Part shown: positions 1 to 64,000 of the stretch, piece after piece | Numbering within the stretch: the first letter of the stretch is position 1 | Layout of the letters: every line of letters starts with the position of its first letter | Assembly (NCBI GenBank): GCA_025356655.1 | Contig: JANXRW010000001.1 | Coordinates: forward strand, 1 to 64,000 | DNA length: 64,000 nucleotides | Direction: 5' to 3' | Origin: Betaproteobacteria bacterium | GTDB taxonomy: Bacteria; Pseudomonadota; Gammaproteobacteria; Burkholderiales; SHXO01 | Translations under genes and position numbers: made by a program | The notes under the pieces: generated by a model | The model's input: only the letters and a program-made list of their open reading frames with translations | Told to the model about the DNA's origin: nothing | The model's database searches: none

Positions 1-141
1 AGCCCTATGCTTGGCTGAAGGACACCCTCGAAAAGCTGCCGGTGTGGCCGAACAGCCGCATCGACGAACTCCTGCCGCTGCGCCGGCCGAAGCCAACCTG
101 ATCCCGATCGTCGCCGCAAGGTGCCTTGGCTGGACGCTTAC
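1..141 (+). mobile_element. IS66-family insertion sequence, right end only
   Basis: Only the last 141 bases of the element lie in the window. They hold the C-terminal codons of an IS66-type transposase and then a terminus reading ...ggctggacgcttac. Its reverse complement begins GTAAGCG, which is the typical start of IS66-family terminal inverted repeats. Immediately after base 141 the sequence reads in frame as the interior of a serine recombinase (YLGEIC...), so the junction is sharp and the element is inserted inside that gene. IS66 elements usually duplicate 8 bp of target; tgtacctc (142-149) would then be one copy, the other lying outside the window. Confidence 0.75.
3..101 (+). CDS. IS66 transposase (TnpC), C-terminal 32 residues, partial
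   Basis: Reading frame 3 gives PYAWLKDTLEKLPVWPNSRI followed by DELLPLRRPKPT and a TGA stop. This matches the conserved C-terminal tail of IS66-family DDE transposases, where a P-Y-x-W-L-x-x-x-L-E pattern and a DELLP motif lie close to the stop. The rest of the protein, including its catalytic residues, is upstream of the window, so intactness cannot be judged. The frame stays open to the left edge. Confidence 0.75.
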   Translation, partial: PYAWLKDTLEKLPVWPNSRIDELLPLRRPKPT

Positions 142-809
142 TGTACCTCGGTGAGATCTGCAATCACGGCAACTGCTATCCCGGCCAGCACCAAGCCATC
201 CTCACCAGGGAGTTGTGGGACGCAGCGCATGCCATCATCGACAAGCGCAAGCAGGGACCGCGTATTCTGAATACCGAAAACCCGGCCCTGTTGTCTGGCC
301 TGCTATACGCCCCGGACGGGCAGCGCATGCTGCCATCGCACACCACCAAGAAAAATGGTCGCCGCTACCGGTATTACGTTCCCTATCTGGAAAAGCGACA
401 GTCGGCCGGTGCCACGCTGGATGCGCAGATGCAAAATATCGGCGCGTTGCCCGCCGGTGAGATTGAAGCGGCAGTACTCGCCCAAGTTCATCAGGTGCTG
501 CAGCAGCCGGAACTGATTGCGGCCGTTTGGCAGGCAGGCATGTCGATGCGGGACCGTGCAAAACTGGATGAGCCCACGGTTTTCGTGGCCATGCGACAGA
601 TGAGTACGGTCTGGGGCCAGCTATTCCCAAAGGAGCAGCATCGCATCCTGCGCCTGATGATTGATCGCGTCCAACTCCATGAAGATGGACTGGACATCAT
701 CTGGCGTGACGATAGTTGGCAGCGGTTCTGCCGGGAAATGAAAACCATGCCGCTGGTGGTAGAGCAGCGGACACCGGCAGAGGCCGACGAAATGGGCGAG
801 GTGCAATGA
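142..809 (+). pseudogene. Serine recombinase (site-specific), C-terminal part, split by IS66
   Basis: About 220 residues of the C-terminal half of a large serine recombinase. Visible features are YLGEI and a YPGQHQAI segment followed by LTRELWDAA (recombinase domain), then a LLSGLLYAPDGQRM segment with KNGRRYRYYV (the beta-ribbon region usual in these proteins, here lacking clear Cys pairs). A C-terminal helical segment follows. The catalytic N-terminal resolvase domain is absent because an IS66 element ends at base 141. A TTG at 126 inside the IS end could start translation, but it would give no catalytic domain. The stop overlaps the ATG of the next gene (ATGA), the coupling expected of an original recombinase cassette. 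It is inferred to be inactive. Confidence 0.8.
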
Positions 810-1300
810 TGATCGATGACAGCAAAATCGAGCACCCGTCAGGACGCAGAGTGGAAGTGACCCACACCGGAGCGCCAAGGCAATTCGAGTCTGGCGGGCG
901 GTCCGTTACGTTTGTGCCGTTGGCGATCAAGCGACGGCAATTCAGCAAGGTACTGATTCCGCCACCGGGCATGAACCATGCAGCCATCCAATCCTCATTG
1001 GATCTGCCGATGATCAGGACTATCGGGAAGGCCTTCTACTGGCAACGACTGCTTGATTCAGGCGAGGTAGCCAATGCCACGGATCTCGCCCGCAAGCTGA
1101 AGTTGGAACCTGGCTGGGTCGCCGAGGTGCTCCGGCTGACACGGCTGGCGCCGGATATCGTTCAGGCGATCATGGATGGGCGCCAGCCCCGCCAATTGAA
1201 CCTTCACGCCATCCGTGGTCGTCAGGCCGAAGTACCGGTGGACTGGGTGGAGCAGCGCGCCACGTTTGGGTTCACGGACCCTCGCAAATTCGCCGCGTGA
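806..1300 (+). CDS. Small HTH protein of a serine-recombinase cassette, function unknown
   Basis: 164 residues, ATG overlapping the recombinase stop by four bases (806-809). The N-terminal half (residues 1-60) is basic and has no motif I can name. Residues about 85-135 (NATDLARKLKLEPGWVAEVL, then RLTRLAPDIVQAIMDG) look like the helix-turn-helix of ParB/KorB-type proteins. The tail ends in a W-x-E-Q-R-x-x-F-G-F pattern. Proteins of this general shape often follow large serine recombinases in proteobacterial mobile cassettes; that is recall, not a search result. It probably binds DNA and may have regulated or assisted the recombinase. A longer reading frame from 716 overlaps the recombinase and is not preferred. 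Confidence 0.55.
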   Translation: MMIDDSKIEHPSGRRVEVTHTGAPRQFESGGRSVTFVPLAIKRRQFSKVLIPPPGMNHAAIQSSLDLPMIRTIGKAFYWQRLLDSGEVANATDLARKLKLEPGWVAEVLRLTRLAPDIVQAIMDGRQPRQLNLHAIRGRQAEVPVDWVEQRATFGFTDPRKFAA

Positions 1301-1532
1301 TGACAGTGCTGCACCACCTTGCCATGCCAACAATCCTCTCTGGCACACGTGTATCCTGTTGGCAGGAAACGGGTTCTGCGCGTGCCAAATCGACACGGTT
1401 CTCCACTGTTTTACAGAACACAGAGCAGAAAAGAATCGAACGGCGGCGGAATGAGGCGAGATATCGGCCAGTCGGCAACGCGACTGGCACTGGCAGAACG
1501 GGGCGAAACCCCGCGTGACGTGGCGGGAATGC

Positions 1533-1568
1533 AGAAAATGGAAAGGCCGACTGAGAACAGTCGGCCTT
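1533..1568 (-). terminator. Intrinsic terminator of tRNA-Phe
   Basis: A perfect 10-bp stem (1543-1552 with 1559-1568, loop of 6) lies directly 3' of the tRNA on the minus strand. On that strand it is followed by a pyrimidine-rich run (TTTCCATTTT). The position, 6 bases past the encoded CCA, fits termination of the tRNA transcript. Confidence 0.75.
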
Positions 1569-1574
1569 AAATAT

Positions 1575-1650
<76 letters not shown>

Positions 1651-1729
1651 ACGTTCCACAAGGGAAATTCACCGGGAAGTCCTGCTGGCATGCACCAGCG
1701 GGCCCCGAGCGGGGCCGGCGAAGCTCCGG

Positions 1730-1738
1730 ATTATAGCA
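1730..1738 (-). promoter_or_regulatory. Extended -10 promoter candidate for tRNA-Phe
   Basis: The minus strand reads TGCTATAAT, a perfect TATAAT with the TGn extension, followed by a GC-rich discriminator (CCGGAGC) of the kind seen at stringently controlled stable-RNA promoters. No good -35 is visible. The start would lie about 70 bases before the mature tRNA. The leader contains a perfect GGCCCC(GAGC/GCTC)GGGGCC palindrome around 1701-1716. Confidence 0.55.
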
Positions 1739-1755
1739 AAACTCCGCAGGACCGG

Positions 1756-1776
1756 GGGGCGGCACCTTGCCGCCCC
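1756..1776 (-). terminator. Hairpin after actP, possible terminator
   Basis: A perfect GGGGCGGC/GCCGCCCC 8-bp stem with a 5-base loop lies 10 bases beyond the actP stop. No U-tract follows directly; the first T run is about 15 bases on. It could be a weak or Rho-assisted terminator or an mRNA-stabilising hairpin. Confidence 0.45.
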
Positions 1777-1786
1777 TCGATTCCGA

Positions 1787-3682
1787 TCAGTGGGCCGCCG
1801 CGGCCTCGGCATGGATACCCGTGTTCTGGCGCACATAAAGCTCTTCCCACATCTCGTCGGCCCTACGGTCACGCCACAGAAGCGAGCCGATCACGACGAA
1901 CAGAAAGCCCAGGGGAATGGAGTAGATCCCGGGATTCTTGAGTTCGATGAGCGGCTTTTCCAGACCGAGGAAGCTGGTCTCCTGGCCCTCGAACTTCTTC
2001 ACCGTTCCCTGAGCCTTGGTCACGTCGGCGCGAAGTTTCTTCAAGGACGCTTCCGCCTTGGTCTTGGCGGCGTCCTGCAAGGTCACCAACTCAGCCTCGA
2101 TCTTGCTGATCTTAGCGGGCCCCGCATCGATCACTTTCTGCGCCTTCGCCCGCTCCAACTTCGGGTAGGTCATGTTGGGGGACACCATCATGAGCCCGAT
2201 CGCGGAGACGGACCCCACGAGCATGCCCAGGACAATCCCGCCAGTGTTGCAACGCTTCCAGTACAGCGTGAGCAGCACGCAAGGCAGATTGCTCGATGCG
2301 GCCACCGCAAAGGCGAGTGCGACCAGATGCGCCACGTTCTGACCCTTCGACAGGATCCCGATGGTAATCGCCAATGCCCCCACGATCAGCGCCGAGATCC
2401 GGGCAGCCGCCACTTCCTCGCCCTGCGTGGCGTGTTCGCCCTTGATCACGCCAACGTAGATGTCATGGGACATGGCCGAAGCCGAGGCCAGTACCAGGCC
2501 AGCCACCACCGCCACGATGGTGGCGAATGCCACTGCCGCGACAAATGCCAGGAAGAAGTTACCCAGGATCGAATCGGCACCGCCGCCGATAAACTGCGCC
2601 AGCAGGGGGCCTGCCATGTTGCCACCGGCGTCGAAACTCGAAATCTTCGCGGCCCCGACGTTAAGCGCTGCGCCCGTCCCGATGATCAGCGTGAGCACAT
2701 AGAACCCGCCGATAATGGCCATGGCCCAGAGGACGGATGTGCGCGCGGCTTGGGCGTTGGGTACGGTGAAGAAGCGCATGAGGATGTGGGGCATCCCTGC
2801 GGTCCCTAGCACCAGGGCCATGCCGAGCGAGATCTGGTCAATCGGGTTCTTGAGGAACAGCCCCGGCTCCAGAAAGCGTTGGCCCAACTGGTCCGGGGTC
2901 ATGGTCGTGGCTGCGTCACCCAGCAGTTTGGCCACCTGTACCTGCACCTTGGCGTCACCGATGACCGCCGAGAGGAAATCGGGAAGGCTAAATCCGTAGG
3001 GCACCCAGGTCAGGAACACCAGGAGGATCGAGGCCGTTACCAGGAGCACCGCCTTGATGATCTGTACCCAGGTCGTAGCCACCATACCGCCAAAGAGCAC
3101 GTAGGCGAGCATGAGAATTCCCACGACCACCACCGATACCTCGTAGTCGATGCCGATCAGGGTCTTGACGAGTACCCCGCCGCCCACCATTTGCGCCGTC
3201 AGGTAAAAGGTCGACACGGTGATGGTAGAGGCGGCCGCCACGACCTTGGCAGTTTTTGGGTCATTGCGGAACGCCAGGATGTCGCCCAGGGTGTACTTGC
3301 CAATGTTTCGGCAGGGCTCAGCGATGACCAACAGGACGGTGATGTAGGCGACCAGCCAGCCCACCGAGTACATGAAGCCATCGTAGCCGTAGAGGGAGAT
3401 CAGGCCTGCGATGCCCAGGAACGACGCCGCCGACAGGTAGTCGCCCGCGATCGCCCAGCCGTTTTGCAGCCCGCTGACCGAACGACCCGCCGCATAGAAC
3501 TGCTGAGTGCTCTGCACCCGCCTGGCCGCGCGGTAGGTAACGTACATGGTGAGCATGATGATCGCGCCAAAAACCCCGAAGGTCATGGGCTTGAACCGGT
3601 CATCCACCGCCCCGCCCTCGGCAAAGGCCTGGGTCCATCCGGCCAGCAGCACGAGGGCCGCCAATATACGCTGCCCAATCAT
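1787..3682 (-). CDS. actP: Cation/acetate symporter, SSS family
   Basis: 631-residue inner-membrane sodium:solute symporter. It starts with a signal-like segment (residues 1-21) and has about 13 hydrophobic helices. Family signatures include FYAAGRSVSGLQNGWAIAGD, YLSAASFLGIAGLI near residues 83-120, and GTAGMPHILMRFF near 294. Its expected role is uptake of acetate or a related small carboxylate with Na+. It overlaps the upstream DUF485 gene by four bases, the usual two-gene arrangement of ActP with its small partner. Odd point: before the last membrane helix there is a charged, helix-forming insert (about residues 508-568, rich in K, A, E) that is absent from E. coli ActP, which is about 549 residues. 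Substrate is inferred from family only. Confidence 0.88.
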   Translation of the reverse strand: MIGQRILAALVLLAGWTQAFAEGGAVDDRFKPMTFGVFGAIIMLTMYVTYRAARRVQSTQQFYAAGRSVSGLQNGWAIAGDYLSAASFLGIAGLISLYGYDGFMYSVGWLVAYITVLLVIAEPCRNIGKYTLGDILAFRNDPKTAKVVAAASTITVSTFYLTAQMVGGGVLVKTLIGIDYEVSVVVVGILMLAYVLFGGMVATTWVQIIKAVLLVTASILLVFLTWVPYGFSLPDFLSAVIGDAKVQVQVAKLLGDAATTMTPDQLGQRFLEPGLFLKNPIDQISLGMALVLGTAGMPHILMRFFTVPNAQAARTSVLWAMAIIGGFYVLTLIIGTGAALNVGAAKISSFDAGGNMAGPLLAQFIGGGADSILGNFFLAFVAAVAFATIVAVVAGLVLASASAMSHDIYVGVIKGEHATQGEEVAAARISALIVGALAITIGILSKGQNVAHLVALAFAVAASSNLPCVLLTLYWKRCNTGGIVLGMLVGSVSAIGLMMVSPNMTYPKLERAKAQKVIDAGPAKISKIEAELVTLQDAAKTKAEASLKKLRADVTKAQGTVKKFEGQETSFLGLEKPLIELKNPGIYSIPLGFLFVVIGSLLWRDRRADEMWEELYVRQNTGIHAEAAAAH

Positions 3683-4008
3683 GCCGCCCTCCCCTTCATT
3701 CCCGCTGCGTTTTTAACGATGTCTGCCGTCATCGGGTCGAAGACCCGGTTTGCCGTGCGCGCGTAATAGTAGGCAATGCCCCAGGCCACGATGAACTCGG
3801 AGAGTGCGAACAAAATACCGACGTTGACGGGCCCCCACACTTTGATCTTGAACAGGTCTGGTGTGTAAGCCGCGCCGACGGGCAACAGGAAGTAGTAGAC
3901 GATCGACAAGACCATCAGCGTCCAGAGGACACTGGTCTTTCTCTTGTGCAGTGCCTGAAAACGCGGATCCGCGTCTATGGCAACCCAGTTCATGGGCTGT
4001 TGCGACAT
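3679..4008 (-). CDS. DUF485 small membrane protein, symporter partner
   Basis: 109 residues with two transmembrane segments (about 28-50 and 60-85). The N-terminus carries the DPRFQALHKRK pattern typical of DUF485/YjcH proteins, which are encoded just upstream of ActP-type symporters. The start is ATG at 4008 with a strong GGAGGGGAG ribosome site; the frame is open further upstream but with no comparable signal. The stop overlaps the actP start (ATGA), so the pair is translationally coupled. The role is not settled in the family; an accessory subunit of the symporter is the usual assumption. Confidence 0.85.
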   Translation of the reverse strand: MSQQPMNWVAIDADPRFQALHKRKTSVLWTLMVLSIVYYFLLPVGAAYTPDLFKIKVWGPVNVGILFALSEFIVAWGIAYYYARTANRVFDPMTADIVKNAAGMKGRAA

Positions 4009-4189
4009 GTTCTCCCCTCCTGACTGTTTGTTATTGCGAGCGAGTCTGTGCCCTCGTTTCCCCTCACCGCCATCGAGACGGGCGAGAGGCGGAATGCACT
4101 GCAAATACGCCACAGCGGCCCTGGCTCTGCCGCCCGAGGATAGTCCGGGGACCGGGAAAAGTCAAAATTCTGCAACCGAGCGCATCCAT

Positions 4190-4220
4190 AAAGAAGGCCC
4201 CGCCAACTGCGCGGGGCCTT
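4190..4220 (-). terminator. Intrinsic terminator of groES-groEL
   Basis: A perfect AAGGCCCCGC/GCGGGGCCTT 10-bp stem (4194-4203 with 4211-4220) with a 7-base loop. On the minus strand it is followed by TCTTTAT. It lies about 50 bases past the groEL stop. Confidence 0.8.
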
Positions 4221-4272
4221 CGGGCGCTGTGTTCGGGGTCCACTACCGTGGCGTTGGACCCCGAGTAGGGCT

Positions 4273-5931
<1,659 letters not shown>

Positions 5932-5973
5932 TTAGGGGGCGAAGCAATCCATCAGCGGGTGCAAGGGCGCCCT

Positions 5974-6267
5974 TTAGGCGGATTCGAGCACGCCCATGAT
6001 GTCGTCTTCGCGCATCACCAGTAGTTCCACGCCATCGACTTTCACGGTCTGCCCGGAGTACTTGCCGAACAGCACCTTGTCGCCAACCTTGACGTCCACC
6101 GGACGCGTCTTGCCGTCCTCGAGGATCTTTCCGTTTCCCACGGCTAGCACCTCGCCGGTATCGGGCTTCTCGGCGGCCGTATCCGGAATCACGATTCCAG
6201 AGGCCGTCTTGCGCTCCTCTTCCAGGCGTTTGACGACGACCCGATCGTGCAGGGGGCGGATTCTCAT
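5974..6267 (-). CDS. groS: Co-chaperonin GroES (Hsp10)
   Basis: 97 residues. Forms the heptameric lid of the GroEL chamber. It starts [20 protein letters not shown] and contains the mobile loop ([11 protein letters not shown], residues about 22-32), then [11 protein letters not shown] and the conserved C-terminal [11 protein letters not shown]. The ATG at 6267 is preceded by GAGGAGAAA at good spacing. First gene of groES-groEL. Confidence 0.98.
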
Positions 6268-6321
6268 GTGTCGTTTCTCCTCGGTACAGACTCTGTCGGT
6301 TAACAGGATCGAAATTATCTG

Positions 6322-6348
6322 TCAGCACTCATTGCCAACGAGTGCTAA
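6322..6348 (-). promoter_or_regulatory. CIRCE operator (HrcA binding site)
   Basis: On the minus strand the sequence reads TTAGCACTC-N9-GAGTGCTGA, which is the CIRCE inverted repeat (consensus TTAGCACTC-N9-GAGTGCTAA) with one mismatch. It begins at the last base of the -10 box of the groES promoter and lies 55 bases before groES, so HrcA bound here would block initiation. Repression by HrcA, released on heat or unfolding stress, is the established function. hrcA itself is not in the window. Confidence 0.93.
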
Positions 6349-6376
6349 TAATAGCGACGAACGCGACAGTTTTCAA
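6348..6376 (-). promoter_or_regulatory. Sigma70-type promoter of groES-groEL
   Basis: The minus strand has TTGAAA (6371-6376), a 17-base spacer and TATTAT (6348-6353), each box 5/6 to consensus. The -35 with its flank (CCCCTTGAAA) also fits the sigma32 -35 element, but no CCCCAT-type sigma32 -10 is visible at the right spacing. The rest of 6377-6607, upstream of the deacetylase, shows no other feature I can name. Confidence 0.8.
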
Positions 6377-6607
6377 GGGGGCGTGGCTAAACGTGCGCAG
6401 GGCCAGCGGGCGCCGCCCTAGCCACCTCCCACCTTGGACGGACTTCGCCAAGCCAGGGGTTTCAGCCATTTTAGTAGCAGTGAGCGCTTACACATTAGGC
6501 GCTTTTGGGTGGCTACATTAATGGACCGCACTCATTTGGTATGCCGCCAGCGGAGGCCGAAGGCGTCCTGTCCGGTAGACTGCGCACCTAACCCAGGAGC
6601 CCGCTCC

Positions 6608-7879
6608 ATGGAAACATCGTCTCGTCGCCCTCGCCTGCGCTGCACGCGCTGGCCGACCATCTTGCTGCTGCTCGCCCTGTCGCCCTGCGCCTCGGCCCAG
6701 GACAAGCCCGGCGCGGCCGGCCTGGCGGAGCAGTTGGTGAACAATTTCCGTGCGCTAATCCTTCTGCACGAAGCGCACCCGCACAAGCTATCGCGGCAGG
6801 ATTCCGCCCTGGGACAGCATTTGTTCCACCAGAATCGGATGCTGGCGGCGGCGCTGGTGGAACTGGCCACGGGCAGCCCTGCGTCCTGCTCGGAGTTGCT
6901 GCAGAAAGCCGCAGACGAGCCCCTGTGGAAGGACGTGGACCGGCTCGCGCTGGGTGGCACCGTGAGCGAACTCGCCCTGCGCCTGCCACCGGGGAACCCC
7001 TGCGCCCAGGGCGTAGACCAGGCCCGCCGGCAGTTAAGCACGGTGCGGGCGCACTATGACCGTGAGTTCACCGCCTCGCTGGGGGCGAGCCATGGCGCGG
7101 CGCCACCGCGGCCCGAGTGGTCTGCCTACCTCGCTTTCCTGCGTTCGCTGCCGACCCGCCCGGCCCAACCCTTGCCTGAGCCGCCGTCCCCCATTGACGA
7201 TCCAGCCCTGCGCGAACTCGCTGGCGAGGGGGAGCGCGATGAGTGGACGCACGCCGACCTGCCGCACCTGCGCCTGCTGCTCACCTTCGACGACGGCCCC
7301 CACCCGCTTCACACCCCCCGCGTGCTCGACATCCTCAAGCGCTACGGCATCAAGGCCGTATTCTTTCAGGTCGGCCAGAATCTGGGCACGCTCGGCGCTG
7401 ACGGGACGCCCGCCTTGCGGGAACCGAGCCTCGTGCGCCGCATGCTCGATGAAGGGCACGTGATTGCCAATCACACCTACACGCACGCCCTACTCCCGCA
7501 CCTGGACGAAGTGCGGCTCAGTGACGAAATCGACCGCACGGAGGCGCTCCTGGTGGCAGCCGCAGGCGACCGGCCGGGGCACGGCGCGCTGTTTCGCCCC
7601 CCGTACGGAGCGCGCAACGACCTGGTACTCGCAGAAGTCACCGCCCGCGGGTTGCGCTCTGTGCTGTGGAACATCGACTCCCGAGACTGGGCTGACCCGA
7701 TCCCTCGGTCCATCGTGACCCGGGTCGTGGAGGAAGCGCTCCACGAAGGCCGCGGTATCGTGTTGCTGCATGACATACATCCGCGTACGGTCGAGGCGCT
7801 ACCGATTCTGCTCGACGAACTCCTGCGCCGGGGCTTCCGCTTCGCACGCTACGCGGAAGGTCGCCTGGTCAATGACTGA
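6608..7879 (+). CDS. Exported polysaccharide deacetylase (NodB/CE4 domain)
   Basis: 423 residues. A signal peptide (basic residues, then TILLLLALSPCASAQ) precedes a 200-residue region of unknown function and a C-terminal NodB domain. Metal and catalytic motifs are visible: TFDDG near residue 226, H-T-x-x-H in NHTYTH near 288, and RPPYG near 329. These fit a metal-dependent deacetylase acting on N-acetylated sugars in the periplasm or outside the cell. ATG 6608 was chosen because AGGAG precedes it by 9 bases and the signal peptide starts there; the frame extends to 6434 without support. Substrate is unknown. It stands alone between groES (divergent) and the diguanylate cyclase. Confidence 0.85.
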   Translation: METSSRRPRLRCTRWPTILLLLALSPCASAQDKPGAAGLAEQLVNNFRALILLHEAHPHKLSRQDSALGQHLFHQNRMLAAALVELATGSPASCSELLQKAADEPLWKDVDRLALGGTVSELALRLPPGNPCAQGVDQARRQLSTVRAHYDREFTASLGASHGAAPPRPEWSAYLAFLRSLPTRPAQPLPEPPSPIDDPALRELAGEGERDEWTHADLPHLRLLLTFDDGPHPLHTPRVLDILKRYGIKAVFFQVGQNLGTLGADGTPALREPSLVRRMLDEGHVIANHTYTHALLPHLDEVRLSDEIDRTEALLVAAAGDRPGHGALFRPPYGARNDLVLAEVTARGLRSVLWNIDSRDWADPIPRSIVTRVVEEALHEGRGIVLLHDIHPRTVEALPILLDELLRRGFRFARYAEGRLVND

Positions 7880-7972
7880 CTAGGGCGGCGGAGCATCTCC
7901 TATCGGTCGATAAGCACGGGTGTATGCTGAGAATCCGTCGCCTTGGCGCAGACCGAGCGCAAACTCGCACCC

Positions 7973-9847
7973 ATGACCAGAAAGGCACTCTCCCTTAGGA
8001 CGCATCTACTGCTAAGTGCGCTCGTGGTGTCGCTGATGGTGGCACTGGTGGCAGCCTACGCCGTCTACGAGCAGCGCTCTTCGGTGACGGCCCTGGTCAT
8101 GGCCGAGGCAGCAGATCTCGCCAGCGCCCTTGCCTACCATGCGCCCGACGATGCGCACGAGGCCGCCCAGCTCGCCGCCTACGTGCGGCGCACCGCCGCC
8201 CTCTTCGGGCGGGACATGGTTTTCTTGGACACGCGCAAGCGCGGCGTCGCGGACGCTGACCCGGCGCAGGTGGGTCAAGTCTATCGCCATGACCTCAACA
8301 ACGAGGTGGCACTCACGCTGCAAGATGGCCGGGCGCGCTATTTCACGGCGCGCAGCGCACGGTTTCCCTCCGGCGTCCAACAGGTGGTCGTGGCTTGGCG
8401 CCAGCGGCAGGCTGGGGACAACGGGCCCATCGTCGGTGCCCTGATCATGGAGTACACGCCGAAGCACACCGAACTCGAACAGGTCGTGCGCTCGGAGTCC
8501 TATCTGATTATCCCCCTGGCGGTAGCCTGCATTGGTGTGGCGCTCCTGGCCAGTCTGACCGTCGCCGCGCGCATAAGCCAGCCGATCTCCCGGCTGCGCG
8601 ACGCGGCGGCTGCCATCGCCGCCGGACAATTCGAGGCACGCGTGGAGCGGGCGGGCCCCCAGGAAGTTGCTTCCCTCGGCCAAGCCTTCAACGGCATGGC
8701 CACGGAGCTCATGCGCTACCGCGATGCGCTGACCGCACGTGGGCGGGACTTGGAGGCCGCCATCGGGGAACGCACGGCCGAGCTCAATCACGCCAATGAC
8801 GAGTTGCGCCAGCGGGCGACCGAGTTGGCCAAGCACAACGAGGAAATGACGGTATTGAGCCGCATCAACGAATTCCTCCAGGCCAGCGACAACGAATCGG
8901 AGGCCTACGTCGTGCTGTCGCAGACGACAGCCCAGCTATTCCCCGGCGACTCGGGCGCGTTCTACGTACTCAGTGCCTCGCGAAACGTCCTCGACCGCGT
9001 GTCTCAATGGGGCGCCGTGCCCGCGCAAGCGGTGGAATTCGCGCCCAGCGAATGCTGGGCCCTTCGCCGCGGCAAAGCGCATCTGGTCGTCGGCTCGGAG
9101 CCGCGTTGCAACCACGTTGGTGCGGACACCGCACGCTATCTGTGCGTGCCTCTGCTCGCGCATGGGGAAACGCTGGGAGTCCTGCACATCGTCGACGGAA
9201 GCACAGGCCGGCCATCGGGCGAGGAATTCCGGCTCGCGCGCAACCTAGCCGAGAGCGTGAGCCTGGCCGTCGCCAACCTGCGGCTTCGCGATGCTATGCG
9301 CAACCTCTCCATGCGCGACTCGCTAACCGGCTTGTATAACCGACGCTATGTGGAGGAGGCACTGCCCCAGGAGTTCCACCGGGCGAAGCGGCAGGGCTCG
9401 AAGGTCGCCGTTATCATGATCGACCTGGACCACTTCAAAGGCTTCAATGACCGCTTTGGGCACGACGCGGGCGATGCCGTGCTGCGTGAACTCGGCCAGT
9501 TCCTGCGCCGCCAGGTGCGCGAGAGTGACGTCGCCTGCCGTTACGGTGGGGAGGAGTTCATGATGATCCTCGGCGGCACGAGCCTGGAAGGCGCTCGCGT
9601 GCGCGCCGAAGAACTCTGCGCCGGAGCCCAGCGCCTGGAAGTGGTGCACGACCAAGTGGTGCTGGGGCCGGTGACCCTGTCCCTTGGCGTGGCGATATTT
9701 CCGGACCAGGGCGCCGACCCGAAAAGCGTCATCAAAGCAGCCGACACCGCCCTCTACCGTGCCAAGCGCGCGGGGCGAGACCGTGTGGAGGTCTATGCAC
9801 CGCCCCCCCCGGCGCCGCCCAGCGACGCCCAGACCCAGCCAAGCTAG
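7973..9847 (+). CDS. Membrane diguanylate cyclase (HAMP-GAF-GGDEF)
   Basis: 624 residues. TM helix 1 (about 10-33) and TM helix 2 (about 175-200) bracket a periplasmic sensor region of unassigned fold. A HAMP segment (RISQPISRLRDAAAAIAAGQ) and a coiled coil (GERTAELNHANDELRQRATE) follow, then a GAF-like domain (about 300-440). A complete GGDEF domain has the active site GGEEF near residue 524 and an upstream RESD that provides the RxxD inhibitory site. It should make c-di-GMP and be product-inhibited. The start is uncertain: ATG 7973 or TTG 7943. A PilZ protein (45853) elsewhere in the window is a possible type of reader; a direct link is not shown. Confidence 0.9.
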   Translation: MTRKALSLRTHLLLSALVVSLMVALVAAYAVYEQRSSVTALVMAEAADLASALAYHAPDDAHEAAQLAAYVRRTAALFGRDMVFLDTRKRGVADADPAQVGQVYRHDLNNEVALTLQDGRARYFTARSARFPSGVQQVVVAWRQRQAGDNGPIVGALIMEYTPKHTELEQVVRSESYLIIPLAVACIGVALLASLTVAARISQPISRLRDAAAAIAAGQFEARVERAGPQEVASLGQAFNGMATELMRYRDALTARGRDLEAAIGERTAELNHANDELRQRATELAKHNEEMTVLSRINEFLQASDNESEAYVVLSQTTAQLFPGDSGAFYVLSASRNVLDRVSQWGAVPAQAVEFAPSECWALRRGKAHLVVGSEPRCNHVGADTARYLCVPLLAHGETLGVLHIVDGSTGRPSGEEFRLARNLAESVSLAVANLRLRDAMRNLSMRDSLTGLYNRRYVEEALPQEFHRAKRQGSKVAVIMIDLDHFKGFNDRFGHDAGDAVLRELGQFLRRQVRESDVACRYGGEEFMMILGGTSLEGARVRAEELCAGAQRLEVVHDQVVLGPVTLSLGVAIFPDQGADPKSVIKAADTALYRAKRAGRDRVEVYAPPPPAPPSDAQTQPS

Positions 9848-9857
9848 CCCTGGCAAA

Positions 9858-10496
9858 TCAGTGCAAATCCCGCAAAGCTGGCCTACCCAGCCTGTAGACG
9901 GTGCGCCGGTCGCCGCCAGAGGCTGGCGGGATGGTGGCCAGCGGACAGGGCGACGGTCGGCGCCCATTGGCTCCCAGTGTGTCGTCGTCCCGGTAGGGCC
10001 CCCAGATGCCACCGTGCACCGGGCGAAACATCCACAACAGGTAGCCGCGGCGCGCGCCCAGCCCAAGCAGTTCCTCGGCATCGGGGGCGTCGGCCAGCAC
10101 CGCGGGCCTCCCCTCAGGTCCGAGGTTGACAGCCGCACCGAAGGCACGCAGGCAATCGAGGGCTTCGCGGCCGTCGGCACCAGGCCGCACGCAGGCCAAA
10201 CGCTCGGCGCGGGCCACATCCCAGGCGCCCAACTGCCACCCGGCTTCCAGGGCCGCGCGGTCCACCGACTCCAGGTGGCTCCACCGCTCGTTCAGCTGCA
10301 AGGCCGAACTGGGAACGGAGCGCCAAGCGACGGACCGCGCTTGGGGCAGGTCCGCGAGCCGCTCTTGCACGAATGCGTGCCAGTGCAGGGTGAGTATCAA
10401 GGGAGTGTCCGAACAAGGCACCGCGGTCAGGGTCACGGCAAACAGGGGCAATCCCGTGGCTGATACCTGCTCTTCGATCCGTTCGATGATGTCCAT
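9858..10496 (-). CDS. Conserved-looking hypothetical protein
   Basis: 212 residues, not recognised. ATG 10496 (MDIIERIEEQV) has GGAGG at 9 bases; the frame extends to 10625 but only through the hexamer-repeat flank. The protein is soluble, with no signal peptide or TM segment. It has a hydrophobic strand-rich start (LPLFAVTLTAV), many Trp residues, an AERLACVRPGADGREALDCL segment and a C-terminal YLLWMFRPVHGGIWGPYRDD stretch. It converges on the diguanylate cyclase (10-base gap) and diverges from dacB. Codon use and GC resemble the neighbours. No function is proposed. Confidence 0.6.
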   Translation of the reverse strand: MDIIERIEEQVSATGLPLFAVTLTAVPCSDTPLILTLHWHAFVQERLADLPQARSVAWRSVPSSALQLNERWSHLESVDRAALEAGWQLGAWDVARAERLACVRPGADGREALDCLRAFGAAVNLGPEGRPAVLADAPDAEELLGLGARRGYLLWMFRPVHGGIWGPYRDDDTLGANGRRPSPCPLATIPPASGGDRRTVYRLGRPALRDLH

Positions 10497-10630
10497 CAAA
10501 ACCCTCCAATCGTGAACGCGGGCCCGCTCAAACTCTTGCGGCGCATATTCTGTGCCAGGGCCGACGCGCAGCAACATCTGCATGTCCTCTGCCCGACACG
10601 GCGCGCGCCCACCGTGCGGCCGCACGCCGA

Positions 10631-10672
10631 CGGTGCCGGTGCCGGTGCCGGTGCCGGTGCCGGTGCCGGTGC
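10631..10672. repeat. Hexanucleotide tandem repeat (CGGTGC)x7
   Basis: Seven perfect copies of cggtgc lie in the 186-base divergent region between the hypothetical gene (start 10496) and dacB (start 10683). The array ends 10 bases before the dacB ATG, so it occupies the place of its ribosome-binding and core-promoter region. As a multiple of three, length changes would not shift any frame. Confidence 0.95.
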
Positions 10673-10682
10673 CTGATTTATC

Positions 10683-12143
10683 ATGATGCGGGTGATGCGA
10701 AGCGCAACCTCATCGTTGGCACGACGGCTCGTGCCCCTCCTGTTTCTGCCGGCGGGCGCGCTCGCGCAACCCTTGCCCCCCGAGGTGGTCCAGGCACTGG
10801 CGACGAGTGGCCTGCCCGAGTCCGCTCTGTCGGTCTATGTCCAGGTCCTGGGCAGCCCACAGCCGCTCCTCGCGATCAACGCCGATTTGGCCGCACAGCC
10901 CGCGTCCACCATGAAGCTCCTCACCGCCGCGGCCGCCCTGGAACTCCACGGTCCCACACGGACCTGGCGCACGGAGGCCTACCTGAGCGCGCCACTGCGG
11001 GAGGGCATCCTCGAGGGCGACCTTCTGTTAAAGGGTTACGGCGATCCGGGACTTACGCTTGAGCGGTTCTGGCTACTGCTGCGCGACCTGCGCGCCCGCG
11101 GCCTTCGAGACATCCGCGGCGACCTGGTGCTGGACCGCACCTACTTCGCGCCCCCACCCCTCGACGCGGCGAGTTTCGACGGCGAACCAGGGCGCCCCTA
11201 TAACGTGGGTCCCGATGCGCTGCTGGTGAACTTCAAATCGGTGCGCCTGCGCTTTCTGCCGGATGCTCGGCGCGACCGGGTCGAGATCCTGGCCGAGCCT
11301 CAGCTAGCCGGTGTCAGCGTGGTGAACGAGCTCGCCCTCGGAGCGGGTGAGTGCGGCAGTTGGCCGGAGCGTCCGGTGGCGGCGGGGCCCGTACTGACCT
11401 TCCGCGGCATCTTCCCGCTGGCCTGCGGAGAAAAGTCCCGCGGCTTCAGCGTTCTGGAACCGGACGCCTACCTCGAGGCGCTCTTCCGCCTGCTTTGGGG
11501 CGAACTCGGCGGCAGCTTTACCGGTCGCGCGCGCTCTGGCGAGGTCCGGGGAGCGGTGCCGTTCCTGCAACAGGAGTCTGCGTCGCTGGGCGAACTGCTA
11601 CGCGACATGAACAAGTTCAGCAACAACGTCATGGCGCGAAACTTGTTCCTCAGCCTCGCGGCCACGGGACAAGCGCCACCGCTGTCGCTCGAGGGCGCCG
11701 CCGCCGCCGTGCGGGACTGGCTGCGGCGCAGCCGGCTCGACTTCCCGGAGCTGGTCCTAGATAACGGGTCAGGGCTGTCGCGCACGGAGCGCATATCGGC
11801 TCGCCATCTGGGGCAATTGCTCTTGCATATGCAGGCTAGCCCTTGGCGGGCAGAATTCGTCGCATCGCTGCCCATTTCCGGCATGGACGGCACCTTACTG
11901 CGGCGTCTCACTGACGCCCCGGCACTGGGCCGGGCACACCTCAAGACGGGCTCATTGGAAGGCGTGCGGGCTACCGCGGGCTACCTGATCGACGTCCAGG
12001 GCCGTACGCTCGTCGTGGTGATCCTGGTGAACCACCCGCAGGCAGCCGCGTCGATCACCGCCCAGGATGCACTGCTGCAGTATCTTGCGGCCAGGGGTGC
12101 GCGGGCGGGCTGTTGCCGTCGTCCAGGCGCCGGCGAGCCCTGA
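10683..12143 (+). CDS. dacB: D-alanyl-D-alanine carboxypeptidase/endopeptidase (PBP4 type)
   Basis: 486 residues with a signal peptide (LARRLVPLLFLPAGALAQ). A periplasmic penicillin-binding protein that trims stem peptides and cleaves cross-links. All three active-site motifs are present: S-T-M-K at about residue 75, S-N-N at about 312 (MNKFSNNVM) and K-T-G at about 421 (HLKTGSLEG). Length fits class-C PBP4 (about 480). The large insert between motifs 1 and 2 is retained. The start is one of several nearby ATGs (10683, 10686, 10695), and no good ribosome site is visible because a (CGGTGC)7 repeat sits just upstream. Confidence 0.93.
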   Translation: MMRVMRSATSSLARRLVPLLFLPAGALAQPLPPEVVQALATSGLPESALSVYVQVLGSPQPLLAINADLAAQPASTMKLLTAAAALELHGPTRTWRTEAYLSAPLREGILEGDLLLKGYGDPGLTLERFWLLLRDLRARGLRDIRGDLVLDRTYFAPPPLDAASFDGEPGRPYNVGPDALLVNFKSVRLRFLPDARRDRVEILAEPQLAGVSVVNELALGAGECGSWPERPVAAGPVLTFRGIFPLACGEKSRGFSVLEPDAYLEALFRLLWGELGGSFTGRARSGEVRGAVPFLQQESASLGELLRDMNKFSNNVMARNLFLSLAATGQAPPLSLEGAAAAVRDWLRRSRLDFPELVLDNGSGLSRTERISARHLGQLLLHMQASPWRAEFVASLPISGMDGTLLRRLTDAPALGRAHLKTGSLEGVRATAGYLIDVQGRTLVVVILVNHPQAAASITAQDALLQYLAARGARAGCCRRPGAGEP

Positions 12144-12156
12144 GTCAGCCCTCACG

Positions 12157-12162
12157 TATAAT
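12157..12162 (+). promoter_or_regulatory. Perfect -10 box (TATAAT) upstream of glmU
   Basis: TATAAT lies 68 bases before the glmU GTG start, in the 86-base gap after dacB. The hexamer 17 bases upstream (gagccc) is a poor -35, so activator help or a weak promoter is likely. Confidence 0.45.
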
Positions 12163-12229
12163 CGGTGCTGGCGAGATTCTTGCAAGCCCACGGTTCCGTT
12201 GTCACTACACCATCGGTACATTCATCCCC

Positions 12230-13606
12230 GTGAACTCAAACCTCGATGTGGTAGTTCTTGCCGCCGGCAAGGGCACGCGCATGGCCTCAGAGCGCCCCAA
12301 GGTGCTGCACCTACTGGCCGGCCGCCCGTTACTGGCGCACGTGATCGACCGGGCCCGCGCCCTCGGGGCGGCGCAAACTCTGGTGGTTTATGGTCACGGT
12401 GGCGAGGCCGTGCCGGGTGCTTTCCCCGCCCCTGACGTGGCCTTCGTTCTGCAAGACCCACAGCAGGGCACCGGCCATGCGGTCCAGCAGGCGGTGCCAC
12501 ACCTCCAAGCTGGCGGTCGCACACTGGTGCTTTATGGCGACGTGCCCTTGCTGCCGCTCGACGCCCTGCAAGCCCTACGCGAAGCCGGCCCGTGCCTTTG
12601 CCTGCTCACGGCAGAACTGGAAAACCCCGACGGCTATGGCCGGATCGAGCGGGACGCCCGGGGCGAGATCTTCCGTATCGTGGAGGAGCGCGATGCCAAC
12701 GACGCGCAGCGGCGCATCCGCGAGGTGAACACCGGCATCCTGTGCGCCCCGACGGACGCGCTGGTAGGCTGGCTGGACAAACTTCGCCCGAACAATAGCC
12801 AGCGCGAGTACTACCTAACCGACGTGGTAGGGCTCGCCGTTGCGGAAGGCATTCCGGTTCGCTCCGTGCGCGTCAGCGACGCCTGGCGGGGCTTCGGGGT
12901 GAACACGCGGGCGCAACTCGCCGACATGGAACGGCGCCTGCAGCGGGAACAAGCCGAAGACCTTATGGCGCGCGGTATGTCACTGGCCGATCCGGAGCGC
13001 TTAGACCTTCGCGGCGAACTGGAATGCGAGCGCGATGTATTCGTCGACGTGGGTTGCATTTTTGAGGGCAAGGTCCTCCTCAAGGCCGGGGTGACCGTGG
13101 GGGCTTACTGCGTGCTGCGCAATACGGTCGTGGAGCGTGACACGGTGATTGCACCCTTCAGCCACATCGACGGCGCAGAGATTGGCCCGGAGTGCCGTGT
13201 CGGCCCCTACGCGCGGCTGCGTCCGGGCACCCGACTGGGCCCTCACGCGCACGTGGGGAACTTCGTGGAAACCAAGAACGCCAGCCTGGCAGAGGGCGCC
13301 AAGGCCAATCACCTGAGCTATCTGGGCGATGCCACCATCGGCCGCGGGGTAAACGTAGGCGCCGGTACGATCACCTGCAACTACGATGGCGTGAACAAAA
13401 GCCTCACGGTGATCGAGGACGGAGCATTCATCGGTTCCAACACCTCGCTCGTAGCCCCGGTTCGCGTCGGACGTGACGCGACGATCGGGGCGGGAAGCAC
13501 GATCACGCAGGACGCGCCCGCGGGCGAGCTCACCGTCGCCCGCGCCCGACAGATCACCATCGCGGGCTGGGAACGCCCACGCAAACAGGCGCCGGGCAAG
13601 AGCTGA
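12230..13606 (+). CDS. glmU: Bifunctional GlcN-1-P acetyltransferase / GlcNAc-1-P uridylyltransferase
   Basis: 458 residues, GTG start. Makes UDP-GlcNAc for peptidoglycan and LPS in the cytoplasm. The N-terminal uridylyltransferase has the LAAGKGTRMASERPKVLH signature (residues about 10-27), QQGTGHAV and YGDVPLL. The C-terminal half is a left-handed beta helix of hexapeptide repeats (V-G-A/I-G-x-x type, residues 260-440) with the acetyltransferase NFVETKNA and GDATIGRGVNVGAGTITCNY. The frame runs upstream to 12113 inside dacB, but homology begins at VNSNLDVVVLA. It lies 33 bases before glmS, which supplies its substrate pathway. Confidence 0.97.
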   Translation: MNSNLDVVVLAAGKGTRMASERPKVLHLLAGRPLLAHVIDRARALGAAQTLVVYGHGGEAVPGAFPAPDVAFVLQDPQQGTGHAVQQAVPHLQAGGRTLVLYGDVPLLPLDALQALREAGPCLCLLTAELENPDGYGRIERDARGEIFRIVEERDANDAQRRIREVNTGILCAPTDALVGWLDKLRPNNSQREYYLTDVVGLAVAEGIPVRSVRVSDAWRGFGVNTRAQLADMERRLQREQAEDLMARGMSLADPERLDLRGELECERDVFVDVGCIFEGKVLLKAGVTVGAYCVLRNTVVERDTVIAPFSHIDGAEIGPECRVGPYARLRPGTRLGPHAHVGNFVETKNASLAEGAKANHLSYLGDATIGRGVNVGAGTITCNYDGVNKSLTVIEDGAFIGSNTSLVAPVRVGRDATIGAGSTITQDAPAGELTVARARQITIAGWERPRKQAPGKS

Positions 13607-13639
13607 ACGCCCGCGCCGCCATCCTGAGGAATTAGCTCC

Positions 13640-15469
13640 ATGTGTGGAATCGTTGGCGCCGTAGCGCGGCGGGACGTGGTCCCGGTTCTCCTCGAAGGCC
13701 TGCGCAAACTCGAGTACCGCGGCTATGATTCCGCCGGCTTGGCCGTGCTCAACGGCGGCCTGCAGCGCCTGCGCGCCGTCGGGCGCGTCGCCGCCTTGGC
13801 CGACCGGGTGCAAAACAACGGGCTCACTGGCCTGGTGGGGATCGCTCACACGCGGTGGGCTACTCACGGTGTGCCCAGCGAACGCAACGCGCACCCGCAC
13901 GTGAGCGATGACGGGCTGGCGGTGGTGCACAACGGCATCATCGAAAACCATGAGGCCATGCGCCGGGAACTGGGCGCACTGGGCTACACCTTCGTCTCCG
14001 ACACCGATACCGAGGTGGTGGCGCACCTGATCCACCACCACCGCCGTCAGGGGCTCGAACTGCTGGAAGCAACCCACCGTGCCGTGTCCCGCTTGGTAGG
14101 CGCTTATGCGATTGCGGTTGTGGACGAGCGCCAGCCCGACCGCCTGGTGGTGGCGCGCCGAGGCGCCCCCCTGCTCCTGGGGCTAGGCGAGGGCGAGAAT
14201 TTTGCGGCGTCCGACGCCTCCGCACTGCTGCAGGTAACCCGGAAGATGGTCTATCTGGAAGAGGGCGACGTGGCCGAACTAACGCTTGAGGCCACCCGCA
14301 TCCTGGACGCCTCCGGCGCTGCTGTCACGCGACCGTTGCACGAGAGTGGGCTGAGCGCCGATGCGGTCGAACTGGGCCCTTACCGCCACTTCATGCAGAA
14401 GGAGATCTTCGAGCAGCCCGGGGCCGTCGCCAACACACTGGAGATGGTGGCGAACGCCAGTTCCATCATCCCGGAGCTGTTCGGCGCTGACGCCGCAACG
14501 GTCTTCCAGGGGGTCGACGCCGTCACCATATTGGCCTGCGGCACGAGTAACCACGCCGGCATGGTAGCGCGTTACTGGATCGAGGCCATCGCCGGTCTGC
14601 CCTGCAGCGTGGAAATCGCCAGCGAATTCCGCTACCGCGACAGCGTTCCCAACCCTAACGCCCTGATCATCGGGATCTCCCAGTCCGGGGAGACGGCGGA
14701 CACCATCGCCGCCCTGGAGCACGCCCAAGGCCTGGGGCAGCGGCGCACGCTCGCTCTGTGCAACGTGGCCGAGAGTGCCATCATCCGCCTCTGTCGCCTG
14801 CGCTTCCTCACCCGGGCCGGCCCCGAGATCGGCGTGGCCTCCACCAAGGCCTTCACCACACAGTTGGCGGCGCTCTTCCTGCTCACTCTGGTACTGGCCA
14901 AGCAACGCGGGCGGCTGAGCCCGGGAACCGAGGGGGAACACCTCACGGCGCTGCGCCACCTGCCCAGTGCGCTGGAGCATGTGTTGGCCGTGGAACCCCA
15001 GATCGAGGAGTGGGCGAAGGCCTTTGCCGGAAAGCGGCACGCCCTCTTTCTCGGTCGCGGCATGCACTATCCCATTGCACTGGAGGGCGCGCTTAAGCTC
15101 AAGGAGATCACCTATATCCACGCGGAGGCCTACGCCGCGGGAGAACTCAAGCACGGCCCCTTGGCCTTGGTGGATGAGGACATGCCCGTAGTGGCCATTG
15201 CACCCAACGACGCCCTCGTGGAAAAGCTGAAATCGAACCTCCAGGAGGTGCGCGCGCGCGGGGGCGAACTCTTCGTGGTGGCCGATGCCGACACCGCTTT
15301 CACCGGCTCGGACGCTGTCCACGTGATCCGACTACCCGAAAACCGCGGCGCCTTGAGTCCCATCCTGCATGTGGTGGCACTCCAGCTGCTGGCCTACCAC
15401 ACGGCCCTGGTCCGGGGCACCGACGTGGACAAGCCCCGGAACCTCGCCAAGTCCGTGACCGTGGAGTAA
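13640..15469 (+). CDS. glmS: Glutamine-fructose-6-phosphate aminotransferase (isomerizing)
   Basis: 609 residues, the standard length. Converts fructose-6-P and glutamine to glucosamine-6-P, the entry step to UDP-GlcNAc. The catalytic Cys is residue 2 ([13 protein letters not shown]). The glutaminase domain covers 1-230 ([16 protein letters not shown]), followed by two SIS sugar-isomerase domains with [17 protein letters not shown] and the C-terminal [12 protein letters not shown]. Probably co-transcribed with glmU. No glmS riboswitch-like structure is expected or seen in the 33-base gap. Confidence 0.97.
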
Positions 15470-16732
15470 GTTGGGAGTGGGCGTGCCTTCAGATGCTCGC
15501 CCGCTGTCAATCAAGCGACCCGCGCTGAAGGCCGTCCATCACCTTTGCCGTTAGTAGCCGTCGCCGCGGAGGGTTCCCGATTTGCGATAGACGCTCACGG
15601 AGCGCGTTGGTGCGGACTTTGCCGGATAGCTCCATTATGGGAGAGCCTGTTGAGCTCAAATCATGTCGATATCAAATCTGATTGGCGCGGGCTTGAACCC
15701 AGCGCCGCCGAGATGCTAGCGGCTTTGTGAAAGGGCCCAAGAAAGTCATTACCCTCCTTAGTTCCCCTATGTGAGGATAATGACCTTCTTTTCGTCACCC
15801 ATTTCCCACCAGGTCCACGTCCTACGCATTCCACAGCGCTAACCGCCTGCTGCTCGCGTGCGACTGCCCGGTGACAAGTGTGAGCGGCAGAAGGAAATGG
15901 CTCGCCAGCGAGGCACCGGCGTACACCGACTCATGGGCGAGATGCCGACACCTCTGCTTGCCGAGTTCGACGCCAGGGCACCATTCCGCCTCCGCGGGGA
16001 GCGTGGTCGTGGCCAGACGCGCGGGCTGAATCTGCCTCAAAAGGCGAAAGGGGCGACGTAACGGAGGCTAGTGTTACCGTTCGCCAGCCGTTGCGGGTCG
16101 GGCAGTCGGTCTCTCCCGGCAAGGTGGAGGTGAGTTGAAGTCGCAGGGCCTGCTTTCTGCGGGACGCGGCGAGCCAAAGGTCGGCCGAAGCGCCTCCGGC
16201 ACACGCGGGAAGTTCTCACACAACCCACGCCAGACGAGCCCGACCTATGAACCGGATGGTGGGCAGCATCACCTTGCTTCCCGCAGCACATCTCCAACTG
16301 GGCGCTGGACCCGGAGCGGCGCCGCCCGACGGCCTGTCCTCGCTGTAGCTCCCGGTCTCGGCGAGATCCTGCTCTGCCGTATCGGTTATGTCGAAGTCCC
16401 CTATTCCCCCCGGCCGCGACATCGGAGAGCCCTTGGTCGATATCAGCCTTCCAGGCCGTCGCTTTCTGGAACTGGATTTCGCGCCGCGTCTTCACCTCCC
16501 GCAGCGCATCGCGCACCACCTCGCCACCCAAGGTTGGTCCGGAGCTTATGTTCTTGTTTTTTCGGCACCCAATCCTAGGCGATCCTAGCCTGGTGGCTAT
16601 CCGGGCGACTACCCCTGTCGTGCTTCGCAACAAGAGCTGGGGGGAGACGTAACCAGGGATTCATCGACTTGTCATAGGGCAAGAGCACACTTGGCTCGGT
16701 GCTGGTGCGTCCCATTAGGAGGAGCTGCAGAC
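15470..16732. other. 1.26 kb region without a convincing gene
   Basis: Open frames here are short, lack ribosome sites and do not look like known families. Three things stand out: a scrap ending in IKSDWRGLEPSAAEMLAAL (plus strand, stop 15728-15730), a strong hairpin (15739-15790), and a minus-strand scrap (around 16430-16560, EIQFQKATAWKADIDQGL) that vaguely recalls the start of XamI-type restriction proteins. The impression is of decayed accessory DNA, but this is a judgement by eye. Confidence 0.6.
15739..15790. repeat. Long AT-rich inverted repeat (hairpin)
   Basis: Arms 15739-15756 and 15773-15790 pair at 16 of 18 positions around a 16-base loop. On the plus strand the second arm runs into TTTTCG. 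The AT-rich arms (GTCATTA/TAATGAC core) contrast with the GC-rich surroundings. It could be a terminator for glmS read-through (270 bases downstream), a small mobile-repeat remnant or a protein-binding palindrome. Confidence 0.7.
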
Positions 16733-17908
16733 ATGGCAACATACGTCTCTGGACGCCCGCGTCCATCTCAGGCCACCGGCTTTGCGCTCCATGCGGACCC
16801 GGGCACCGCACACCGGGATCTGCGCTACCGCGAACTGCCCCCGCCCACGGGCGAGGCCCCCTTCCATCTGGATCTGGAGACGGTGCTCCCCGCCGCCACG
16901 ATCGAGGGCATCAAGCGGGCGGGTAAGCTGACGTTCCATGTCAACGGCGACATGGGAGGGATCCGAGATAGCGTGCCCCAAACCCTGGTAGCGAAGGGGA
17001 TGGAGTCGGACTTTGCGCCGAACCCAGCGCCGGGTGCAAACCCTTCGTTTCTCTACGTCCTCGGCGACTGCGTCTACTTCAACGGCGAGGTGAAGGAGTA
17101 CTACGCTCAGTTCTACCAGCCCTACGAGTTCTATCCCGCGCCGATCTTCGCGGTTCCCGGCAACCACGATGGCGAGAATCTTCCCGACGAAGACACGCTA
17201 CAGGGCTTCATGCGCAACTTCTGTGCGGCGAAGCCGGTGGTCATGCCGGAGGCAGGCGACTCCGGTCGCACGGCGATGGTCCAACCCAACGTTTACTGGG
17301 TCCTTGACACGCCTTTCGCCAGCTTCCTCGGGCTCTACAGTAACGTCCCCGAGGGCGGGGCCATCCGACAAGATCAGCAGGATTGGTTGGTAGGACAGTT
17401 GAAGGAACTGACAACGGAGCGCCCCGTGCTCCTGTGCCTGCATCACCCGGTCTATTCCGCCGACGATCACCATTCCGGCAGCACCCACATGAAGGAGATA
17501 CTGGACGAGGCCTTCTCCAAGGCCAAGCGCACGCCCGAGTTGATCCTCGCCGGCCATGTTCACAACTATCAGCGCCTGACCCGCCCGCTCCCCGCGGGAA
17601 AACAACTGCCCTACCTCGTCGCAGGCGCCGGGGGATACCACAACCTCCATCACGTGAAGAAGGTGGACGGTGAATCGATGGTGCCGCCCGTGGTCTTCGA
17701 CGCTACGGACGGCGACGCCGTCACCCTGGAACGTTACTGCGACGACCACCACGGCTTTCTTCGCCTGGAGGTGGACCAAGAGCTCATCGTGGGTCGCTAC
17801 TACAGCGTGCCACGTCCGCAGGACTCCTACTCCAAGCCCTCCAAGCTGCAGGACTATTTCGAGTTCGACTGGCGCAACCGCAAGTACCGGCCCAACACCC
17901 TGGGCTAG
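16733..17908 (+). CDS. Calcineurin-like metallophosphoesterase
   Basis: 391 residues, ATG 16733 with AGGAGGAG upstream. All the dimetal motifs of the family are visible in order: a GD-type start (VNGDMGG, about 78), GDCVY (about 112), GNHD (about 142), LHHPVYS (about 239) and GHVHNYQRL (about 278). This fits a phosphatase or phosphodiesterase related to purple acid phosphatase. Substrate is unknown. No signal peptide is visible, so it may be cytoplasmic or exported by other means. It has a strong ribosome site but no operon partner. It is flanked on both sides by DNA without intact genes, which suggests an acquired or isolated gene. Confidence 0.85.
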   Translation: MATYVSGRPRPSQATGFALHADPGTAHRDLRYRELPPPTGEAPFHLDLETVLPAATIEGIKRAGKLTFHVNGDMGGIRDSVPQTLVAKGMESDFAPNPAPGANPSFLYVLGDCVYFNGEVKEYYAQFYQPYEFYPAPIFAVPGNHDGENLPDEDTLQGFMRNFCAAKPVVMPEAGDSGRTAMVQPNVYWVLDTPFASFLGLYSNVPEGGAIRQDQQDWLVGQLKELTTERPVLLCLHHPVYSADDHHSGSTHMKEILDEAFSKAKRTPELILAGHVHNYQRLTRPLPAGKQLPYLVAGAGGYHNLHHVKKVDGESMVPPVVFDATDGDAVTLERYCDDHHGFLRLEVDQELIVGRYYSVPRPQDSYSKPSKLQDYFEFDWRNRKYRPNTLG

Positions 17909-17994
17909 ACCCTACGCCCGACCGCCATCGGCTGCCTCACGCCCCCCCCCGATCGGTGTGTCGGCAGTTCCATCCGGCAGCGCACCGGCACGGC

Positions 17995-18437
17995 GAGTTC
18001 CCGGGCGGAGGCCACCGCCTCGGTACGCCAGCCCATGCCGCTGCGCTCAGCGTCGTGGCGCCTGTTCGGGCAAAGCTCAATAGGTCGATGGGCGCGATCG
18101 TTTGATGGTCCTCGGCGCGACTCCAGGGGTCGCCGCTAGGGCCCGGGTCGCGCAGGCCCTCCAGCGCCAGGGCCGCCTTCAGTGCCTCCGCGCCGCCCGC
18201 TTCCTGGACTGCACGGGCCACCCGTTCGATCAAGCGCCAGGCGGACAAATAGTCGAGCTTAGACACGGTGTGCAGCCGCAATCCTGAGTCCAGGAGGCGC
18301 TTCTCCCAAACGGGGTTGGCGGTGTTGATGTTCCGGGCGTGCCCATGCAGGCCGCCAGGAGGGTGAAGTAGGTGGCGGGGAGTGCTCCAGGCCCATGCTC
18401 TCGGCCCCCGGGCGAATGGGCTCCAATACGCCTGCAT
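17995..18437 (-). pseudogene. Decayed fragment, possibly of an ABC-transporter substrate-binding protein
   Basis: A minus-strand frame of about 145 residues has no plausible start and is truncated at both ends. The central part (YLSAWRLIERVARAVQEAGG, then AEALKAALALEGL and RAEDHQTIAPIDLLSFARTG) resembles the C-terminal lobe of periplasmic binding proteins of the branched-chain amino-acid type, where an A-L-E-G-L segment and R-A-E-D-H-Q occur. The flanking parts of the frame look like non-coding translation. The remaining 664-base gap (17909-18572) holds nothing else I can support. The family assignment is weak. Confidence 0.35.
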
Positions 18438-18572
18438 TTGGGCGCCGACGGTGGGCGATGCTGGCCTAGACTACGGCGAGGGGTTTAGCGCTAGCCAGCC
18501 CTCACGATCAACCGTAAACTTAGCTCCTGGTATGCCCTGTCTCCTCCCCCCATTCTCTCGCCCGACTCGTTC

Positions 18573-20384
18573 ATGGCCTCGTTGAACGCGGCCGCCCCCG
18601 ACGCCCTGTCCGTTCTGCGCCGCACCTTCGGCCATGCGCGGTTCCGCGGCCCGCAGGAGGAGATCGTCCGTCAGGTCACCGAAGGGGGCGACGCCCTAGT
18701 CCTCATGCCCACCGGCGGCGGCAAGTCCCTGTGCTACCAGGTCCCTGCCCTGCTTCGGCCTGGCACCGGGGTCGTCGTCTCGCCGCTGATTGCCCTGATG
18801 CAGGACCAGGTTGCCGCCATGGCCCAGTTGGGGGTGCGGGTGGCCGCACTGAACTCCTCCCTGGATGCGGGGCAGGCCCGCGCTACCGAGCGCGCGCTGG
18901 TCGACGGCGAACTGGACCTGCTCTACGTCGCCCCGGAACGACTCACCACGGGGCGTTGTCTGGACCTGTTGGGGCGCTCGCGGCTTGCCCTCTTCGCCAT
19001 CGACGAGGCGCATTGCGTATCCCAGTGGGGCCACGACTTTCGCCCCGAATACTTGCAACTCAGCGTGCTGCACGAGCGCTTCGCTGGTGTGCCGCGTGTC
19101 GCGCTCACGGCGACCGCAGACCCGCAGACCCGGGCGGAGATCATTTCCCGGCTCTGCTTGGAAGATGCGCGGATCTTCCTGTCCAGCTTCGATCGGCCGA
19201 ACATCCGCTACACCATCGTCGACAAGCTCGAAGCCCGCGACCAGTTGCTCCAATTCATCCGCAGCGAACACCCGGACGAAGCAGGCATCGTCTACTGCCA
19301 GTCCCGGCGACGGGTCGAGGAAACGGCCGTCTGGCTCCGCTCCAAGGGCGTGCGCGCCCTGGCCTACCACGCGGGGATGGACGCCGCAGAGCGCTCGGGC
19401 AACCAGTCGCGTTTCCGCGACGAGGACGGGATCGTGATGGTAGCGACCATCGCCTTCGGAATGGGAATCGACAAGCCCGATGTGCGCTTCGTCGCGCACC
19501 TGGACCTGCCCCGCAGCATCGAGGGCTATTACCAGGAAACCGGCCGCGCGGGGCGGGACGGGGAGCCGGCTGATGCCTGGATGGCCTATGGCCTCACCGA
19601 TGTGGTGCAGCAGCGCCGCTTCATCGACCAGTCCGAGGCGAGTGAAGAGTTCAAGCGCATTTCGTCCGCCAAGCTCGAGGCGCTGTTGGGCCTGTGCGAG
19701 ACGGCGGGTTGCCGACGGGTACGATTACTCGAATACTTCGGCGAAGGCGCTGCAGGCTGCGGAAACTGCGATACCTGCCTGAACCCGCCGCACACCTGGG
19801 ACGCCACCGAGGCGGCGCAGAAGGCCCTGTCGACCATCTACCGCACCGGCCAGCGGTTTGGCGCGGGTTACCTCATCGATGTCCTGCGTGGGCAGACTAA
19901 CGAGCGGGTGGAGCGCTTGGGGCATCAGCAGTTGAAGGTCTTCGGACTGGGCGCAGACATCGACGAGCGCGCCTGGCGCGCGCTGTTCCGGCAACTCGTC
20001 GCGCTACGGCTAGCCGAGGTGGACCATGAGGCCTACGGCGCGTTGCGCCTCACCGAGGAAAGCCGGCCGGTACTGAAGGGCGAGCAACGGCTGCACCTGC
20101 GCCAAGTGGTGGACCGCGAGCGCCGCGGCACCCAGAAGCGCAGTAGCGCCACTACCGAACTGGGCCCGGGCGCCAGCGCCCGCCTGTTCCGGCTCAAGAC
20201 TTGGCGCCTGGAGCAGGCGCGCGCACAGGGTGTACCCGCATACGTCATTCTGCACGACCGAACCTTGGTGGAACTTGCCCAGGAATGCCCGCAGGACAGC
20301 GCCGGCCTTGCCGCCATCGGTGGCCTGGGTGTGCGCAAGCTCGAGCGTTACGGTCCCATGCTCCTGGAACTCCTCGCGCAGTGA
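18573..20384 (+). CDS. recQ: ATP-dependent DNA helicase RecQ
   Basis: 603 residues. A 3'-5' helicase of recombination and repair. Walker A is in [17 protein letters not shown] (Lys near residue 50) and the DExH box in [20 protein letters not shown] (about 143). Helicase motif VI is in [12 protein letters not shown]. The RecQ-Ct zinc site follows as [12 protein letters not shown] then C-G-N-C-D-T-C, then a winged helix and a C-terminal HRDC domain ([20 protein letters not shown]). The length is normal for RecQ. It starts with ATG 18573, and no clear ribosome site is seen. Confidence 0.97.
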
Positions 20385-20451
20385 GGCCTACCGGCAATCC
20401 AGGCTACAATCCGGGGACCGGGCCTAAGTGCTCCTGGCAGGAAAATACCGA

Positions 20452-21237
20452 GTGATCCTGGCGGTGTTCAACCAGAAGGGCGGCGTGGGCAAAACCACGA
20501 CCGTGCTGAACCTCGGCGCCGCGCTAGCCGCCCGCGGATTGTCCCCGCTGCTGATCGACCTCGATCCCCAGGCCCACCTGAGCCTCGCCGTGGGGGCACA
20601 GAACGCCCGCCCGGAAGACAGCACCTTCGCCCTGTTTCGCGACCCGCGCCCGCTCGCAGACCTCATTCAGGCGCGCCCGGGGTTTGACTTGATTCCAGCC
20701 GCCGCCGAACTCTCCAAGGTCGAGAGCCTCTACGGCGGCGATGCCGCTGCGGCAAGACGGCTCAGCGAGGCGCTTCGCTCGCTGGCGGTGCCCCCATCGC
20801 GGCCAGTGCTCATCGACTGCTCCCCGGTGCTCGGGGTGCTCAGCCTGAACGCGTTGTTGGCTGCGGACTGGATCCTCATTCCGCTGGGCGGGGATTTTCT
20901 CTCGATGGATAGCCTCACGCGCTTGAGCGGTGGCCTTGATGTGCTGGAAAAACGCACCGGCCGTCGCTTGGTCCGGCGTATCGTGTTTACCCGTTTCATG
21001 GCGCGTCGGCGTCTGTCGCAGGAGATCTACCGGCGGGTCGACGCCCGCTTCCCCGGCCAGCTATGCCGCACGCTGATCGCTGAGAATGTCAGCCTGGCGG
21101 AGAGCCCCATGCATGGGCGCGATGTGTTGGCGCACGCGCCCTCGAGCCAGGGCGCCGCCGATTACCGCGCGCTCCTTAGGGAACTGCTCGAAGGGGGATT
21201 CCTCGAAGCCCCGGCGCAGGCGACATCCGTCGTCTGA
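20452..21237 (+). CDS. ParA-family ATPase
   Basis: 261 residues, GTG at 20452. A deviant Walker A (KGGVGKT, residues 9-15) lies next to the N-terminus, followed by DLDPQAHLS (Walker A') and LIDCSPVLGVLSLNAL (Walker B). These define a ParA/MinD-type ATPase that dimerises on ATP and usually positions DNA or protein cargo. No parB or centromere-like repeats lie nearby, so it is not the chromosomal parAB locus. A GTG at 20428 is an alternative start; a TACAAT box at 20405-20410 may be its -10. The TPR gene follows 21 bases later and is probably co-transcribed. Cargo is unknown. Confidence 0.85.
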   Translation: MILAVFNQKGGVGKTTTVLNLGAALAARGLSPLLIDLDPQAHLSLAVGAQNARPEDSTFALFRDPRPLADLIQARPGFDLIPAAAELSKVESLYGGDAAAARRLSEALRSLAVPPSRPVLIDCSPVLGVLSLNALLAADWILIPLGGDFLSMDSLTRLSGGLDVLEKRTGRRLVRRIVFTRFMARRRLSQEIYRRVDARFPGQLCRTLIAENVSLAESPMHGRDVLAHAPSSQGAADYRALLRELLEGGFLEAPAQATSVV

Positions 21238-21258
21238 GGTCTATTCAGGAGATTGTCC

Positions 21259-21729
21259 ATGACACCATCGCGATACTTTGCCACCGCACTCGCCCTCTAC
21301 CTCGTCCTATCTCCCGCCGTGGGTTCAGCCAACCTGGGCCGTGAGACCGAAGCCCCGGACAACCGTCTGGAAGACGCGCGAGGGCTCATCGCCCAACAAG
21401 ACTGGAAGAACGCAGCCCAGCTCCTGGAGATGCTCCTCGTCGCCAAGCCGGAGAGCGCGGACGCGCACAATTTCCTCGGATACACCTATCGGAAGATGGG
21501 CAAGCTGGAGGATGCCTTCCGCGAGTACGCCGAGGCCCTGCGGCTCGACCCACGGCATCGCTTCGCCCGTGAATACCTGGGCGAAGCTTATCTTCTGGCC
21601 GGCGATCCGGCGAAGGCGGAGCAGCAACTGGCAGAACTCGGCCGCATCTGCAGCCCGATTCCGTGCGAAGAGTACAAGGATCTCAAGCGTGCCCTGGAGG
21701 ACTACCGCAAGGCCCATCCCAAACCATGA
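21259..21729 (+). CDS. Periplasmic TPR-repeat protein
   Basis: 156 residues. A signal peptide (YFATALALYLVLSPAVGSA) is followed by at least two TPR units (about residues 45-110; AHNFLGYTYRKMGKLEDAF and AREYLGEAYLLAGDPAKAEQ). Two Cys residues (C-S-P-I-P-C) near the C-terminus could form a disulfide. ATG 21259 has AGGAG at 7 bases. TPRs usually mediate protein contacts, and the partner is unknown. Probably in an operon with the ParA-like gene; converges on the MazG-like gene with an 8-base gap. Confidence 0.75.
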   Translation: MTPSRYFATALALYLVLSPAVGSANLGRETEAPDNRLEDARGLIAQQDWKNAAQLLEMLLVAKPESADAHNFLGYTYRKMGKLEDAFREYAEALRLDPRHRFAREYLGEAYLLAGDPAKAEQQLAELGRICSPIPCEEYKDLKRALEDYRKAHPKP

Positions 21730-21737
21730 CGGAGCGC

Positions 21738-22088
21738 TCAGAGGCGATCGTACTTAGCGGTGCGGCCCCGGGCTTTGTCCACGGGGTATTTAAGGGCGTT
21801 GAGCTCGAGCTTCTGCGCGCCAGCCTGCAGTAAATCGATGTCCAGTCGGTCCGCCAAGCGCAGCAGATAGAGCAGGACGTCGGCCATCTCCAGCGAGATG
21901 GCCTCCCGTTCCGCCTCACCGGGGGTGGGGTTCCCATCCGCGCTCCACTGAAAGTGCTCTCCCAGTTCCGCTGCTTCGATCATCACCGACAGTGCAAGGT
22001 TCCTGGGTGAGTGGAACTGTTCCCAGTCGCGCTCCTGGACGAAGCGGCGCATCCGGGCCGTGAGCTCCTCTATCGTCAACTCCGTCAC
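21738..22088 (-). CDS. MazG-like nucleotide pyrophosphohydrolase
   Basis: 116 residues with GTG start at 22088, overlapping the stop of the upstream DsbA-like gene (GTGA). It has the all-alpha NTP pyrophosphatase pattern: E-A-A-E-L-G-E-H-F-Q (E-x-x-E, about residues 34-38) and, some 28 residues later, E-M-A-D-V-L-L-Y-L-L (E-x-x-D, about 62-65), which bind Mg2+. It most resembles the small dCTPase/RS21-C6 branch, which hydrolyses (d)NTPs to NMP and pyrophosphate as house-cleaning. It ends the argS-SPOR-dsbA-dsbA operon. The GTG start rests on coupling and on homology beginning at TELTIEELT. Confidence 0.8.
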   Translation of the reverse strand: MTELTIEELTARMRRFVQERDWEQFHSPRNLALSVMIEAAELGEHFQWSADGNPTPGEAEREAISLEMADVLLYLLRLADRLDIDLLQAGAQKLELNALKYPVDKARGRTAKYDRL

Positions 22089-22768
22089 GACAGTGGGTAA
22101 GCGCCCGGCGCCGCACCCTGCTTGTTGCTCTGGGCGCGCACCATCTCCACCAGCTGGTCGGCAAGCGGTAACAGTTCCGCCACGCCGCCCGCCATGGCAC
22201 TCGTCGTGAGATAACGCCCCTGGACCACGAGGCTGGGGGTGGAATCGATACGATAGGCCCCGGTAGCGTCGTGCGCTCGGTCCACGGCACTGGTGGTCCG
22301 CGCGGAGCGGAACACCGTTTCGAAGCGGGTCGGGTCCACGCCCTGGGCGGTGACCCACTTCATCAATTCCCCCTCGCTCTCCAGGTTCACGTTGTCGCGG
22401 TGGAAAGCCCGAAAGACCTTGCCGTGCAGGCGACCGAGTTCGCCCATCTGCTCGAGAGCAAAGTAGGCCCGAGTGAGCGTGATCCAGCGCTGCGTGCGCA
22501 GCGCAGGTGCTCGCCGAAACACGACGTCCGGCGCTAGGTGGCCGAGCCACTCCGTCAGGAACGGCTCGAACTCGTTGCACCAGCGACAGCCGTAGTAGAA
22601 GAACTCCAGCACCTCGATCTTGGAAGGGTCCGGCAAGGGCTGCTGAGGGATCAGGCGGTAGTCCGCCTCCTCCATGGGAGCGTTGGCCGCTCGGGCCTGG
22701 GACAGGCGGAGGCCCGCCAGGGGCAGTGCGATCCCCAGGCGGAGCAGATCACGCCTGCGCGCCTTCAT
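22085..22768 (-). CDS. Thiol:disulfide interchange protein, DsbA family (second copy)
   Basis: 227 residues with an N-terminal signal (KARRRDLLRLGIALPLAGL, with a twin Arg that may be incidental). The thioredoxin-fold active site is C-R-W-C (Cys61, Cys64), and a cis-Pro occurs in STPSLVVQG (about 183). It differs from the neighbouring CSHC protein, so the two may have different redox potentials or clients. It overlaps both neighbours by four bases. A periplasmic oxidase of cysteine pairs is the expected role. Confidence 0.88.
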   Translation of the reverse strand: MKARRRDLLRLGIALPLAGLRLSQARAANAPMEEADYRLIPQQPLPDPSKIEVLEFFYYGCRWCNEFEPFLTEWLGHLAPDVVFRRAPALRTQRWITLTRAYFALEQMGELGRLHGKVFRAFHRDNVNLESEGELMKWVTAQGVDPTRFETVFRSARTTSAVDRAHDATGAYRIDSTPSLVVQGRYLTTSAMAGGVAELLPLADQLVEMVRAQSNKQGAAPGAYPLS

Positions 22769-23451
22769 TTGGTATGCCCCGCCTTGCGCGCCATCTCGAT
22801 CAGCCGGTCCAAGACCGTAAAAAACTGGGGGTAGTCCACTGGGCCCTGCTGCTCCCCGTGGGTCATGGAGGGCGCGGTGATGTAGCGCCCGTCCACCGCC
22901 ACCGATGGCGTGCCCGTCACGCCATACTGACGCCCCATGTCCATAGAGCGCTGCAGCTTCGCGTCAATGCCGAAGGACGCATAGGCGGCCGGCAACTGGC
23001 CGATCTTTGCGGCCACCTTGGGATCCAGTCCCGTGAGGCCCTTGGCCCACTTGAGTACCGCATCGTCGCTCACGAGTTGCGCCCCATCGCGGTAGATCGA
23101 GCTGTAGACGCGCCCGTGCAACGCCTCCACGAGCCCGAGCGCCTCGAGGGAATAGTAGAGCTTGGCCACCGGCTTCCAGCTGTCGCGGAAGACCATCGGC
23201 ACGAAGCGCATCTCGACGTCCTTAGGCTTGCGCTTCGTTATCCAGGCCTCCAGGTGCGACTGGAACTCGTTGCAGTGGGAACAAGCGTAGGAAAAGAACT
23301 CGGTAACTACGATCTTCTTCCCCCCATCGGTGGGCTGGGGTGGCTTGACCAGTTGGTATTCCTTGCCCTCCACGGGATCGGCTGCCATGGCCGTGGTGGC
23401 CATGAACCCCGAGCACAGCAGCAGCAGCAACCGCAGGAGTGTGAGTCTCAT
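22765..23451 (-). CDS. dsbA: Thiol:disulfide interchange protein DsbA
   Basis: 228 residues, signal peptide ending near AMAADPV. The active site is C-S-H-C (Cys57, Cys60) in TEFFSYACSHCNEFQ, with a cis-Pro in GVTGTPSVAV. It introduces disulfides into exported proteins such as LptD, which is encoded in this window and has two mature Cys. The order argS, SPOR protein, dsbA matches that of many betaproteobacteria. Starts 15 bases after the SPOR gene and overlaps the next dsbA-like gene. Confidence 0.92.
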   Translation of the reverse strand: MRLTLLRLLLLLCSGFMATTAMAADPVEGKEYQLVKPPQPTDGGKKIVVTEFFSYACSHCNEFQSHLEAWITKRKPKDVEMRFVPMVFRDSWKPVAKLYYSLEALGLVEALHGRVYSSIYRDGAQLVSDDAVLKWAKGLTGLDPKVAAKIGQLPAAYASFGIDAKLQRSMDMGRQYGVTGTPSVAVDGRYITAPSMTHGEQQGPVDYPQFFTVLDRLIEMARKAGHTK

Positions 23452-23466
23452 CGCTTCGCTCCAGAT

Positions 23467-24105
23467 CTATTGAGGGGACTTGCGTTCCGCTGCCGGCTGG
23501 GCGACCTTGATCACCGACGAGTCGAAGTTGTTGTCCTTCAGAGTGGCCTTGACCCGTCCCAGTTCATCCAGATTGTCCAGGGGGCCCAAACGCACGCGGT
23601 ACCAAACAGTCTTGTCCGCCAATTCAGCCGTCTGAATCTGCGCTTCTAGGCCGGCCAGAGCCAGCTTCGCCTTGAGATCATCCGCATCGCCCGGACTGTG
23701 GAAGGCACCGACTTGAAGGTAATAAACCTCCCGCGTGGGTCCGCCGGGCTTCCCCCCTAGATTCACGGCGGGCTGCTCGTTACCCGGCAGTATGCGGTAA
23801 AAGTCGAAGCGGGCCTTCTCGCCAACCACCGGCGCTGAGGCTGCGCCTCCCGCAGGGGCCGAGTTAGCGCTGGCGGCCGGGGCAGCAGCAGCCCGCGGTG
23901 CCGGCCGCTCGTTCTCCCACGGCTTGTCCGGCTTGCTGGGGACGGCCTCGCGAGTGGTGAAGGGACTGGGCTGGTGGTTCAGGTAGACGGCCACGCCCAG
24001 CGCGGCCCCCAGCCCCACCAGGACGCCGATCAAAATTCCCACGAGTAAGGGGTAACGACTACCGCCGTTGCTGCGCCGGGATTGGGAATCGCGGGACTGG
24101 GCCAT
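23467..24105 (-). CDS. SPOR-domain membrane protein
   Basis: 212 residues. A short cytoplasmic N-terminus is followed by one TM helix (about 18-43, LLVGILIGVLVGLGAALGVA), a Pro/Ala-rich periplasmic linker (50-115) and a C-terminal SPOR domain (about 130-205, YYLQVGAFHSPGDADDLKAK). SPOR domains bind denuded glycan strands at the division septum, so this is an FtsN-like or accessory division protein. Directly abuts argS with no gap. Gene symbol left blank because several SPOR proteins share this layout. Confidence 0.87.
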   Translation of the reverse strand: MAQSRDSQSRRSNGGSRYPLLVGILIGVLVGLGAALGVAVYLNHQPSPFTTREAVPSKPDKPWENERPAPRAAAAPAASANSAPAGGAASAPVVGEKARFDFYRILPGNEQPAVNLGGKPGGPTREVYYLQVGAFHSPGDADDLKAKLALAGLEAQIQTAELADKTVWYRVRLGPLDNLDELGRVKATLKDNNFDSSVIKVAQPAAERKSPQ

Positions 24106-25845
24106 CTACATCTTCTCCGGCGCGCTCACCCCGAGCAGGGTGAGTCCGTTGACAAGGACTTGGCGTATGGCCAGAACCAGGCTGAGACGGGCCAGACGCT
24201 CGGCCTCGTTGTCCACCAGGAACTGGGTCGTGTTGTAGTAACTATGAAATTCTGCCGCCAGATCCTTCAGATAGAAAGCGACCAAGTGCGGCGCGAGATC
24301 GCGGGCAGCATCGGCCACGACATCCGGGAAGTCGAGCAGTTGCCCGAGGAGGCGCCCCTCCTGCTCGCCCGCCAGAGCAGAGCGCTCGGCGTGCGCCAGC
24401 CCCGCGATATCGCCGCCCCATTGCGCCAGCACGCTGCACACGCGGGCATGGGCGTACTGGATGTAGTACACCGGGTTATCGTTGCTCTGCGAACGGGCAA
24501 GGTCCAGGTCAAAGTCCAGATGCTGGTCACACTTGCGCAGGACGTAGAAGAACCGTGCTGCGTCGTTGCCCACATCCTCACGTAGTTGCCGCAGCGTGAC
24601 GAACTCGCCTGAGCGCGTGGACATGGACGCCTTCTTGCCATCACGATACAGCACGGCGAATTGGACCAAGGCCACCGTCAGCGCCTGCGGCTCCAAGCCC
24701 AGCGCCTGCAAGGCCGCCTTTACCCGCGGGATGTAACCGTGGTGGTCCGCGCCCCAGATATCGATGACTTGATCGAATCCGCGCGCGAGCTTGTCGGCGT
24801 GGTAGGCGATGTCGGAGGCGAAATAGGTGTACTGCCCGTTGTCGCGCTGGACCACGCGGTCCTTCTCGTCGCCGTAGGCTGTGGAGCGGAACCACAGCGC
24901 GCCCTCCTCGCGATAGAGGTGCCCGGCGGCCTCGAGCTTCGCGAGCACCGCCGCGACCGCCCCGCTGATGTGCAGGGAGCGCTCGGAGTACCAGCGGTCG
25001 AAGTGCACGCCAAACTCCTTCAGGTCCTGGCGGCAACCGGCCAGTTGCTCCTCCAGCGCGTGCGCGTGGACTAGGGCGTAGTCGCCGCCGAGCAGGGCCT
25101 TGGCGCGCTCGATCAGCGCATCGAGCCGTTGCTCGGGATCGGACTCAGCCGTGGGCTCGCCCTCGAGTACCTCCGCGGCCGTGCGCGCGAGACGCACGCC
25201 CTGAGTAGCCTGCAGGCCGCGCGCCATATCGCGAACATAATCACCCTGATAGCAGTTGGGCGGGAACACGAGCGCCTCCCCCTGGAGCTCCAGGTAGCGC
25301 AACCAGGTCGACAGTGCCAGGATGTCCATCTGGCGGCCGTAGTCGTTCACGTAGTACTCGCGCTCCACCGAATAGCCGGCAAAGCTCAACACACTGGCTA
25401 GGCTGGCCCCGTAGGCGGCGCCGCGCCCGTGTCCTACGTGCAGCGGCCCGGTCGGGTTGGCGGAGACGAATTCCACCTGCACCCGGCGCCCGGCGCCCAG
25501 TTGCAGCCGACCGTAGTCCGCACCCTGGGCGAGCACGGCGGATACCGCTTGTTGGCGCACCGCGGGGGCGAGGAAGAAGTTGATGAAACCGGCACCAGCG
25601 ACTTCCGTGCGTTCGACCTGCACTGACGCCGGGAGCAGGCGGAGCAACTCCGCAGCGATGTCCCTCGGGGCCCGCTTGAGCGGGCGCGCCAGTTGCATGG
25701 CGATGCTGGAGCTAAAGTCCCCGTGTCCCGCTTGGCGAGGGCGCTCTAGCGTCACGGCCGTGGTAGCGGGCAGGCCCATCTGCCCTGCCGCCTCGCGCAG
25801 GCATGCACTCAAGTGAATGCGCAATTGTTCGACCAGTGGCTGCAT
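24106..25845 (-). CDS. argS: Arginyl-tRNA synthetase
   Basis: 579 residues, class I synthetase. HIGH-type motif in NPTGPLHVGHGRG (His at about 136). The KMSKS-equivalent region is KKASMSTRSGEFVTL, degenerate as is normal for ArgRS. The DALR anticodon-binding domain covers the last 120 residues (SLVLAIRQVLVNGLTLLGV). ATG 25845 is chosen over TTG 25860 because a TATAAT box ends just 8 bases upstream of 25860, which would put the TTG at the transcript start. Confidence 0.96.
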   Translation of the reverse strand: MQPLVEQLRIHLSACLREAAGQMGLPATTAVTLERPRQAGHGDFSSSIAMQLARPLKRAPRDIAAELLRLLPASVQVERTEVAGAGFINFFLAPAVRQQAVSAVLAQGADYGRLQLGAGRRVQVEFVSANPTGPLHVGHGRGAAYGASLASVLSFAGYSVEREYYVNDYGRQMDILALSTWLRYLELQGEALVFPPNCYQGDYVRDMARGLQATQGVRLARTAAEVLEGEPTAESDPEQRLDALIERAKALLGGDYALVHAHALEEQLAGCRQDLKEFGVHFDRWYSERSLHISGAVAAVLAKLEAAGHLYREEGALWFRSTAYGDEKDRVVQRDNGQYTYFASDIAYHADKLARGFDQVIDIWGADHHGYIPRVKAALQALGLEPQALTVALVQFAVLYRDGKKASMSTRSGEFVTLRQLREDVGNDAARFFYVLRKCDQHLDFDLDLARSQSNDNPVYYIQYAHARVCSVLAQWGGDIAGLAHAERSALAGEQEGRLLGQLLDFPDVVADAARDLAPHLVAFYLKDLAAEFHSYYNTTQFLVDNEAERLARLSLVLAIRQVLVNGLTLLGVSAPEKM

Positions 25846-25867
25846 GGGGTAATCCGACAAAACCGCG

Positions 25868-25873
25868 ATTATA
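25868..25873 (-). promoter_or_regulatory. Perfect -10 box (TATAAT) for the argS operon
   Basis: TATAAT on the minus strand lies 23 bases before the argS ATG, in the 108-base gap after priA. The -35 position is poor (ACGCCC at 17 bases). It would give a short leader and internal initiation within a long co-directional gene series. Confidence 0.45.
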
Positions 25874-25953
25874 AGCTGGCTGGGAGACCGGGGCGTCGAG
25901 GAAGCCTGATGGCCCTCGGCCTCCGACCCGGCCGGCGGAGGTCTGCGAAGCCC

Positions 25954-28170
25954 TCAGACGTCTATGGGGTCCACGTCCAAGGCCCAGCGCACCTGACGCC
26001 CGGCAATACTCGCCACCAAGGGCATCCAGCGGACGAGGAAGGCGGCCAGTTCTGCGCGAGTGGCAGCCTGAACCAGTAGGTGCGCGCGCTCCCGACCCGC
26101 TACCCGCGCCACGGGCGGGGGCACTGGATCGAAAATCTCGACGGCCCGACCCAAGGCAACCCCGGCCTGCGCCGCCTGCCGCAGAATGAGCTCCAGCGAA
26201 TCTCGCTGTGCCGCCTCCGCACGCAGCAGGGCCTGTTGCGTAAAGGGGGGCAACTCCGCTTCCTTGCGCTGGGCCAGTTCCCCGTCGGCGAAAGCGCGGT
26301 AGTCTTGGCGGCATACGGCCGCATACAGGGCATGATCGGGAAACTCCGTCTGGATGAGAACTTGTCCTGGGCGCGCCCCTCGGCCAGCCCGTCCGGCCAC
26401 CTGGGTTAGCAGGGCAAACAGGCGCTCGCTGGCCCGGAAATCCGCGCTGAAGAGCGCACCGTCGGTATTGACCACCCCCACCAGGGTGAGCCGCGCAAAG
26501 TCGTGCCCTTTGGCCAGCATCTGGGTCCCCACGAGAATGTCGACCTCGTCCCCCTGCATGCGCCGCTGCAGGTCGACAAAGGCATGCCGGGAGCGCGTGC
26601 TGTCCCGATCGATGCGCAACACGCGTGCCTCGGGAAGCATCTGTTCCAGGGCCGACTCCAGACGCTGGGTTCCTTGCCCCGCAGGCCGCAGGTCCTGGTT
26701 ACCGCAATCGGGACAACTCACCGTAACGGCTTGCTCATGACCACAGTAGTGGCATCGCAAGCGCCCCTGGCGCAGGTGCAGCACGAGGCGCGCACTGCAG
26801 CGTGGACAGGGCGCAGCCCAGCCACAGGCCGAACACAGCAGCGCGGGCGAGAAACCGCGCCGATTCACGAACACCAGGGACTGTTCGCCGCGTTCAAGAC
26901 ATTGCCGTAGGGCCTGCAGCAGCGGCGGCGAAAGCCCTTCCACGGGCCGCGCCGCCCGGGTGTCCACGCGCCGCACCGAGGGTAGCGCGGAGCCCGGGCG
27001 GCTGCCCAATTCCAGAAGGCGATAGCGCCCAGCGAGCGCATTGGAGTAGCTCTCCAGGGAAGGCGTGGCCGAGCCCAGAACCACCGGAACGGCCTCGCGC
27101 CGGGCCCGCCAAATGGCGAGGTCGCGCGCCGAGTAGCGCAGCCCCTCCTGCTGCTTGAAAGAGCTGTCGTGTTCCTCGTCCACGACGATAAGGCCGAGGT
27201 CCGGCAACGGCGTGAACACGGCCAGCCGTGTGCCGATGACCACCCGCGCCTCTCCCCGCTGCGCGCTGCGCCAAGCAGCGAGGCGCTCACCATCGGGCAG
27301 TGAGCTGTGTAGGCTGGCCAGGGGCATTCCGGGGAAGCGCCGCCGAAAACGGGTCTCCAACTGGGGGGTGAGGTTAATTTCTGGCACCAGGATGAGTGCG
27401 CTGCGTCCAGCAGCCACCACGCGCGCCACGAGATCGAAGTACACCTCGGTCTTGCCGCTGCCGGTTACGCCCAGCAACAAGAAAGCGCTGAAGGACCCCG
27501 CCTCGCTCGCCACGGCGTCAGCCGCTGCCTGCTGATCCGGGGTAAGCCGTGGGCCCGGTGCGGGTTCCCAGTGGGAGTGGGGTACCGGGGCGGCAACCCG
27601 CGGAACGCGGATCCGCTCGGCCAGCCCTTCGCGCACCATTGCCGCGGCAGCCGCGGCCAACCCGGCGAATTCGCTGGCCGCCACGCTCCCCCGCTCCTGG
27701 AGGAGGCTGAGTAACCGCCGGCGGGAGGCCGCGCGCGGTGCGAAGCCCTCCACCGATCGGGTTCTTCCCAACTCCGTGATGCGCAGGCCCGGCGTACTCT
27801 CCACTTGCCGCTGCCCGACCGCGCGCAAGGCCGTCGGCATGGCACCCAGCACCACCGGCCCGAGGGCGTGGTGATAGTACTGAGCGGCAAACCGCAGCAG
27901 GTCCAGCAGGGCCGCGGGCAAGGCGGGCTCGTCCTCCATGACCTGCAGCACATCACGGATGCGATCCGGCGCGACGCCCGGAGGGGCGCCTGCGCCTAAG
28001 ATGATGCCGACTTTCCGGCCGCGTCCGAAGGGAACGATGACGCGCCGCCCGGCGAGCGACGCACCCGCGCCGGGAAGCCGGTAGTCGAAAAGCGTAGGCA
28101 GGGGCAGGTCCAGCGCGACCTGGACAATGTCAGCGGTCGGCGGGACTGGCGCGCGGGCGCCGGAACTCAA
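25954..28170 (-). CDS. priA: Primosomal protein N' (replication restart helicase)
   Basis: 738 residues. Reloads the replisome at stalled forks. An N-terminal 3'-end-binding domain covers about 1-110. Walker A is GVTGSGKTE (Lys240) and the DEEH box is in [15 protein letters not shown]. Zinc sites with paired Cys lie between about 440 and 490 (C-S-A-C, C-P-R-C, C-H-Y-C, C-P-D-C). The helicase C-terminal lobe follows with [11 protein letters not shown] and QVAGRAGRG. Overlaps hemE by four bases. Confidence 0.97.
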
Positions 28171-29246
28171 TCCGCGAGCGGGCGGTGGTAGGCCGGGCTG
28201 AGTTCCAATACCGCCTCCACCAGCGCCGCGACATTCTCCGGGGGGGTGTGCTGGGACACCCCGTGCCCCAGATTGAAGACGTGCCCGGTGCCGTGGCCGA
28301 AATCCGCCAGGACCCGCGCAACCTGCCGCTTTACCTCCTCCGGGTTCGACAGGAGAACGGCGGGGTCCAAGTTACCCTGGAGCGCCACCTGCTGGCCCAC
28401 CCGCCCCCGCGCCAGGCCCAGGTCACAGGTCCAGTCCAGCCCAAGGGCATCCGCGCCAATACTCGCCAAGCCCTCGAGCCATTGCGCACCGCCCTTGGTG
28501 AAGACCACGCGGGGTACCACTTCGCCGTCCTGCACGCGGATCAAACCGGCGAGGACCTGCTCCAAGTAAGCCAAGGAGAACTCGCGGAACGCCGGCCCAG
28601 AGAGCAGGCCACCCCAGGTGTCGAAGACCATGACCGCCTGAGCACCGGCCTGAATCTGCGCATTAAGATAGCGCGTCACGGCTTCGCAGTTGACCTGAAG
28701 TACCCGATGCAGGAGGTCGGGGCGACTGTAGAGCATGGCCCGGGTGCGCTCAAAGTTTCCACCGCCCGCGCCATCGATCATGTAGCAGGCCAGCGTGAAG
28801 GGGCTGCCGGAGAAACCGATGAGTGGCACCTCCCCGGCGAGGGCACGGCGGATTTCCGAAACCGCCTCCAGCACGTAGCCCAGGTGTTCTTGCGGATCAG
28901 GGGCCTGCAGGTCTCGGATCTCCCACTCCTCCCGCAGGGGGCGCTCGAAACGGGGCCCCTCGCCCTCGGCGAAGTACAGGCCCAAGCCCATGGCGTCGGG
29001 GATCGTCAGGATGTCCGAGAACAGGATCGCGGCATCGAGCCGGAACCGGCCAAGGGGTTGGAGCGTCACCTCGGTGGCGAGCGCCGGGCTTCGGCACAGG
29101 TCCATGAAGCCGCCAGCGCGCGCGCGCGTTTGGTTGTATTCCGGCAGGTAGCGCCCCGCCTGGCGCATCACCCACACGGGTGTGTGATCCACCGGCTGGC
29201 GCAGCAGCGCGCGCAGGAACGTGTCGTTGCGCGGCCGGGTGCTCAT
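28167..29246 (-). CDS. hemE: Uroporphyrinogen decarboxylase
   Basis: 359 residues. Decarboxylates four acetate side chains of uroporphyrinogen III to give coproporphyrinogen III in haem synthesis. The N-terminal signature P-V-W[12 protein letters not shown] is complete, and [17 protein letters not shown] carries the substrate-contact Asp. [16 protein letters not shown] is also present. It sits between gltD (19-base gap) and priA (overlap), a typical betaproteobacterial order. Confidence 0.97.
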
Positions 29247-29265
29247 CAGCCAGGGCGCCGGGGAT

Positions 29266-30699
29266 TCAGCGCGGCAGTTCCGACGTGCCCATCAGTAACT
29301 CGTCCACCGCCCGCGCACACTGCCGCCCCTCCCGAATCGCCCAAACCACGAGCGACTGTCCACGGCGCATGTCGCCTGCGGCGAAGACCCCCGGGCGCGA
29401 GGTCTGGTAGGAGACGGTATCCGCTCGCGCGTTGCCACGCGGGTCACGCTCGACGCCAAAGTGCTCCAGGAGCGATGTCACGGGCCCCAGAAAACCCATG
29501 GCGAGCAGCACGAGGTCGGCAGGGATGGCGAACTCGGAACCCGGCACTTCTTCCATACGCATCTGGCCGCCTCCCTCTCGCTGCCACTCCACGCGCGCGC
29601 CCACGAGGCGTTCCACTCGCCCGTTACTACCCTCGAAGCGCTTGGTAGTGATAGCCCAGTCACGGGAACAGCCTTCCTCATGGGAACTGGAGGTGCGAAG
29701 TTTCACCGGCCAATTGGGCCAAGTAAGGACCTTGTTCTCCTGATCCGGTGGCTGCGGCATCAGTTCAAACTGGGTTACGCTGAGCGCGCCCTGCCGATTG
29801 GACGTCCCCACACAGTCGGAGCCGGTATCGCCACCGCCGATGACCACCACATGCTTGCCCGTTGCGCGCAACTGCGACGACAGTGCGTCGCCCGCCACTA
29901 GGCGGTTCTGCAAGGGAAGGAAGTCCATGGCGTAGTGGACGCCGGCAAGCTCGCGCCCGCTGACCGGGAGGTCCCGGGGGTGTTCCGCGCCACCGGTCAG
30001 GACGACAGAATCGAACTCAGCCACCAAGTCTGCCGCCTGAACGTTGACCCCAACGTGCTGGTTCACCCGAAACTCCACACCTTCCGCCCGCATTTGCTCC
30101 AGCCGGCGGTCGATGTGGCTTTTCTCCATCTTGAAATCGGGGATGCCGTATCGCAGCAAGCCACCCACGCGGTCGTGCTTCTCGAACACCACCACCTCAT
30201 GTCCAGCCCGGGCGAGTTGCTGGGCACAGGCGAGTCCGGCGGGACCGGAACCCACCACCGCCACGCGTCGGCCGGTTCGCTCAGCCGCAGGTTGAGGCAC
30301 GACCCAACCCAGGTCCCAACCCTTGTCGATGATGGCATGCTCGATCGACTTGATGGCAACCGCGTCGCTGTTGATGTTCAGCGTGCAGGCCGCCTCGCAG
30401 GGAGCGGGGCAGATACGGCCGGTGAATTCCGGAAAGTTGTTGGTGGAGTGAAGCACATCGAGCGCGTGCTTCCACTGCCCGCGGTAGACCAAGTCATTCC
30501 AGTCCGGAATGATGTTGTTCACCGGACAACCGGTCTGGCAGAAGGGAATACCACAATCCATGCAGCGGGCGCCCTGTTTCGTGGCTTCCTCGTCGGGGAG
30601 ATGGCCGACGAATTCGCGGTAGTGGTGCAGCCGCTCCGCCACGGGCGCCGCGGGCTCGCTCGCCCGGGCGATTTCCATGAAACCAGTGACCTTACCCAT
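29266..30699 (-). CDS. gltD: Glutamate synthase (NADPH), small subunit
   Basis: 477 residues. Passes electrons from NADPH through FAD and Fe-S clusters to the large subunit. N-terminal cysteine clusters are C-M-D-C-G-I-P-F-C (from Cys46) and [12 protein letters not shown]. The FAD-binding [19 protein letters not shown] lies near 146 and the NAD(P)-binding [13 protein letters not shown] near 290. A C-terminal [14 protein letters not shown] closes the FAD site. Follows gltB after 3 bases. Confidence 0.96.
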
Positions 30700-30702
30700 C
30701 TA

Positions 30703-33700
30703 TTAAGCGGGCTCCAATTCCAGTCGGCCGCGCAGGCGCGCGGCCGTATCCATCAAGACGCGGCGATACTCCGTAGGCATGACCTTGACGAACTTGGCGC
30801 GGAAACCCGACCAGTCATCCAGGATCTCTCGCGCTCGCTCGCTGCCGGTGTAATGATGATGGCGGGCGATCAAGCCACGCAACTGAGACTCCTCGGCGCT
30901 ACTTAGGTGATCCACTTGCACCTCGCCATGGGTGGCCAAGTCTCCTCGTTCGGCGGGATCCAGGCCGGCATCCTCCTCGGGCAGGGGTTCCAGTTCCACC
31001 ATGGCCAAGTTGCAGCGCGCCTCGAAGTCCCCGTTTAGGTCGAGCACGTAGGCCACGCCGCCGCTCATGCCGGCGGCGAAGTTGCGCCCGGTGTTGCCGA
31101 GAACCACCACGGTGCCGCCGGTCATGTACTCGCAACCGTGGTCGCCCACGCCTTCCACCACCGCTGTGGCGCCGGAATTGCGCACGGCGAAGCGCTCGCC
31201 CGCGACGCCGCGGAAATAGGCCTCGCCCGAGACCGCCCCGTAGAGAACGGTGTTGCCGAGGATGATGTTCTCCTGCGGCTTGCCCCGAAATCCCGCCGGC
31301 GGCCGAATGATCACGCGCCCACCCGAGAGGCCCTTGCCCACATAGTCGTTGCCATCGCCAACGAGCTCAAGCGTGATGCCGCGCGCCAAAAAGGCGCCGA
31401 AACTCTGCCCAGCCGTCCCGTTTAGCCGGATGTGGATGGTGGCGTCGGCAAGGCCTCGATGCCCATAGCGCCTAGCCACCTCACCCGAGAGCATGGCCCC
31501 CACCGTACGGTTGGCGTTGCGGATAGGCAACTCGATGCGCACCGGCCGGTGCTCCTCGAGGGCCGGGCGGGCCATCTCCATAAGCCGGTGGTCTAGGGCA
31601 CCCTGCAGGCCGTGGTCCTGGCTTTCTTGATGCCGACGCGCCACTTGAGGAGGCACGTCGGGGCGATGGAAGATACGGCTGAAATCCAGACCGCGCGCCT
31701 TCCAATGCTCCACGCCCTGGCGGGTATCGAGGAGGTCCGAGCGGCCCACGAGATCCTCGAAGCGCCGCACGCCCATAGAGGCCATGAGTTCGCGGATCTC
31801 CTGGGCGATAAAGTGAAAGAAATTGATGACGTGCTCGGGCCTGCCGGCGAACTTTCGGCGCAGTTCCGGATCCTGGGTGGCCACCCCGACGGGGCAGGTA
31901 TTCAGGTGGCACTTGCGCATCATGATGCAGCCTTCCACCACCAGAGGGGCTGTAGCGAAGCCAAACTCATCAGCCCCAAGCAAGGCACCGATGACCACGT
32001 CGCGGCCCGTCTTCATCTGCCCGTCCACCTGCAGGGCAACTCGACCGCGCAGCCGGTTCAGGACCAGGGTCTGCTGAGTCTCCGAGAGCCCGAGTTCCCA
32101 GGGAGAGCCGGCGTGCTTGATGGAGGACCAAGGCGATGCCCCGGTGCCGCCATCGTGGCCAGCGATGGTCACATGGTCCGCCTTGGCCTTCGCCACGCCT
32201 GCCGCCACCGTTCCCACCCCGACCTCGGAGACCAATTTCACACTGATTGAGGCACGCGGGTTGGCGTTTTTAAGGTCGTGGATGAGCTGGGCCAAGTCCT
32301 CGATAGAGTAGATGTCGTGGTGGGGCGGTGGTGAGATAAGGCCCACCCCCGGCACGGAGAAGCGCAGTTGGGCGATGTAGGCGGAGACCTTGTGCCCTGG
32401 GAGCTGGCCACCCTCCCCGGGCTTCGCACCCTGAGAAATCTTGATTTGCAACTGGTCGGCGTTGGCGAGGTACTCCGCGGTAACGCCGAAGCGGCCTGAG
32501 GCGACCTGCTTGATGCGCGAGCGGAGGGAATCACCCGGCTCGACGGGCACCTCAGCGACAACGCTGCTGATGCGCGACTTCAGCGTCTCACCGTCCTGCA
32601 GGGGCAGGTAGCGCTGCGCATCCTCGCCACCTTCGCCCGTGTTGGACTTGCCCCCCAGCCGGTTCATGGCGATGGCGAGCGTCGTGTGCGCCTCGGTGGA
32701 GATCGACCCCAAGGACATCGCGCCGGTTGAGAAACGCTTGACGATCTCCGTCCACGGCTCCACTTCGTCAACGGGGACCGCCGCTCCGGCGGGCAGAATC
32801 TCGAAGAGTCCGCGCAGCGTCATCAGGCGCTTACCCTGGTCGTTGATCAGACGCGCGTACTCGCGGTACGTAGCATAGCTGTTGGCTCGAGTGGCATGCT
32901 GAAGCTTGGATACCGACTCCGGCGTCCACATGTGCTCCTCGCCGCGTAGGCGTAGGGCATAGTCGCCACCGGCATCGAGCATGCCGGCGAGAACGGGGTC
33001 ATTGCCGAAGGCACGCAAGTGCGTGTCGATGGCTTCGCGGGCCACTTCGGGCAGGCTCACGCCTTCGATATTGCTGGCGGTTCCCGTGAAATATCGAGCC
33101 ACGAACGCGCTGTTGAGCCCTACGGCCTCAAAGATCTGCGCGCCACAATAGGACTGGTAAGTGGAGATGCCCATCTTGGACATCACCTTCAGCAGCCCCT
33201 TGTCCACGGCCTTCACGAAGCGCTTCTGCGCCTCCTTGGCGGCCAAGTCACCGGGGAGCATGTAGCCCATGTGGCCCAGGGTTTCCAGAGCGAGCCAGGG
33301 GTGGATGGCTTCGGCGCCGTAGCCCGCCAACAGCGCGAAATGGTGCACCTCGCGCGCCGAGCCGGTCTCGACCACCAGCCCGGTATTGGTCCTCAGCCCG
33401 GCTCGCACCAGATGATGATGGGTGGCTGCCGTTGCAAGCAGTGCAGGAATCGCCACCCGCTCGGCGCTCACCATCCGGTCCGAGAGCACGAGGATGTTCA
33501 CGCCCTCACGCACCGCCTGCTCGGCGCTCGCGCACAGAATCTCCAGGGCGCGCTCCATGCCTGCCGGGCCGTCGGCGGCCGGGCAGCAGATATCGAGCAT
33601 GCGCGCGCGCAGCCGGCCACCGGTGAGTTCGTCCAGGCGCCGGATATTCTCCATCTCCTCGGCGACCAGGATCGGCTGCGCGGCCTCGAGGCGTAACGTG

Positions 33701-35382
33701 GGCTCCACCTCGTCAAACCCCAGGAGGTTGGGCTTCGGCCCGATGAAGGACACGAGCGACATGACCAGTTGTTCCCGAATCGGGTCGATGGGCGGGTTCG
33801 TGACCTGAGCGAAGAGCTGTTTGAAATAACTGTAGAGCGGCTTTAGCTTGTTCGAGATGACCGACAGCGGCGTGTCGGTTCCCATGGAACCGATGGCCTC
33901 TTCGCCCGACACCGCCATGGGCTGGAGTAGAAACTTCAGGTCCTCTTGGGTGTACCCGAAGGCTTGCTGCAGGTCGAGCAGGGGCCGGCCTTCCGCATGC
34001 CCGACCTTGGCCGCCGGCAACGAGGAGAGCAGGATGCGGTTGCGCTCGATGAGGCTCTGGTACGGGCGCGCGCAGGCCAGTCGCTCTTTGACTTCGCCGT
34101 CGGAAATGATGCGCCCCACTTCCAGATCCACCAGCAGCATCCGCCCCGGTTGGAGTCGCCATTTCTGGACGATGCGTTCCTCGGGGAAGCTCAACACGCC
34201 CATCTCCGAGGCCAACAGCAGGTGATCGTCGTCCGTGACCAGATACCGGGCAGGGCGCAGACCATTGCGGTCGAGCGTGGCACCGATCTGCCGACCGTCG
34301 GTGAAGGCCACGGCGGCCGGCCCGTCCCAGGGCTCCTGCAAGGCGGCGTGATACTCGTAGAAGGCCCTGCGCTGCTCATCCATCAGGGGGTTGCCGGCCC
34401 ACGCTTCCGGGATCAGCAGCATCATCGCGTGCGCCAGGGAATAACCTCCGGCCACCAGCAACTCGAGCGCATTGTCAAAACAGGCGGAGTCCGACTGCCC
34501 CTCCACGATCAACGGCCACAGCTTCTCCAGGTCCTCGCCCAGCAGGGTGGAGCGCATGGCGGCGTGACGGGCGGCCATCCAGTTGATGTTGCCGCGCAGC
34601 GTATTGATTTCCCCGTTGTGGGCGATCATCCGGAACGGATGCGCCAGATCCCAGGTGGGGAAGGTGTTGGTGGAGAAACGCTGGTGCACCAGGGCCAGGG
34701 CCGAAACCAGTTCCGGGTCACGCAGATCGGCGTAATACTCGCCGACCTGATGAGCAAGGAGCATCCCCTTGTAGACGACGGTGCGTGAGGACAGCGACGG
34801 CATGTAGAAAGTGCCCCAACCTTCGGGCCGCGCGGCGCGCACCGCATGCTCGATGCGCTTGCGGATCACGAAGAGTTTCCGCTCGAAGGCGTCCTGGTCG
34901 GCCGCCCGAGGCCCGCGGGCGATGAACACCTGCCGCACGTGGGGCTCCACGGCGCGAACGCTCTCGCCCAGACCTGCGTTCTCTGTGGGCACGTCCCGCC
35001 AACCCAACACGACCTGCCCCTCCAGCCCGACGATTTCCGCCAGCAGCGCCTCGCAGCGCGCCCGCCCAGCATCGTCACGTGGCAGGAACACCATTCCCAC
35101 GGCGTACTGCCCCACCGACGGAAGGGAAATTCCCAGCTTCGCCGCTTCCCGGCGCAGGAACGCGTCGGGGATCTGCAGAAGCATACCCGCCCCGTCCCCG
35201 GCCAGAGGATCGGCCCCGGTCGCCCCGCGATGCGTCAGGTTCTGGAGGATCTCCAAGCCTTGCTCGACAATGGTATGGCTCTTCCTGCCCTTGATATTGG
35301 CAATGAAGCCCACGCCACAGGCGTCGTGTTCGTTCGCCGGGTCGTAGAGACCCTGCCTGTCGGGTCGAGATGGATGGGACAC
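30703..35382 (-). CDS. gltB: Glutamate synthase (NADPH), large subunit
   Basis: 1559 residues from GTG 35382. Transfers glutamine amide nitrogen to 2-oxoglutarate. The N-terminal amidotransferase nucleophile is Cys22 (EHDACGVGF), exposed after removal of a 21-residue propeptide. A central domain follows, then the FMN/synthase domain ([33 protein letters not shown]). The 3Fe-4S cysteines are around 1143-1156 ([13 protein letters not shown]). A GXGXG beta-helix domain lies at the C-terminus. The GTG has AGAGGT at 6 bases and fits the family start; the frame runs on to 35526 but through a leader hairpin. Confidence 0.95.
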
Positions 35383-35508
35383 TTCGCACCTCTCGTGCAC
35401 GTTACGGTTGAACAAGCATTGCGGGGACTGCGCCGCAGGATCGAGATGGGCGGGGCCCTGATCCGCCACGTTCGCGGGAGGATCCGTCAAGATACCGATG
35501 CCCAACGG

Positions 35509-35546
35509 CCCGGGGATAGCCAGCACGCTTTCTGGCTATCCCCGGG
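35509..35546. repeat. Perfect 15-bp hairpin in the aroB-gltB gap
   Basis: Arms 35509-35523 and 35532-35546 (cccggggatagccag with its exact complement) enclose an 8-base loop. No T-run follows on either strand, so it is not a standard intrinsic terminator. It lies 66 bases past the aroB stop and 127 bases before the gltB start. It may separate the aro and glt messages, stabilise an mRNA end or act in gltB control. Confidence 0.85.
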
Positions 35547-35611
35547 TGTCGGGCACAGATTCTGAGTGTAACCCGGTAGCTTGACCCGCCACAAGGACAA
35601 GCGGGGGCGGG

Positions 35612-36712
35612 TCAGGCCGCCGACCGAAACCCCTCCAGGACGCCTTCGAGGGCGGAGCGCGGATAGTCGGCGCTCACCACCGCCTGGCCGATGCCGCGCA
35701 GGAGAATGAGTCGGATCTGGCCGTCCTCCACCTTTTTGTCCAGGCTCATCAGCTCAAGATAGCGGGCGGTGCCAAGATCGGGGGAGGCGGTGGGCAAGCC
35801 GGCCGCCTCCAGCAGTGTCCAGGTGCGCTCCACCTCCTCCCGGGACAGCCACCCCATTGCGGCCGAGAGGCGAGCCGCTGCCAGCATGCCCGCCGAGACC
35901 GCTTCGCCGTGTAGCCATTGACCAAAACCGAGCCCGGCTTCGATGGCGTGGCCGAAGGTGTGGCCGAGGTTGAGGATGGCACGCAAGCCGCCTTCGCGCT
36001 CGTCGGCGGACACGATCTGCGCCTTGATCTCGCAGCAACGGCCGACGGCATGGGCGAGAGCATCCGCATCACGGTCTAGCAGGCGTGGCATATTCTCCTC
36101 AAGCCACGCGAAGAAGTCGGGGTCCTGGATCAGGCCGTATTTGATTACCTCGGCAAGCCCGGAGCAGAACTCCCGCCGAGGCAGGCTGCGCAGCGTATCG
36201 AGATCGGCAATCACGCCCTGGGGCTGATAGAAGGCGCCGATCATGTTCTTGCCCAGAGGATGGTTGATCCCCGTCTTCCCGCCCACCGAGGAATCCACTT
36301 GGGCCAGCAGCGTGGTGGGAATCTGCACAAAGGGGACGCCGCGCAAGTAACTTGCCGCTGCGAACCCGGTGAGATCGCCCACCACGCCCCCCCCAAGCGC
36401 CAGCAGGGGCGTTCGACGGTCACAGCGCGCCGCGAGCAGGGCGTCGAAAATCCGGTTGAGGGTAGTCCAGTCCTTGTGCTTTTCGCCGTCGGGCAGCTCG
36501 ATTTCCACGAGCCGGATGCCAAGGGCTTGCACTGACTCCCGCAACACGGGCAAGTAGAGCGGTCCGACCACGTCGTTGCTGATGACCGCTGCGGTGCGGG
36601 CACGCAGCAAGGGCGCTAGGCGCTCCGGATCCGACAGGAGGCCACTACCGATGAGGATGGGATAGCTGCGCTCACCGAGCGCCACGCGCACCCCCTTGAG
36701 GAGCACACTCAT
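35612..36712 (-). CDS. aroB: 3-dehydroquinate synthase
   Basis: 366 residues. Second step of the shikimate pathway, NAD+ and divalent-metal dependent. Signatures seen: D-G-E-K-H-K at about 75, [20 protein letters not shown] with [20 protein letters not shown], then [11 protein letters not shown], and the metal-binding H-x-F-G-H segment ([11 protein letters not shown]). Overlaps aroK by four bases. Confidence 0.97.
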
Positions 36713-37281
36713 GCCGCTTGCTGCTCGGCCAGTTGGAGAAGCCGCTCCTCCAGACGTGCCACGAGGGTCTTCAGCGTTTGGCTACCGGTGTCGATCACCA
36801 GATGCGCCGTTTGTTCGTAGAGGGGGTCGCGCATGGTGTGTAGCTCCGTGAGGCGCCCCAGGGGGTCGGCGGTTTGTAGCAGCGGGCGATTGCGGTCCTG
36901 GCGCGTGCGAGCCCAGAGGTCGTTCACGCCGGCGCGCAGGTACACGACGGTTCCATGGGCATGCAGCACCTCGCGGTTGCATTCCCGCAGGATCGCTCCG
37001 CCACCGGTGGCAAGGACCACGTCGGGCAGCGTGCAGAGTTGGGCGAGGGCGGCGGACTCCCGGGCGCGGAAGCCCTCCTCACCCTCGAGTTCGAAGATCG
37101 TTGCGATGCGTACGCCCGTCTGGGCCTCGATCAGGTGGTCGGAGTCCTGGAAGGACTTCCCCAGCCGCTTGGCGAGCAGCCGCCCGACCGAGGTTTTGCC
37201 AGCCCCCATCATCCCCACCAGGAAGATGTTTCCCGGGAAGCCCCGCGTTGCGCCGTGCTCAGCGCTCTCCACCTGCTCCAT
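36709..37281 (-). CDS. aroK: Shikimate kinase
   Basis: 190 residues. Phosphorylates shikimate with ATP. Walker A is GMMGAGKTS (residues 23-31), with D-S-D in [10 protein letters not shown] for Mg2+/substrate, R in [10 protein letters not shown] and GGGAI (about 93-97). The lid region [11 protein letters not shown] is also present. The start at 37281 gives about 18 residues before the first strand. Follows pilQ in the same direction after 53 bases, the classical pilQ-aroK-aroB order. Confidence 0.96.
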
Positions 37282-37334
37282 GGACCACCTTGTGCGCTGA
37301 CCGAAGCGGGATTCTAGCAGAACCCCGCCGGCCC

Positions 37335-39476
37335 TCAGCGCGTGAAGGTGGCCTCGCGCAGGATCTTCGGGGTGATGAAGATGAGCAGTTCCGTACGGTT
37401 GTTGCGCGAGCTCTCCTGACGGAACAGGTAGCCGAACAGGGGAATGTCTCCGAGCAGCGGAACCTTGGTCACGGAGGTGGCGGTATCTTGAGTAAAAATC
37501 CCACCGATACTGACGGTGCCGCCGTTTTCCACGAGCACTTCCGTGTTCACCTGTTTCGTGTCGATGGCGGGACCTGCGGTGGTATCCGTGCCACGGCTGT
37601 CCTTGTGCACTTCGAGCTTCATAATCACGTTGTCGTCCGGCGTAATCTGGGGCTTTACCTTAAGGCTCAGCGTGGCCTTGCGGAAGGACACGTTCGTCGC
37701 CCCGCTGCTGGTGGCCTGCTGGTACGGGATCTCCGTGCCCTGCTCGATGATGGCCTCGACGTTGTTGGCGGTGATCACGCGTGGACTGGAGATGACCTTG
37801 CCGCGTCCATCGGCCTGTAGTGCGGAGACCTCGAGGTTGACGAAGCGGGTCAGGCTGGGGTTGAAGAGCGTGATGGCGAACTGGCCCGGGTTGGCGCCGT
37901 TCAAGCCGGCAGCCGGCAGGTTCACGCTGTAGGAGTCCGGAAAGAAGCTCGTGGGATAGTTCTGAGTCTGCCCCGTCTGTACGCCCACACTCTGCGTGTT
38001 ACCACCGGGCATGATGCGCACATTCCCGCCTAGCGCCGCCGCCGGATTGATGCCGCCGGCGGTGAAGCCAAGGCGCGCCCCGAGGTTCTTGGCAAAGTTG
38101 TCCTGCGCCTCCACGATGCGGGATTCCACCAGCACTTGGCGCACGGGGACATCGATCTGCTTGATCAGACCGCGGATCTCCTCGAGCTTGGAGGGCGTGT
38201 CCTGCACGAAGAGCGTATTCGTGCGCACATCCACTACCGCACTACCGCGCTTGGACAGGATTTTCTGTGCGTTGTCGGATATCAGCTTTTGCGCGAGCTC
38301 CGCCTTCTGGTAATTGAGCTGGAAGCTCTCCGTGCGCACCGGCTCGATTTCGGAGATCTGCTGCTGGGACTCCAGAGCCAGCTTCTCCTTGGTGGCCAGT
38401 TCGTCGCGCGGCGCGATCCAAATGACGTTGCCACTCTTGCGCATGTCCAGACCCTTGGCGGTCAGGATGATGTCGAGCGCCTGATCCCAGGGAACATCCT
38501 TGAGACGCAAAGTGAGATTGCCCGAGACGCTGTCGCTCGTGATGATGTTGAGACTAGTGAAGTCAGCGATGACCTGCAGGACGGCGCGCACTTCCACGTT
38601 CTGGAAGTTCAGCGACAATTTGTCCCCGGTGTAGCCCGTCTTCGCCCGGTTCGCCTGTTTCTGCTGCTCGGTGATGGGCTTGACCTCGACGATCAGGCGC
38701 GTGTCGGTCTGGTAAGCAGCCTGTTCCCAGACGCCCTTGGCCTGAATGGTCACCCGCGTCTTGTCGGGGAGGCTCTGCGCTTCCACCTGCTCCACGGGCG
38801 TGCCGAAGTCCTTGACGTCGTAGCGACGCTGCAAGGCGGCCGGCAGTTGGGCTTGCAGCAGGTCCACGATGATGGTGTGGCCCTGCTGCTTGATGTCGAT
38901 GCCCGTGCCCGCGTCCGCCAAGTCGATAACCACCTGGCCCTCACCGTTACGCCCCCGCCGGAAGTCGAGCTTGCGCACCGCGTGGGGTTGCTGGGACGGC
39001 GTGGGGTCGGCGAAGTGTGTAGTGGACTCGGTGGGACCGCCCCCGGGCGCGGCCGCGGCCAGCGTGAGGAGCACCGTACTGCCATCGAGCTTGGTAGTGA
39101 ACTTGGCTGGGCGCGCGAGGTTGAAGACGACCCGCGTGCGCGAGGCGCTCTGGCCGAGCCGCACGCTGCGCAGGTCGCCCTCAGCGATGTCCTGGGTGTT
39201 TTTGCCCAAGGCGTTCACGGTATTGGGAAAATCCAGCACTACCCGTGGGGGGCTGGTAAGGCTGAAGGCGGCGGGTACGGCCGCGAGCGGGGCGTGCAGT
39301 CTCAGCTTGGCGGTGACCTGCCCCCCTTCCGTGCTCACTTCGATAGCGTCGATGGAATTCTGCCCGTCCGCCAGGGCCTTGGCAGCATCCGCCGCCGCTG
39401 CCGGCGCCAGCCCGATCACGAACAGGGCACTGGCCAGGAGCAGGCCTCGCACGAGAGCGACCTTGGGATGGGTCAT
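37335..39476 (-). CDS. pilQ: Type IV pilus secretin PilQ
   Basis: 713 residues, signal peptide 1-28. Forms the outer-membrane channel through which the pilus emerges. Two AMIN domains (about 35-140 and 165-270) contact peptidoglycan. The N0/STN-like and N1 domains follow (LNFQNVEVRAVLQVIADFTS and the FQLNYQKAELAQKLIS region). The secretin domain covers about 480-710, with VPLLGDIPLFGYLFR near the end. The start ATG has GAGGAAGAGG at 8 bases; that ribosome site is itself part of a decayed copy of the pilP 3' end. Confidence 0.96.
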   Translation of the reverse strand: MTHPKVALVRGLLLASALFVIGLAPAAAADAAKALADGQNSIDAIEVSTEGGQVTAKLRLHAPLAAVPAAFSLTSPPRVVLDFPNTVNALGKNTQDIAEGDLRSVRLGQSASRTRVVFNLARPAKFTTKLDGSTVLLTLAAAAPGGGPTESTTHFADPTPSQQPHAVRKLDFRRGRNGEGQVVIDLADAGTGIDIKQQGHTIIVDLLQAQLPAALQRRYDVKDFGTPVEQVEAQSLPDKTRVTIQAKGVWEQAAYQTDTRLIVEVKPITEQQKQANRAKTGYTGDKLSLNFQNVEVRAVLQVIADFTSLNIITSDSVSGNLTLRLKDVPWDQALDIILTAKGLDMRKSGNVIWIAPRDELATKEKLALESQQQISEIEPVRTESFQLNYQKAELAQKLISDNAQKILSKRGSAVVDVRTNTLFVQDTPSKLEEIRGLIKQIDVPVRQVLVESRIVEAQDNFAKNLGARLGFTAGGINPAAALGGNVRIMPGGNTQSVGVQTGQTQNYPTSFFPDSYSVNLPAAGLNGANPGQFAITLFNPSLTRFVNLEVSALQADGRGKVISSPRVITANNVEAIIEQGTEIPYQQATSSGATNVSFRKATLSLKVKPQITPDDNVIMKLEVHKDSRGTDTTAGPAIDTKQVNTEVLVENGGTVSIGGIFTQDTATSVTKVPLLGDIPLFGYLFRQESSRNNRTELLIFITPKILREATFTR

Positions 39477-39684
39477 GTCTTTACCTCTTCCTCAATCAAA
39501 TCCAGGGTTTTGCCGCGTCGGCCCCGACTGCGCGGGTATCGGCGCTGGCGCCCTGACCGAGGCCCTCCACCCGCCGATGTGACTCAAATCCGGCGAAGTC
39601 TTGGCCCACATAGTTGCCCTTGTCTACTCGCTTCCTAGCGCTGTCCACGGCCCAGATTTCGGCTGGGCCGTGGACGGGCATCAT
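39477..39684 (-). pseudogene. Decayed partial duplicate of the pilP 3' end
   Basis: The 207 bases between pilP and pilQ read like a second, broken PilP C-terminus. One frame opens at an ATG overlapping the pilP stop (TAATG) and gives about 62 residues, including IWAVDSARKRVDKGNYVGQD; true PilP has RWALIKTPENSLYKITAGNH then LGQNF. A different frame at the end gives TLDLIEEEVKT, matching ALQLIEEEGKK of PilP. The two matches are in different frames, so the copy has at least one frameshift. The 62-residue frame (39496-39684) may still be translated by coupling. Confidence 0.55.
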
Positions 39685-40220
39685 TATTTCTTGCCCTCTT
39701 CCTCGATCAGTTGCAGCGCGGTCTCCCGCTCTGCCCAGCTGCCATTGGCGTCTTCCACGAGTTCCTTGACCGTCACCTGAGACTCGGTAATGGCTTTGAC
39801 TTCGCCAAAATTCTGTCCGAGGTGATTGCCTGCCGTGATCTTGTAGAGCGAGTTCTCGGGCGTCTTGATGAGCGCCCAGCGCTTCTGGGACCGTTCCAGG
39901 GTCCCCACCATCTTCAGACTCTCCAAGGGATAGCCCTCCAGAGCCTCCTTGGGACGCAGTCGATGGCGCTCGGCCTCCTGGCATGCCTTGCAGTCGGTCG
40001 GAGGCTTGGCACCGGCGGTCGAATGCGGCTGGAAGGGGTTGGGCAGATCGAAGGCGTCATATTTGATCTCCTGGACGGCCTTCATCTGTGGCAGCGGCTC
40101 CACTCGCCCGCGCATCCCTTCGCTGGATTTTTCGACGAACTGCTTGAGGTCGTCGAACTCCCCGGTCCCGCAACCAGCCAGGACCAAGCAAACGCATAAG
40201 GCAAGTCGGCGGCTCAGCAT
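39684..40220 (-). CDS. pilP: Type IV pilus lipoprotein PilP
   Basis: 178 residues. Lipoprotein signal with lipobox L-V-L-A-G-C (Cys17) anchors it in a membrane. The disordered segment after it contacts PilN/PilO, and the C-terminal beta domain (about 100-170, LESLKMVGTLERSQKRWALI) docks on the PilQ N0 domain. Length is typical. It lies 4 bases after pilO. A decayed copy of its last 60 codons follows it. Confidence 0.95.
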   Translation of the reverse strand: MLSRRLALCVCLVLAGCGTGEFDDLKQFVEKSSEGMRGRVEPLPQMKAVQEIKYDAFDLPNPFQPHSTAGAKPPTDCKACQEAERHRLRPKEALEGYPLESLKMVGTLERSQKRWALIKTPENSLYKITAGNHLGQNFGEVKAITESQVTVKELVEDANGSWAERETALQLIEEEGKK

Positions 40221-40224
40221 GGAC

Positions 40225-40893
40225 TCATGACCCCTTCTTCGCGGGCGCCGCTGCGGGCTTGCTTTTATCCGCCTTCTCCTTCAGGGATCGGCGGCGCTGC
40301 TGGATCTCGTCGTCGTCCAGGTACCGGAAGGTCCGCGCCGTGCACTCCATGGCGAGCAGTCCGTCCTTGTCCAGGCTGAGCGCGATACTATTCAGCGTCA
40401 CGATGCGGGGCAGTTGTGCCACGTCGCTGGCAAATGCCCCGATGTCGTGATACTTGCCCACCAATTTGATCTCGATGGGCAACTCGGCGTAGAAGTCAGA
40501 CAGGATTTCCTGGGCCGCCGGTTTGAATCCCTGGAACTGCAGCCCACGTCCGAGCCCCGCCTGGTTGATGTCGGACAGCAGGGCCTCCATCTCCGACTTG
40601 TTGGGCAATTGTTTGAGCATCGCACCGAAGGACTGCTCGATATCGGCGAGCTGTTTCCGGTAGGCGTCCAAGTTGATGGCTTGGCGTTTCTTCTCCAGAA
40701 ACACCCGCCGCAGGTCGCTCTCCTTGTTGCGCGACGCGTTTAGCTCGTCCCACTTGTTGGACCAGTCAAAGAACGCACCCGCGCCCACGATGAGCACGAA
40801 CAGCAGCAGCAGCGCGCCGAGCTTGGGCAATACCGGCCAGTTCCCGATGTCACGGGGATTGAGCCGGCGCAATTCATCCAGGGACAGAGCCAT
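40225..40893 (-). CDS. pilO: Type IV pilus inner-membrane protein PilO
   Basis: 222 residues. One TM helix (about 24-42, LGALLLLFVLIVGAGAFFDW), a coiled coil (45-95) and a ferredoxin-like periplasmic domain (about 100-195). Forms heterodimers with PilN and links to PilP in the alignment complex. The Lys/Ala-rich tail (EKADKSKPAAAPAKKGS) is likely disordered. The start touches the pilN stop by one base. Confidence 0.95.
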   Translation of the reverse strand: MALSLDELRRLNPRDIGNWPVLPKLGALLLLFVLIVGAGAFFDWSNKWDELNASRNKESDLRRVFLEKKRQAINLDAYRKQLADIEQSFGAMLKQLPNKSEMEALLSDINQAGLGRGLQFQGFKPAAQEILSDFYAELPIEIKLVGKYHDIGAFASDVAQLPRIVTLNSIALSLDKDGLLAMECTARTFRYLDDDEIQQRRRSLKEKADKSKPAAAPAKKGS

Positions 40894-41567
40894 CAGCCCT
40901 CCTTGCCCGGGGTTTTGCCCGGCGTGGGCGCGGCAGCTGGCGTTGCTGGGGCGGCCGGTTTGGGCCCATTGTTGCCCTCCGGTTTGGCGCCCGGCGTGGG
41001 CACATCCCCGCCCGCATCGTCGCCGCCGCCACGGACCAGCTTGACGTTCAGATTGAAATCGCTGAGCGTATTGTTTCCGACCTTCGCCGCCTTGATCTCC
41101 ACGAGGGTGGGGCTCTTCAACCAGGGCGACGTCTCGAAGTTACGCATCAGGGTCGAAACCCGTGCGTTCGAGGTGGAATAACCCTGGACGTTGACCGTGT
41201 CCCCGGTCTGCTTCACCGCCCGCAGGTACAAGCCGTCCGGGAGTTGCCGAACCAGCTGGTCGAGCAGGCGCACCGTCTCGGTGCGGTTGGTGGCGAGCGA
41301 TTCGACCACCTTCTTCCGAGACAACAGCTGCTGGGTCTGTTCCTTGAGCTTTTTGATCTCCGCGATCTGGGTGTCCAGCGTGGCGATCTGTTTCTCCAGG
41401 TACTTATTTCGGCTTTCCTGGCCGGCAATGCGCTGTTCCAGGAAGCTGTGCGCCACGGCGACGATGGCCACGGCAATGCCGCCGACGATCCCCGCCATGA
41501 TCAGAAATTGTCGCCGCTGCGCCTTGCGCCGTTCCGCCCGGTGCGGCAGTAGGTTGATCGGGATCAC
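40893..41567 (-). CDS. pilN: Type IV pilus inner-membrane protein PilN
   Basis: 224 residues. The cytoplasmic N-terminus MIPINLLPHRAERR holds the INLLP motif that binds PilM. One TM helix (about 22-42), a coiled coil (45-80) and a periplasmic PilN core follow. A Pro/Gly-rich tail of about 50 residues (after VKLVRGGGDD) is longer than usual and likely flexible. Overlaps pilM by four bases. Confidence 0.95.
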   Translation of the reverse strand: MIPINLLPHRAERRKAQRRQFLIMAGIVGGIAVAIVAVAHSFLEQRIAGQESRNKYLEKQIATLDTQIAEIKKLKEQTQQLLSRKKVVESLATNRTETVRLLDQLVRQLPDGLYLRAVKQTGDTVNVQGYSTSNARVSTLMRNFETSPWLKSPTLVEIKAAKVGNNTLSDFNLNVKLVRGGGDDAGGDVPTPGAKPEGNNGPKPAAPATPAAAPTPGKTPGKEG

Positions 41568-42670
41568 GCGTCAAACCTCCGCATGGCGAGCCCGCAAGCC
41601 ACCAGGAGGGTGGGCGCATCCTGCGCCAGCTGCCGGGCCTTAATCTTCGGCGACACGTCCATGGTGGCGAAAGGGTTCGCAATGAGGGTGTTCACCCCAG
41701 TGCGCTGGGCCACCACGTTGTCGATGTTCTCGATTGTCGCGCAGCCGCCCGACAGGAAAATGTAGTCCACTTGGTTGTAGGGCGTGGATGTGAAAAAGAA
41801 CTGCAGGGCCCGGGTGACTTCCAGGGCCAAGGTGTCCATGAAAGGCTGCAGAACTTCCGGCTCGTAGCTCTCGGGTAGACCCCCGTTGCGCTTGGCTGCC
41901 TCCGCCTCCTCCGCCGACAGGTTGTACTGGCGCTGGATCTCCTGCGTGAGCTGGTTACCGCCGAAGGGCTGCTCGCGCATGTACACGGACTGGTTGTTCT
42001 GCAGGACGTTGATGTTCATCATGGTGGCACCCACATCCACCAGAAGGATCACCTGATCGCGCCCGCCTTCGGGAAGCTGCGATTCCATGAGCTCAAAGGC
42101 CGTCTGAGCAGCGAAAGCGTCGATGTCCATGACAATCGCCTTGAGGCCGCCCACCTCGGCACAGGCCACCCGGTCCTCGACCTTCTCCTTGCGCGAGGCC
42201 GCGATCAGGACATGAACATCATCCCCGCCGCCGGTTGCTGAACCAAGCGGCTGGAAATCCAGGTTGACCTCTTCGAGTGTGAAGGGGATGTACTGGTTCG
42301 CCTCGGTCTCGACCTGGAGCTCAAGGTCCTCTTCGCGTAGGCCGGGCGGAACGGAGATCTTCTTGGTGATCACTTGTGCTGATGGCAGCGCCAGCGCGAC
42401 GTTTCGCACCCGCGTTCCCAGCCGCTTCCAGCCCCGGCGCAAGGAATCCCCCACGGCCTCCAGGTTCTGGATGTTGCCGTCGACCACCGCATCCTTCGGG
42501 AGCGGCTCTATGGCGTAGCGCTCGAGGCGCATACGGCCTTTACCAGCGGCAACCAACTCCACCATCTTGACTGAGGTGGAGCTGATATCGACGCCGATCA
42601 GCGGCGGAGTCTTGGCCTTAAAAAGATCGGCCAACCACTCCCCGCCTATCTTGAATTTTCCTTTGAGCAT
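41564..42670 (-). CDS. pilM: Type IV pilus assembly ATPase-fold protein PilM
   Basis: 368 residues, actin/FtsA-like fold. Cytoplasmic partner of PilN. Phosphate-1 motif IGVDISSTSVKMVEL (about 24-38), NVALALPSAQVITKKI, VDVGATMMNINVL (phosphate-2) and a C-terminal LSGGCATIENIDNVVAQRTG (adenosine motif). First gene of pilMNOPQ and divergent from mrcA. Confidence 0.95.
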   Translation of the reverse strand: MLKGKFKIGGEWLADLFKAKTPPLIGVDISSTSVKMVELVAAGKGRMRLERYAIEPLPKDAVVDGNIQNLEAVGDSLRRGWKRLGTRVRNVALALPSAQVITKKISVPPGLREEDLELQVETEANQYIPFTLEEVNLDFQPLGSATGGGDDVHVLIAASRKEKVEDRVACAEVGGLKAIVMDIDAFAAQTAFELMESQLPEGGRDQVILLVDVGATMMNINVLQNNQSVYMREQPFGGNQLTQEIQRQYNLSAEEAEAAKRNGGLPESYEPEVLQPFMDTLALEVTRALQFFFTSTPYNQVDYIFLSGGCATIENIDNVVAQRTGVNTLIANPFATMDVSPKIKARQLAQDAPTLLVACGLAMRRFDA

Positions 42671-42701
42671 AGGCCGCTTAGCAGGGTTCCCGACAAACTA
42701 C

Positions 42702-42730
42702 ATTAAATGCTAGCAACAAGTCCAGAGCAA
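42702..42730 (-). promoter_or_regulatory. Candidate sigma70 promoter of pilMNOPQ
   Basis: The minus strand has TTGCTC (42725-42730), 17 bases, then TTTAAT (42702-42707, 5/6 to consensus). The -35 matches only its TTG. It lies 32 bases upstream of pilM in the divergent region with mrcA. Confidence 0.4.
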
Positions 42731-42834
42731 GTAAAGCTTATTTTCGGCTTCCGGCCCTCGGCGCTGAAGGGCATTCTGATAGACGACCCCGCACCGTTTA
42801 CACTGTGACGTTTTCCCATGGCGCATTTCCCCGA

Positions 42835-45156
42835 ATGACCTTCCGCTGGTGGTTCTTCCCGATCCTGGCCCTGGCAGCGCTAGCGCTGTCCACAGCCCTC
42901 ATCGTCGGCTATGCCGCGGCGATCGTCTATCCCACGCTGCCATCGCTGGAATCCCTGACCGACTACAACCCGAAGATCCCGCTGCGCATATATGGCGCGG
43001 AAGGCGGGTTAATCGGCGAGTTCGGCGAGGAACGCCGGGCGCTCGTGCGCATCGCCGACGTACCCGAATCCCTTCGCCTCGCCATTCTGGCAGCCGAGGA
43101 CGAACGCTTCTACCAGCATGGCGGCGTGGACCTCATCGGTGTCGCCCGGGCCATGCTCCACAACTTCGTTCCCGGCGGAAGCCGGCAGGGGGCGTCGACC
43201 ATCACCATGCAGGTGGCACGCAACTTCTTCCTCACCAAGGAGAAGACTTTCACGCGCAAGTTCAACGAGGCCCTGCTATCGCTGAAAATCGAGCGCAGCC
43301 TCTCCAAGGATCAGATCCTCGAGTTGTATGTCAACCAGATCTACCTGGGACAACGGTCCTACGGATTCGCCGCCGCGGCCCAAGCCTATTTCGGCAAGAA
43401 CCTGCGCAATCTCGATGTGGCCGAAGCGGCGATGCTAGCAGGGCTGCCCAAGGCCCCGTCGAACTCCAACCCGGTGATCAACCCACGCGCCGCCAAGCGG
43501 CGCCAGGCCTACGTGCTCAAGCGCATGCACGAGTTGCGCTATATCACCGACGAGCAGTACGCGCGGGCCCAGGCGACGCCACTGCACGTGCGCCGAGACC
43601 AGCCCGAGGCCGCGGCGCACGCCGACTACGTGGCCGAGATGGTCCGGCAGGCCATGTACGCACGCTACAAGGAAGACACCTATACCAAGGGGTTCAAGGT
43701 CTACACCACCCTGTCCCAGCCGCTCCAGGAGGCGGCCTACGCCGCCGTGCGCAAAGGGCTCCTCGACTATGACCGGCGCCACGGGTACCGCGGGGCGGAG
43801 GCGACCTACGAGATCCCGGAGGGCGGCTCCGAGGAGGCGTTTGAGGCCTTGCTGCAGGAACAAAGCGATAGCGACGACATCTACCCTGCGCTGGTGCTCG
43901 AAGCCTCCCCGCGCGAAGTGAAGGCCTATCGCCAGGGCGGCGAGCAGGTGACGATCGGTCCCGAGGGCCTCAAATTCGCCCGCAATATGTTGGGCGAGCG
44001 GGCCGCGGCCGGGAAGCGCCTGGTGCGCGGGGCCCTAGTCCGCATCCAACGCGACGAAAAGGGCGCTTGGCAGATCGTGCAGTTGCCTCAGGTCGAGGGT
44101 GCGCTGGTGTCCATCAACCCGGCCGATGGGGGCATCCGCGCCCTCGTGGGCGGCTTCGACTTCAGCCGGAACAAGTTCAACCATGCGACCCAGGGGCTGC
44201 GTCAGCCGGGCTCCAGCTTCAAGCCCTTCGTTTACTCCGCGGCGCTGGAGAAAGGCTTTACCCCCGCCACGGTCATCAACGACGCGCCGCTGACCATCGA
44301 CGCGAGTGAAACCGGTTCGGCCGCATGGGAGCCGAAGAACTACGAGGGGACCTATGACGGTCCCATTCGTATGCGCACAGCGTTGACCAAGTCCAAAAAC
44401 CTGGTTTCCGTGCGCATTCTTCGCGCCATAACCCCCGCCTACGCGCAGGACTACATCACGCGCTTCGGATTCGACCCCAAGCAGCACCCGCCCTACCTCA
44501 CCATGGCCCTGGGCGCTGGTTCCGTCACCGTGCAGGAGATGTCGCTCGCCTACACGGTGTTCGCCAACGGTGGCTACCGTCTCTCGCCCTACTACATCGC
44601 GCGGGTGGAGGACGCCGCGGGGCGCAAGCTCTTCCAGGCCGCCTCCGCGAGCGCAGGCGACGAGTCGCTGCGCGTCATCGACCCACGTAACGCTTACCTG
44701 ATGACCAGCATGATGCGCGACGTCATCCGCAGCGGCACGGGCGCCAAGGCCATGTCGCTCGGGCGCAGCGACCTGGCCGGGAAAACGGGGACCACCAACG
44801 AACAGATGGACGCGTGGTTCGCGGGCTTCCAGCACAGGCTTGCGACGGTGGTGTGGGTGGGGTTCGATCTTCCCCGCACCCTGGGGGGGGCGGAAACGGG
44901 GGCTGCCGCCGCGCTTCCCATCTGGATCTCCTATATGGGGGTTGCCTTAAAGGACGTCCCGGAGGAACTCCCCGTGCTCCCCGATGGGGTGGCCGTGGTG
45001 CCCATCGACCCCGCGACGGGGAGGCGAGTCCCGGCGGGGACGGCGGGCGCGATCCCCGAGGTGTTCTACCGGGAAGGGATCCCGGGCGAAGGTGGGGAGG
45101 CTGGGGGGGCGCCGGGCGGGCGCAAGCTCGACGATACCCGCAACGAGCTTTATTGA
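42835..45156 (+). CDS. mrcA: Penicillin-binding protein 1A (glycosyltransferase/transpeptidase)
   Basis: 773 residues. Bifunctional peptidoglycan synthase. N-terminal TM helix (about 7-32); the glycosyltransferase domain has catalytic Glu in AAEDERFYQHGG (about 88) and GASTITMQVARN. An OB-like insert covers about 300-420. The transpeptidase has S-S-F-K (Ser near 460), S-K-N in TKSKNLVSVR (about 520) and K-T-G-T (about 648). ATG 42835 is preferred; GTG 42805 would add 10 residues. The Gly/Ala-rich C-terminal tail is about 90 residues. The stop overlaps the next start (TGATG). Confidence 0.96.
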   Translation: MTFRWWFFPILALAALALSTALIVGYAAAIVYPTLPSLESLTDYNPKIPLRIYGAEGGLIGEFGEERRALVRIADVPESLRLAILAAEDERFYQHGGVDLIGVARAMLHNFVPGGSRQGASTITMQVARNFFLTKEKTFTRKFNEALLSLKIERSLSKDQILELYVNQIYLGQRSYGFAAAAQAYFGKNLRNLDVAEAAMLAGLPKAPSNSNPVINPRAAKRRQAYVLKRMHELRYITDEQYARAQATPLHVRRDQPEAAAHADYVAEMVRQAMYARYKEDTYTKGFKVYTTLSQPLQEAAYAAVRKGLLDYDRRHGYRGAEATYEIPEGGSEEAFEALLQEQSDSDDIYPALVLEASPREVKAYRQGGEQVTIGPEGLKFARNMLGERAAAGKRLVRGALVRIQRDEKGAWQIVQLPQVEGALVSINPADGGIRALVGGFDFSRNKFNHATQGLRQPGSSFKPFVYSAALEKGFTPATVINDAPLTIDASETGSAAWEPKNYEGTYDGPIRMRTALTKSKNLVSVRILRAITPAYAQDYITRFGFDPKQHPPYLTMALGAGSVTVQEMSLAYTVFANGGYRLSPYYIARVEDAAGRKLFQAASASAGDESLRVIDPRNAYLMTSMMRDVIRSGTGAKAMSLGRSDLAGKTGTTNEQMDAWFAGFQHRLATVVWVGFDLPRTLGGAETGAAAALPIWISYMGVALKDVPEELPVLPDGVAVVPIDPATGRRVPAGTAGAIPEVFYREGIPGEGGEAGGAPGGRKLDDTRNELY

Positions 45157-45764
45157 TGTCGCGTGAAGCGTCACAGTTGCGCGGGCACATTGCCCATCTC
45201 GCCGCGCGGCTCATGGTCCGCGACGGCGTGAGCGACTACGGCATGGCCAAACGCAAGGCGGCGCGGGAAGCCGGTGCGCCCGACACGCGGCACCTTCCCA
45301 GCAACGAGGAGGTCGAGGACGCGCTACGCGCCTATCAGGATCTCTTCCATCCGCAGGAGCACGCTCGGCGGCTGCGCGAGTTGCGCGAGGACGCCCGGGA
45401 GCTCATGCGATTGCTGGAACCGTTCCATCCCTATCTCACCGGCGCGCTCGTGGGGGGCTCGATCGGCACGCAGGCAGAGATCTGTTTGCATCTCTACACT
45501 GACCGCGGCAAGGACTTGGAACTGTTTCTGGCCAACCAGGGGCTGGCCTGGGGCCGGCGCGATCAACGGCTCCTGGCGGGAGGCGCGGAGATCGATGCCC
45601 CGGGGTTCTTTTTGGATACGCCGGGTGCGCCGATGAGCGTTCTGTTGCTGGACCCTCGCCTCCTGCGCCAGACGCTGCGCACGGCCAGCGGTGGGCCTCC
45701 ATTGGAGCGCCTGTCGCTGACGACGCTCGAGTCCGTGCTCTGCGATGGTGGCACGAGCGCCTAA
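45156..45764 (+). CDS. Conserved nucleotidyltransferase-like protein
   Basis: 202 residues, ATG overlapping the mrcA stop by one base (TGATG). The helical N-terminus (HIAHLAARLMVRDGVSDYGM, AKRKAAREAGAPDTRHLPSN) is shared with uncharacterised betaproteobacterial proteins as far as I recall. The second half has a nucleotidyltransferase-like strand pattern (YLTGALVGGSIGTQAEICLH) where G-x-x-x-G-S and an acidic pair would be expected; here the acidic pair is incomplete, so activity is doubtful. Coupling to mrcA suggests a link to cell-wall synthesis, but that is inference. Related proteins are sometimes labelled as murein ligases, which the sequence does not support. Confidence 0.6.
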   Translation: MSREASQLRGHIAHLAARLMVRDGVSDYGMAKRKAAREAGAPDTRHLPSNEEVEDALRAYQDLFHPQEHARRLRELREDARELMRLLEPFHPYLTGALVGGSIGTQAEICLHLYTDRGKDLELFLANQGLAWGRRDQRLLAGGAEIDAPGFFLDTPGAPMSVLLLDPRLLRQTLRTASGGPPLERLSLTTLESVLCDGGTSA

Positions 45765-45852
45765 AGTTTTTCTGGTGCGCGCCGCAGTTGCGAGCCAGGA
45801 CAGTAGCGAAAATCGGAGAGCGGCAAGCGTGCATGACGATCAAGGTGGAACC

Positions 45853-46569
45853 ATGGCAGGGCAAGCTGAAGCGGAGCGCTTCCAGCTACGCGGGCGCATC
45901 GAAATCGCCTACCTGCTGCGCGAACTGCAGCGCTCGGGCGCGCCGCTCACTATCATCTTGGACGACGGCAAGGATTTCCTGGTCTCTAGCGTCCTCGAGG
46001 CTGACGGGGCAAGCGGGACGCTGGTCCTCGACGCGGGCTCTCGACCAGAACTCAACGAGCGCCTTCTGCGCGAAGGCACCGCCTTGGTTGCCGCGAGCCC
46101 TGAGGGGGTTTCGGTGCGCTTCGAGGTGCGCGGGATCACCCCGGCAACCGCCGATGGGCGCCTGACCCTGCGCATGCCCTTCCCGGAACAAGTGGTCAAG
46201 CTGCAACGAAGGGAGGCCTTCCGACTGCGCGTCATCGACCCGCTACAAGTGACCTGCGTGGTTCCCGTCGCCGACGACACGCAGGCCCGGCTCTACGTCA
46301 TGAATCTCAGTGTCACCGGCCTGAGTCTGACCGGGGAGTTCCCCGGGGCCGGGCCCGCGGCCGGGCGCATCCTGGCGGATTGTCGGCTGCGCCTGCCCGA
46401 GGAGGGCGAGGTGAGCGTTAGCCTGCACGTGCGACACCTGCGCCCCGCGACTGAAGCACAGCCACCGTCCTGGGGCACCGAGTTCGTTGCCCTGGGGTCG
46501 GATCAGGAGGCGCTGATCCAACGCTTCCTGATTCGTGCGCAACGCCGCCTGCGGCCCTCCTCCGAGTAA
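45853..46569 (+). CDS. PilZ-domain c-di-GMP receptor (YcgR-like)
   Basis: 238 residues. An N-terminal YcgR-type domain (about 10-110) is followed by a PilZ domain with the two c-di-GMP contacts: R-R-E-A-F-R (RxxxR, about 119) and N-L-S-V-T-G (D/NxSxxG, about 155). It should bind c-di-GMP and act on flagella, pili or another envelope machine. ATG 45853 has AGGTGG at 6 bases; the frame extends upstream into the previous gene. 88 bases after the nucleotidyltransferase-like gene; converges on hemB with a 9-base gap. Confidence 0.85.
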   Translation: MAGQAEAERFQLRGRIEIAYLLRELQRSGAPLTIILDDGKDFLVSSVLEADGASGTLVLDAGSRPELNERLLREGTALVAASPEGVSVRFEVRGITPATADGRLTLRMPFPEQVVKLQRREAFRLRVIDPLQVTCVVPVADDTQARLYVMNLSVTGLSLTGEFPGAGPAAGRILADCRLRLPEEGEVSVSLHVRHLRPATEAQPPSWGTEFVALGSDQEALIQRFLIRAQRRLRPSSE

Positions 46570-46578
46570 TCCGACGGC

Positions 46579-47778
<1,200 letters not shown>

Positions 47779-47783
<5 letters not shown>

Positions 47784-48411
47784 GTCCGGCGGGCAATTCC
47801 GCAGCTTCGATGAGGGGCTGCACCGCCGGGACGAGGAGGCTCCAGATTCTCTGTTGCGCTTCCTCCAATCCCATACGCGTCAGACTCGAGAACAGCTGGA
47901 CAGAAGCCTGAGGATAGTCCTCGCGCAGCAGAGCACGCACCTTGTGGAGGGCTTCGACGGCACGGCTGCGGGCAAGCTTGTCGGTCTTGGAGAGCAGAAT
48001 GTGCACGGGGACGCCCGAGGGCGCGACCCAATCCAGCAGTTGCCGGTCCAAATCTGTCATGGGATGACGGATGTCCATGATCACCACGAGCCCCACCAGC
48101 GAGGCACGGGTGCGCAGAAAACCCGGCAGGAGGCGCCCCCACTGGCGCCGGATCTCCCCAGGCACCTTGGCGTAGCCATAGCCCGGCAGGTCAACCAAGA
48201 ACAGGCCCTCGCCCAGAGAAAAGTAGTTGATGAGCTGCGTCCGACCCGGTTGCTTGCTCACGAAGGCCAACTGCTTGCGGCGGCAGATGGTATTGATAGC
48301 GCTGGATTTTCCGGCGTTCGAGCGGCCAGCAAAAGCAATCTCGCGCTGCCCCTCGGGCGGCAGCCCCTCCGGTTCGGCGACGCTAAGCCTGAATTCGATG
48401 CGCTCGAACAT
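47779..48411 (-). CDS. engB: Ribosome-biogenesis GTP-binding protein YsxC/EngB
   Basis: 210 residues. An essential GTPase for assembly of the large ribosomal subunit. G1 is GRSNAGKSS (about 29-37), G2 falls around PGRTQLINYF, G3 is DLPGYGYA, and G4 is in LLSKTDKL. ATG 48411 is chosen; a TTG at 48420 adds three residues. Next to the cytochrome c4 gene (divergent), a frequent arrangement in betaproteobacteria. Confidence 0.95.
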
Positions 48412-48554
48412 GGGTTTCAATCCTTGCGGGTGGCGGCGGACCGCCAGAATAGACTAAACTCACGCATTGATCGTCGATGGCAGAGCGAAGGGCAACCGGG
48501 GAACCTGAGCGCACTCGCTTCGCGCGCAGCCTTATCTTGTCTGGGAGCATCTGA

Positions 48555-49190
48555 ATGAAGCGTAACGTGACGGCGCCGGCGCCCCTGCTTGGTGCGGCGG
48601 TGGTTTTTCTGGCGAGTCTCTGCCTTTCCACCGGCTCCCTTGCCGCAGGCGACTCCGCCAAGGCCCAGGCCATCGTCAATACGGTGTGCGCCGCCTGCCA
48701 TGGAGCGGACGGCAACGGCGTAATCACCGCCAATCCCAAGCTTGCGGGGCAGCACGCGGAGTATATCCGTCGCCAGCTCATCAGCTACAAGTCGGGTGAT
48801 CGCAAGAATGCGGTGATGAACGGCATGGCCGCCGCCCTGACCGAAGAGGATCAGCGCAACCTCGGGGCCTATTTCTCCGGACAAAAGCCGGCATTGGGAA
48901 CTTCCCACGACGCCGACTTGGTCCTGGCTGGCCAAAAGCTCTACCGGGGCGGTGACGCAGAGAGCGGCGTACCGGCTTGCTCGGGCTGCCATTCCCCTGA
49001 CGGCTCCGGCATTCCCGTCCAGTACCCGCGCCTGGCGGGTCAGCACAGTGAATACACGCTGGGCCAGTTGAAGGCCTTCCGGGCCGGCGAACGGGCCAAC
49101 GGCCTCGCCGGCATGATGACGGTCATTGCGTCCCGATTGAGCGATGCTCAGATGGCCGCGCTGGCGGAGTACATCGCGGGACTCAGGTAG
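48555..49190 (+). CDS. Cytochrome c4 (di-haem)
   Basis: 211 residues, signal peptide ending near SLAAGD. Two haem-binding motifs, C-A-A-C-H (about 45) and C-S-G-C-H (about 141), lie in two homologous halves, each with the [12 protein letters not shown] or [12 protein letters not shown] pattern. Axial Met candidates are in VMNGMAA and GMMTVIA. A periplasmic electron carrier, usually to terminal oxidases. The last 8 bases overlap the convergent hemL tail. Confidence 0.93.
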
Positions 49191-50475
49191 CCGGGGCAGC
49201 TAGGCGCCGGAATACGCGGCGTGCGGCCTCACAGGTGATAGTGATGTCCTCGGCGGTGTGGGCGCTCGAAACGAATCCTGCTTCATAGGCCGAGGGGGCG
49301 AAGTACACCCCTTCGTCCAGCATGGCGTGGAAGAAGCGGTTGAAGGCTTCCTTGTCGCACTCCATCACCTGCGCATAGCTCTGCGGCGGGGCCGGGCGGA
49401 AGTACAGGCCGAACATGCCCCCCAGGCCTTGCGCACTAAAAGCCACCCCCGCCTCTGCCGCCGCCTCGCTCAGTCCGCGCGTGAGGCTTGTGGTCAGCGC
49501 TTCGAGGCGCTCGAAAAATTCCGGCGCCTCGATCTTGCGCAGCGTCGCTAAGCCAGCTGCCACGGCCAGCGGATTGCCCGAGAGCGTGCCCGCCTGATAG
49601 ACAGGACCCAGCGGGGCCAAGAATTGCATGATATCGCGGCGACCGCCGAAGACGCCGAGCGGAAGCCCACCTCCCACTACTTTACCCAGCGTCGTTAGGT
49701 CCGGGCGCACCCCGTACCGGCTCTGCGCGCCACCCAGGGCGACGCGGAACCCGGTCATGACCTCGTCGAAGATCAGCACCGCGCCGTGGCGGGTGCATAG
49801 TTCACGCAGGCCTTCGAGGAATCCCGGCGCAGGGAGCACCAAGTTCATGTTCCCGGCCGCCGGCTCCACGATGACCGCAGCGATCGCGTCGCCTTGTTCG
49901 GCGAAGAGTTGTTCCATGCTCGCCAAGTCGTTGAATTGGCGCACCAGCGTGTGCGCAGCCACCTCGGGGGGTACCCCTGCGGAGCTTGGCTGACCCAGGG
50001 TGAGGGCTCCGGAGCCGGCCTTTACCAGGAGGCTGTCGGCGTGTCCGTGGTAGCAGCCCTCGAACTTCACGATCCGGGAGCGACCGGTGAACCCACGCGC
50101 GAGACGAATTGCACTCATGGTGGCTTCTGTGCCCGAGCTGACCAACCGCATCATCTCCACAGACGGAAGCAGGCGGCAAACCGTCTTGGCCAGTTCGTAC
50201 TCGCCCGCAGTAGGCGCTCCGTAACTGAGCCCCGCGCAGGCGGCCTCCTGCACCGCCGCGACCACGTCGGGGTCGGCATGTCCCAATACCAACGGGCCCC
50301 AGGAGCCCACGAAATCAAGGTAGCTGTGCCCCTCCACGTCCGAGAATCGCGCGCCAGCGGCGCGAGCAAAGAAGCGCGGCGTCCCTCCCACCGAGCGGAA
50401 AGCACGCACGGGCGAATTGACCCCGCCAGGTATCAGTTGCTGCGAAAGCTCGAACAATTCCTCGTTGGTGCTCAT
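49183..50475 (-). CDS. hemL: Glutamate-1-semialdehyde 2,1-aminomutase
   Basis: 430 residues, PLP enzyme of the C5 pathway to 5-aminolevulinate. The PLP Lys is in [14 protein letters not shown] (about 265), with the Asp of [13 protein letters not shown] and the phosphate-binding [16 protein letters not shown]. It begins [18 protein letters not shown] ([20 protein letters not shown]). Its presence shows that this organism uses the C5 route. Overlaps thiE by four bases. Confidence 0.97.
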
Positions 50476-51125
50476 CGTGTTTGCTCTCCTAGGCCTGGCG
50501 CAACCGCCCGGTAGCGCCGGATCAATTTGATGAAGCAGGCGGCGGCGCTGTACGTGTCCTCCACACTGAACAATGCGCTGACCACGGCAAGCGCGTCGGC
50601 ACCCGCCTCCAGCAGCGGCGCAGCGTTCTCCGGGGTTATGCCGCCAATGACTACCACCGGCATTCCCAAACTGCGCGCCTGGCTGATTAGGTGCACAGGC
50701 GGGCGCACCGCCTGCGGCTTGACTTGGGAGGGGAAGAAACTGCCGAAAGCCACGTAGTCGGCCCCCTCGGCGCAGGCGCGCCGGGCGGCGTCCAGGCTGT
50801 CGTAGCAGGATGCCCCCACCAGCCCCCTGGGCCCCAGGAGCTCGCGCGCGCGGCTGATGGACCCATCGTCACGCCCCAGGTGGACACCGTCGGCACCGCT
50901 GGCCTTAGCCAGCGCGACGTCATCGTTGATCAACAGCATGGCACCATGCTCGCGCGTGAGCCCCCGTAGTCCCGCCGCTTGCTGCCGTCGCAAGACGAGG
51001 TCCACGTGCTTGCTGCGATATTGTACGATGCGCACGCCGCCTCGCAGGGCGCTTTCCACGCGCTCGAGCAACCATGGGGTCGCCACTGTGTCGGGCGTCA
51101 CCGCGTAGAGCCCTTGGACCGCCAT
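50472..51125 (-). CDS. thiE: Thiamine-phosphate synthase
   Basis: 217 residues, TIM barrel. Joins HMP-PP and thiazole phosphate. Visible are the [11 protein letters not shown] strand, [20 protein letters not shown] with [18 protein letters not shown] and the phosphate-binding [20 protein letters not shown]. In most ThiE proteins the pattern is Q-x-R-x-K; here Q-Y-R-S-K is kept. ATG 51125 follows thiD by 5 bases; the frame is open to 51347 but only inside thiD. Confidence 0.95.
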
Positions 51126-51130
51126 CGGAC

Positions 51131-51955
51131 TCAGCTTTCGCTGCCGTCTTCCTCGCGCGCCCAGAACAGGCGGTCGGGGATGTGCTGTCCCATGCCGGGG
51201 CGATAGGCGCTGGCAAGGGTCTGCCAAGTGTATTCCTGTGCGTCGCGAACGGCTTCGGCCATATCCAGACCGTTCGCGATGGTTGCGCTGATGGCAGACG
51301 CCAGGGTACAGCCCGAACCATGGTAACTGCCCGCGAGGCGCTGCCAACTGTCGCTTCTCACCACACCGCCGTCACCGTAGAGCGTGTTGATCACCGTGGG
51401 ACTGTTCTCGTGGGTGCCGGTGATGAGGACGAATTCGCAGCCCAGACCCAGCAGGCGGCTAGCGCACTCGTCCAGATCGGGATCGTCATTGTCGTCGCTT
51501 TCGTCCACGGTGAGCCGGCGTGCCTCGAGGCTGTTGGGGGTCAGCACCGTGGTCTGCGGAATGAGCAACTCGCGCAGGGCCGACACCATTTCGTCCGTTG
51601 CCAGTTCATCACCGCGGCCCGAACTCAGGATGGGATCGAGCACCAGAGGCACCTCGGGATAGTCAGAGACGACCTCCGCGATCGCGGCGATGATCTCCAC
51701 GCTGCCCAACAACCCGATCTTGAACACTGCCACGGGCATGTCCTCGAGGACGCAGCGCGCCTGGTCGGCAACCCATTCCGCGTCCAGCGGATAGACCGCC
51801 TCCACGCCGACCGTATCCTGGACCGTTATGGCGGTTACCACCGACAACGCATGGCAGCCCATGCTCGATAAGGTGAGAATATCAGCCTGCAAACCCGCGC
51901 CGGCGCTGGGATCGCTGGCGGAGAAGCACAGCACGATCGGTGGCGCACTGGACAT
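51131..51955 (-). CDS. thiD: Hydroxymethylpyrimidine/phosphomethylpyrimidine kinase
   Basis: 274 residues. Phosphorylates HMP twice for thiamine synthesis. Ribokinase-like fold with FSASDPSAGAGLQADILTLS at the start, GCHALSVVTAITVQDT, and the anion-hole/catalytic GSYHGSGCTLASAISA near 225 (Cys in the G-S-G-C turn). An acidic insert (DESDDNDDPDLDE, about 165-177) is unusual but lies on a surface loop. Divergent from rubredoxin with a 77-base gap holding an inverted repeat. Confidence 0.95.
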   Translation of the reverse strand: MSSAPPIVLCFSASDPSAGAGLQADILTLSSMGCHALSVVTAITVQDTVGVEAVYPLDAEWVADQARCVLEDMPVAVFKIGLLGSVEIIAAIAEVVSDYPEVPLVLDPILSSGRGDELATDEMVSALRELLIPQTTVLTPNSLEARRLTVDESDDNDDPDLDECASRLLGLGCEFVLITGTHENSPTVINTLYGDGGVVRSDSWQRLAGSYHGSGCTLASAISATIANGLDMAEAVRDAQEYTWQTLASAYRPGMGQHIPDRLFWAREEDGSES

Positions 51956-51978
51956 GATTGGGAACCGAGGGGAGCGAA

Positions 51979-52005
51979 TTTGGTAAACTGCGAGTTTACT
52001 CCAAA
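51979..52005. promoter_or_regulatory. Interrupted inverted repeat between thiD and rubredoxin
   Basis: tttggtaaact-gcg-agttta-ct-ccaaa: 11 of 11 positions pair with a 3-base centre and a 2-base bulge. It lies 24 bases from the thiD start and 28 from the rubredoxin start. It may be an operator, or overlap divergent -10 boxes (TAAACT type). No known binding protein is assigned. Confidence 0.4.
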
Positions 52006-52032
52006 TCCACCCCATCTTCGGACCAAACGACC

Positions 52033-52221
52033 ATGACCGTCGGCTCCACCGTCGAATTCAAGAGCTACATGTGCCTCATCTGCGGGTACATCTACGATGA
52101 GGCTGCAGGTAGCCCCGCCGAGGGTATTCCGGCAGGCACCCTCTGGGACGATGTGCCCATCAATTGGATCTGCCCCGAGTGCGGCGCTCGCAAAGACGAT
52201 TTCGAAATGGTAGCCATCTGA
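52033..52221 (+). CDS. Rubredoxin
   Basis: 62 residues. A small one-iron electron carrier with both Cys pairs: C-L-I-C-G and C-P-E-C-G. The canonical [20 protein letters not shown] core is also present. ATG 52033 is chosen because the fold begins there; the frame opens upstream at 51958. Located between thiD and gloA, as in many betaproteobacteria. The redox partner is unknown. Confidence 0.95.
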
Positions 52222-52247
52222 GGCGCAGGGCGCCTAAGGACAAAAAA

Positions 52248-52640
<393 letters not shown>

Positions 52641-52667
52641 AGCGACGGCCGTACTCTAAGCCGTCGG

Positions 52668-53492
52668 CTACTCCTGGGCGTCGGCTAAGTCCGTGGCCGG
52701 TGGGGGAGCGACCCCTCGGCGCTGGCTCAGGTAATCCGCCAGGGTAATGTACTGGGCGGGCGTCAGTGTCTCGGCCCGGGCGCTCGGGGCGATGCCCTGG
52801 GCACGCAACTCCGCCTCGGTAAGCAAGGAAGCCAGTGCATTGCGTACGGTCTTGCGGCGCTGGCCGAAGGCGCGGCGCACGACCTCGTCAAACCATGCGA
52901 GGTCGCGCGGCCTAGGTTCGCCGGGGCCTCGTGGACAAAGTCGAACGACCGCAGACTCCACCTTGGGTGCCGGCCGGAAGGCCATGGCAGGCACGCTAAA
53001 GAGCGGTTCGACGAGAAACGGAACCTGAATGGCGACACTCAGCCGTCCGTAGACGCGGGACCCCGGTTCCGCGGCCATGCGATCCACCACCTCCTTTTGC
53101 AGCATGAAGTGGCAGTCGCGCAGGTTCGATCGGTGCGCTGCAAGGTGGAAGAGCAGGGGCGTTGAGATGTTGTACGGGAGATTGCCCACGACGCGGAGCG
53201 CTTTGCCCAACGCCCCGAAGTCGAAGTCGAGCGCATCGGCCGCATGCACGCGAAGGCGCTCCGGCGGATGGCGTTCGCGCAGCCGTTGAACCAGGTCACG
53301 GTCGAGTTCAATCACATCCAGGAACCCGTGGCGCCGGAGCAGGGGCTCGGTCAGCGCCCCCAGGCCGGGGCCGATTTCGACCAGGTGGTCCCCGGGGCGC
53401 GGGTCGATCTCATCGAGGATACGGTCAATGACGCCGTGGTCGACCAAAAAATTCTGGCCGAAGCGCTTGCGCGCGACGTGGGCCTCGCTCAC
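52668..53492 (-). CDS. rsmA: 16S rRNA dimethyladenosine transferase
   Basis: 274 residues, GTG start. Dimethylates A1518/A1519 of 16S rRNA. Signatures are KRFGQNFLVD, VEIGPGLGALTEPLL (SAM site) and the catalytic VGNLPYNISTP. The C-terminal domain has FRPAPKVESAVVRL. Lies 13 bases after surA; pdxA, usually between them, is absent. Confidence 0.96.
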   Translation of the reverse strand: MSEAHVARKRFGQNFLVDHGVIDRILDEIDPRPGDHLVEIGPGLGALTEPLLRRHGFLDVIELDRDLVQRLRERHPPERLRVHAADALDFDFGALGKALRVVGNLPYNISTPLLFHLAAHRSNLRDCHFMLQKEVVDRMAAEPGSRVYGRLSVAIQVPFLVEPLFSVPAMAFRPAPKVESAVVRLCPRGPGEPRPRDLAWFDEVVRRAFGQRRKTVRNALASLLTEAELRAQGIAPSARAETLTPAQYITLADYLSQRRGVAPPPATDLADAQE

Positions 53493-53505
53493 TTGGCGCC
53501 GCGGC

Positions 53506-54804
53506 TTACTTGTCGTCGAGGTGATGTTCGACGTAGGCCTTATCGCGCTGCTGGCGGATCCACTCCTGCCACTGGTCCTCAGACTTGCGGGAGCGCAGCG
53601 CTTGGCGAGCCTGGTTCTTCGCGCGGTCCGCCGACATGTCCTGCTCCCTGCGCTCCAAAACCTGGATCAGGTGCCAGCCGAAGGGGGACTTGGTGGGCGG
53701 GCTGATCTCGCCGGGCTTGAGGGCGTCCATGGCGCGCTCGAATTCAGGGACGGTATCCCCGGGTGAGACCCAGCTGAGGTCCCCGCCCTTCGCCGCGCTG
53801 GCATCGTCGGAATAGCGCCGCGCCATCTCCCCGAAGTCGGCCCCGTTCTCGATGCGCGCCTTGAGATCGAGGAGCCTGGCCGTGGCGTCCTTCTCGGATA
53901 CGATCTCGTTTAACCGTATAAGGATGTGGCGCGCCCGTGCTTGGTTCACAATCACCGGCGAGGAAGAGCCGCGTTTGTCCGTCAAACGGAGAATGTGGAA
54001 CCCATTGCCCGTGCGCAGGATGGAGCTCGTTGCGCCGACCTTCATGTTCTGTAGTGCTTCGATGTAGACCGAGGGAAGGCGGCCAGAGGGCTTCCAGCCC
54101 ATGCCCCCCCCGTCCATGGCGTCCGGTGCGTCGGAGAAACTTGCCACCACCTGGGCAAAGGATGCCCCAGAATTGATCTGACTGAGCGCGGCTTCTGCGC
54201 GCTTGCGTCGAAGCTGCAATTCCTCGGGCGTGGCTTGCTCGCGCACCGACACGACCAGCCGCTGCACCTGGTAGTCTTCCACCCGCTCGCCTTGGGCGGC
54301 CTGGGTGCGCAGATAGCTCTGGACCTCTGCATCGGTGACCATCAGTTTGTTGTCGACCTCACGATCGCGCAGCCGGGCCAGAATCAATTGGACGCGGATA
54401 TCTTCACGGAAGCGCTCGATGCTGATGCCATCGGCCGCCACGGCGGCGCGCAACGCAGCCGGCGTGAGCTTGTTCTCCGTGGCGATGCGCTCCATGGACT
54501 TATCCACGTCCGCTTCCGAGATCCGCAGCCCCGTCTGCTTGGCATACTGCAGAAGTACCGTTCGGGTGACCAGGCGTTCGAGCAATTGCTTCTCAAGTAC
54601 TTCCCGGGTGGGCAGCGGGGTGTTCTGCCGACGCAGTTGCGCGATGGAGACCTGGACCTCCTGGTCGAGGCCCAGCCGCGTGATCACCTCGTCGTTGACG
54701 ATGGCCACCACACGGTCCAGCGGTAGCGGCTCCGCGCCGGCGCTGTGGACCCCGGCACAAAGGGCCAGGATGCCGCTAAGCGCGAAGAAACGATTGAAGC
54801 TCAT
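53506..54804 (-). CDS. surA: Periplasmic chaperone / peptidyl-prolyl isomerase SurA
   Basis: 432 residues, signal peptide 1-24. Escorts outer-membrane proteins to the BAM complex. An N-terminal chaperone domain (LDRVVAIVNDEVITRLGLDQ) is followed by two parvulin domains (about 180-280, with GGGMGWKPSGRLP; about 290-385, with GGDLSWVSPGDTVPEF) and a C-terminal helix. Directly downstream of lptD (36-base gap), which encodes one of its best-known clients. Confidence 0.96.
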   Translation of the reverse strand: MSFNRFFALSGILALCAGVHSAGAEPLPLDRVVAIVNDEVITRLGLDQEVQVSIAQLRRQNTPLPTREVLEKQLLERLVTRTVLLQYAKQTGLRISEADVDKSMERIATENKLTPAALRAAVAADGISIERFREDIRVQLILARLRDREVDNKLMVTDAEVQSYLRTQAAQGERVEDYQVQRLVVSVREQATPEELQLRRKRAEAALSQINSGASFAQVVASFSDAPDAMDGGGMGWKPSGRLPSVYIEALQNMKVGATSSILRTGNGFHILRLTDKRGSSSPVIVNQARARHILIRLNEIVSEKDATARLLDLKARIENGADFGEMARRYSDDASAAKGGDLSWVSPGDTVPEFERAMDALKPGEISPPTKSPFGWHLIQVLERREQDMSADRAKNQARQALRSRKSEDQWQEWIRQQRDKAYVEHHLDDK

Positions 54805-54840
54805 GGGAGTTTCCTTGTCAGTCGGCGCCGTGGCGCTCCT

Positions 54841-57126
54841 TCAATGACCGTCCGCACCCGGGAAATAGTCCTCGGGGCGCCCCGGCCGGGTGGAACCGCG
54901 GGTGTATCCGGAAATGCTCTGCCGCAGAAGTTCGAGCGGACTGCTGCCGATACGGGAGAGGCCGTTCAGCTCCAACTGGAGAAAGATGGTGTTCGACGTC
55001 TCCTGCGTTGCGGTGGCAAACCGATGCAGAAGGAAGTGCACCGTCCAGCAACCGGCCTTGTAATCCAGCCCAGCCAGCTCCTCGACCACGGCACGATCGC
55101 GCAGGGAGTAGTTCCACCGGGCCACGGCGCTCCAGCGTTTCGACAGCGGCCACTGGGCAGACAGGTCCACCTGCTCGAGCGACTCCCGAGTGTAGCGGTA
55201 CCCGAAGTTGACCACTTTGCCGGGCTCGACCTGTCGGCGGACATTGACATTGAGCTTCTGTGTGAGCGCGTCGTTGACGTCATATTGCAGCCCGCTGTCC
55301 ACCGACCAGCCCTGCCCCACCTGGGCTGTTAGTGCGGCCAGCACGTCGGAGCGGTTCAGGTTTGTCGGCGCGCCGCTCAGGGTGACCTGCTGCGTGCGCA
55401 GGTAATAGCGCTGGCCCAGCGTCCCGCGCAGCACCTCCACGCCCGTAGCGGGGTCGATCAGGCGACTGGTCACTGCTGCGGTGATCTGGTCCGCATCGTT
55501 GATCCGGTCGCCACCGCTGAACTGGTTTTCCGTAAAGACTTGCGCTAAGTTGAAATCGGCCTGGGCGGTATCGAATACCGGCAGCTGGCTCTGTTGCCGA
55601 TAGGGGATGTACACGTAGTATAACCTGGGCTCCAGGGTCTGCAGGAAGGCATGGCCGTAGAGAGAGGTGTCGCGCTCGAGGGTCAGGCCACCGTCAAGGC
55701 TGAGAATGGGCAGTGCCCGCGTGGCCTCTCGGAGGGCCGGATCATCCAGGCTGTAGCGGGTGAAGTGGTAACCCAAGCGCGGCGTGAGGAAGGAGTAACT
55801 GTTGGTCAGAGGGTAGGAGATGGTCGGGTACAGGGTCTCGCGCTGGCCCGACACCAGCGTGGGGTGCCGGAAGAACACCAACTCGTTCTGGATCGAGAGG
55901 TCGAGGCCGTTGACGTTCTCACGTGAAGCATTCAGCGTGATCTGGGGCACGCGCGCGTAGGGGGGCACGGTAGGCGCCAACGGATCCTGCAGAGTTTGGA
56001 AACGCTGCGCGCGCACGGTCGCGTCCCACCAGCCACCGCTGTAGCTGAGCAGCCCCTCGCGGGGCAGTACCGTCTGGGAGGTAACGGAGATCTTGTCGGC
56101 GAGGTCCACGAAGTAGCTGTCGTCGGACACCTCTTGCAAGTTGAGCGCACCGCGCAGGCCGCCCCCGAAATCCTGTCTGTGTTGGAACGAAATCGCGTTC
56201 CTTGACTCGCCCTTCACCCGGTCGTTGGGCAAATAATCAGCCTGCAGGATACCGTCGTAGCTGGCTCCCAAGTAGCGAAATTCGCTGTTCAGTTGGACGC
56301 CACGCTTGGCCATCACCCGTGGCGCAAGCGTCAAATCGCGCTCGGGCGCGATATTCAGGTATAGCGGCTGGCTGTATTCAAAGCCACTCTTGCCGGAGGT
56401 CCCCACGCTCGGCGCAAGCAAGCCACTCTTGCGCTGCGTGCTCAGCGGAAAGTCGATCCACGGGGTATAAAACACGGGCACGTTCTTGAAATACATGGTC
56501 GCATTGCGCGCGACCCCGCGGTCCTGCACCCGGTCGAGATCCAGGCGGCCCACGCTGAGGTACCAGTCATCGTCGCCAACATCGCAGTTCGTGTAGGTGG
56601 CCTTCTGCGCACTGAGGCGATCGCGACCCGTCATGGTGACGCTCTGGGCGTCGCCGCGCGCGCGAATTTGCCGGAGGCGGTAGCCGGGTTGCAAGATCTC
56701 CCCGCTGTCCTCGTCGAGTCGGTAGGTGGCACTGGTGCCCGTGAGCACCTCGCCGAGGCGCTCGACGCGGACGTCGCCGTAGGCCTCCACCCGGTTCGTG
56801 TCTTGCTCGTAGCGCAGGTGGTCGGCGAACAGGGCCGTTCCGCGGCGACGCAGGTCCACCGAGCCCTCCGCTTCCAAATCCCGATCCGTGTGCCCCCAGA
56901 GGCGATCGGCGCGCAGGAATACGGGTAGGTCCGCCCGGCCGTCAGGGGCGGCGGCGGGAAGCAACCGGGTCTGGATTCTTAACCCTGACAGGCCGGAGGG
57001 AGTCGCCGCGGGGGCATCCGCCAGCGCAGCGGCATCCCCGGGCTCGGCTTCGTCCTGCGCACGGACGGTGCCGGCGGCGAGCGCCAGAGCAAAAAGCGCC
57101 GCAGCACAGCGGCGAATGGACGGCAT
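54841..57126 (-). CDS. lptD: LPS-assembly protein LptD
   Basis: 761 residues, signal peptide 1-23. Inserts LPS at the cell surface with LptE. The OstA-type N-domain covers about 70-180 (LFADHLRYEQDTNRVEAYGD) and the beta barrel about 270-740 (VFYTPWIDFPLSTQRKSGLL). Odd point: only two Cys remain after signal removal (YTNCDVGDDDW, about 197, and KAGCWTVHF, about 700), whereas E. coli LptD has four and forms two inter-domain disulfides. A single N-domain-to-barrel disulfide is therefore expected. Confidence 0.95.
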   Translation of the reverse strand: MPSIRRCAAALFALALAAGTVRAQDEAEPGDAAALADAPAATPSGLSGLRIQTRLLPAAAPDGRADLPVFLRADRLWGHTDRDLEAEGSVDLRRRGTALFADHLRYEQDTNRVEAYGDVRVERLGEVLTGTSATYRLDEDSGEILQPGYRLRQIRARGDAQSVTMTGRDRLSAQKATYTNCDVGDDDWYLSVGRLDLDRVQDRGVARNATMYFKNVPVFYTPWIDFPLSTQRKSGLLAPSVGTSGKSGFEYSQPLYLNIAPERDLTLAPRVMAKRGVQLNSEFRYLGASYDGILQADYLPNDRVKGESRNAISFQHRQDFGGGLRGALNLQEVSDDSYFVDLADKISVTSQTVLPREGLLSYSGGWWDATVRAQRFQTLQDPLAPTVPPYARVPQITLNASRENVNGLDLSIQNELVFFRHPTLVSGQRETLYPTISYPLTNSYSFLTPRLGYHFTRYSLDDPALREATRALPILSLDGGLTLERDTSLYGHAFLQTLEPRLYYVYIPYRQQSQLPVFDTAQADFNLAQVFTENQFSGGDRINDADQITAAVTSRLIDPATGVEVLRGTLGQRYYLRTQQVTLSGAPTNLNRSDVLAALTAQVGQGWSVDSGLQYDVNDALTQKLNVNVRRQVEPGKVVNFGYRYTRESLEQVDLSAQWPLSKRWSAVARWNYSLRDRAVVEELAGLDYKAGCWTVHFLLHRFATATQETSNTIFLQLELNGLSRIGSSPLELLRQSISGYTRGSTRPGRPEDYFPGADGH

Positions 57127-57191
57127 AATGACCCGATGATTGAGTTTGGCGATAAAATCTCACAAATCTACTGAGCAGGCAACGCAAGCCC

Positions 57192-58178
57192 TTGGATCGC
57201 ATCAGACAGCTCGAGGCCTGGGTCGCCGACCGCCTCGGCACGCAAGTGACCCTCACCCCAGCCTCGGCCGACGCAAGTTTCCGCAGCTATTGGCGCCTGC
57301 ACGCGGGGGAGGGTACCCTGATTGCGATGGACGCGCCGCCTGCCCATGAAGATTGCCGTCCCTTCATCGCCGTCGCCGAACTGTTCTCCGCCGCCGGGGT
57401 GCACGTGCCGGAGATTGTGGCGGCCGACCTGGATCAGGGCTTCCTGCTACTGAGCGATCTCGGCACTCAAACCTACCTGAGCGCCCTGAACGCAGGCAAT
57501 CGGCGGCAACTCTACAGCGCCGCGACCGATGCGCTGGTGCGCATACAGCTTGCCAGTCGGCCCGGAGTGCTGCCCGCCTACGACGAACAACTCCTATTGC
57601 GCGAGTTGGAATTGTTTCCGCAGTGGTACCTGCACCGCCATCGCGGCCTGTTGCTCGATGCGGCCGAGGACCTTGAGTTGCGCTCGCTATTCGCGCTGCT
57701 AGTCCGGGTGAGTCTGCGGCAGCCAGCGGTATACGTGCACCGCGACTACCATTGCCGCAACCTCATGGTGAGTAAACCAAACCCCGGGGTGCTGGACTTC
57801 CAGGACGCGGTATACGGCCCAATCACCTACGATCTGGTCTCCCTCCTGCGCGACGCCTACGTGAGCTTCGACGAGGAAGTCGTCCTCGACGGCTGCATCC
57901 GTTACTGGGAGAAGGCTCGCCGCGCCGGGCTGCCGGTAGATGCGGACTTTGCGGCCTTCTACCGGGACTTCGAATGGGTGGGCGTGCAGCGTCATCTGAA
58001 GGTGCTGGGCATCTTTGCCCGCCTGCACCACCGGGATGGCAAGAACGCCTACCTTCAGGATCTGCCGCGCGTCTACGGCTATGTACGCGCGGCGGCAGAG
58101 CGCTACGGCGAACTCGTCTCGCTGTTGCGGCTGCTTGAGCGCCTCGAGGATGGCGCGCCGGTTCGTACGGGCGGCTGA
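57192..58178 (+). CDS. amgK: N-acetylmuramate/N-acetylglucosamine kinase AmgK
   Basis: 328 residues, TTG start. An aminoglycoside-phosphotransferase-fold kinase that phosphorylates MurNAc at C1 in peptidoglycan recycling. Visible are ADASFRSYWRL (nucleotide region), the catalytic loop HRDYHCRNLMV (about 193) and the Mg2+ segment LDFQDAVYGP. Adjacent to murU, whose product uses its product, which supports AmgK over a generic kinase. Divergent from lptD, 65-base gap. Confidence 0.92.
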   Translation: MDRIRQLEAWVADRLGTQVTLTPASADASFRSYWRLHAGEGTLIAMDAPPAHEDCRPFIAVAELFSAAGVHVPEIVAADLDQGFLLLSDLGTQTYLSALNAGNRRQLYSAATDALVRIQLASRPGVLPAYDEQLLLRELELFPQWYLHRHRGLLLDAAEDLELRSLFALLVRVSLRQPAVYVHRDYHCRNLMVSKPNPGVLDFQDAVYGPITYDLVSLLRDAYVSFDEEVVLDGCIRYWEKARRAGLPVDADFAAFYRDFEWVGVQRHLKVLGIFARLHHRDGKNAYLQDLPRVYGYVRAAAERYGELVSLLRLLERLEDGAPVRTGG

Positions 58179-58186
58179 CCGCGATC

Positions 58187-58888
58187 ATGCGCGCCATGAT
58201 CCTTGCCGCGGGGCGCGGCGAGCGGCTCCGGCCACTGACCGATCACACCCCCAAGGCACTCGTTCCCGTGGCCGGGCGCGCCCTTATCGGCTGGCACCTC
58301 GATCGCCTGCGCAGCGCCGGGATCACCGACGTGGTGATTAACCTGTGCTGGTTGGGCGAGCACATCGAGGCGGCGCTGGGCGACGGGAGCGGCCAGGGTG
58401 TGCGCATCGTCTACTCGCGCGAACCCACGGCACTGGAGACCGCTGGCGGAATTGTCCAGGCACTGCCGCTGCTCGGGCAGGATCCCTTCTTAGTCATCAA
58501 CGGAGACGTGTTTTGCGACGCGGATCTTTCGGCGCTGACGGCGAAGGCGGGGGCGCTCCCGGGGGAGACGTTGGCCTATCTTCTTTTAGCGGACAATCCT
58601 CCGCAACATCCCCTGGGGGACTTTGCCTTGGCGGCGGGGTTGGTCGGTGATCTTCCCGCTCAGCGCCTTACCTTCACCGGCCTTGGCCTATATCGGCCCG
58701 CGCTCTTCGCTGGCATCGTGCCCGGCAGCCGCGCGGCCCTGGGCCCGCTCCTGCGTCAGGCCGCGGCCCGGGGTCAGGTGCGTGGCGAACACTTCCAGGG
58801 CTGCTGGGTCGACGTGGGCACAGCCGAACGCCTCGCGGCCCTGAATCGACAACTGACGCCGACCACCCGACCGGGAGCCTGCCCATGA
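58187..58888 (+). CDS. murU: N-acetylmuramate alpha-1-phosphate uridylyltransferase MurU
   Basis: 233 residues. Makes UDP-MurNAc from MurNAc-1-P, a recycling route that bypasses MurA and gives fosfomycin tolerance in species that have it. The nucleotidyltransferase signature is ILAAGRGERLRPLTDHTPKA (about 5-24), with NGDVFCD for Mg2+ and ETAGGIVQAL. 8 bases after amgK; overlaps the next gene by four bases. Confidence 0.93.
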   Translation: MRAMILAAGRGERLRPLTDHTPKALVPVAGRALIGWHLDRLRSAGITDVVINLCWLGEHIEAALGDGSGQGVRIVYSREPTALETAGGIVQALPLLGQDPFLVINGDVFCDADLSALTAKAGALPGETLAYLLLADNPPQHPLGDFALAAGLVGDLPAQRLTFTGLGLYRPALFAGIVPGSRAALGPLLRQAAARGQVRGEHFQGCWVDVGTAERLAALNRQLTPTTRPGACP

Positions 58889-59499
58889 TCCACACGCCGG
58901 CAGCCTTCGAGGAAACCAGCGAGCAACGGCTGTTCGCCTTCGTCGAAGCGCACGCCTTCGCCACGCTGGTGACGCCCGATGGGGCAGACCCGTGCGTCAC
59001 CCACCTGCCGCTTCTACTCTCCCGTGGTGAGGCTGGTGCCACCCTGCGCGGGCACATGGCCCGGGGGAACCCGCACTGGCGCAAACTGCCCGCCACAGAG
59101 GCATTGGCGATCTTCCACGGGCCCCATGCCTACATCTCGCCCAGTTGGTACGGCGAGCACCCGAGTGTCCCCACCTGGAACTATGCGGTGGTGCACGCCC
59201 GTGGGCCGGTGCGCCTAGTGGAGGACGCGCCTTGGCTCGATGCGATGCTGGGCGAGTTGGTCCAATCCTACGAGAGCCCTCGGGCGCAGCCCTGGAGCAT
59301 GGACCTTCCGTCGGACTACCATACGCGGATGCGTGCGGGCATCGTCGGCTTCGAGATGACCATTACCGACCTGAAGGGAAAGTTCAAACTGAGCCAGAAC
59401 CGTTCCCTGTCGGATCAGCACCGCGTGGTTGACGCGCTCGCGCTGGGGTCGGCAGAGGATGTCGCCCTGTCGCGGCTGATGCGCTCGCGGCTGGACTGA
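58885..59499 (+). CDS. PaiB-family FMN-binding protein
   Basis: 204 residues. The flavin-reductase-like split barrel of the PaiB family. Signatures are the FATLVTP start, THLPLLL, GHMARGNPHW, IFHGPHAYISPSWY and the tail GFEMTITDLKGKFKLSQNR. Members are annotated as FMN-binding negative regulators, but the biochemical role is poorly fixed and no DNA-binding domain is visible. Coupled to murU by ATGA, probably by operon economy rather than function. Confidence 0.87.
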   Translation: MIHTPAAFEETSEQRLFAFVEAHAFATLVTPDGADPCVTHLPLLLSRGEAGATLRGHMARGNPHWRKLPATEALAIFHGPHAYISPSWYGEHPSVPTWNYAVVHARGPVRLVEDAPWLDAMLGELVQSYESPRAQPWSMDLPSDYHTRMRAGIVGFEMTITDLKGKFKLSQNRSLSDQHRVVDALALGSAEDVALSRLMRSRLD

Positions 59500-59610
59500 T
59501 CCAACAGACGGATTTCACACCCTTGCCCGGCGCCAGGGGCTCGGTCACACTCCCCGCCTGCCCGCGCACTCAATTGAACGCTACCGATACGGCAGCGATG
59601 AGGTTCCCCG

Positions 59611-60927
59611 ATGCACACCGACGACAATGATGGGATTTCCAGCTTCCTGGACCGGCGCCTGCGCCTGTGCGCACAAATGGGCGAGGGCGTGGCCGTCATC
59701 GCCACGGCGCCGGAACGGCTGCGCAATCGTGATGCCCACTATCCCTTCCGATTCGACAGCTACTTTCACTACCTCACCGGCTTCGGCGAGCCCGATGCGG
59801 TCCTCGTGCTAGTGGCCGGAGAAAACCCTCGAAGCTTGTTGTTCTGCCGCGACAAAGATATGGAGCGGGAAATCTGGGACGGCTTTCGCTTCGGCCCCGA
59901 AGCGGCACGGCAGCACTTTGCCCTGGACGAGGCCTATTCGATCTCGGCCCTGGACCAAAAACTTCCCGCCCTTCTGGAAAACCAGCGGCGCCTGTTCTAC
60001 ATGGCCGGGGACAGTGACGCCTGGGATGCGCGCGTGATGGGATGGCTGCGCACGGTGCGCGCTCGCTCGCGCAGCGGGGTACGTGCGCCCGCCACGCTAG
60101 AGGACTTGCGCGGGCTGGTCGACGAGATGCGCCTAGTTAAGGACGCCGGGGAACTGGCCACCATGGGCCGAGCCGGTGTGATCTCGGCTGCGGCCCACCG
60201 CCGGGCCATGACCGTGGCCCGTCCGGGGATGCATGAATACGAGGTGGAGGCCGAACTGCTGCACGAGTTCCGCTCCCGCGGGGCGCAGGCGCCCGCCTAC
60301 ACCTCGATCGTAGCGGGCGGGGCGAACGCCTGCGTGCTGCACTACGTGAGCAATGACGCGGTGCTCGAGGACGGCTCCCTGCTGCTCATCGACGCCGGCT
60401 GCGAGTTGGACGGCTACGCCGCCGACATCACACGCACCTTCCCGGTCAACGGCCGGTTCAGCCCAGCCCAGCGGGACATCTACGCCCTGGTGCTTGCCGC
60501 GCAGCACGCGGCGCTCGCACAGGTCCGCCCCGGCAACCCCTGGGAAGCGCCCCACGACGCAGCGGTTCACGTGCTTGCCCAGGGCTTCATCGACCTGGGC
60601 CTGTGCCAAGGAACGGTCGAGGGAGTAATCGAGTCGGGCGATTACCGCCGCTTCTACATGCATCGCACCGGCCACTGGCTGGGCCGCGACGTGCATGATT
60701 GCGGTGAATACCGGGTTGACGGTCACTGGCGCCCGCTCGCCGACGGCATGGTCCTCACGGTGGAACCGGGTTGCTATGTGCGCCCCGGCGAGGGTGTTCC
60801 CGAGGCTTTCTGGAACATCGGCGTGCGCATCGAAGACGATGTGGTGGTGCGGGCCGGGGGCTGCGATGTCCTCACGGCGGGCGTCCCCACCGCCATGGAC
60901 GACATCGAAGCATTGATGGACCGCTAA
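59611..60927 (+). CDS. pepP: Xaa-Pro aminopeptidase (aminopeptidase P)
   Basis: 438 residues, the length of E. coli PepP. Removes N-terminal residues preceding proline. The pita-bread domain (about 175-430) carries the two-metal site: Asp in LLIDAGCELDGYAADITRTF (two Asp), His in HRTGHWLGRDVHD, Glu in VEPGCYV and Glu in GVRIEDDVV. ATG 59611 has a GAGG site at 9 bases. 111 bases after the PaiB-like gene; followed by ubiH, as in many proteobacteria. Confidence 0.95.
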   Translation: MHTDDNDGISSFLDRRLRLCAQMGEGVAVIATAPERLRNRDAHYPFRFDSYFHYLTGFGEPDAVLVLVAGENPRSLLFCRDKDMEREIWDGFRFGPEAARQHFALDEAYSISALDQKLPALLENQRRLFYMAGDSDAWDARVMGWLRTVRARSRSGVRAPATLEDLRGLVDEMRLVKDAGELATMGRAGVISAAAHRRAMTVARPGMHEYEVEAELLHEFRSRGAQAPAYTSIVAGGANACVLHYVSNDAVLEDGSLLLIDAGCELDGYAADITRTFPVNGRFSPAQRDIYALVLAAQHAALAQVRPGNPWEAPHDAAVHVLAQGFIDLGLCQGTVEGVIESGDYRRFYMHRTGHWLGRDVHDCGEYRVDGHWRPLADGMVLTVEPGCYVRPGEGVPEAFWNIGVRIEDDVVVRAGGCDVLTAGVPTAMDDIEALMDR

Positions 60928-60945
60928 AGCGGCCTGCGCCCAACC

Positions 60946-62094
60946 GTGACCCGCCCGAGCTACGACCTCGTCATCCAGGGCGCGGGGCCCGTGGGATGCG
61001 CCCTCGCGCTGGGGCTGCGCCGCTCGCGGCTGCGCATCCTGGTACTGGAGGCACGGCCGCGCACCGACACGCCCGCTGACCGGCGCAGCATCGCGCTGTC
61101 CTGGGGCAGCCGGCACCTGCTCGACGCCCTGGGACAGTGGCCGCTCGCGACCCCGGCCAGCGCCATCGAACAGGTGCACGTATCCCAGCGCGGCTACTTC
61201 GGCCGCGTGCTGATCCGCGCGAGCGAGCGCGGGGTCCCGGCACTCGGCTACGTCGCCGCCTACGAGGGACTCTCCCGTGGGATGCGCGACGCCTTGACCG
61301 GCCTATCCGACTGCGAACTGCGCCAGGGCGCACGGGTCCTGTCGACCGAACTGGCCCCCGATCGGATCCACGTGCGGGTGGATGACCAGGGCAGCGCGCG
61401 CGAATTCGACGCCGCCATGCTTGTGGTCGCGGAAGGCAGCGCCGACACTGTGGTCAGGGAGGTGGACTATGAGCAGTGCGCCATCGTTGCCAATGTTCGT
61501 GCGCAACGCCCTGCGCAAGCCGTCGCCTACGAGCGCTTCACCGCCGATGGCCCGATCGCGCTCTTGCCCTTCGGCGAGGAGTTCGCGCTGGTCTGGACGC
61601 TCCCCTCGGAGGGCGCAAAAGCGCTTGCCCGGGCCGGCGCCGACGCTTTGCTAGCGAGCCTGGACCGAGCCTTCGGCAGTCGACTCGGCGCTTTCATGGC
61701 GGCACGCGACTTGGGCATCTTTCCGCTGCGCTTGCGCGTAGCAGGGCCGCCCGCGCACCCGCGTCGACTGGCCCTGGGCAATGCCGCTCAAAGCCTGCAC
61801 CCGGTCGCCGGTCAGGGCCTGAACCTCGGCCTGCGCGACGCGGCGGAACTGGCCGACCAGGTCTGCGCGGCGCCCGGCAACCTAGGCTCCGCCACCCTAG
61901 CGGAAACCTACCTGGCCCGCCGGCGCATCGACCGCGCAGCCACCGTGGCGGCTACCGACCTACTGGCGCGGCTCTTTCTGGGCGAGTCGACCCTACAGGG
62001 ATGCCTACGCGGCGCAGGGCTGGCGGTTACGGACGCGATTTCCCCGTTGAAAAGCACGCTCGCCAAGCAGATGATGTATGGGCTACGACTCTGA
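60946..62094 (+). CDS. ubiH: FAD-dependent ubiquinone-biosynthesis hydroxylase UbiH
   Basis: 382 residues, GTG start. A flavin mono-oxygenase that hydroxylates the ubiquinone ring. Rossmann motif IQGAGPVGCALALGLRRS (about 10-27), DRRSIALSWGS for substrate/FAD contact, and the C-terminal LGNAAQSLHPVAGQGLNLGL typical of UbiH rather than UbiF. Position after pepP supports the assignment; exact ring position (C6) is by homology. Confidence 0.9.
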   Translation: MTRPSYDLVIQGAGPVGCALALGLRRSRLRILVLEARPRTDTPADRRSIALSWGSRHLLDALGQWPLATPASAIEQVHVSQRGYFGRVLIRASERGVPALGYVAAYEGLSRGMRDALTGLSDCELRQGARVLSTELAPDRIHVRVDDQGSAREFDAAMLVVAEGSADTVVREVDYEQCAIVANVRAQRPAQAVAYERFTADGPIALLPFGEEFALVWTLPSEGAKALARAGADALLASLDRAFGSRLGAFMAARDLGIFPLRLRVAGPPAHPRRLALGNAAQSLHPVAGQGLNLGLRDAAELADQVCAAPGNLGSATLAETYLARRRIDRAATVAATDLLARLFLGESTLQGCLRGAGLAVTDAISPLKSTLAKQMMYGLRL

Positions 62095-62233
62095 GGCGTC
62101 GACAGCACAGCGCGCAAAATAGCGCTCAGACCGCTTGCGGGATACGCTAAACTTGCTCCTTTTTTACGCGCCGGCCCCCTTGATCGCGGCTCTCAGCTGC
62201 TTCGCGGCGCGGTGCAGCGCGTAGGCAGACCTC

Positions 62234-63253
62234 ATGAAGATCGGTCCTCACACACTCCGAAACCCCTTGATCGTTGCCCCCATGGCTGGGGTCACCGACC
62301 GGCCGTTTCGCCAGCTTTGCAAGCGCATGGGCGCCGGCATGGCCGTCTCCGAGATGGTGGCTAGCAATTCGCTCCTGTGGGGGTCGGAGAAGACGCTGCG
62401 TCGGGCTAACCATGAGGGTGAAGTGGATCCCATCTCGGTACAGATCGCCGGCGCCGACCCCGATATGATGGCCCGCGCCGCGCGCTACAACGTCGACGCG
62501 GGCGCCCAGATCATCGACATCAACATGGGCTGCCCCGCAAAGAAGGTCTGCAATGTGATGGCCGGCTCGGCGCTGCTGAAGGACGAGCCGCTGGTCGCGC
62601 GGATCCTGCGGGCGGTGGTGTCCGCGGTAGACGTTCCGGTCACGCTGAAGATCCGCACCGGCTGGGACCGCGATCATCGCAATGCCGTGGAGGTGGCCCG
62701 CATCGCCGAGGACTGCGGCGTGCAGTTGCTGGCCGTGCACGGGCGCACGCGCGCCTGCGCCTATACCGGGCACGCCGAGTACGACACCATCGCGGCGGTG
62801 AAGGCAGCCATCGGCATTCCGGTCGCAGCCAACGGCGACATCTGCACGCCGGAGCAGGCGCGCCAAGTGCTTGCCTATACCGGCGCCGACGCCGTGATGA
62901 TCGGGCGGGCGGCACAGGGGCGGCCCTGGCTCTTCCGCGAAATCCTCCACTACCTGGACACCGGAGAACACTTGCCCGCCCCCGAGGTCATGGAGATTCG
63001 GCAGGTACTTCTGGCACACATGGAAGACCTCTACGGGTTCTATGGCGAGCAAACGGGCGTGCGGGTAGCGCGCAAGCACATCTCCTGGTACACCCGCGGG
63101 CTGGCGGGTTCGGCCGCCTTCAGGCACGAGATGAATCAATTGCAAAGCACCGGCGAGCAAATTGCGCTCGCTGAGCGCTTCTTCTGCGAGATCGCGCACC
63201 GCCAGGAGCGCCTGAGCTATGCAGAGCCAGAGGCAGAGGAGCTCGCCGCGTAA
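62234..63253 (+). CDS. dusB: tRNA-dihydrouridine synthase B
   Basis: 339 residues. An FMN enzyme reducing U17 of tRNA. Visible: PLIVAPMAGVTDRPFRQLCK, the catalytic Cys in INMGCPAKKVCN (about 102), KIRTGWD, VHGRTRACAYTG and the phosphate site GADAVMIGRAAQGRPWLF. Upstream 62095-62233 has no gene. The stop overlaps the fis start (TAATG), the conserved dusB-fis operon. Confidence 0.97.
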   Translation: MKIGPHTLRNPLIVAPMAGVTDRPFRQLCKRMGAGMAVSEMVASNSLLWGSEKTLRRANHEGEVDPISVQIAGADPDMMARAARYNVDAGAQIIDINMGCPAKKVCNVMAGSALLKDEPLVARILRAVVSAVDVPVTLKIRTGWDRDHRNAVEVARIAEDCGVQLLAVHGRTRACAYTGHAEYDTIAAVKAAIGIPVAANGDICTPEQARQVLAYTGADAVMIGRAAQGRPWLFREILHYLDTGEHLPAPEVMEIRQVLLAHMEDLYGFYGEQTGVRVARKHISWYTRGLAGSAAFRHEMNQLQSTGEQIALAERFFCEIAHRQERLSYAEPEAEELAA

Positions 63254-63501
63254 TGAAGGACAACGAGATCGGGCGTTGCGTGCGGCAGACCCTGGACGAA
63301 TATTTCCGCGACTTGGACGGCGAGCGACCCGCGGCCATCTACGACATGGTGATGAACTGCGTGGAGAAGCCACTTATCGAGGTGGTCCTCGATCGCGTGG
63401 GCGGCAACCAGACACAGGCCGCGGAGTTGCTAGGCGTCAACCGCAACACCCTGCGCAAGAAAATGAAGACCCACGGGATCGGCACGCCGCCGACCAAATA
63501 G
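63253..63501 (+). CDS. fis: DNA-binding protein Fis
   Basis: 82 residues. A small nucleoid-associated homodimer that bends DNA and activates stable-RNA promoters. The C-terminal helix-turn-helix (NQTQAAELLGVNRNTLRKKM, about 55-74) is nearly canonical. The N-terminal arm is shorter than in E. coli (98 residues), as in other betaproteobacteria. Coupled to dusB. Confidence 0.97.
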   Translation: MKDNEIGRCVRQTLDEYFRDLDGERPAAIYDMVMNCVEKPLIEVVLDRVGGNQTQAAELLGVNRNTLRKKMKTHGIGTPPTK

Positions 63502-63531
63502 GCCACGGCCCCCTCGAACGGGATCTCAGAG

Positions 63532-64000
63532 ATGACACCGACTCCACAGGCCCTGCTTAGCGTCTCCGACAAGACCGGAGTCGTCGAGCTAGCACGCGGG
63601 CTCCAGAGCCTGGGTTTTACCCTCCTCTCCACCGGCGGCACCGCCCGACTGCTCGCGCAGGCGTCCATCCCGGTGACCGAGGTGGGCAGCTACACGGGCT
63701 TTCCGGAAATGCTCGACGGGCGGGTCAAAACCCTGCACCCGAAGGTGCACGGCGGCATCCTGGCGCGTCGCGACCGACCTGAGCACCTCCAGGCACTGGA
63801 ACAAGCCGGCATTGGGTTAATCGATCTGGTGGTGGTTAACCTATACCCCTTCGTGCAAACCATCGCCAATCCGGACTGCACGCTCGATGAAGCCATCGAG
63901 AACATCGATATCGGCGGCCCGACGATGGTGCGGGCGGCGGCGAAGAACTATCAATACGTGGGGATCGTCACCGATCCTTTGGACTACGGTCGCGTGCTCG
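63532..64000 (+). CDS. purH: Phosphoribosylaminoimidazolecarboxamide formyltransferase / IMP cyclohydrolase, 5' part
   Basis: The first 156 codons, cut by the window edge. The last two steps of IMP synthesis. The IMP cyclohydrolase (MGS-like) domain is visible: [56 protein letters not shown], and [17 protein letters not shown]. Follows fis by 30 bases, a common order in betaproteobacteria. The transformylase domain is outside the window. Confidence 0.97.

Follow-up and report, generated by a model that had tools for sequence, protein, structure and literature searches.

PilP (PF04351) is a lipoprotein of the type IV pilus. The part of Neisseria meningitidis PilP that binds PilQ has been mapped to the beta1-beta2 hairpin with which the C-terminal domain opens, and it is this hairpin that contacts PilQ N0 (PMC3441751). 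At the pilP-pilQ junction of Burkholderiales the two genes can overlap by ATGA, with the Shine-Dalgarno (SD) sequence of pilQ inside the tail of pilP. Bacterial operons can also hold gene-fragment pseudogenes that arise by partial duplication or recombination; a literature search on bacterial gene remnants returned nothing specific.

Here we analyse a stretch of 64,000 nucleotides (the window) from the draft genome of a Burkholderiales bacterium (165 contigs, 69% complete), in which a sequence-only reading had noticed a broken second pilP 3' end between pilP and pilQ. We refer to the intact gene as copy 1 and to the second end as copy 2. Copy 2 shares with PilP the G-N-Y-x-G-Q-[ND]-F core motif and the acidic tail, but has no lipobox, linker, beta1-beta2 hairpin or continuous frame, and is invisible to Pfam. 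As at such a Burkholderiales junction, it shares ATGA with pilQ and contains the SD in its pilP tail, whereas the end of the intact pilP lies 207 nt farther upstream. Like known gene-fragment pseudogenes it is truncated, carries indels, is colinear with an intact neighbour and occurs in one lineage, but unlike them it includes the region where translation of pilQ, an essential pilus gene, starts.

Results

Layout of the pilP-pilQ region

The genes pilM-pilN-pilO-pilP-pilQ-aroK-aroB lie in this order on the minus strand of the window (names were assigned from the translations of the open reading frames and the usual gene order, with Pfam confirming PilP). The pilP product matches PF04351 over residues 24-171 (E 5e-46) and finds PilP in a search of the PDB, and the gene terminates in AAATAATGATG; pilQ starts with ATGA at 39476. 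The linker of this PilP also has an additional stretch bearing a C-x-x-C motif (DCKACQEAERHRL; 39970-40005, minus strand), which is missing from the three congeners.

The gap between pilP and pilQ is unusually long compared with the junctions of relatives. In the congeners G001-G003 and most of the other relatives whose junction was read, pilP either runs into the pilQ start (ATGA) or stops a few tens of bases short of it. Wherever the junction was read there is one pilP end beside pilQ, an order-wide profile search showed no adjacent second pilP copy, and the relic is absent from the congeners. Two apparent tandem cases were rejected: in G168 the two PilP pieces lie on two contigs and match different parts of the profile, as in a gene split by the assembly, and in G207, a genome of the same order as that of the window, the second PilP match is weak and on another contig. 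This G207 match (contig 51, 5115-5312; L069) is to the PilP C-domain, lies far from the main pilP and is perhaps a paralogue.

Table 1 Features of the pilP-pilQ region, all on the minus strand.
Feature	Position	Strand	Description
pilP (copy 1)	39684-40220	-	intact; encodes 178 aa with a lipobox and a complete PilP domain
pilP-pilQ gap	39477-39683	-	207 nt
62-codon open frame	39496-39684	-	coupled to the pilP stop via TAATG
Perfect inverted repeat	39643-39675	-	13 bp, 7-nt loop; at the copy 1/copy 2 junction, right arm in copy 2 (WAVD part)
Copy 2, pilP 3' end remnant	39473-39630	-	RVDKGNYVGQDF to the TGA overlapping the pilQ ATG; profile and global alignment
Conserved core of copy 2	39595-39630	-	RVDKGNYVGQDF, 36 nt; profile 62.9, 0/300 shuffles
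Terminal part of copy 2	39473-39505	-	LDLIEEEVKT-stop; -1 frame with respect to the core; shares 76% identity with the pilP end
pilQ Shine-Dalgarno	39484-39493	-	GAGGAAGAGG, within copy 2 and 7 nt ahead of the pilQ ATG; anti-SD duplex -7.7 kcal/mol
pilQ	37335-39476	-	intact, 713 aa, 67-69% identical to congeners

The gap contains a degraded pilP 3' end

We searched the gap with a frameshift-tolerant PilP profile made from relatives only, with the pilP of the window excluded. The match at the core greatly exceeded both the dinucleotide shuffles (mean 25.3, sd 4.1, maximum 41.8) and the 145 other pieces of the window (maximum 35.1). When the gap was aligned directly with the pilP 3' end, the Smith-Waterman score was equalled by 1 of 1000 dinucleotide shuffles, with the terminal 31 nt 77% identical, and global alignments of copy 2 with six pilP ends (that of the window and those of five relatives) beat all 500 shuffles each time. 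Thus profile, local and global comparisons each find a likeness beyond chance, confirming that the gap holds the decayed remains of a second pilP 3' end. The middle of copy 2, about 89 nt, is hardly recognisable (13 of 500 shuffles for the window's own pilP, 63-306 of 500 for relatives), and in an HMM search of the whole genome the relic is the second-best place with an E-value of only 0.27. On inspection, the short GC-rich matches between this middle part and other genes, in this genome or related ones, appeared to be due to chance.

Copy 2 is colinear with the intact end. From RVDKGNYVGQDF to the stop it spans 158 nt (counting its TGA, with the end at 39473) compared to 159 nt in copy 1, which bears out the similar spacing first noticed. 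The shift between frames is also as described: GNYVGQDF is read in the frame that opens with the TAATG-coupled ATG (39684) and LDLIEEEVKT (39505-39476) in the -1 frame. Since core and tail are in different frames, the continuous reading frame has been lost and copy 2 is broken. It is also truncated: upstream of roughly the WAVD position no pilP likeness can be made out. Like pilP in the congeners, it ends in ATGA at the pilQ start. A mobile or dispersed repeat was rejected: neither the gap nor the arm of the junction hairpin (Table 1) has a further copy in the genome, the arm having been sought as a perfect match. Copy 2 is a pseudogene fragment of an ordinary kind, specific to this lineage.

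The two pilP ends are strongly diverged

Although copy 2 is pilP-derived, calling it a second copy goes too far if this is taken to mean a simple duplicate of today's pilP end. Its core, which at 12 codons is too short for a tree, shares only 15 of 36 nt with the window's own pilP (11 of the 12 third positions differ), such that the high identity expected of a recent tandem duplication is absent, whereas 24-28 of 36 nt are shared with the closest pilP genes of other species (24 with each of the three congeners, up to 28 with other families). Alignment scores for the whole of copy 2 rank G002 (18) and G003 (10.5) above the own pilP (7). We note that copy 1 is itself unusually divergent, with a mean identity to relatives of 0.60, the lowest in the set, and the low likeness between the copies may therefore stem in part from copy 1.

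The core of copy 2 differs from working pilP genes at 3.7, 1.5 and 7.0 sites at the first, second and third codon positions, a pattern like that among working genes, and its second-position value against relatives (1.52) lies within their range (1.3-2.7). This spread suggests that the copies acquired most of their differences at a time when both still encoded protein, which counts against a recent tandem repeat and in favour of two diverged alleles having been combined. Judged by these comparisons, copy 2 is probably the remnant of a diverged pilP allele.

That the pilP 3' end was duplicated in tandem long ago within the lineage, with decay of copy 2 and rapid drift of copy 1 afterwards, is an unlikely but serious alternative. 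Such a duplication would fit the tandem position of the copies and their tails, which share ATYGAGGAAGAGG and are 76% identical over 33 nt, compared to average identities of 0.59-0.64 for either tail against congeners and near families; however, constraint on the SD can account for the likeness of the tails, and the core is much closer to each congener than to copy 1. The neighbouring genes were also compared. pilN, pilO, pilP and pilQ are all genus-like, the current pilP C-terminus being 62% identical to that of G003, while the core of copy 2 is nearer to other species than to copy 1, and no discordance indicative of a foreign block was seen in pilM-pilQ. Because the pilP C-terminus is genus-like and no neighbour looks foreign, these genes point to no particular donor of a recombined allele, and the old duplication keeps its minor share of the probability.

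The 62-codon open frame

The sequence-only reading had also pointed to a 62-codon frame, which is present and overlaps the pilP stop as TAATG, and had proposed that it yields a short peptide resembling the PilQ-docking part of PilP. Copy 2 starts downstream of the beta1-beta2 region and has no counterpart of LKMVGTLE; since it lacks this PilQ-binding surface, a docking peptide appears unlikely. A Pfam search with the 62-aa product gave no PilP domain, and AlphaFold2 predicted no fold (pLDDT 56, pTM 0.14), which, the model having been run with no alignment, is weak evidence. The codon-usage score of the frame (0.19 per codon) is below that of all 62-codon chunks of the neighbouring genes (minimum 0.26) and above 97% of off-frame chunks, as expected for decayed coding sequence.

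These data also bear on whether the frame is a working small coupled gene, either a co-opted leader that relays ribosomes from pilP to pilQ in place of the lost ATGA overlap, or the source of a PilP-like peptide. We consider both forms very improbable: the TAATG coupling, the stop some 20 nt ahead of the pilQ ATG and the codon usage relative to off-frame chunks would suit them, but no real gene chunk scores so low, the domain, docking strands and fold are missing, the frame is found in no relative, and an open frame of at least 60 codons arises in 14% of shuffles.

The junction hairpin

At the junction of the two copies lies a perfect hairpin, the second strongest in the window, which may have been left by the event that joined them. 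We weighed two other accounts of the gap in which this hairpin figures. A functional RNA structure that sets the level of pilQ, with the pilP likeness as incidental debris, would be suggested by the length and strength of the perfect stem; however, the hairpin lacks a T-run, scans of the pil strand of the gap gave no terminator or promoter, no Rfam family was found (only a sub-threshold match), and the structure has no second genomic copy and is absent in relatives, making this account extremely improbable. That the assembly joined the pilP ends of two strains is very improbable, too. The genome is a draft and the hairpin resembles a chimeric join, but the copies have no long exact word in common on which an assembler could join them, and the pilP end of a second strain would be intact rather than decayed.

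The strongest hairpin of the window, a perfect 15-bp stem (CCCGGGGATAGCCAG...CTGGCTATCCCCGGG; 35509-35546), lies elsewhere, beside aroB, either at the beginning of a large open reading frame (30703-35526) or immediately in front of it.

The pilQ ribosome-binding site lies within copy 2

The SD of pilQ falls inside copy 2, as first noted. In close relatives it is written into Glu-rich codons at the end of pilP (GAAGAGGAG), and in the congeners, too, it lies within the pilP tail. After the core, the tail is the best-preserved part of copy 2, and it is best conserved where the SD sits. Selection on the pilQ start site would explain this preservation, and the last 30 nt of the relic are probably constrained.

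Discussion

We think it somewhat probable that the gap is a scar of recombination or duplication in which two diverged pilP 3' ends once stood in tandem, the downstream one now being a relic. For the order of events, the donor and the reason for retention, we infer the following. The lineage would once have had both ends in tandem, most likely through recombination of another pilP allele, from the same wider group, into the operon. The upstream end would have become, or stayed, part of a full gene, while the downstream end would have lost its 5' part and gained indels, leaving a non-coding relic. The relic would have been kept for its last 30 nt, which form the translation start region of pilQ with the SD within Glu codons of the old pilP tail. 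The likeliest role of copy 2 is a passive one, and it probably survives because it carries the pilQ ribosome-binding site.

The relic is real, but it is ordinary genome wear and no new system. It offers a small, clear case of gene turnover in an operon, in which the end of an old gene stays because the ribosome-binding site of the next gene lies within it, and the locus would be suited as a simple test of whether translational coupling between pilP and pilQ matters.
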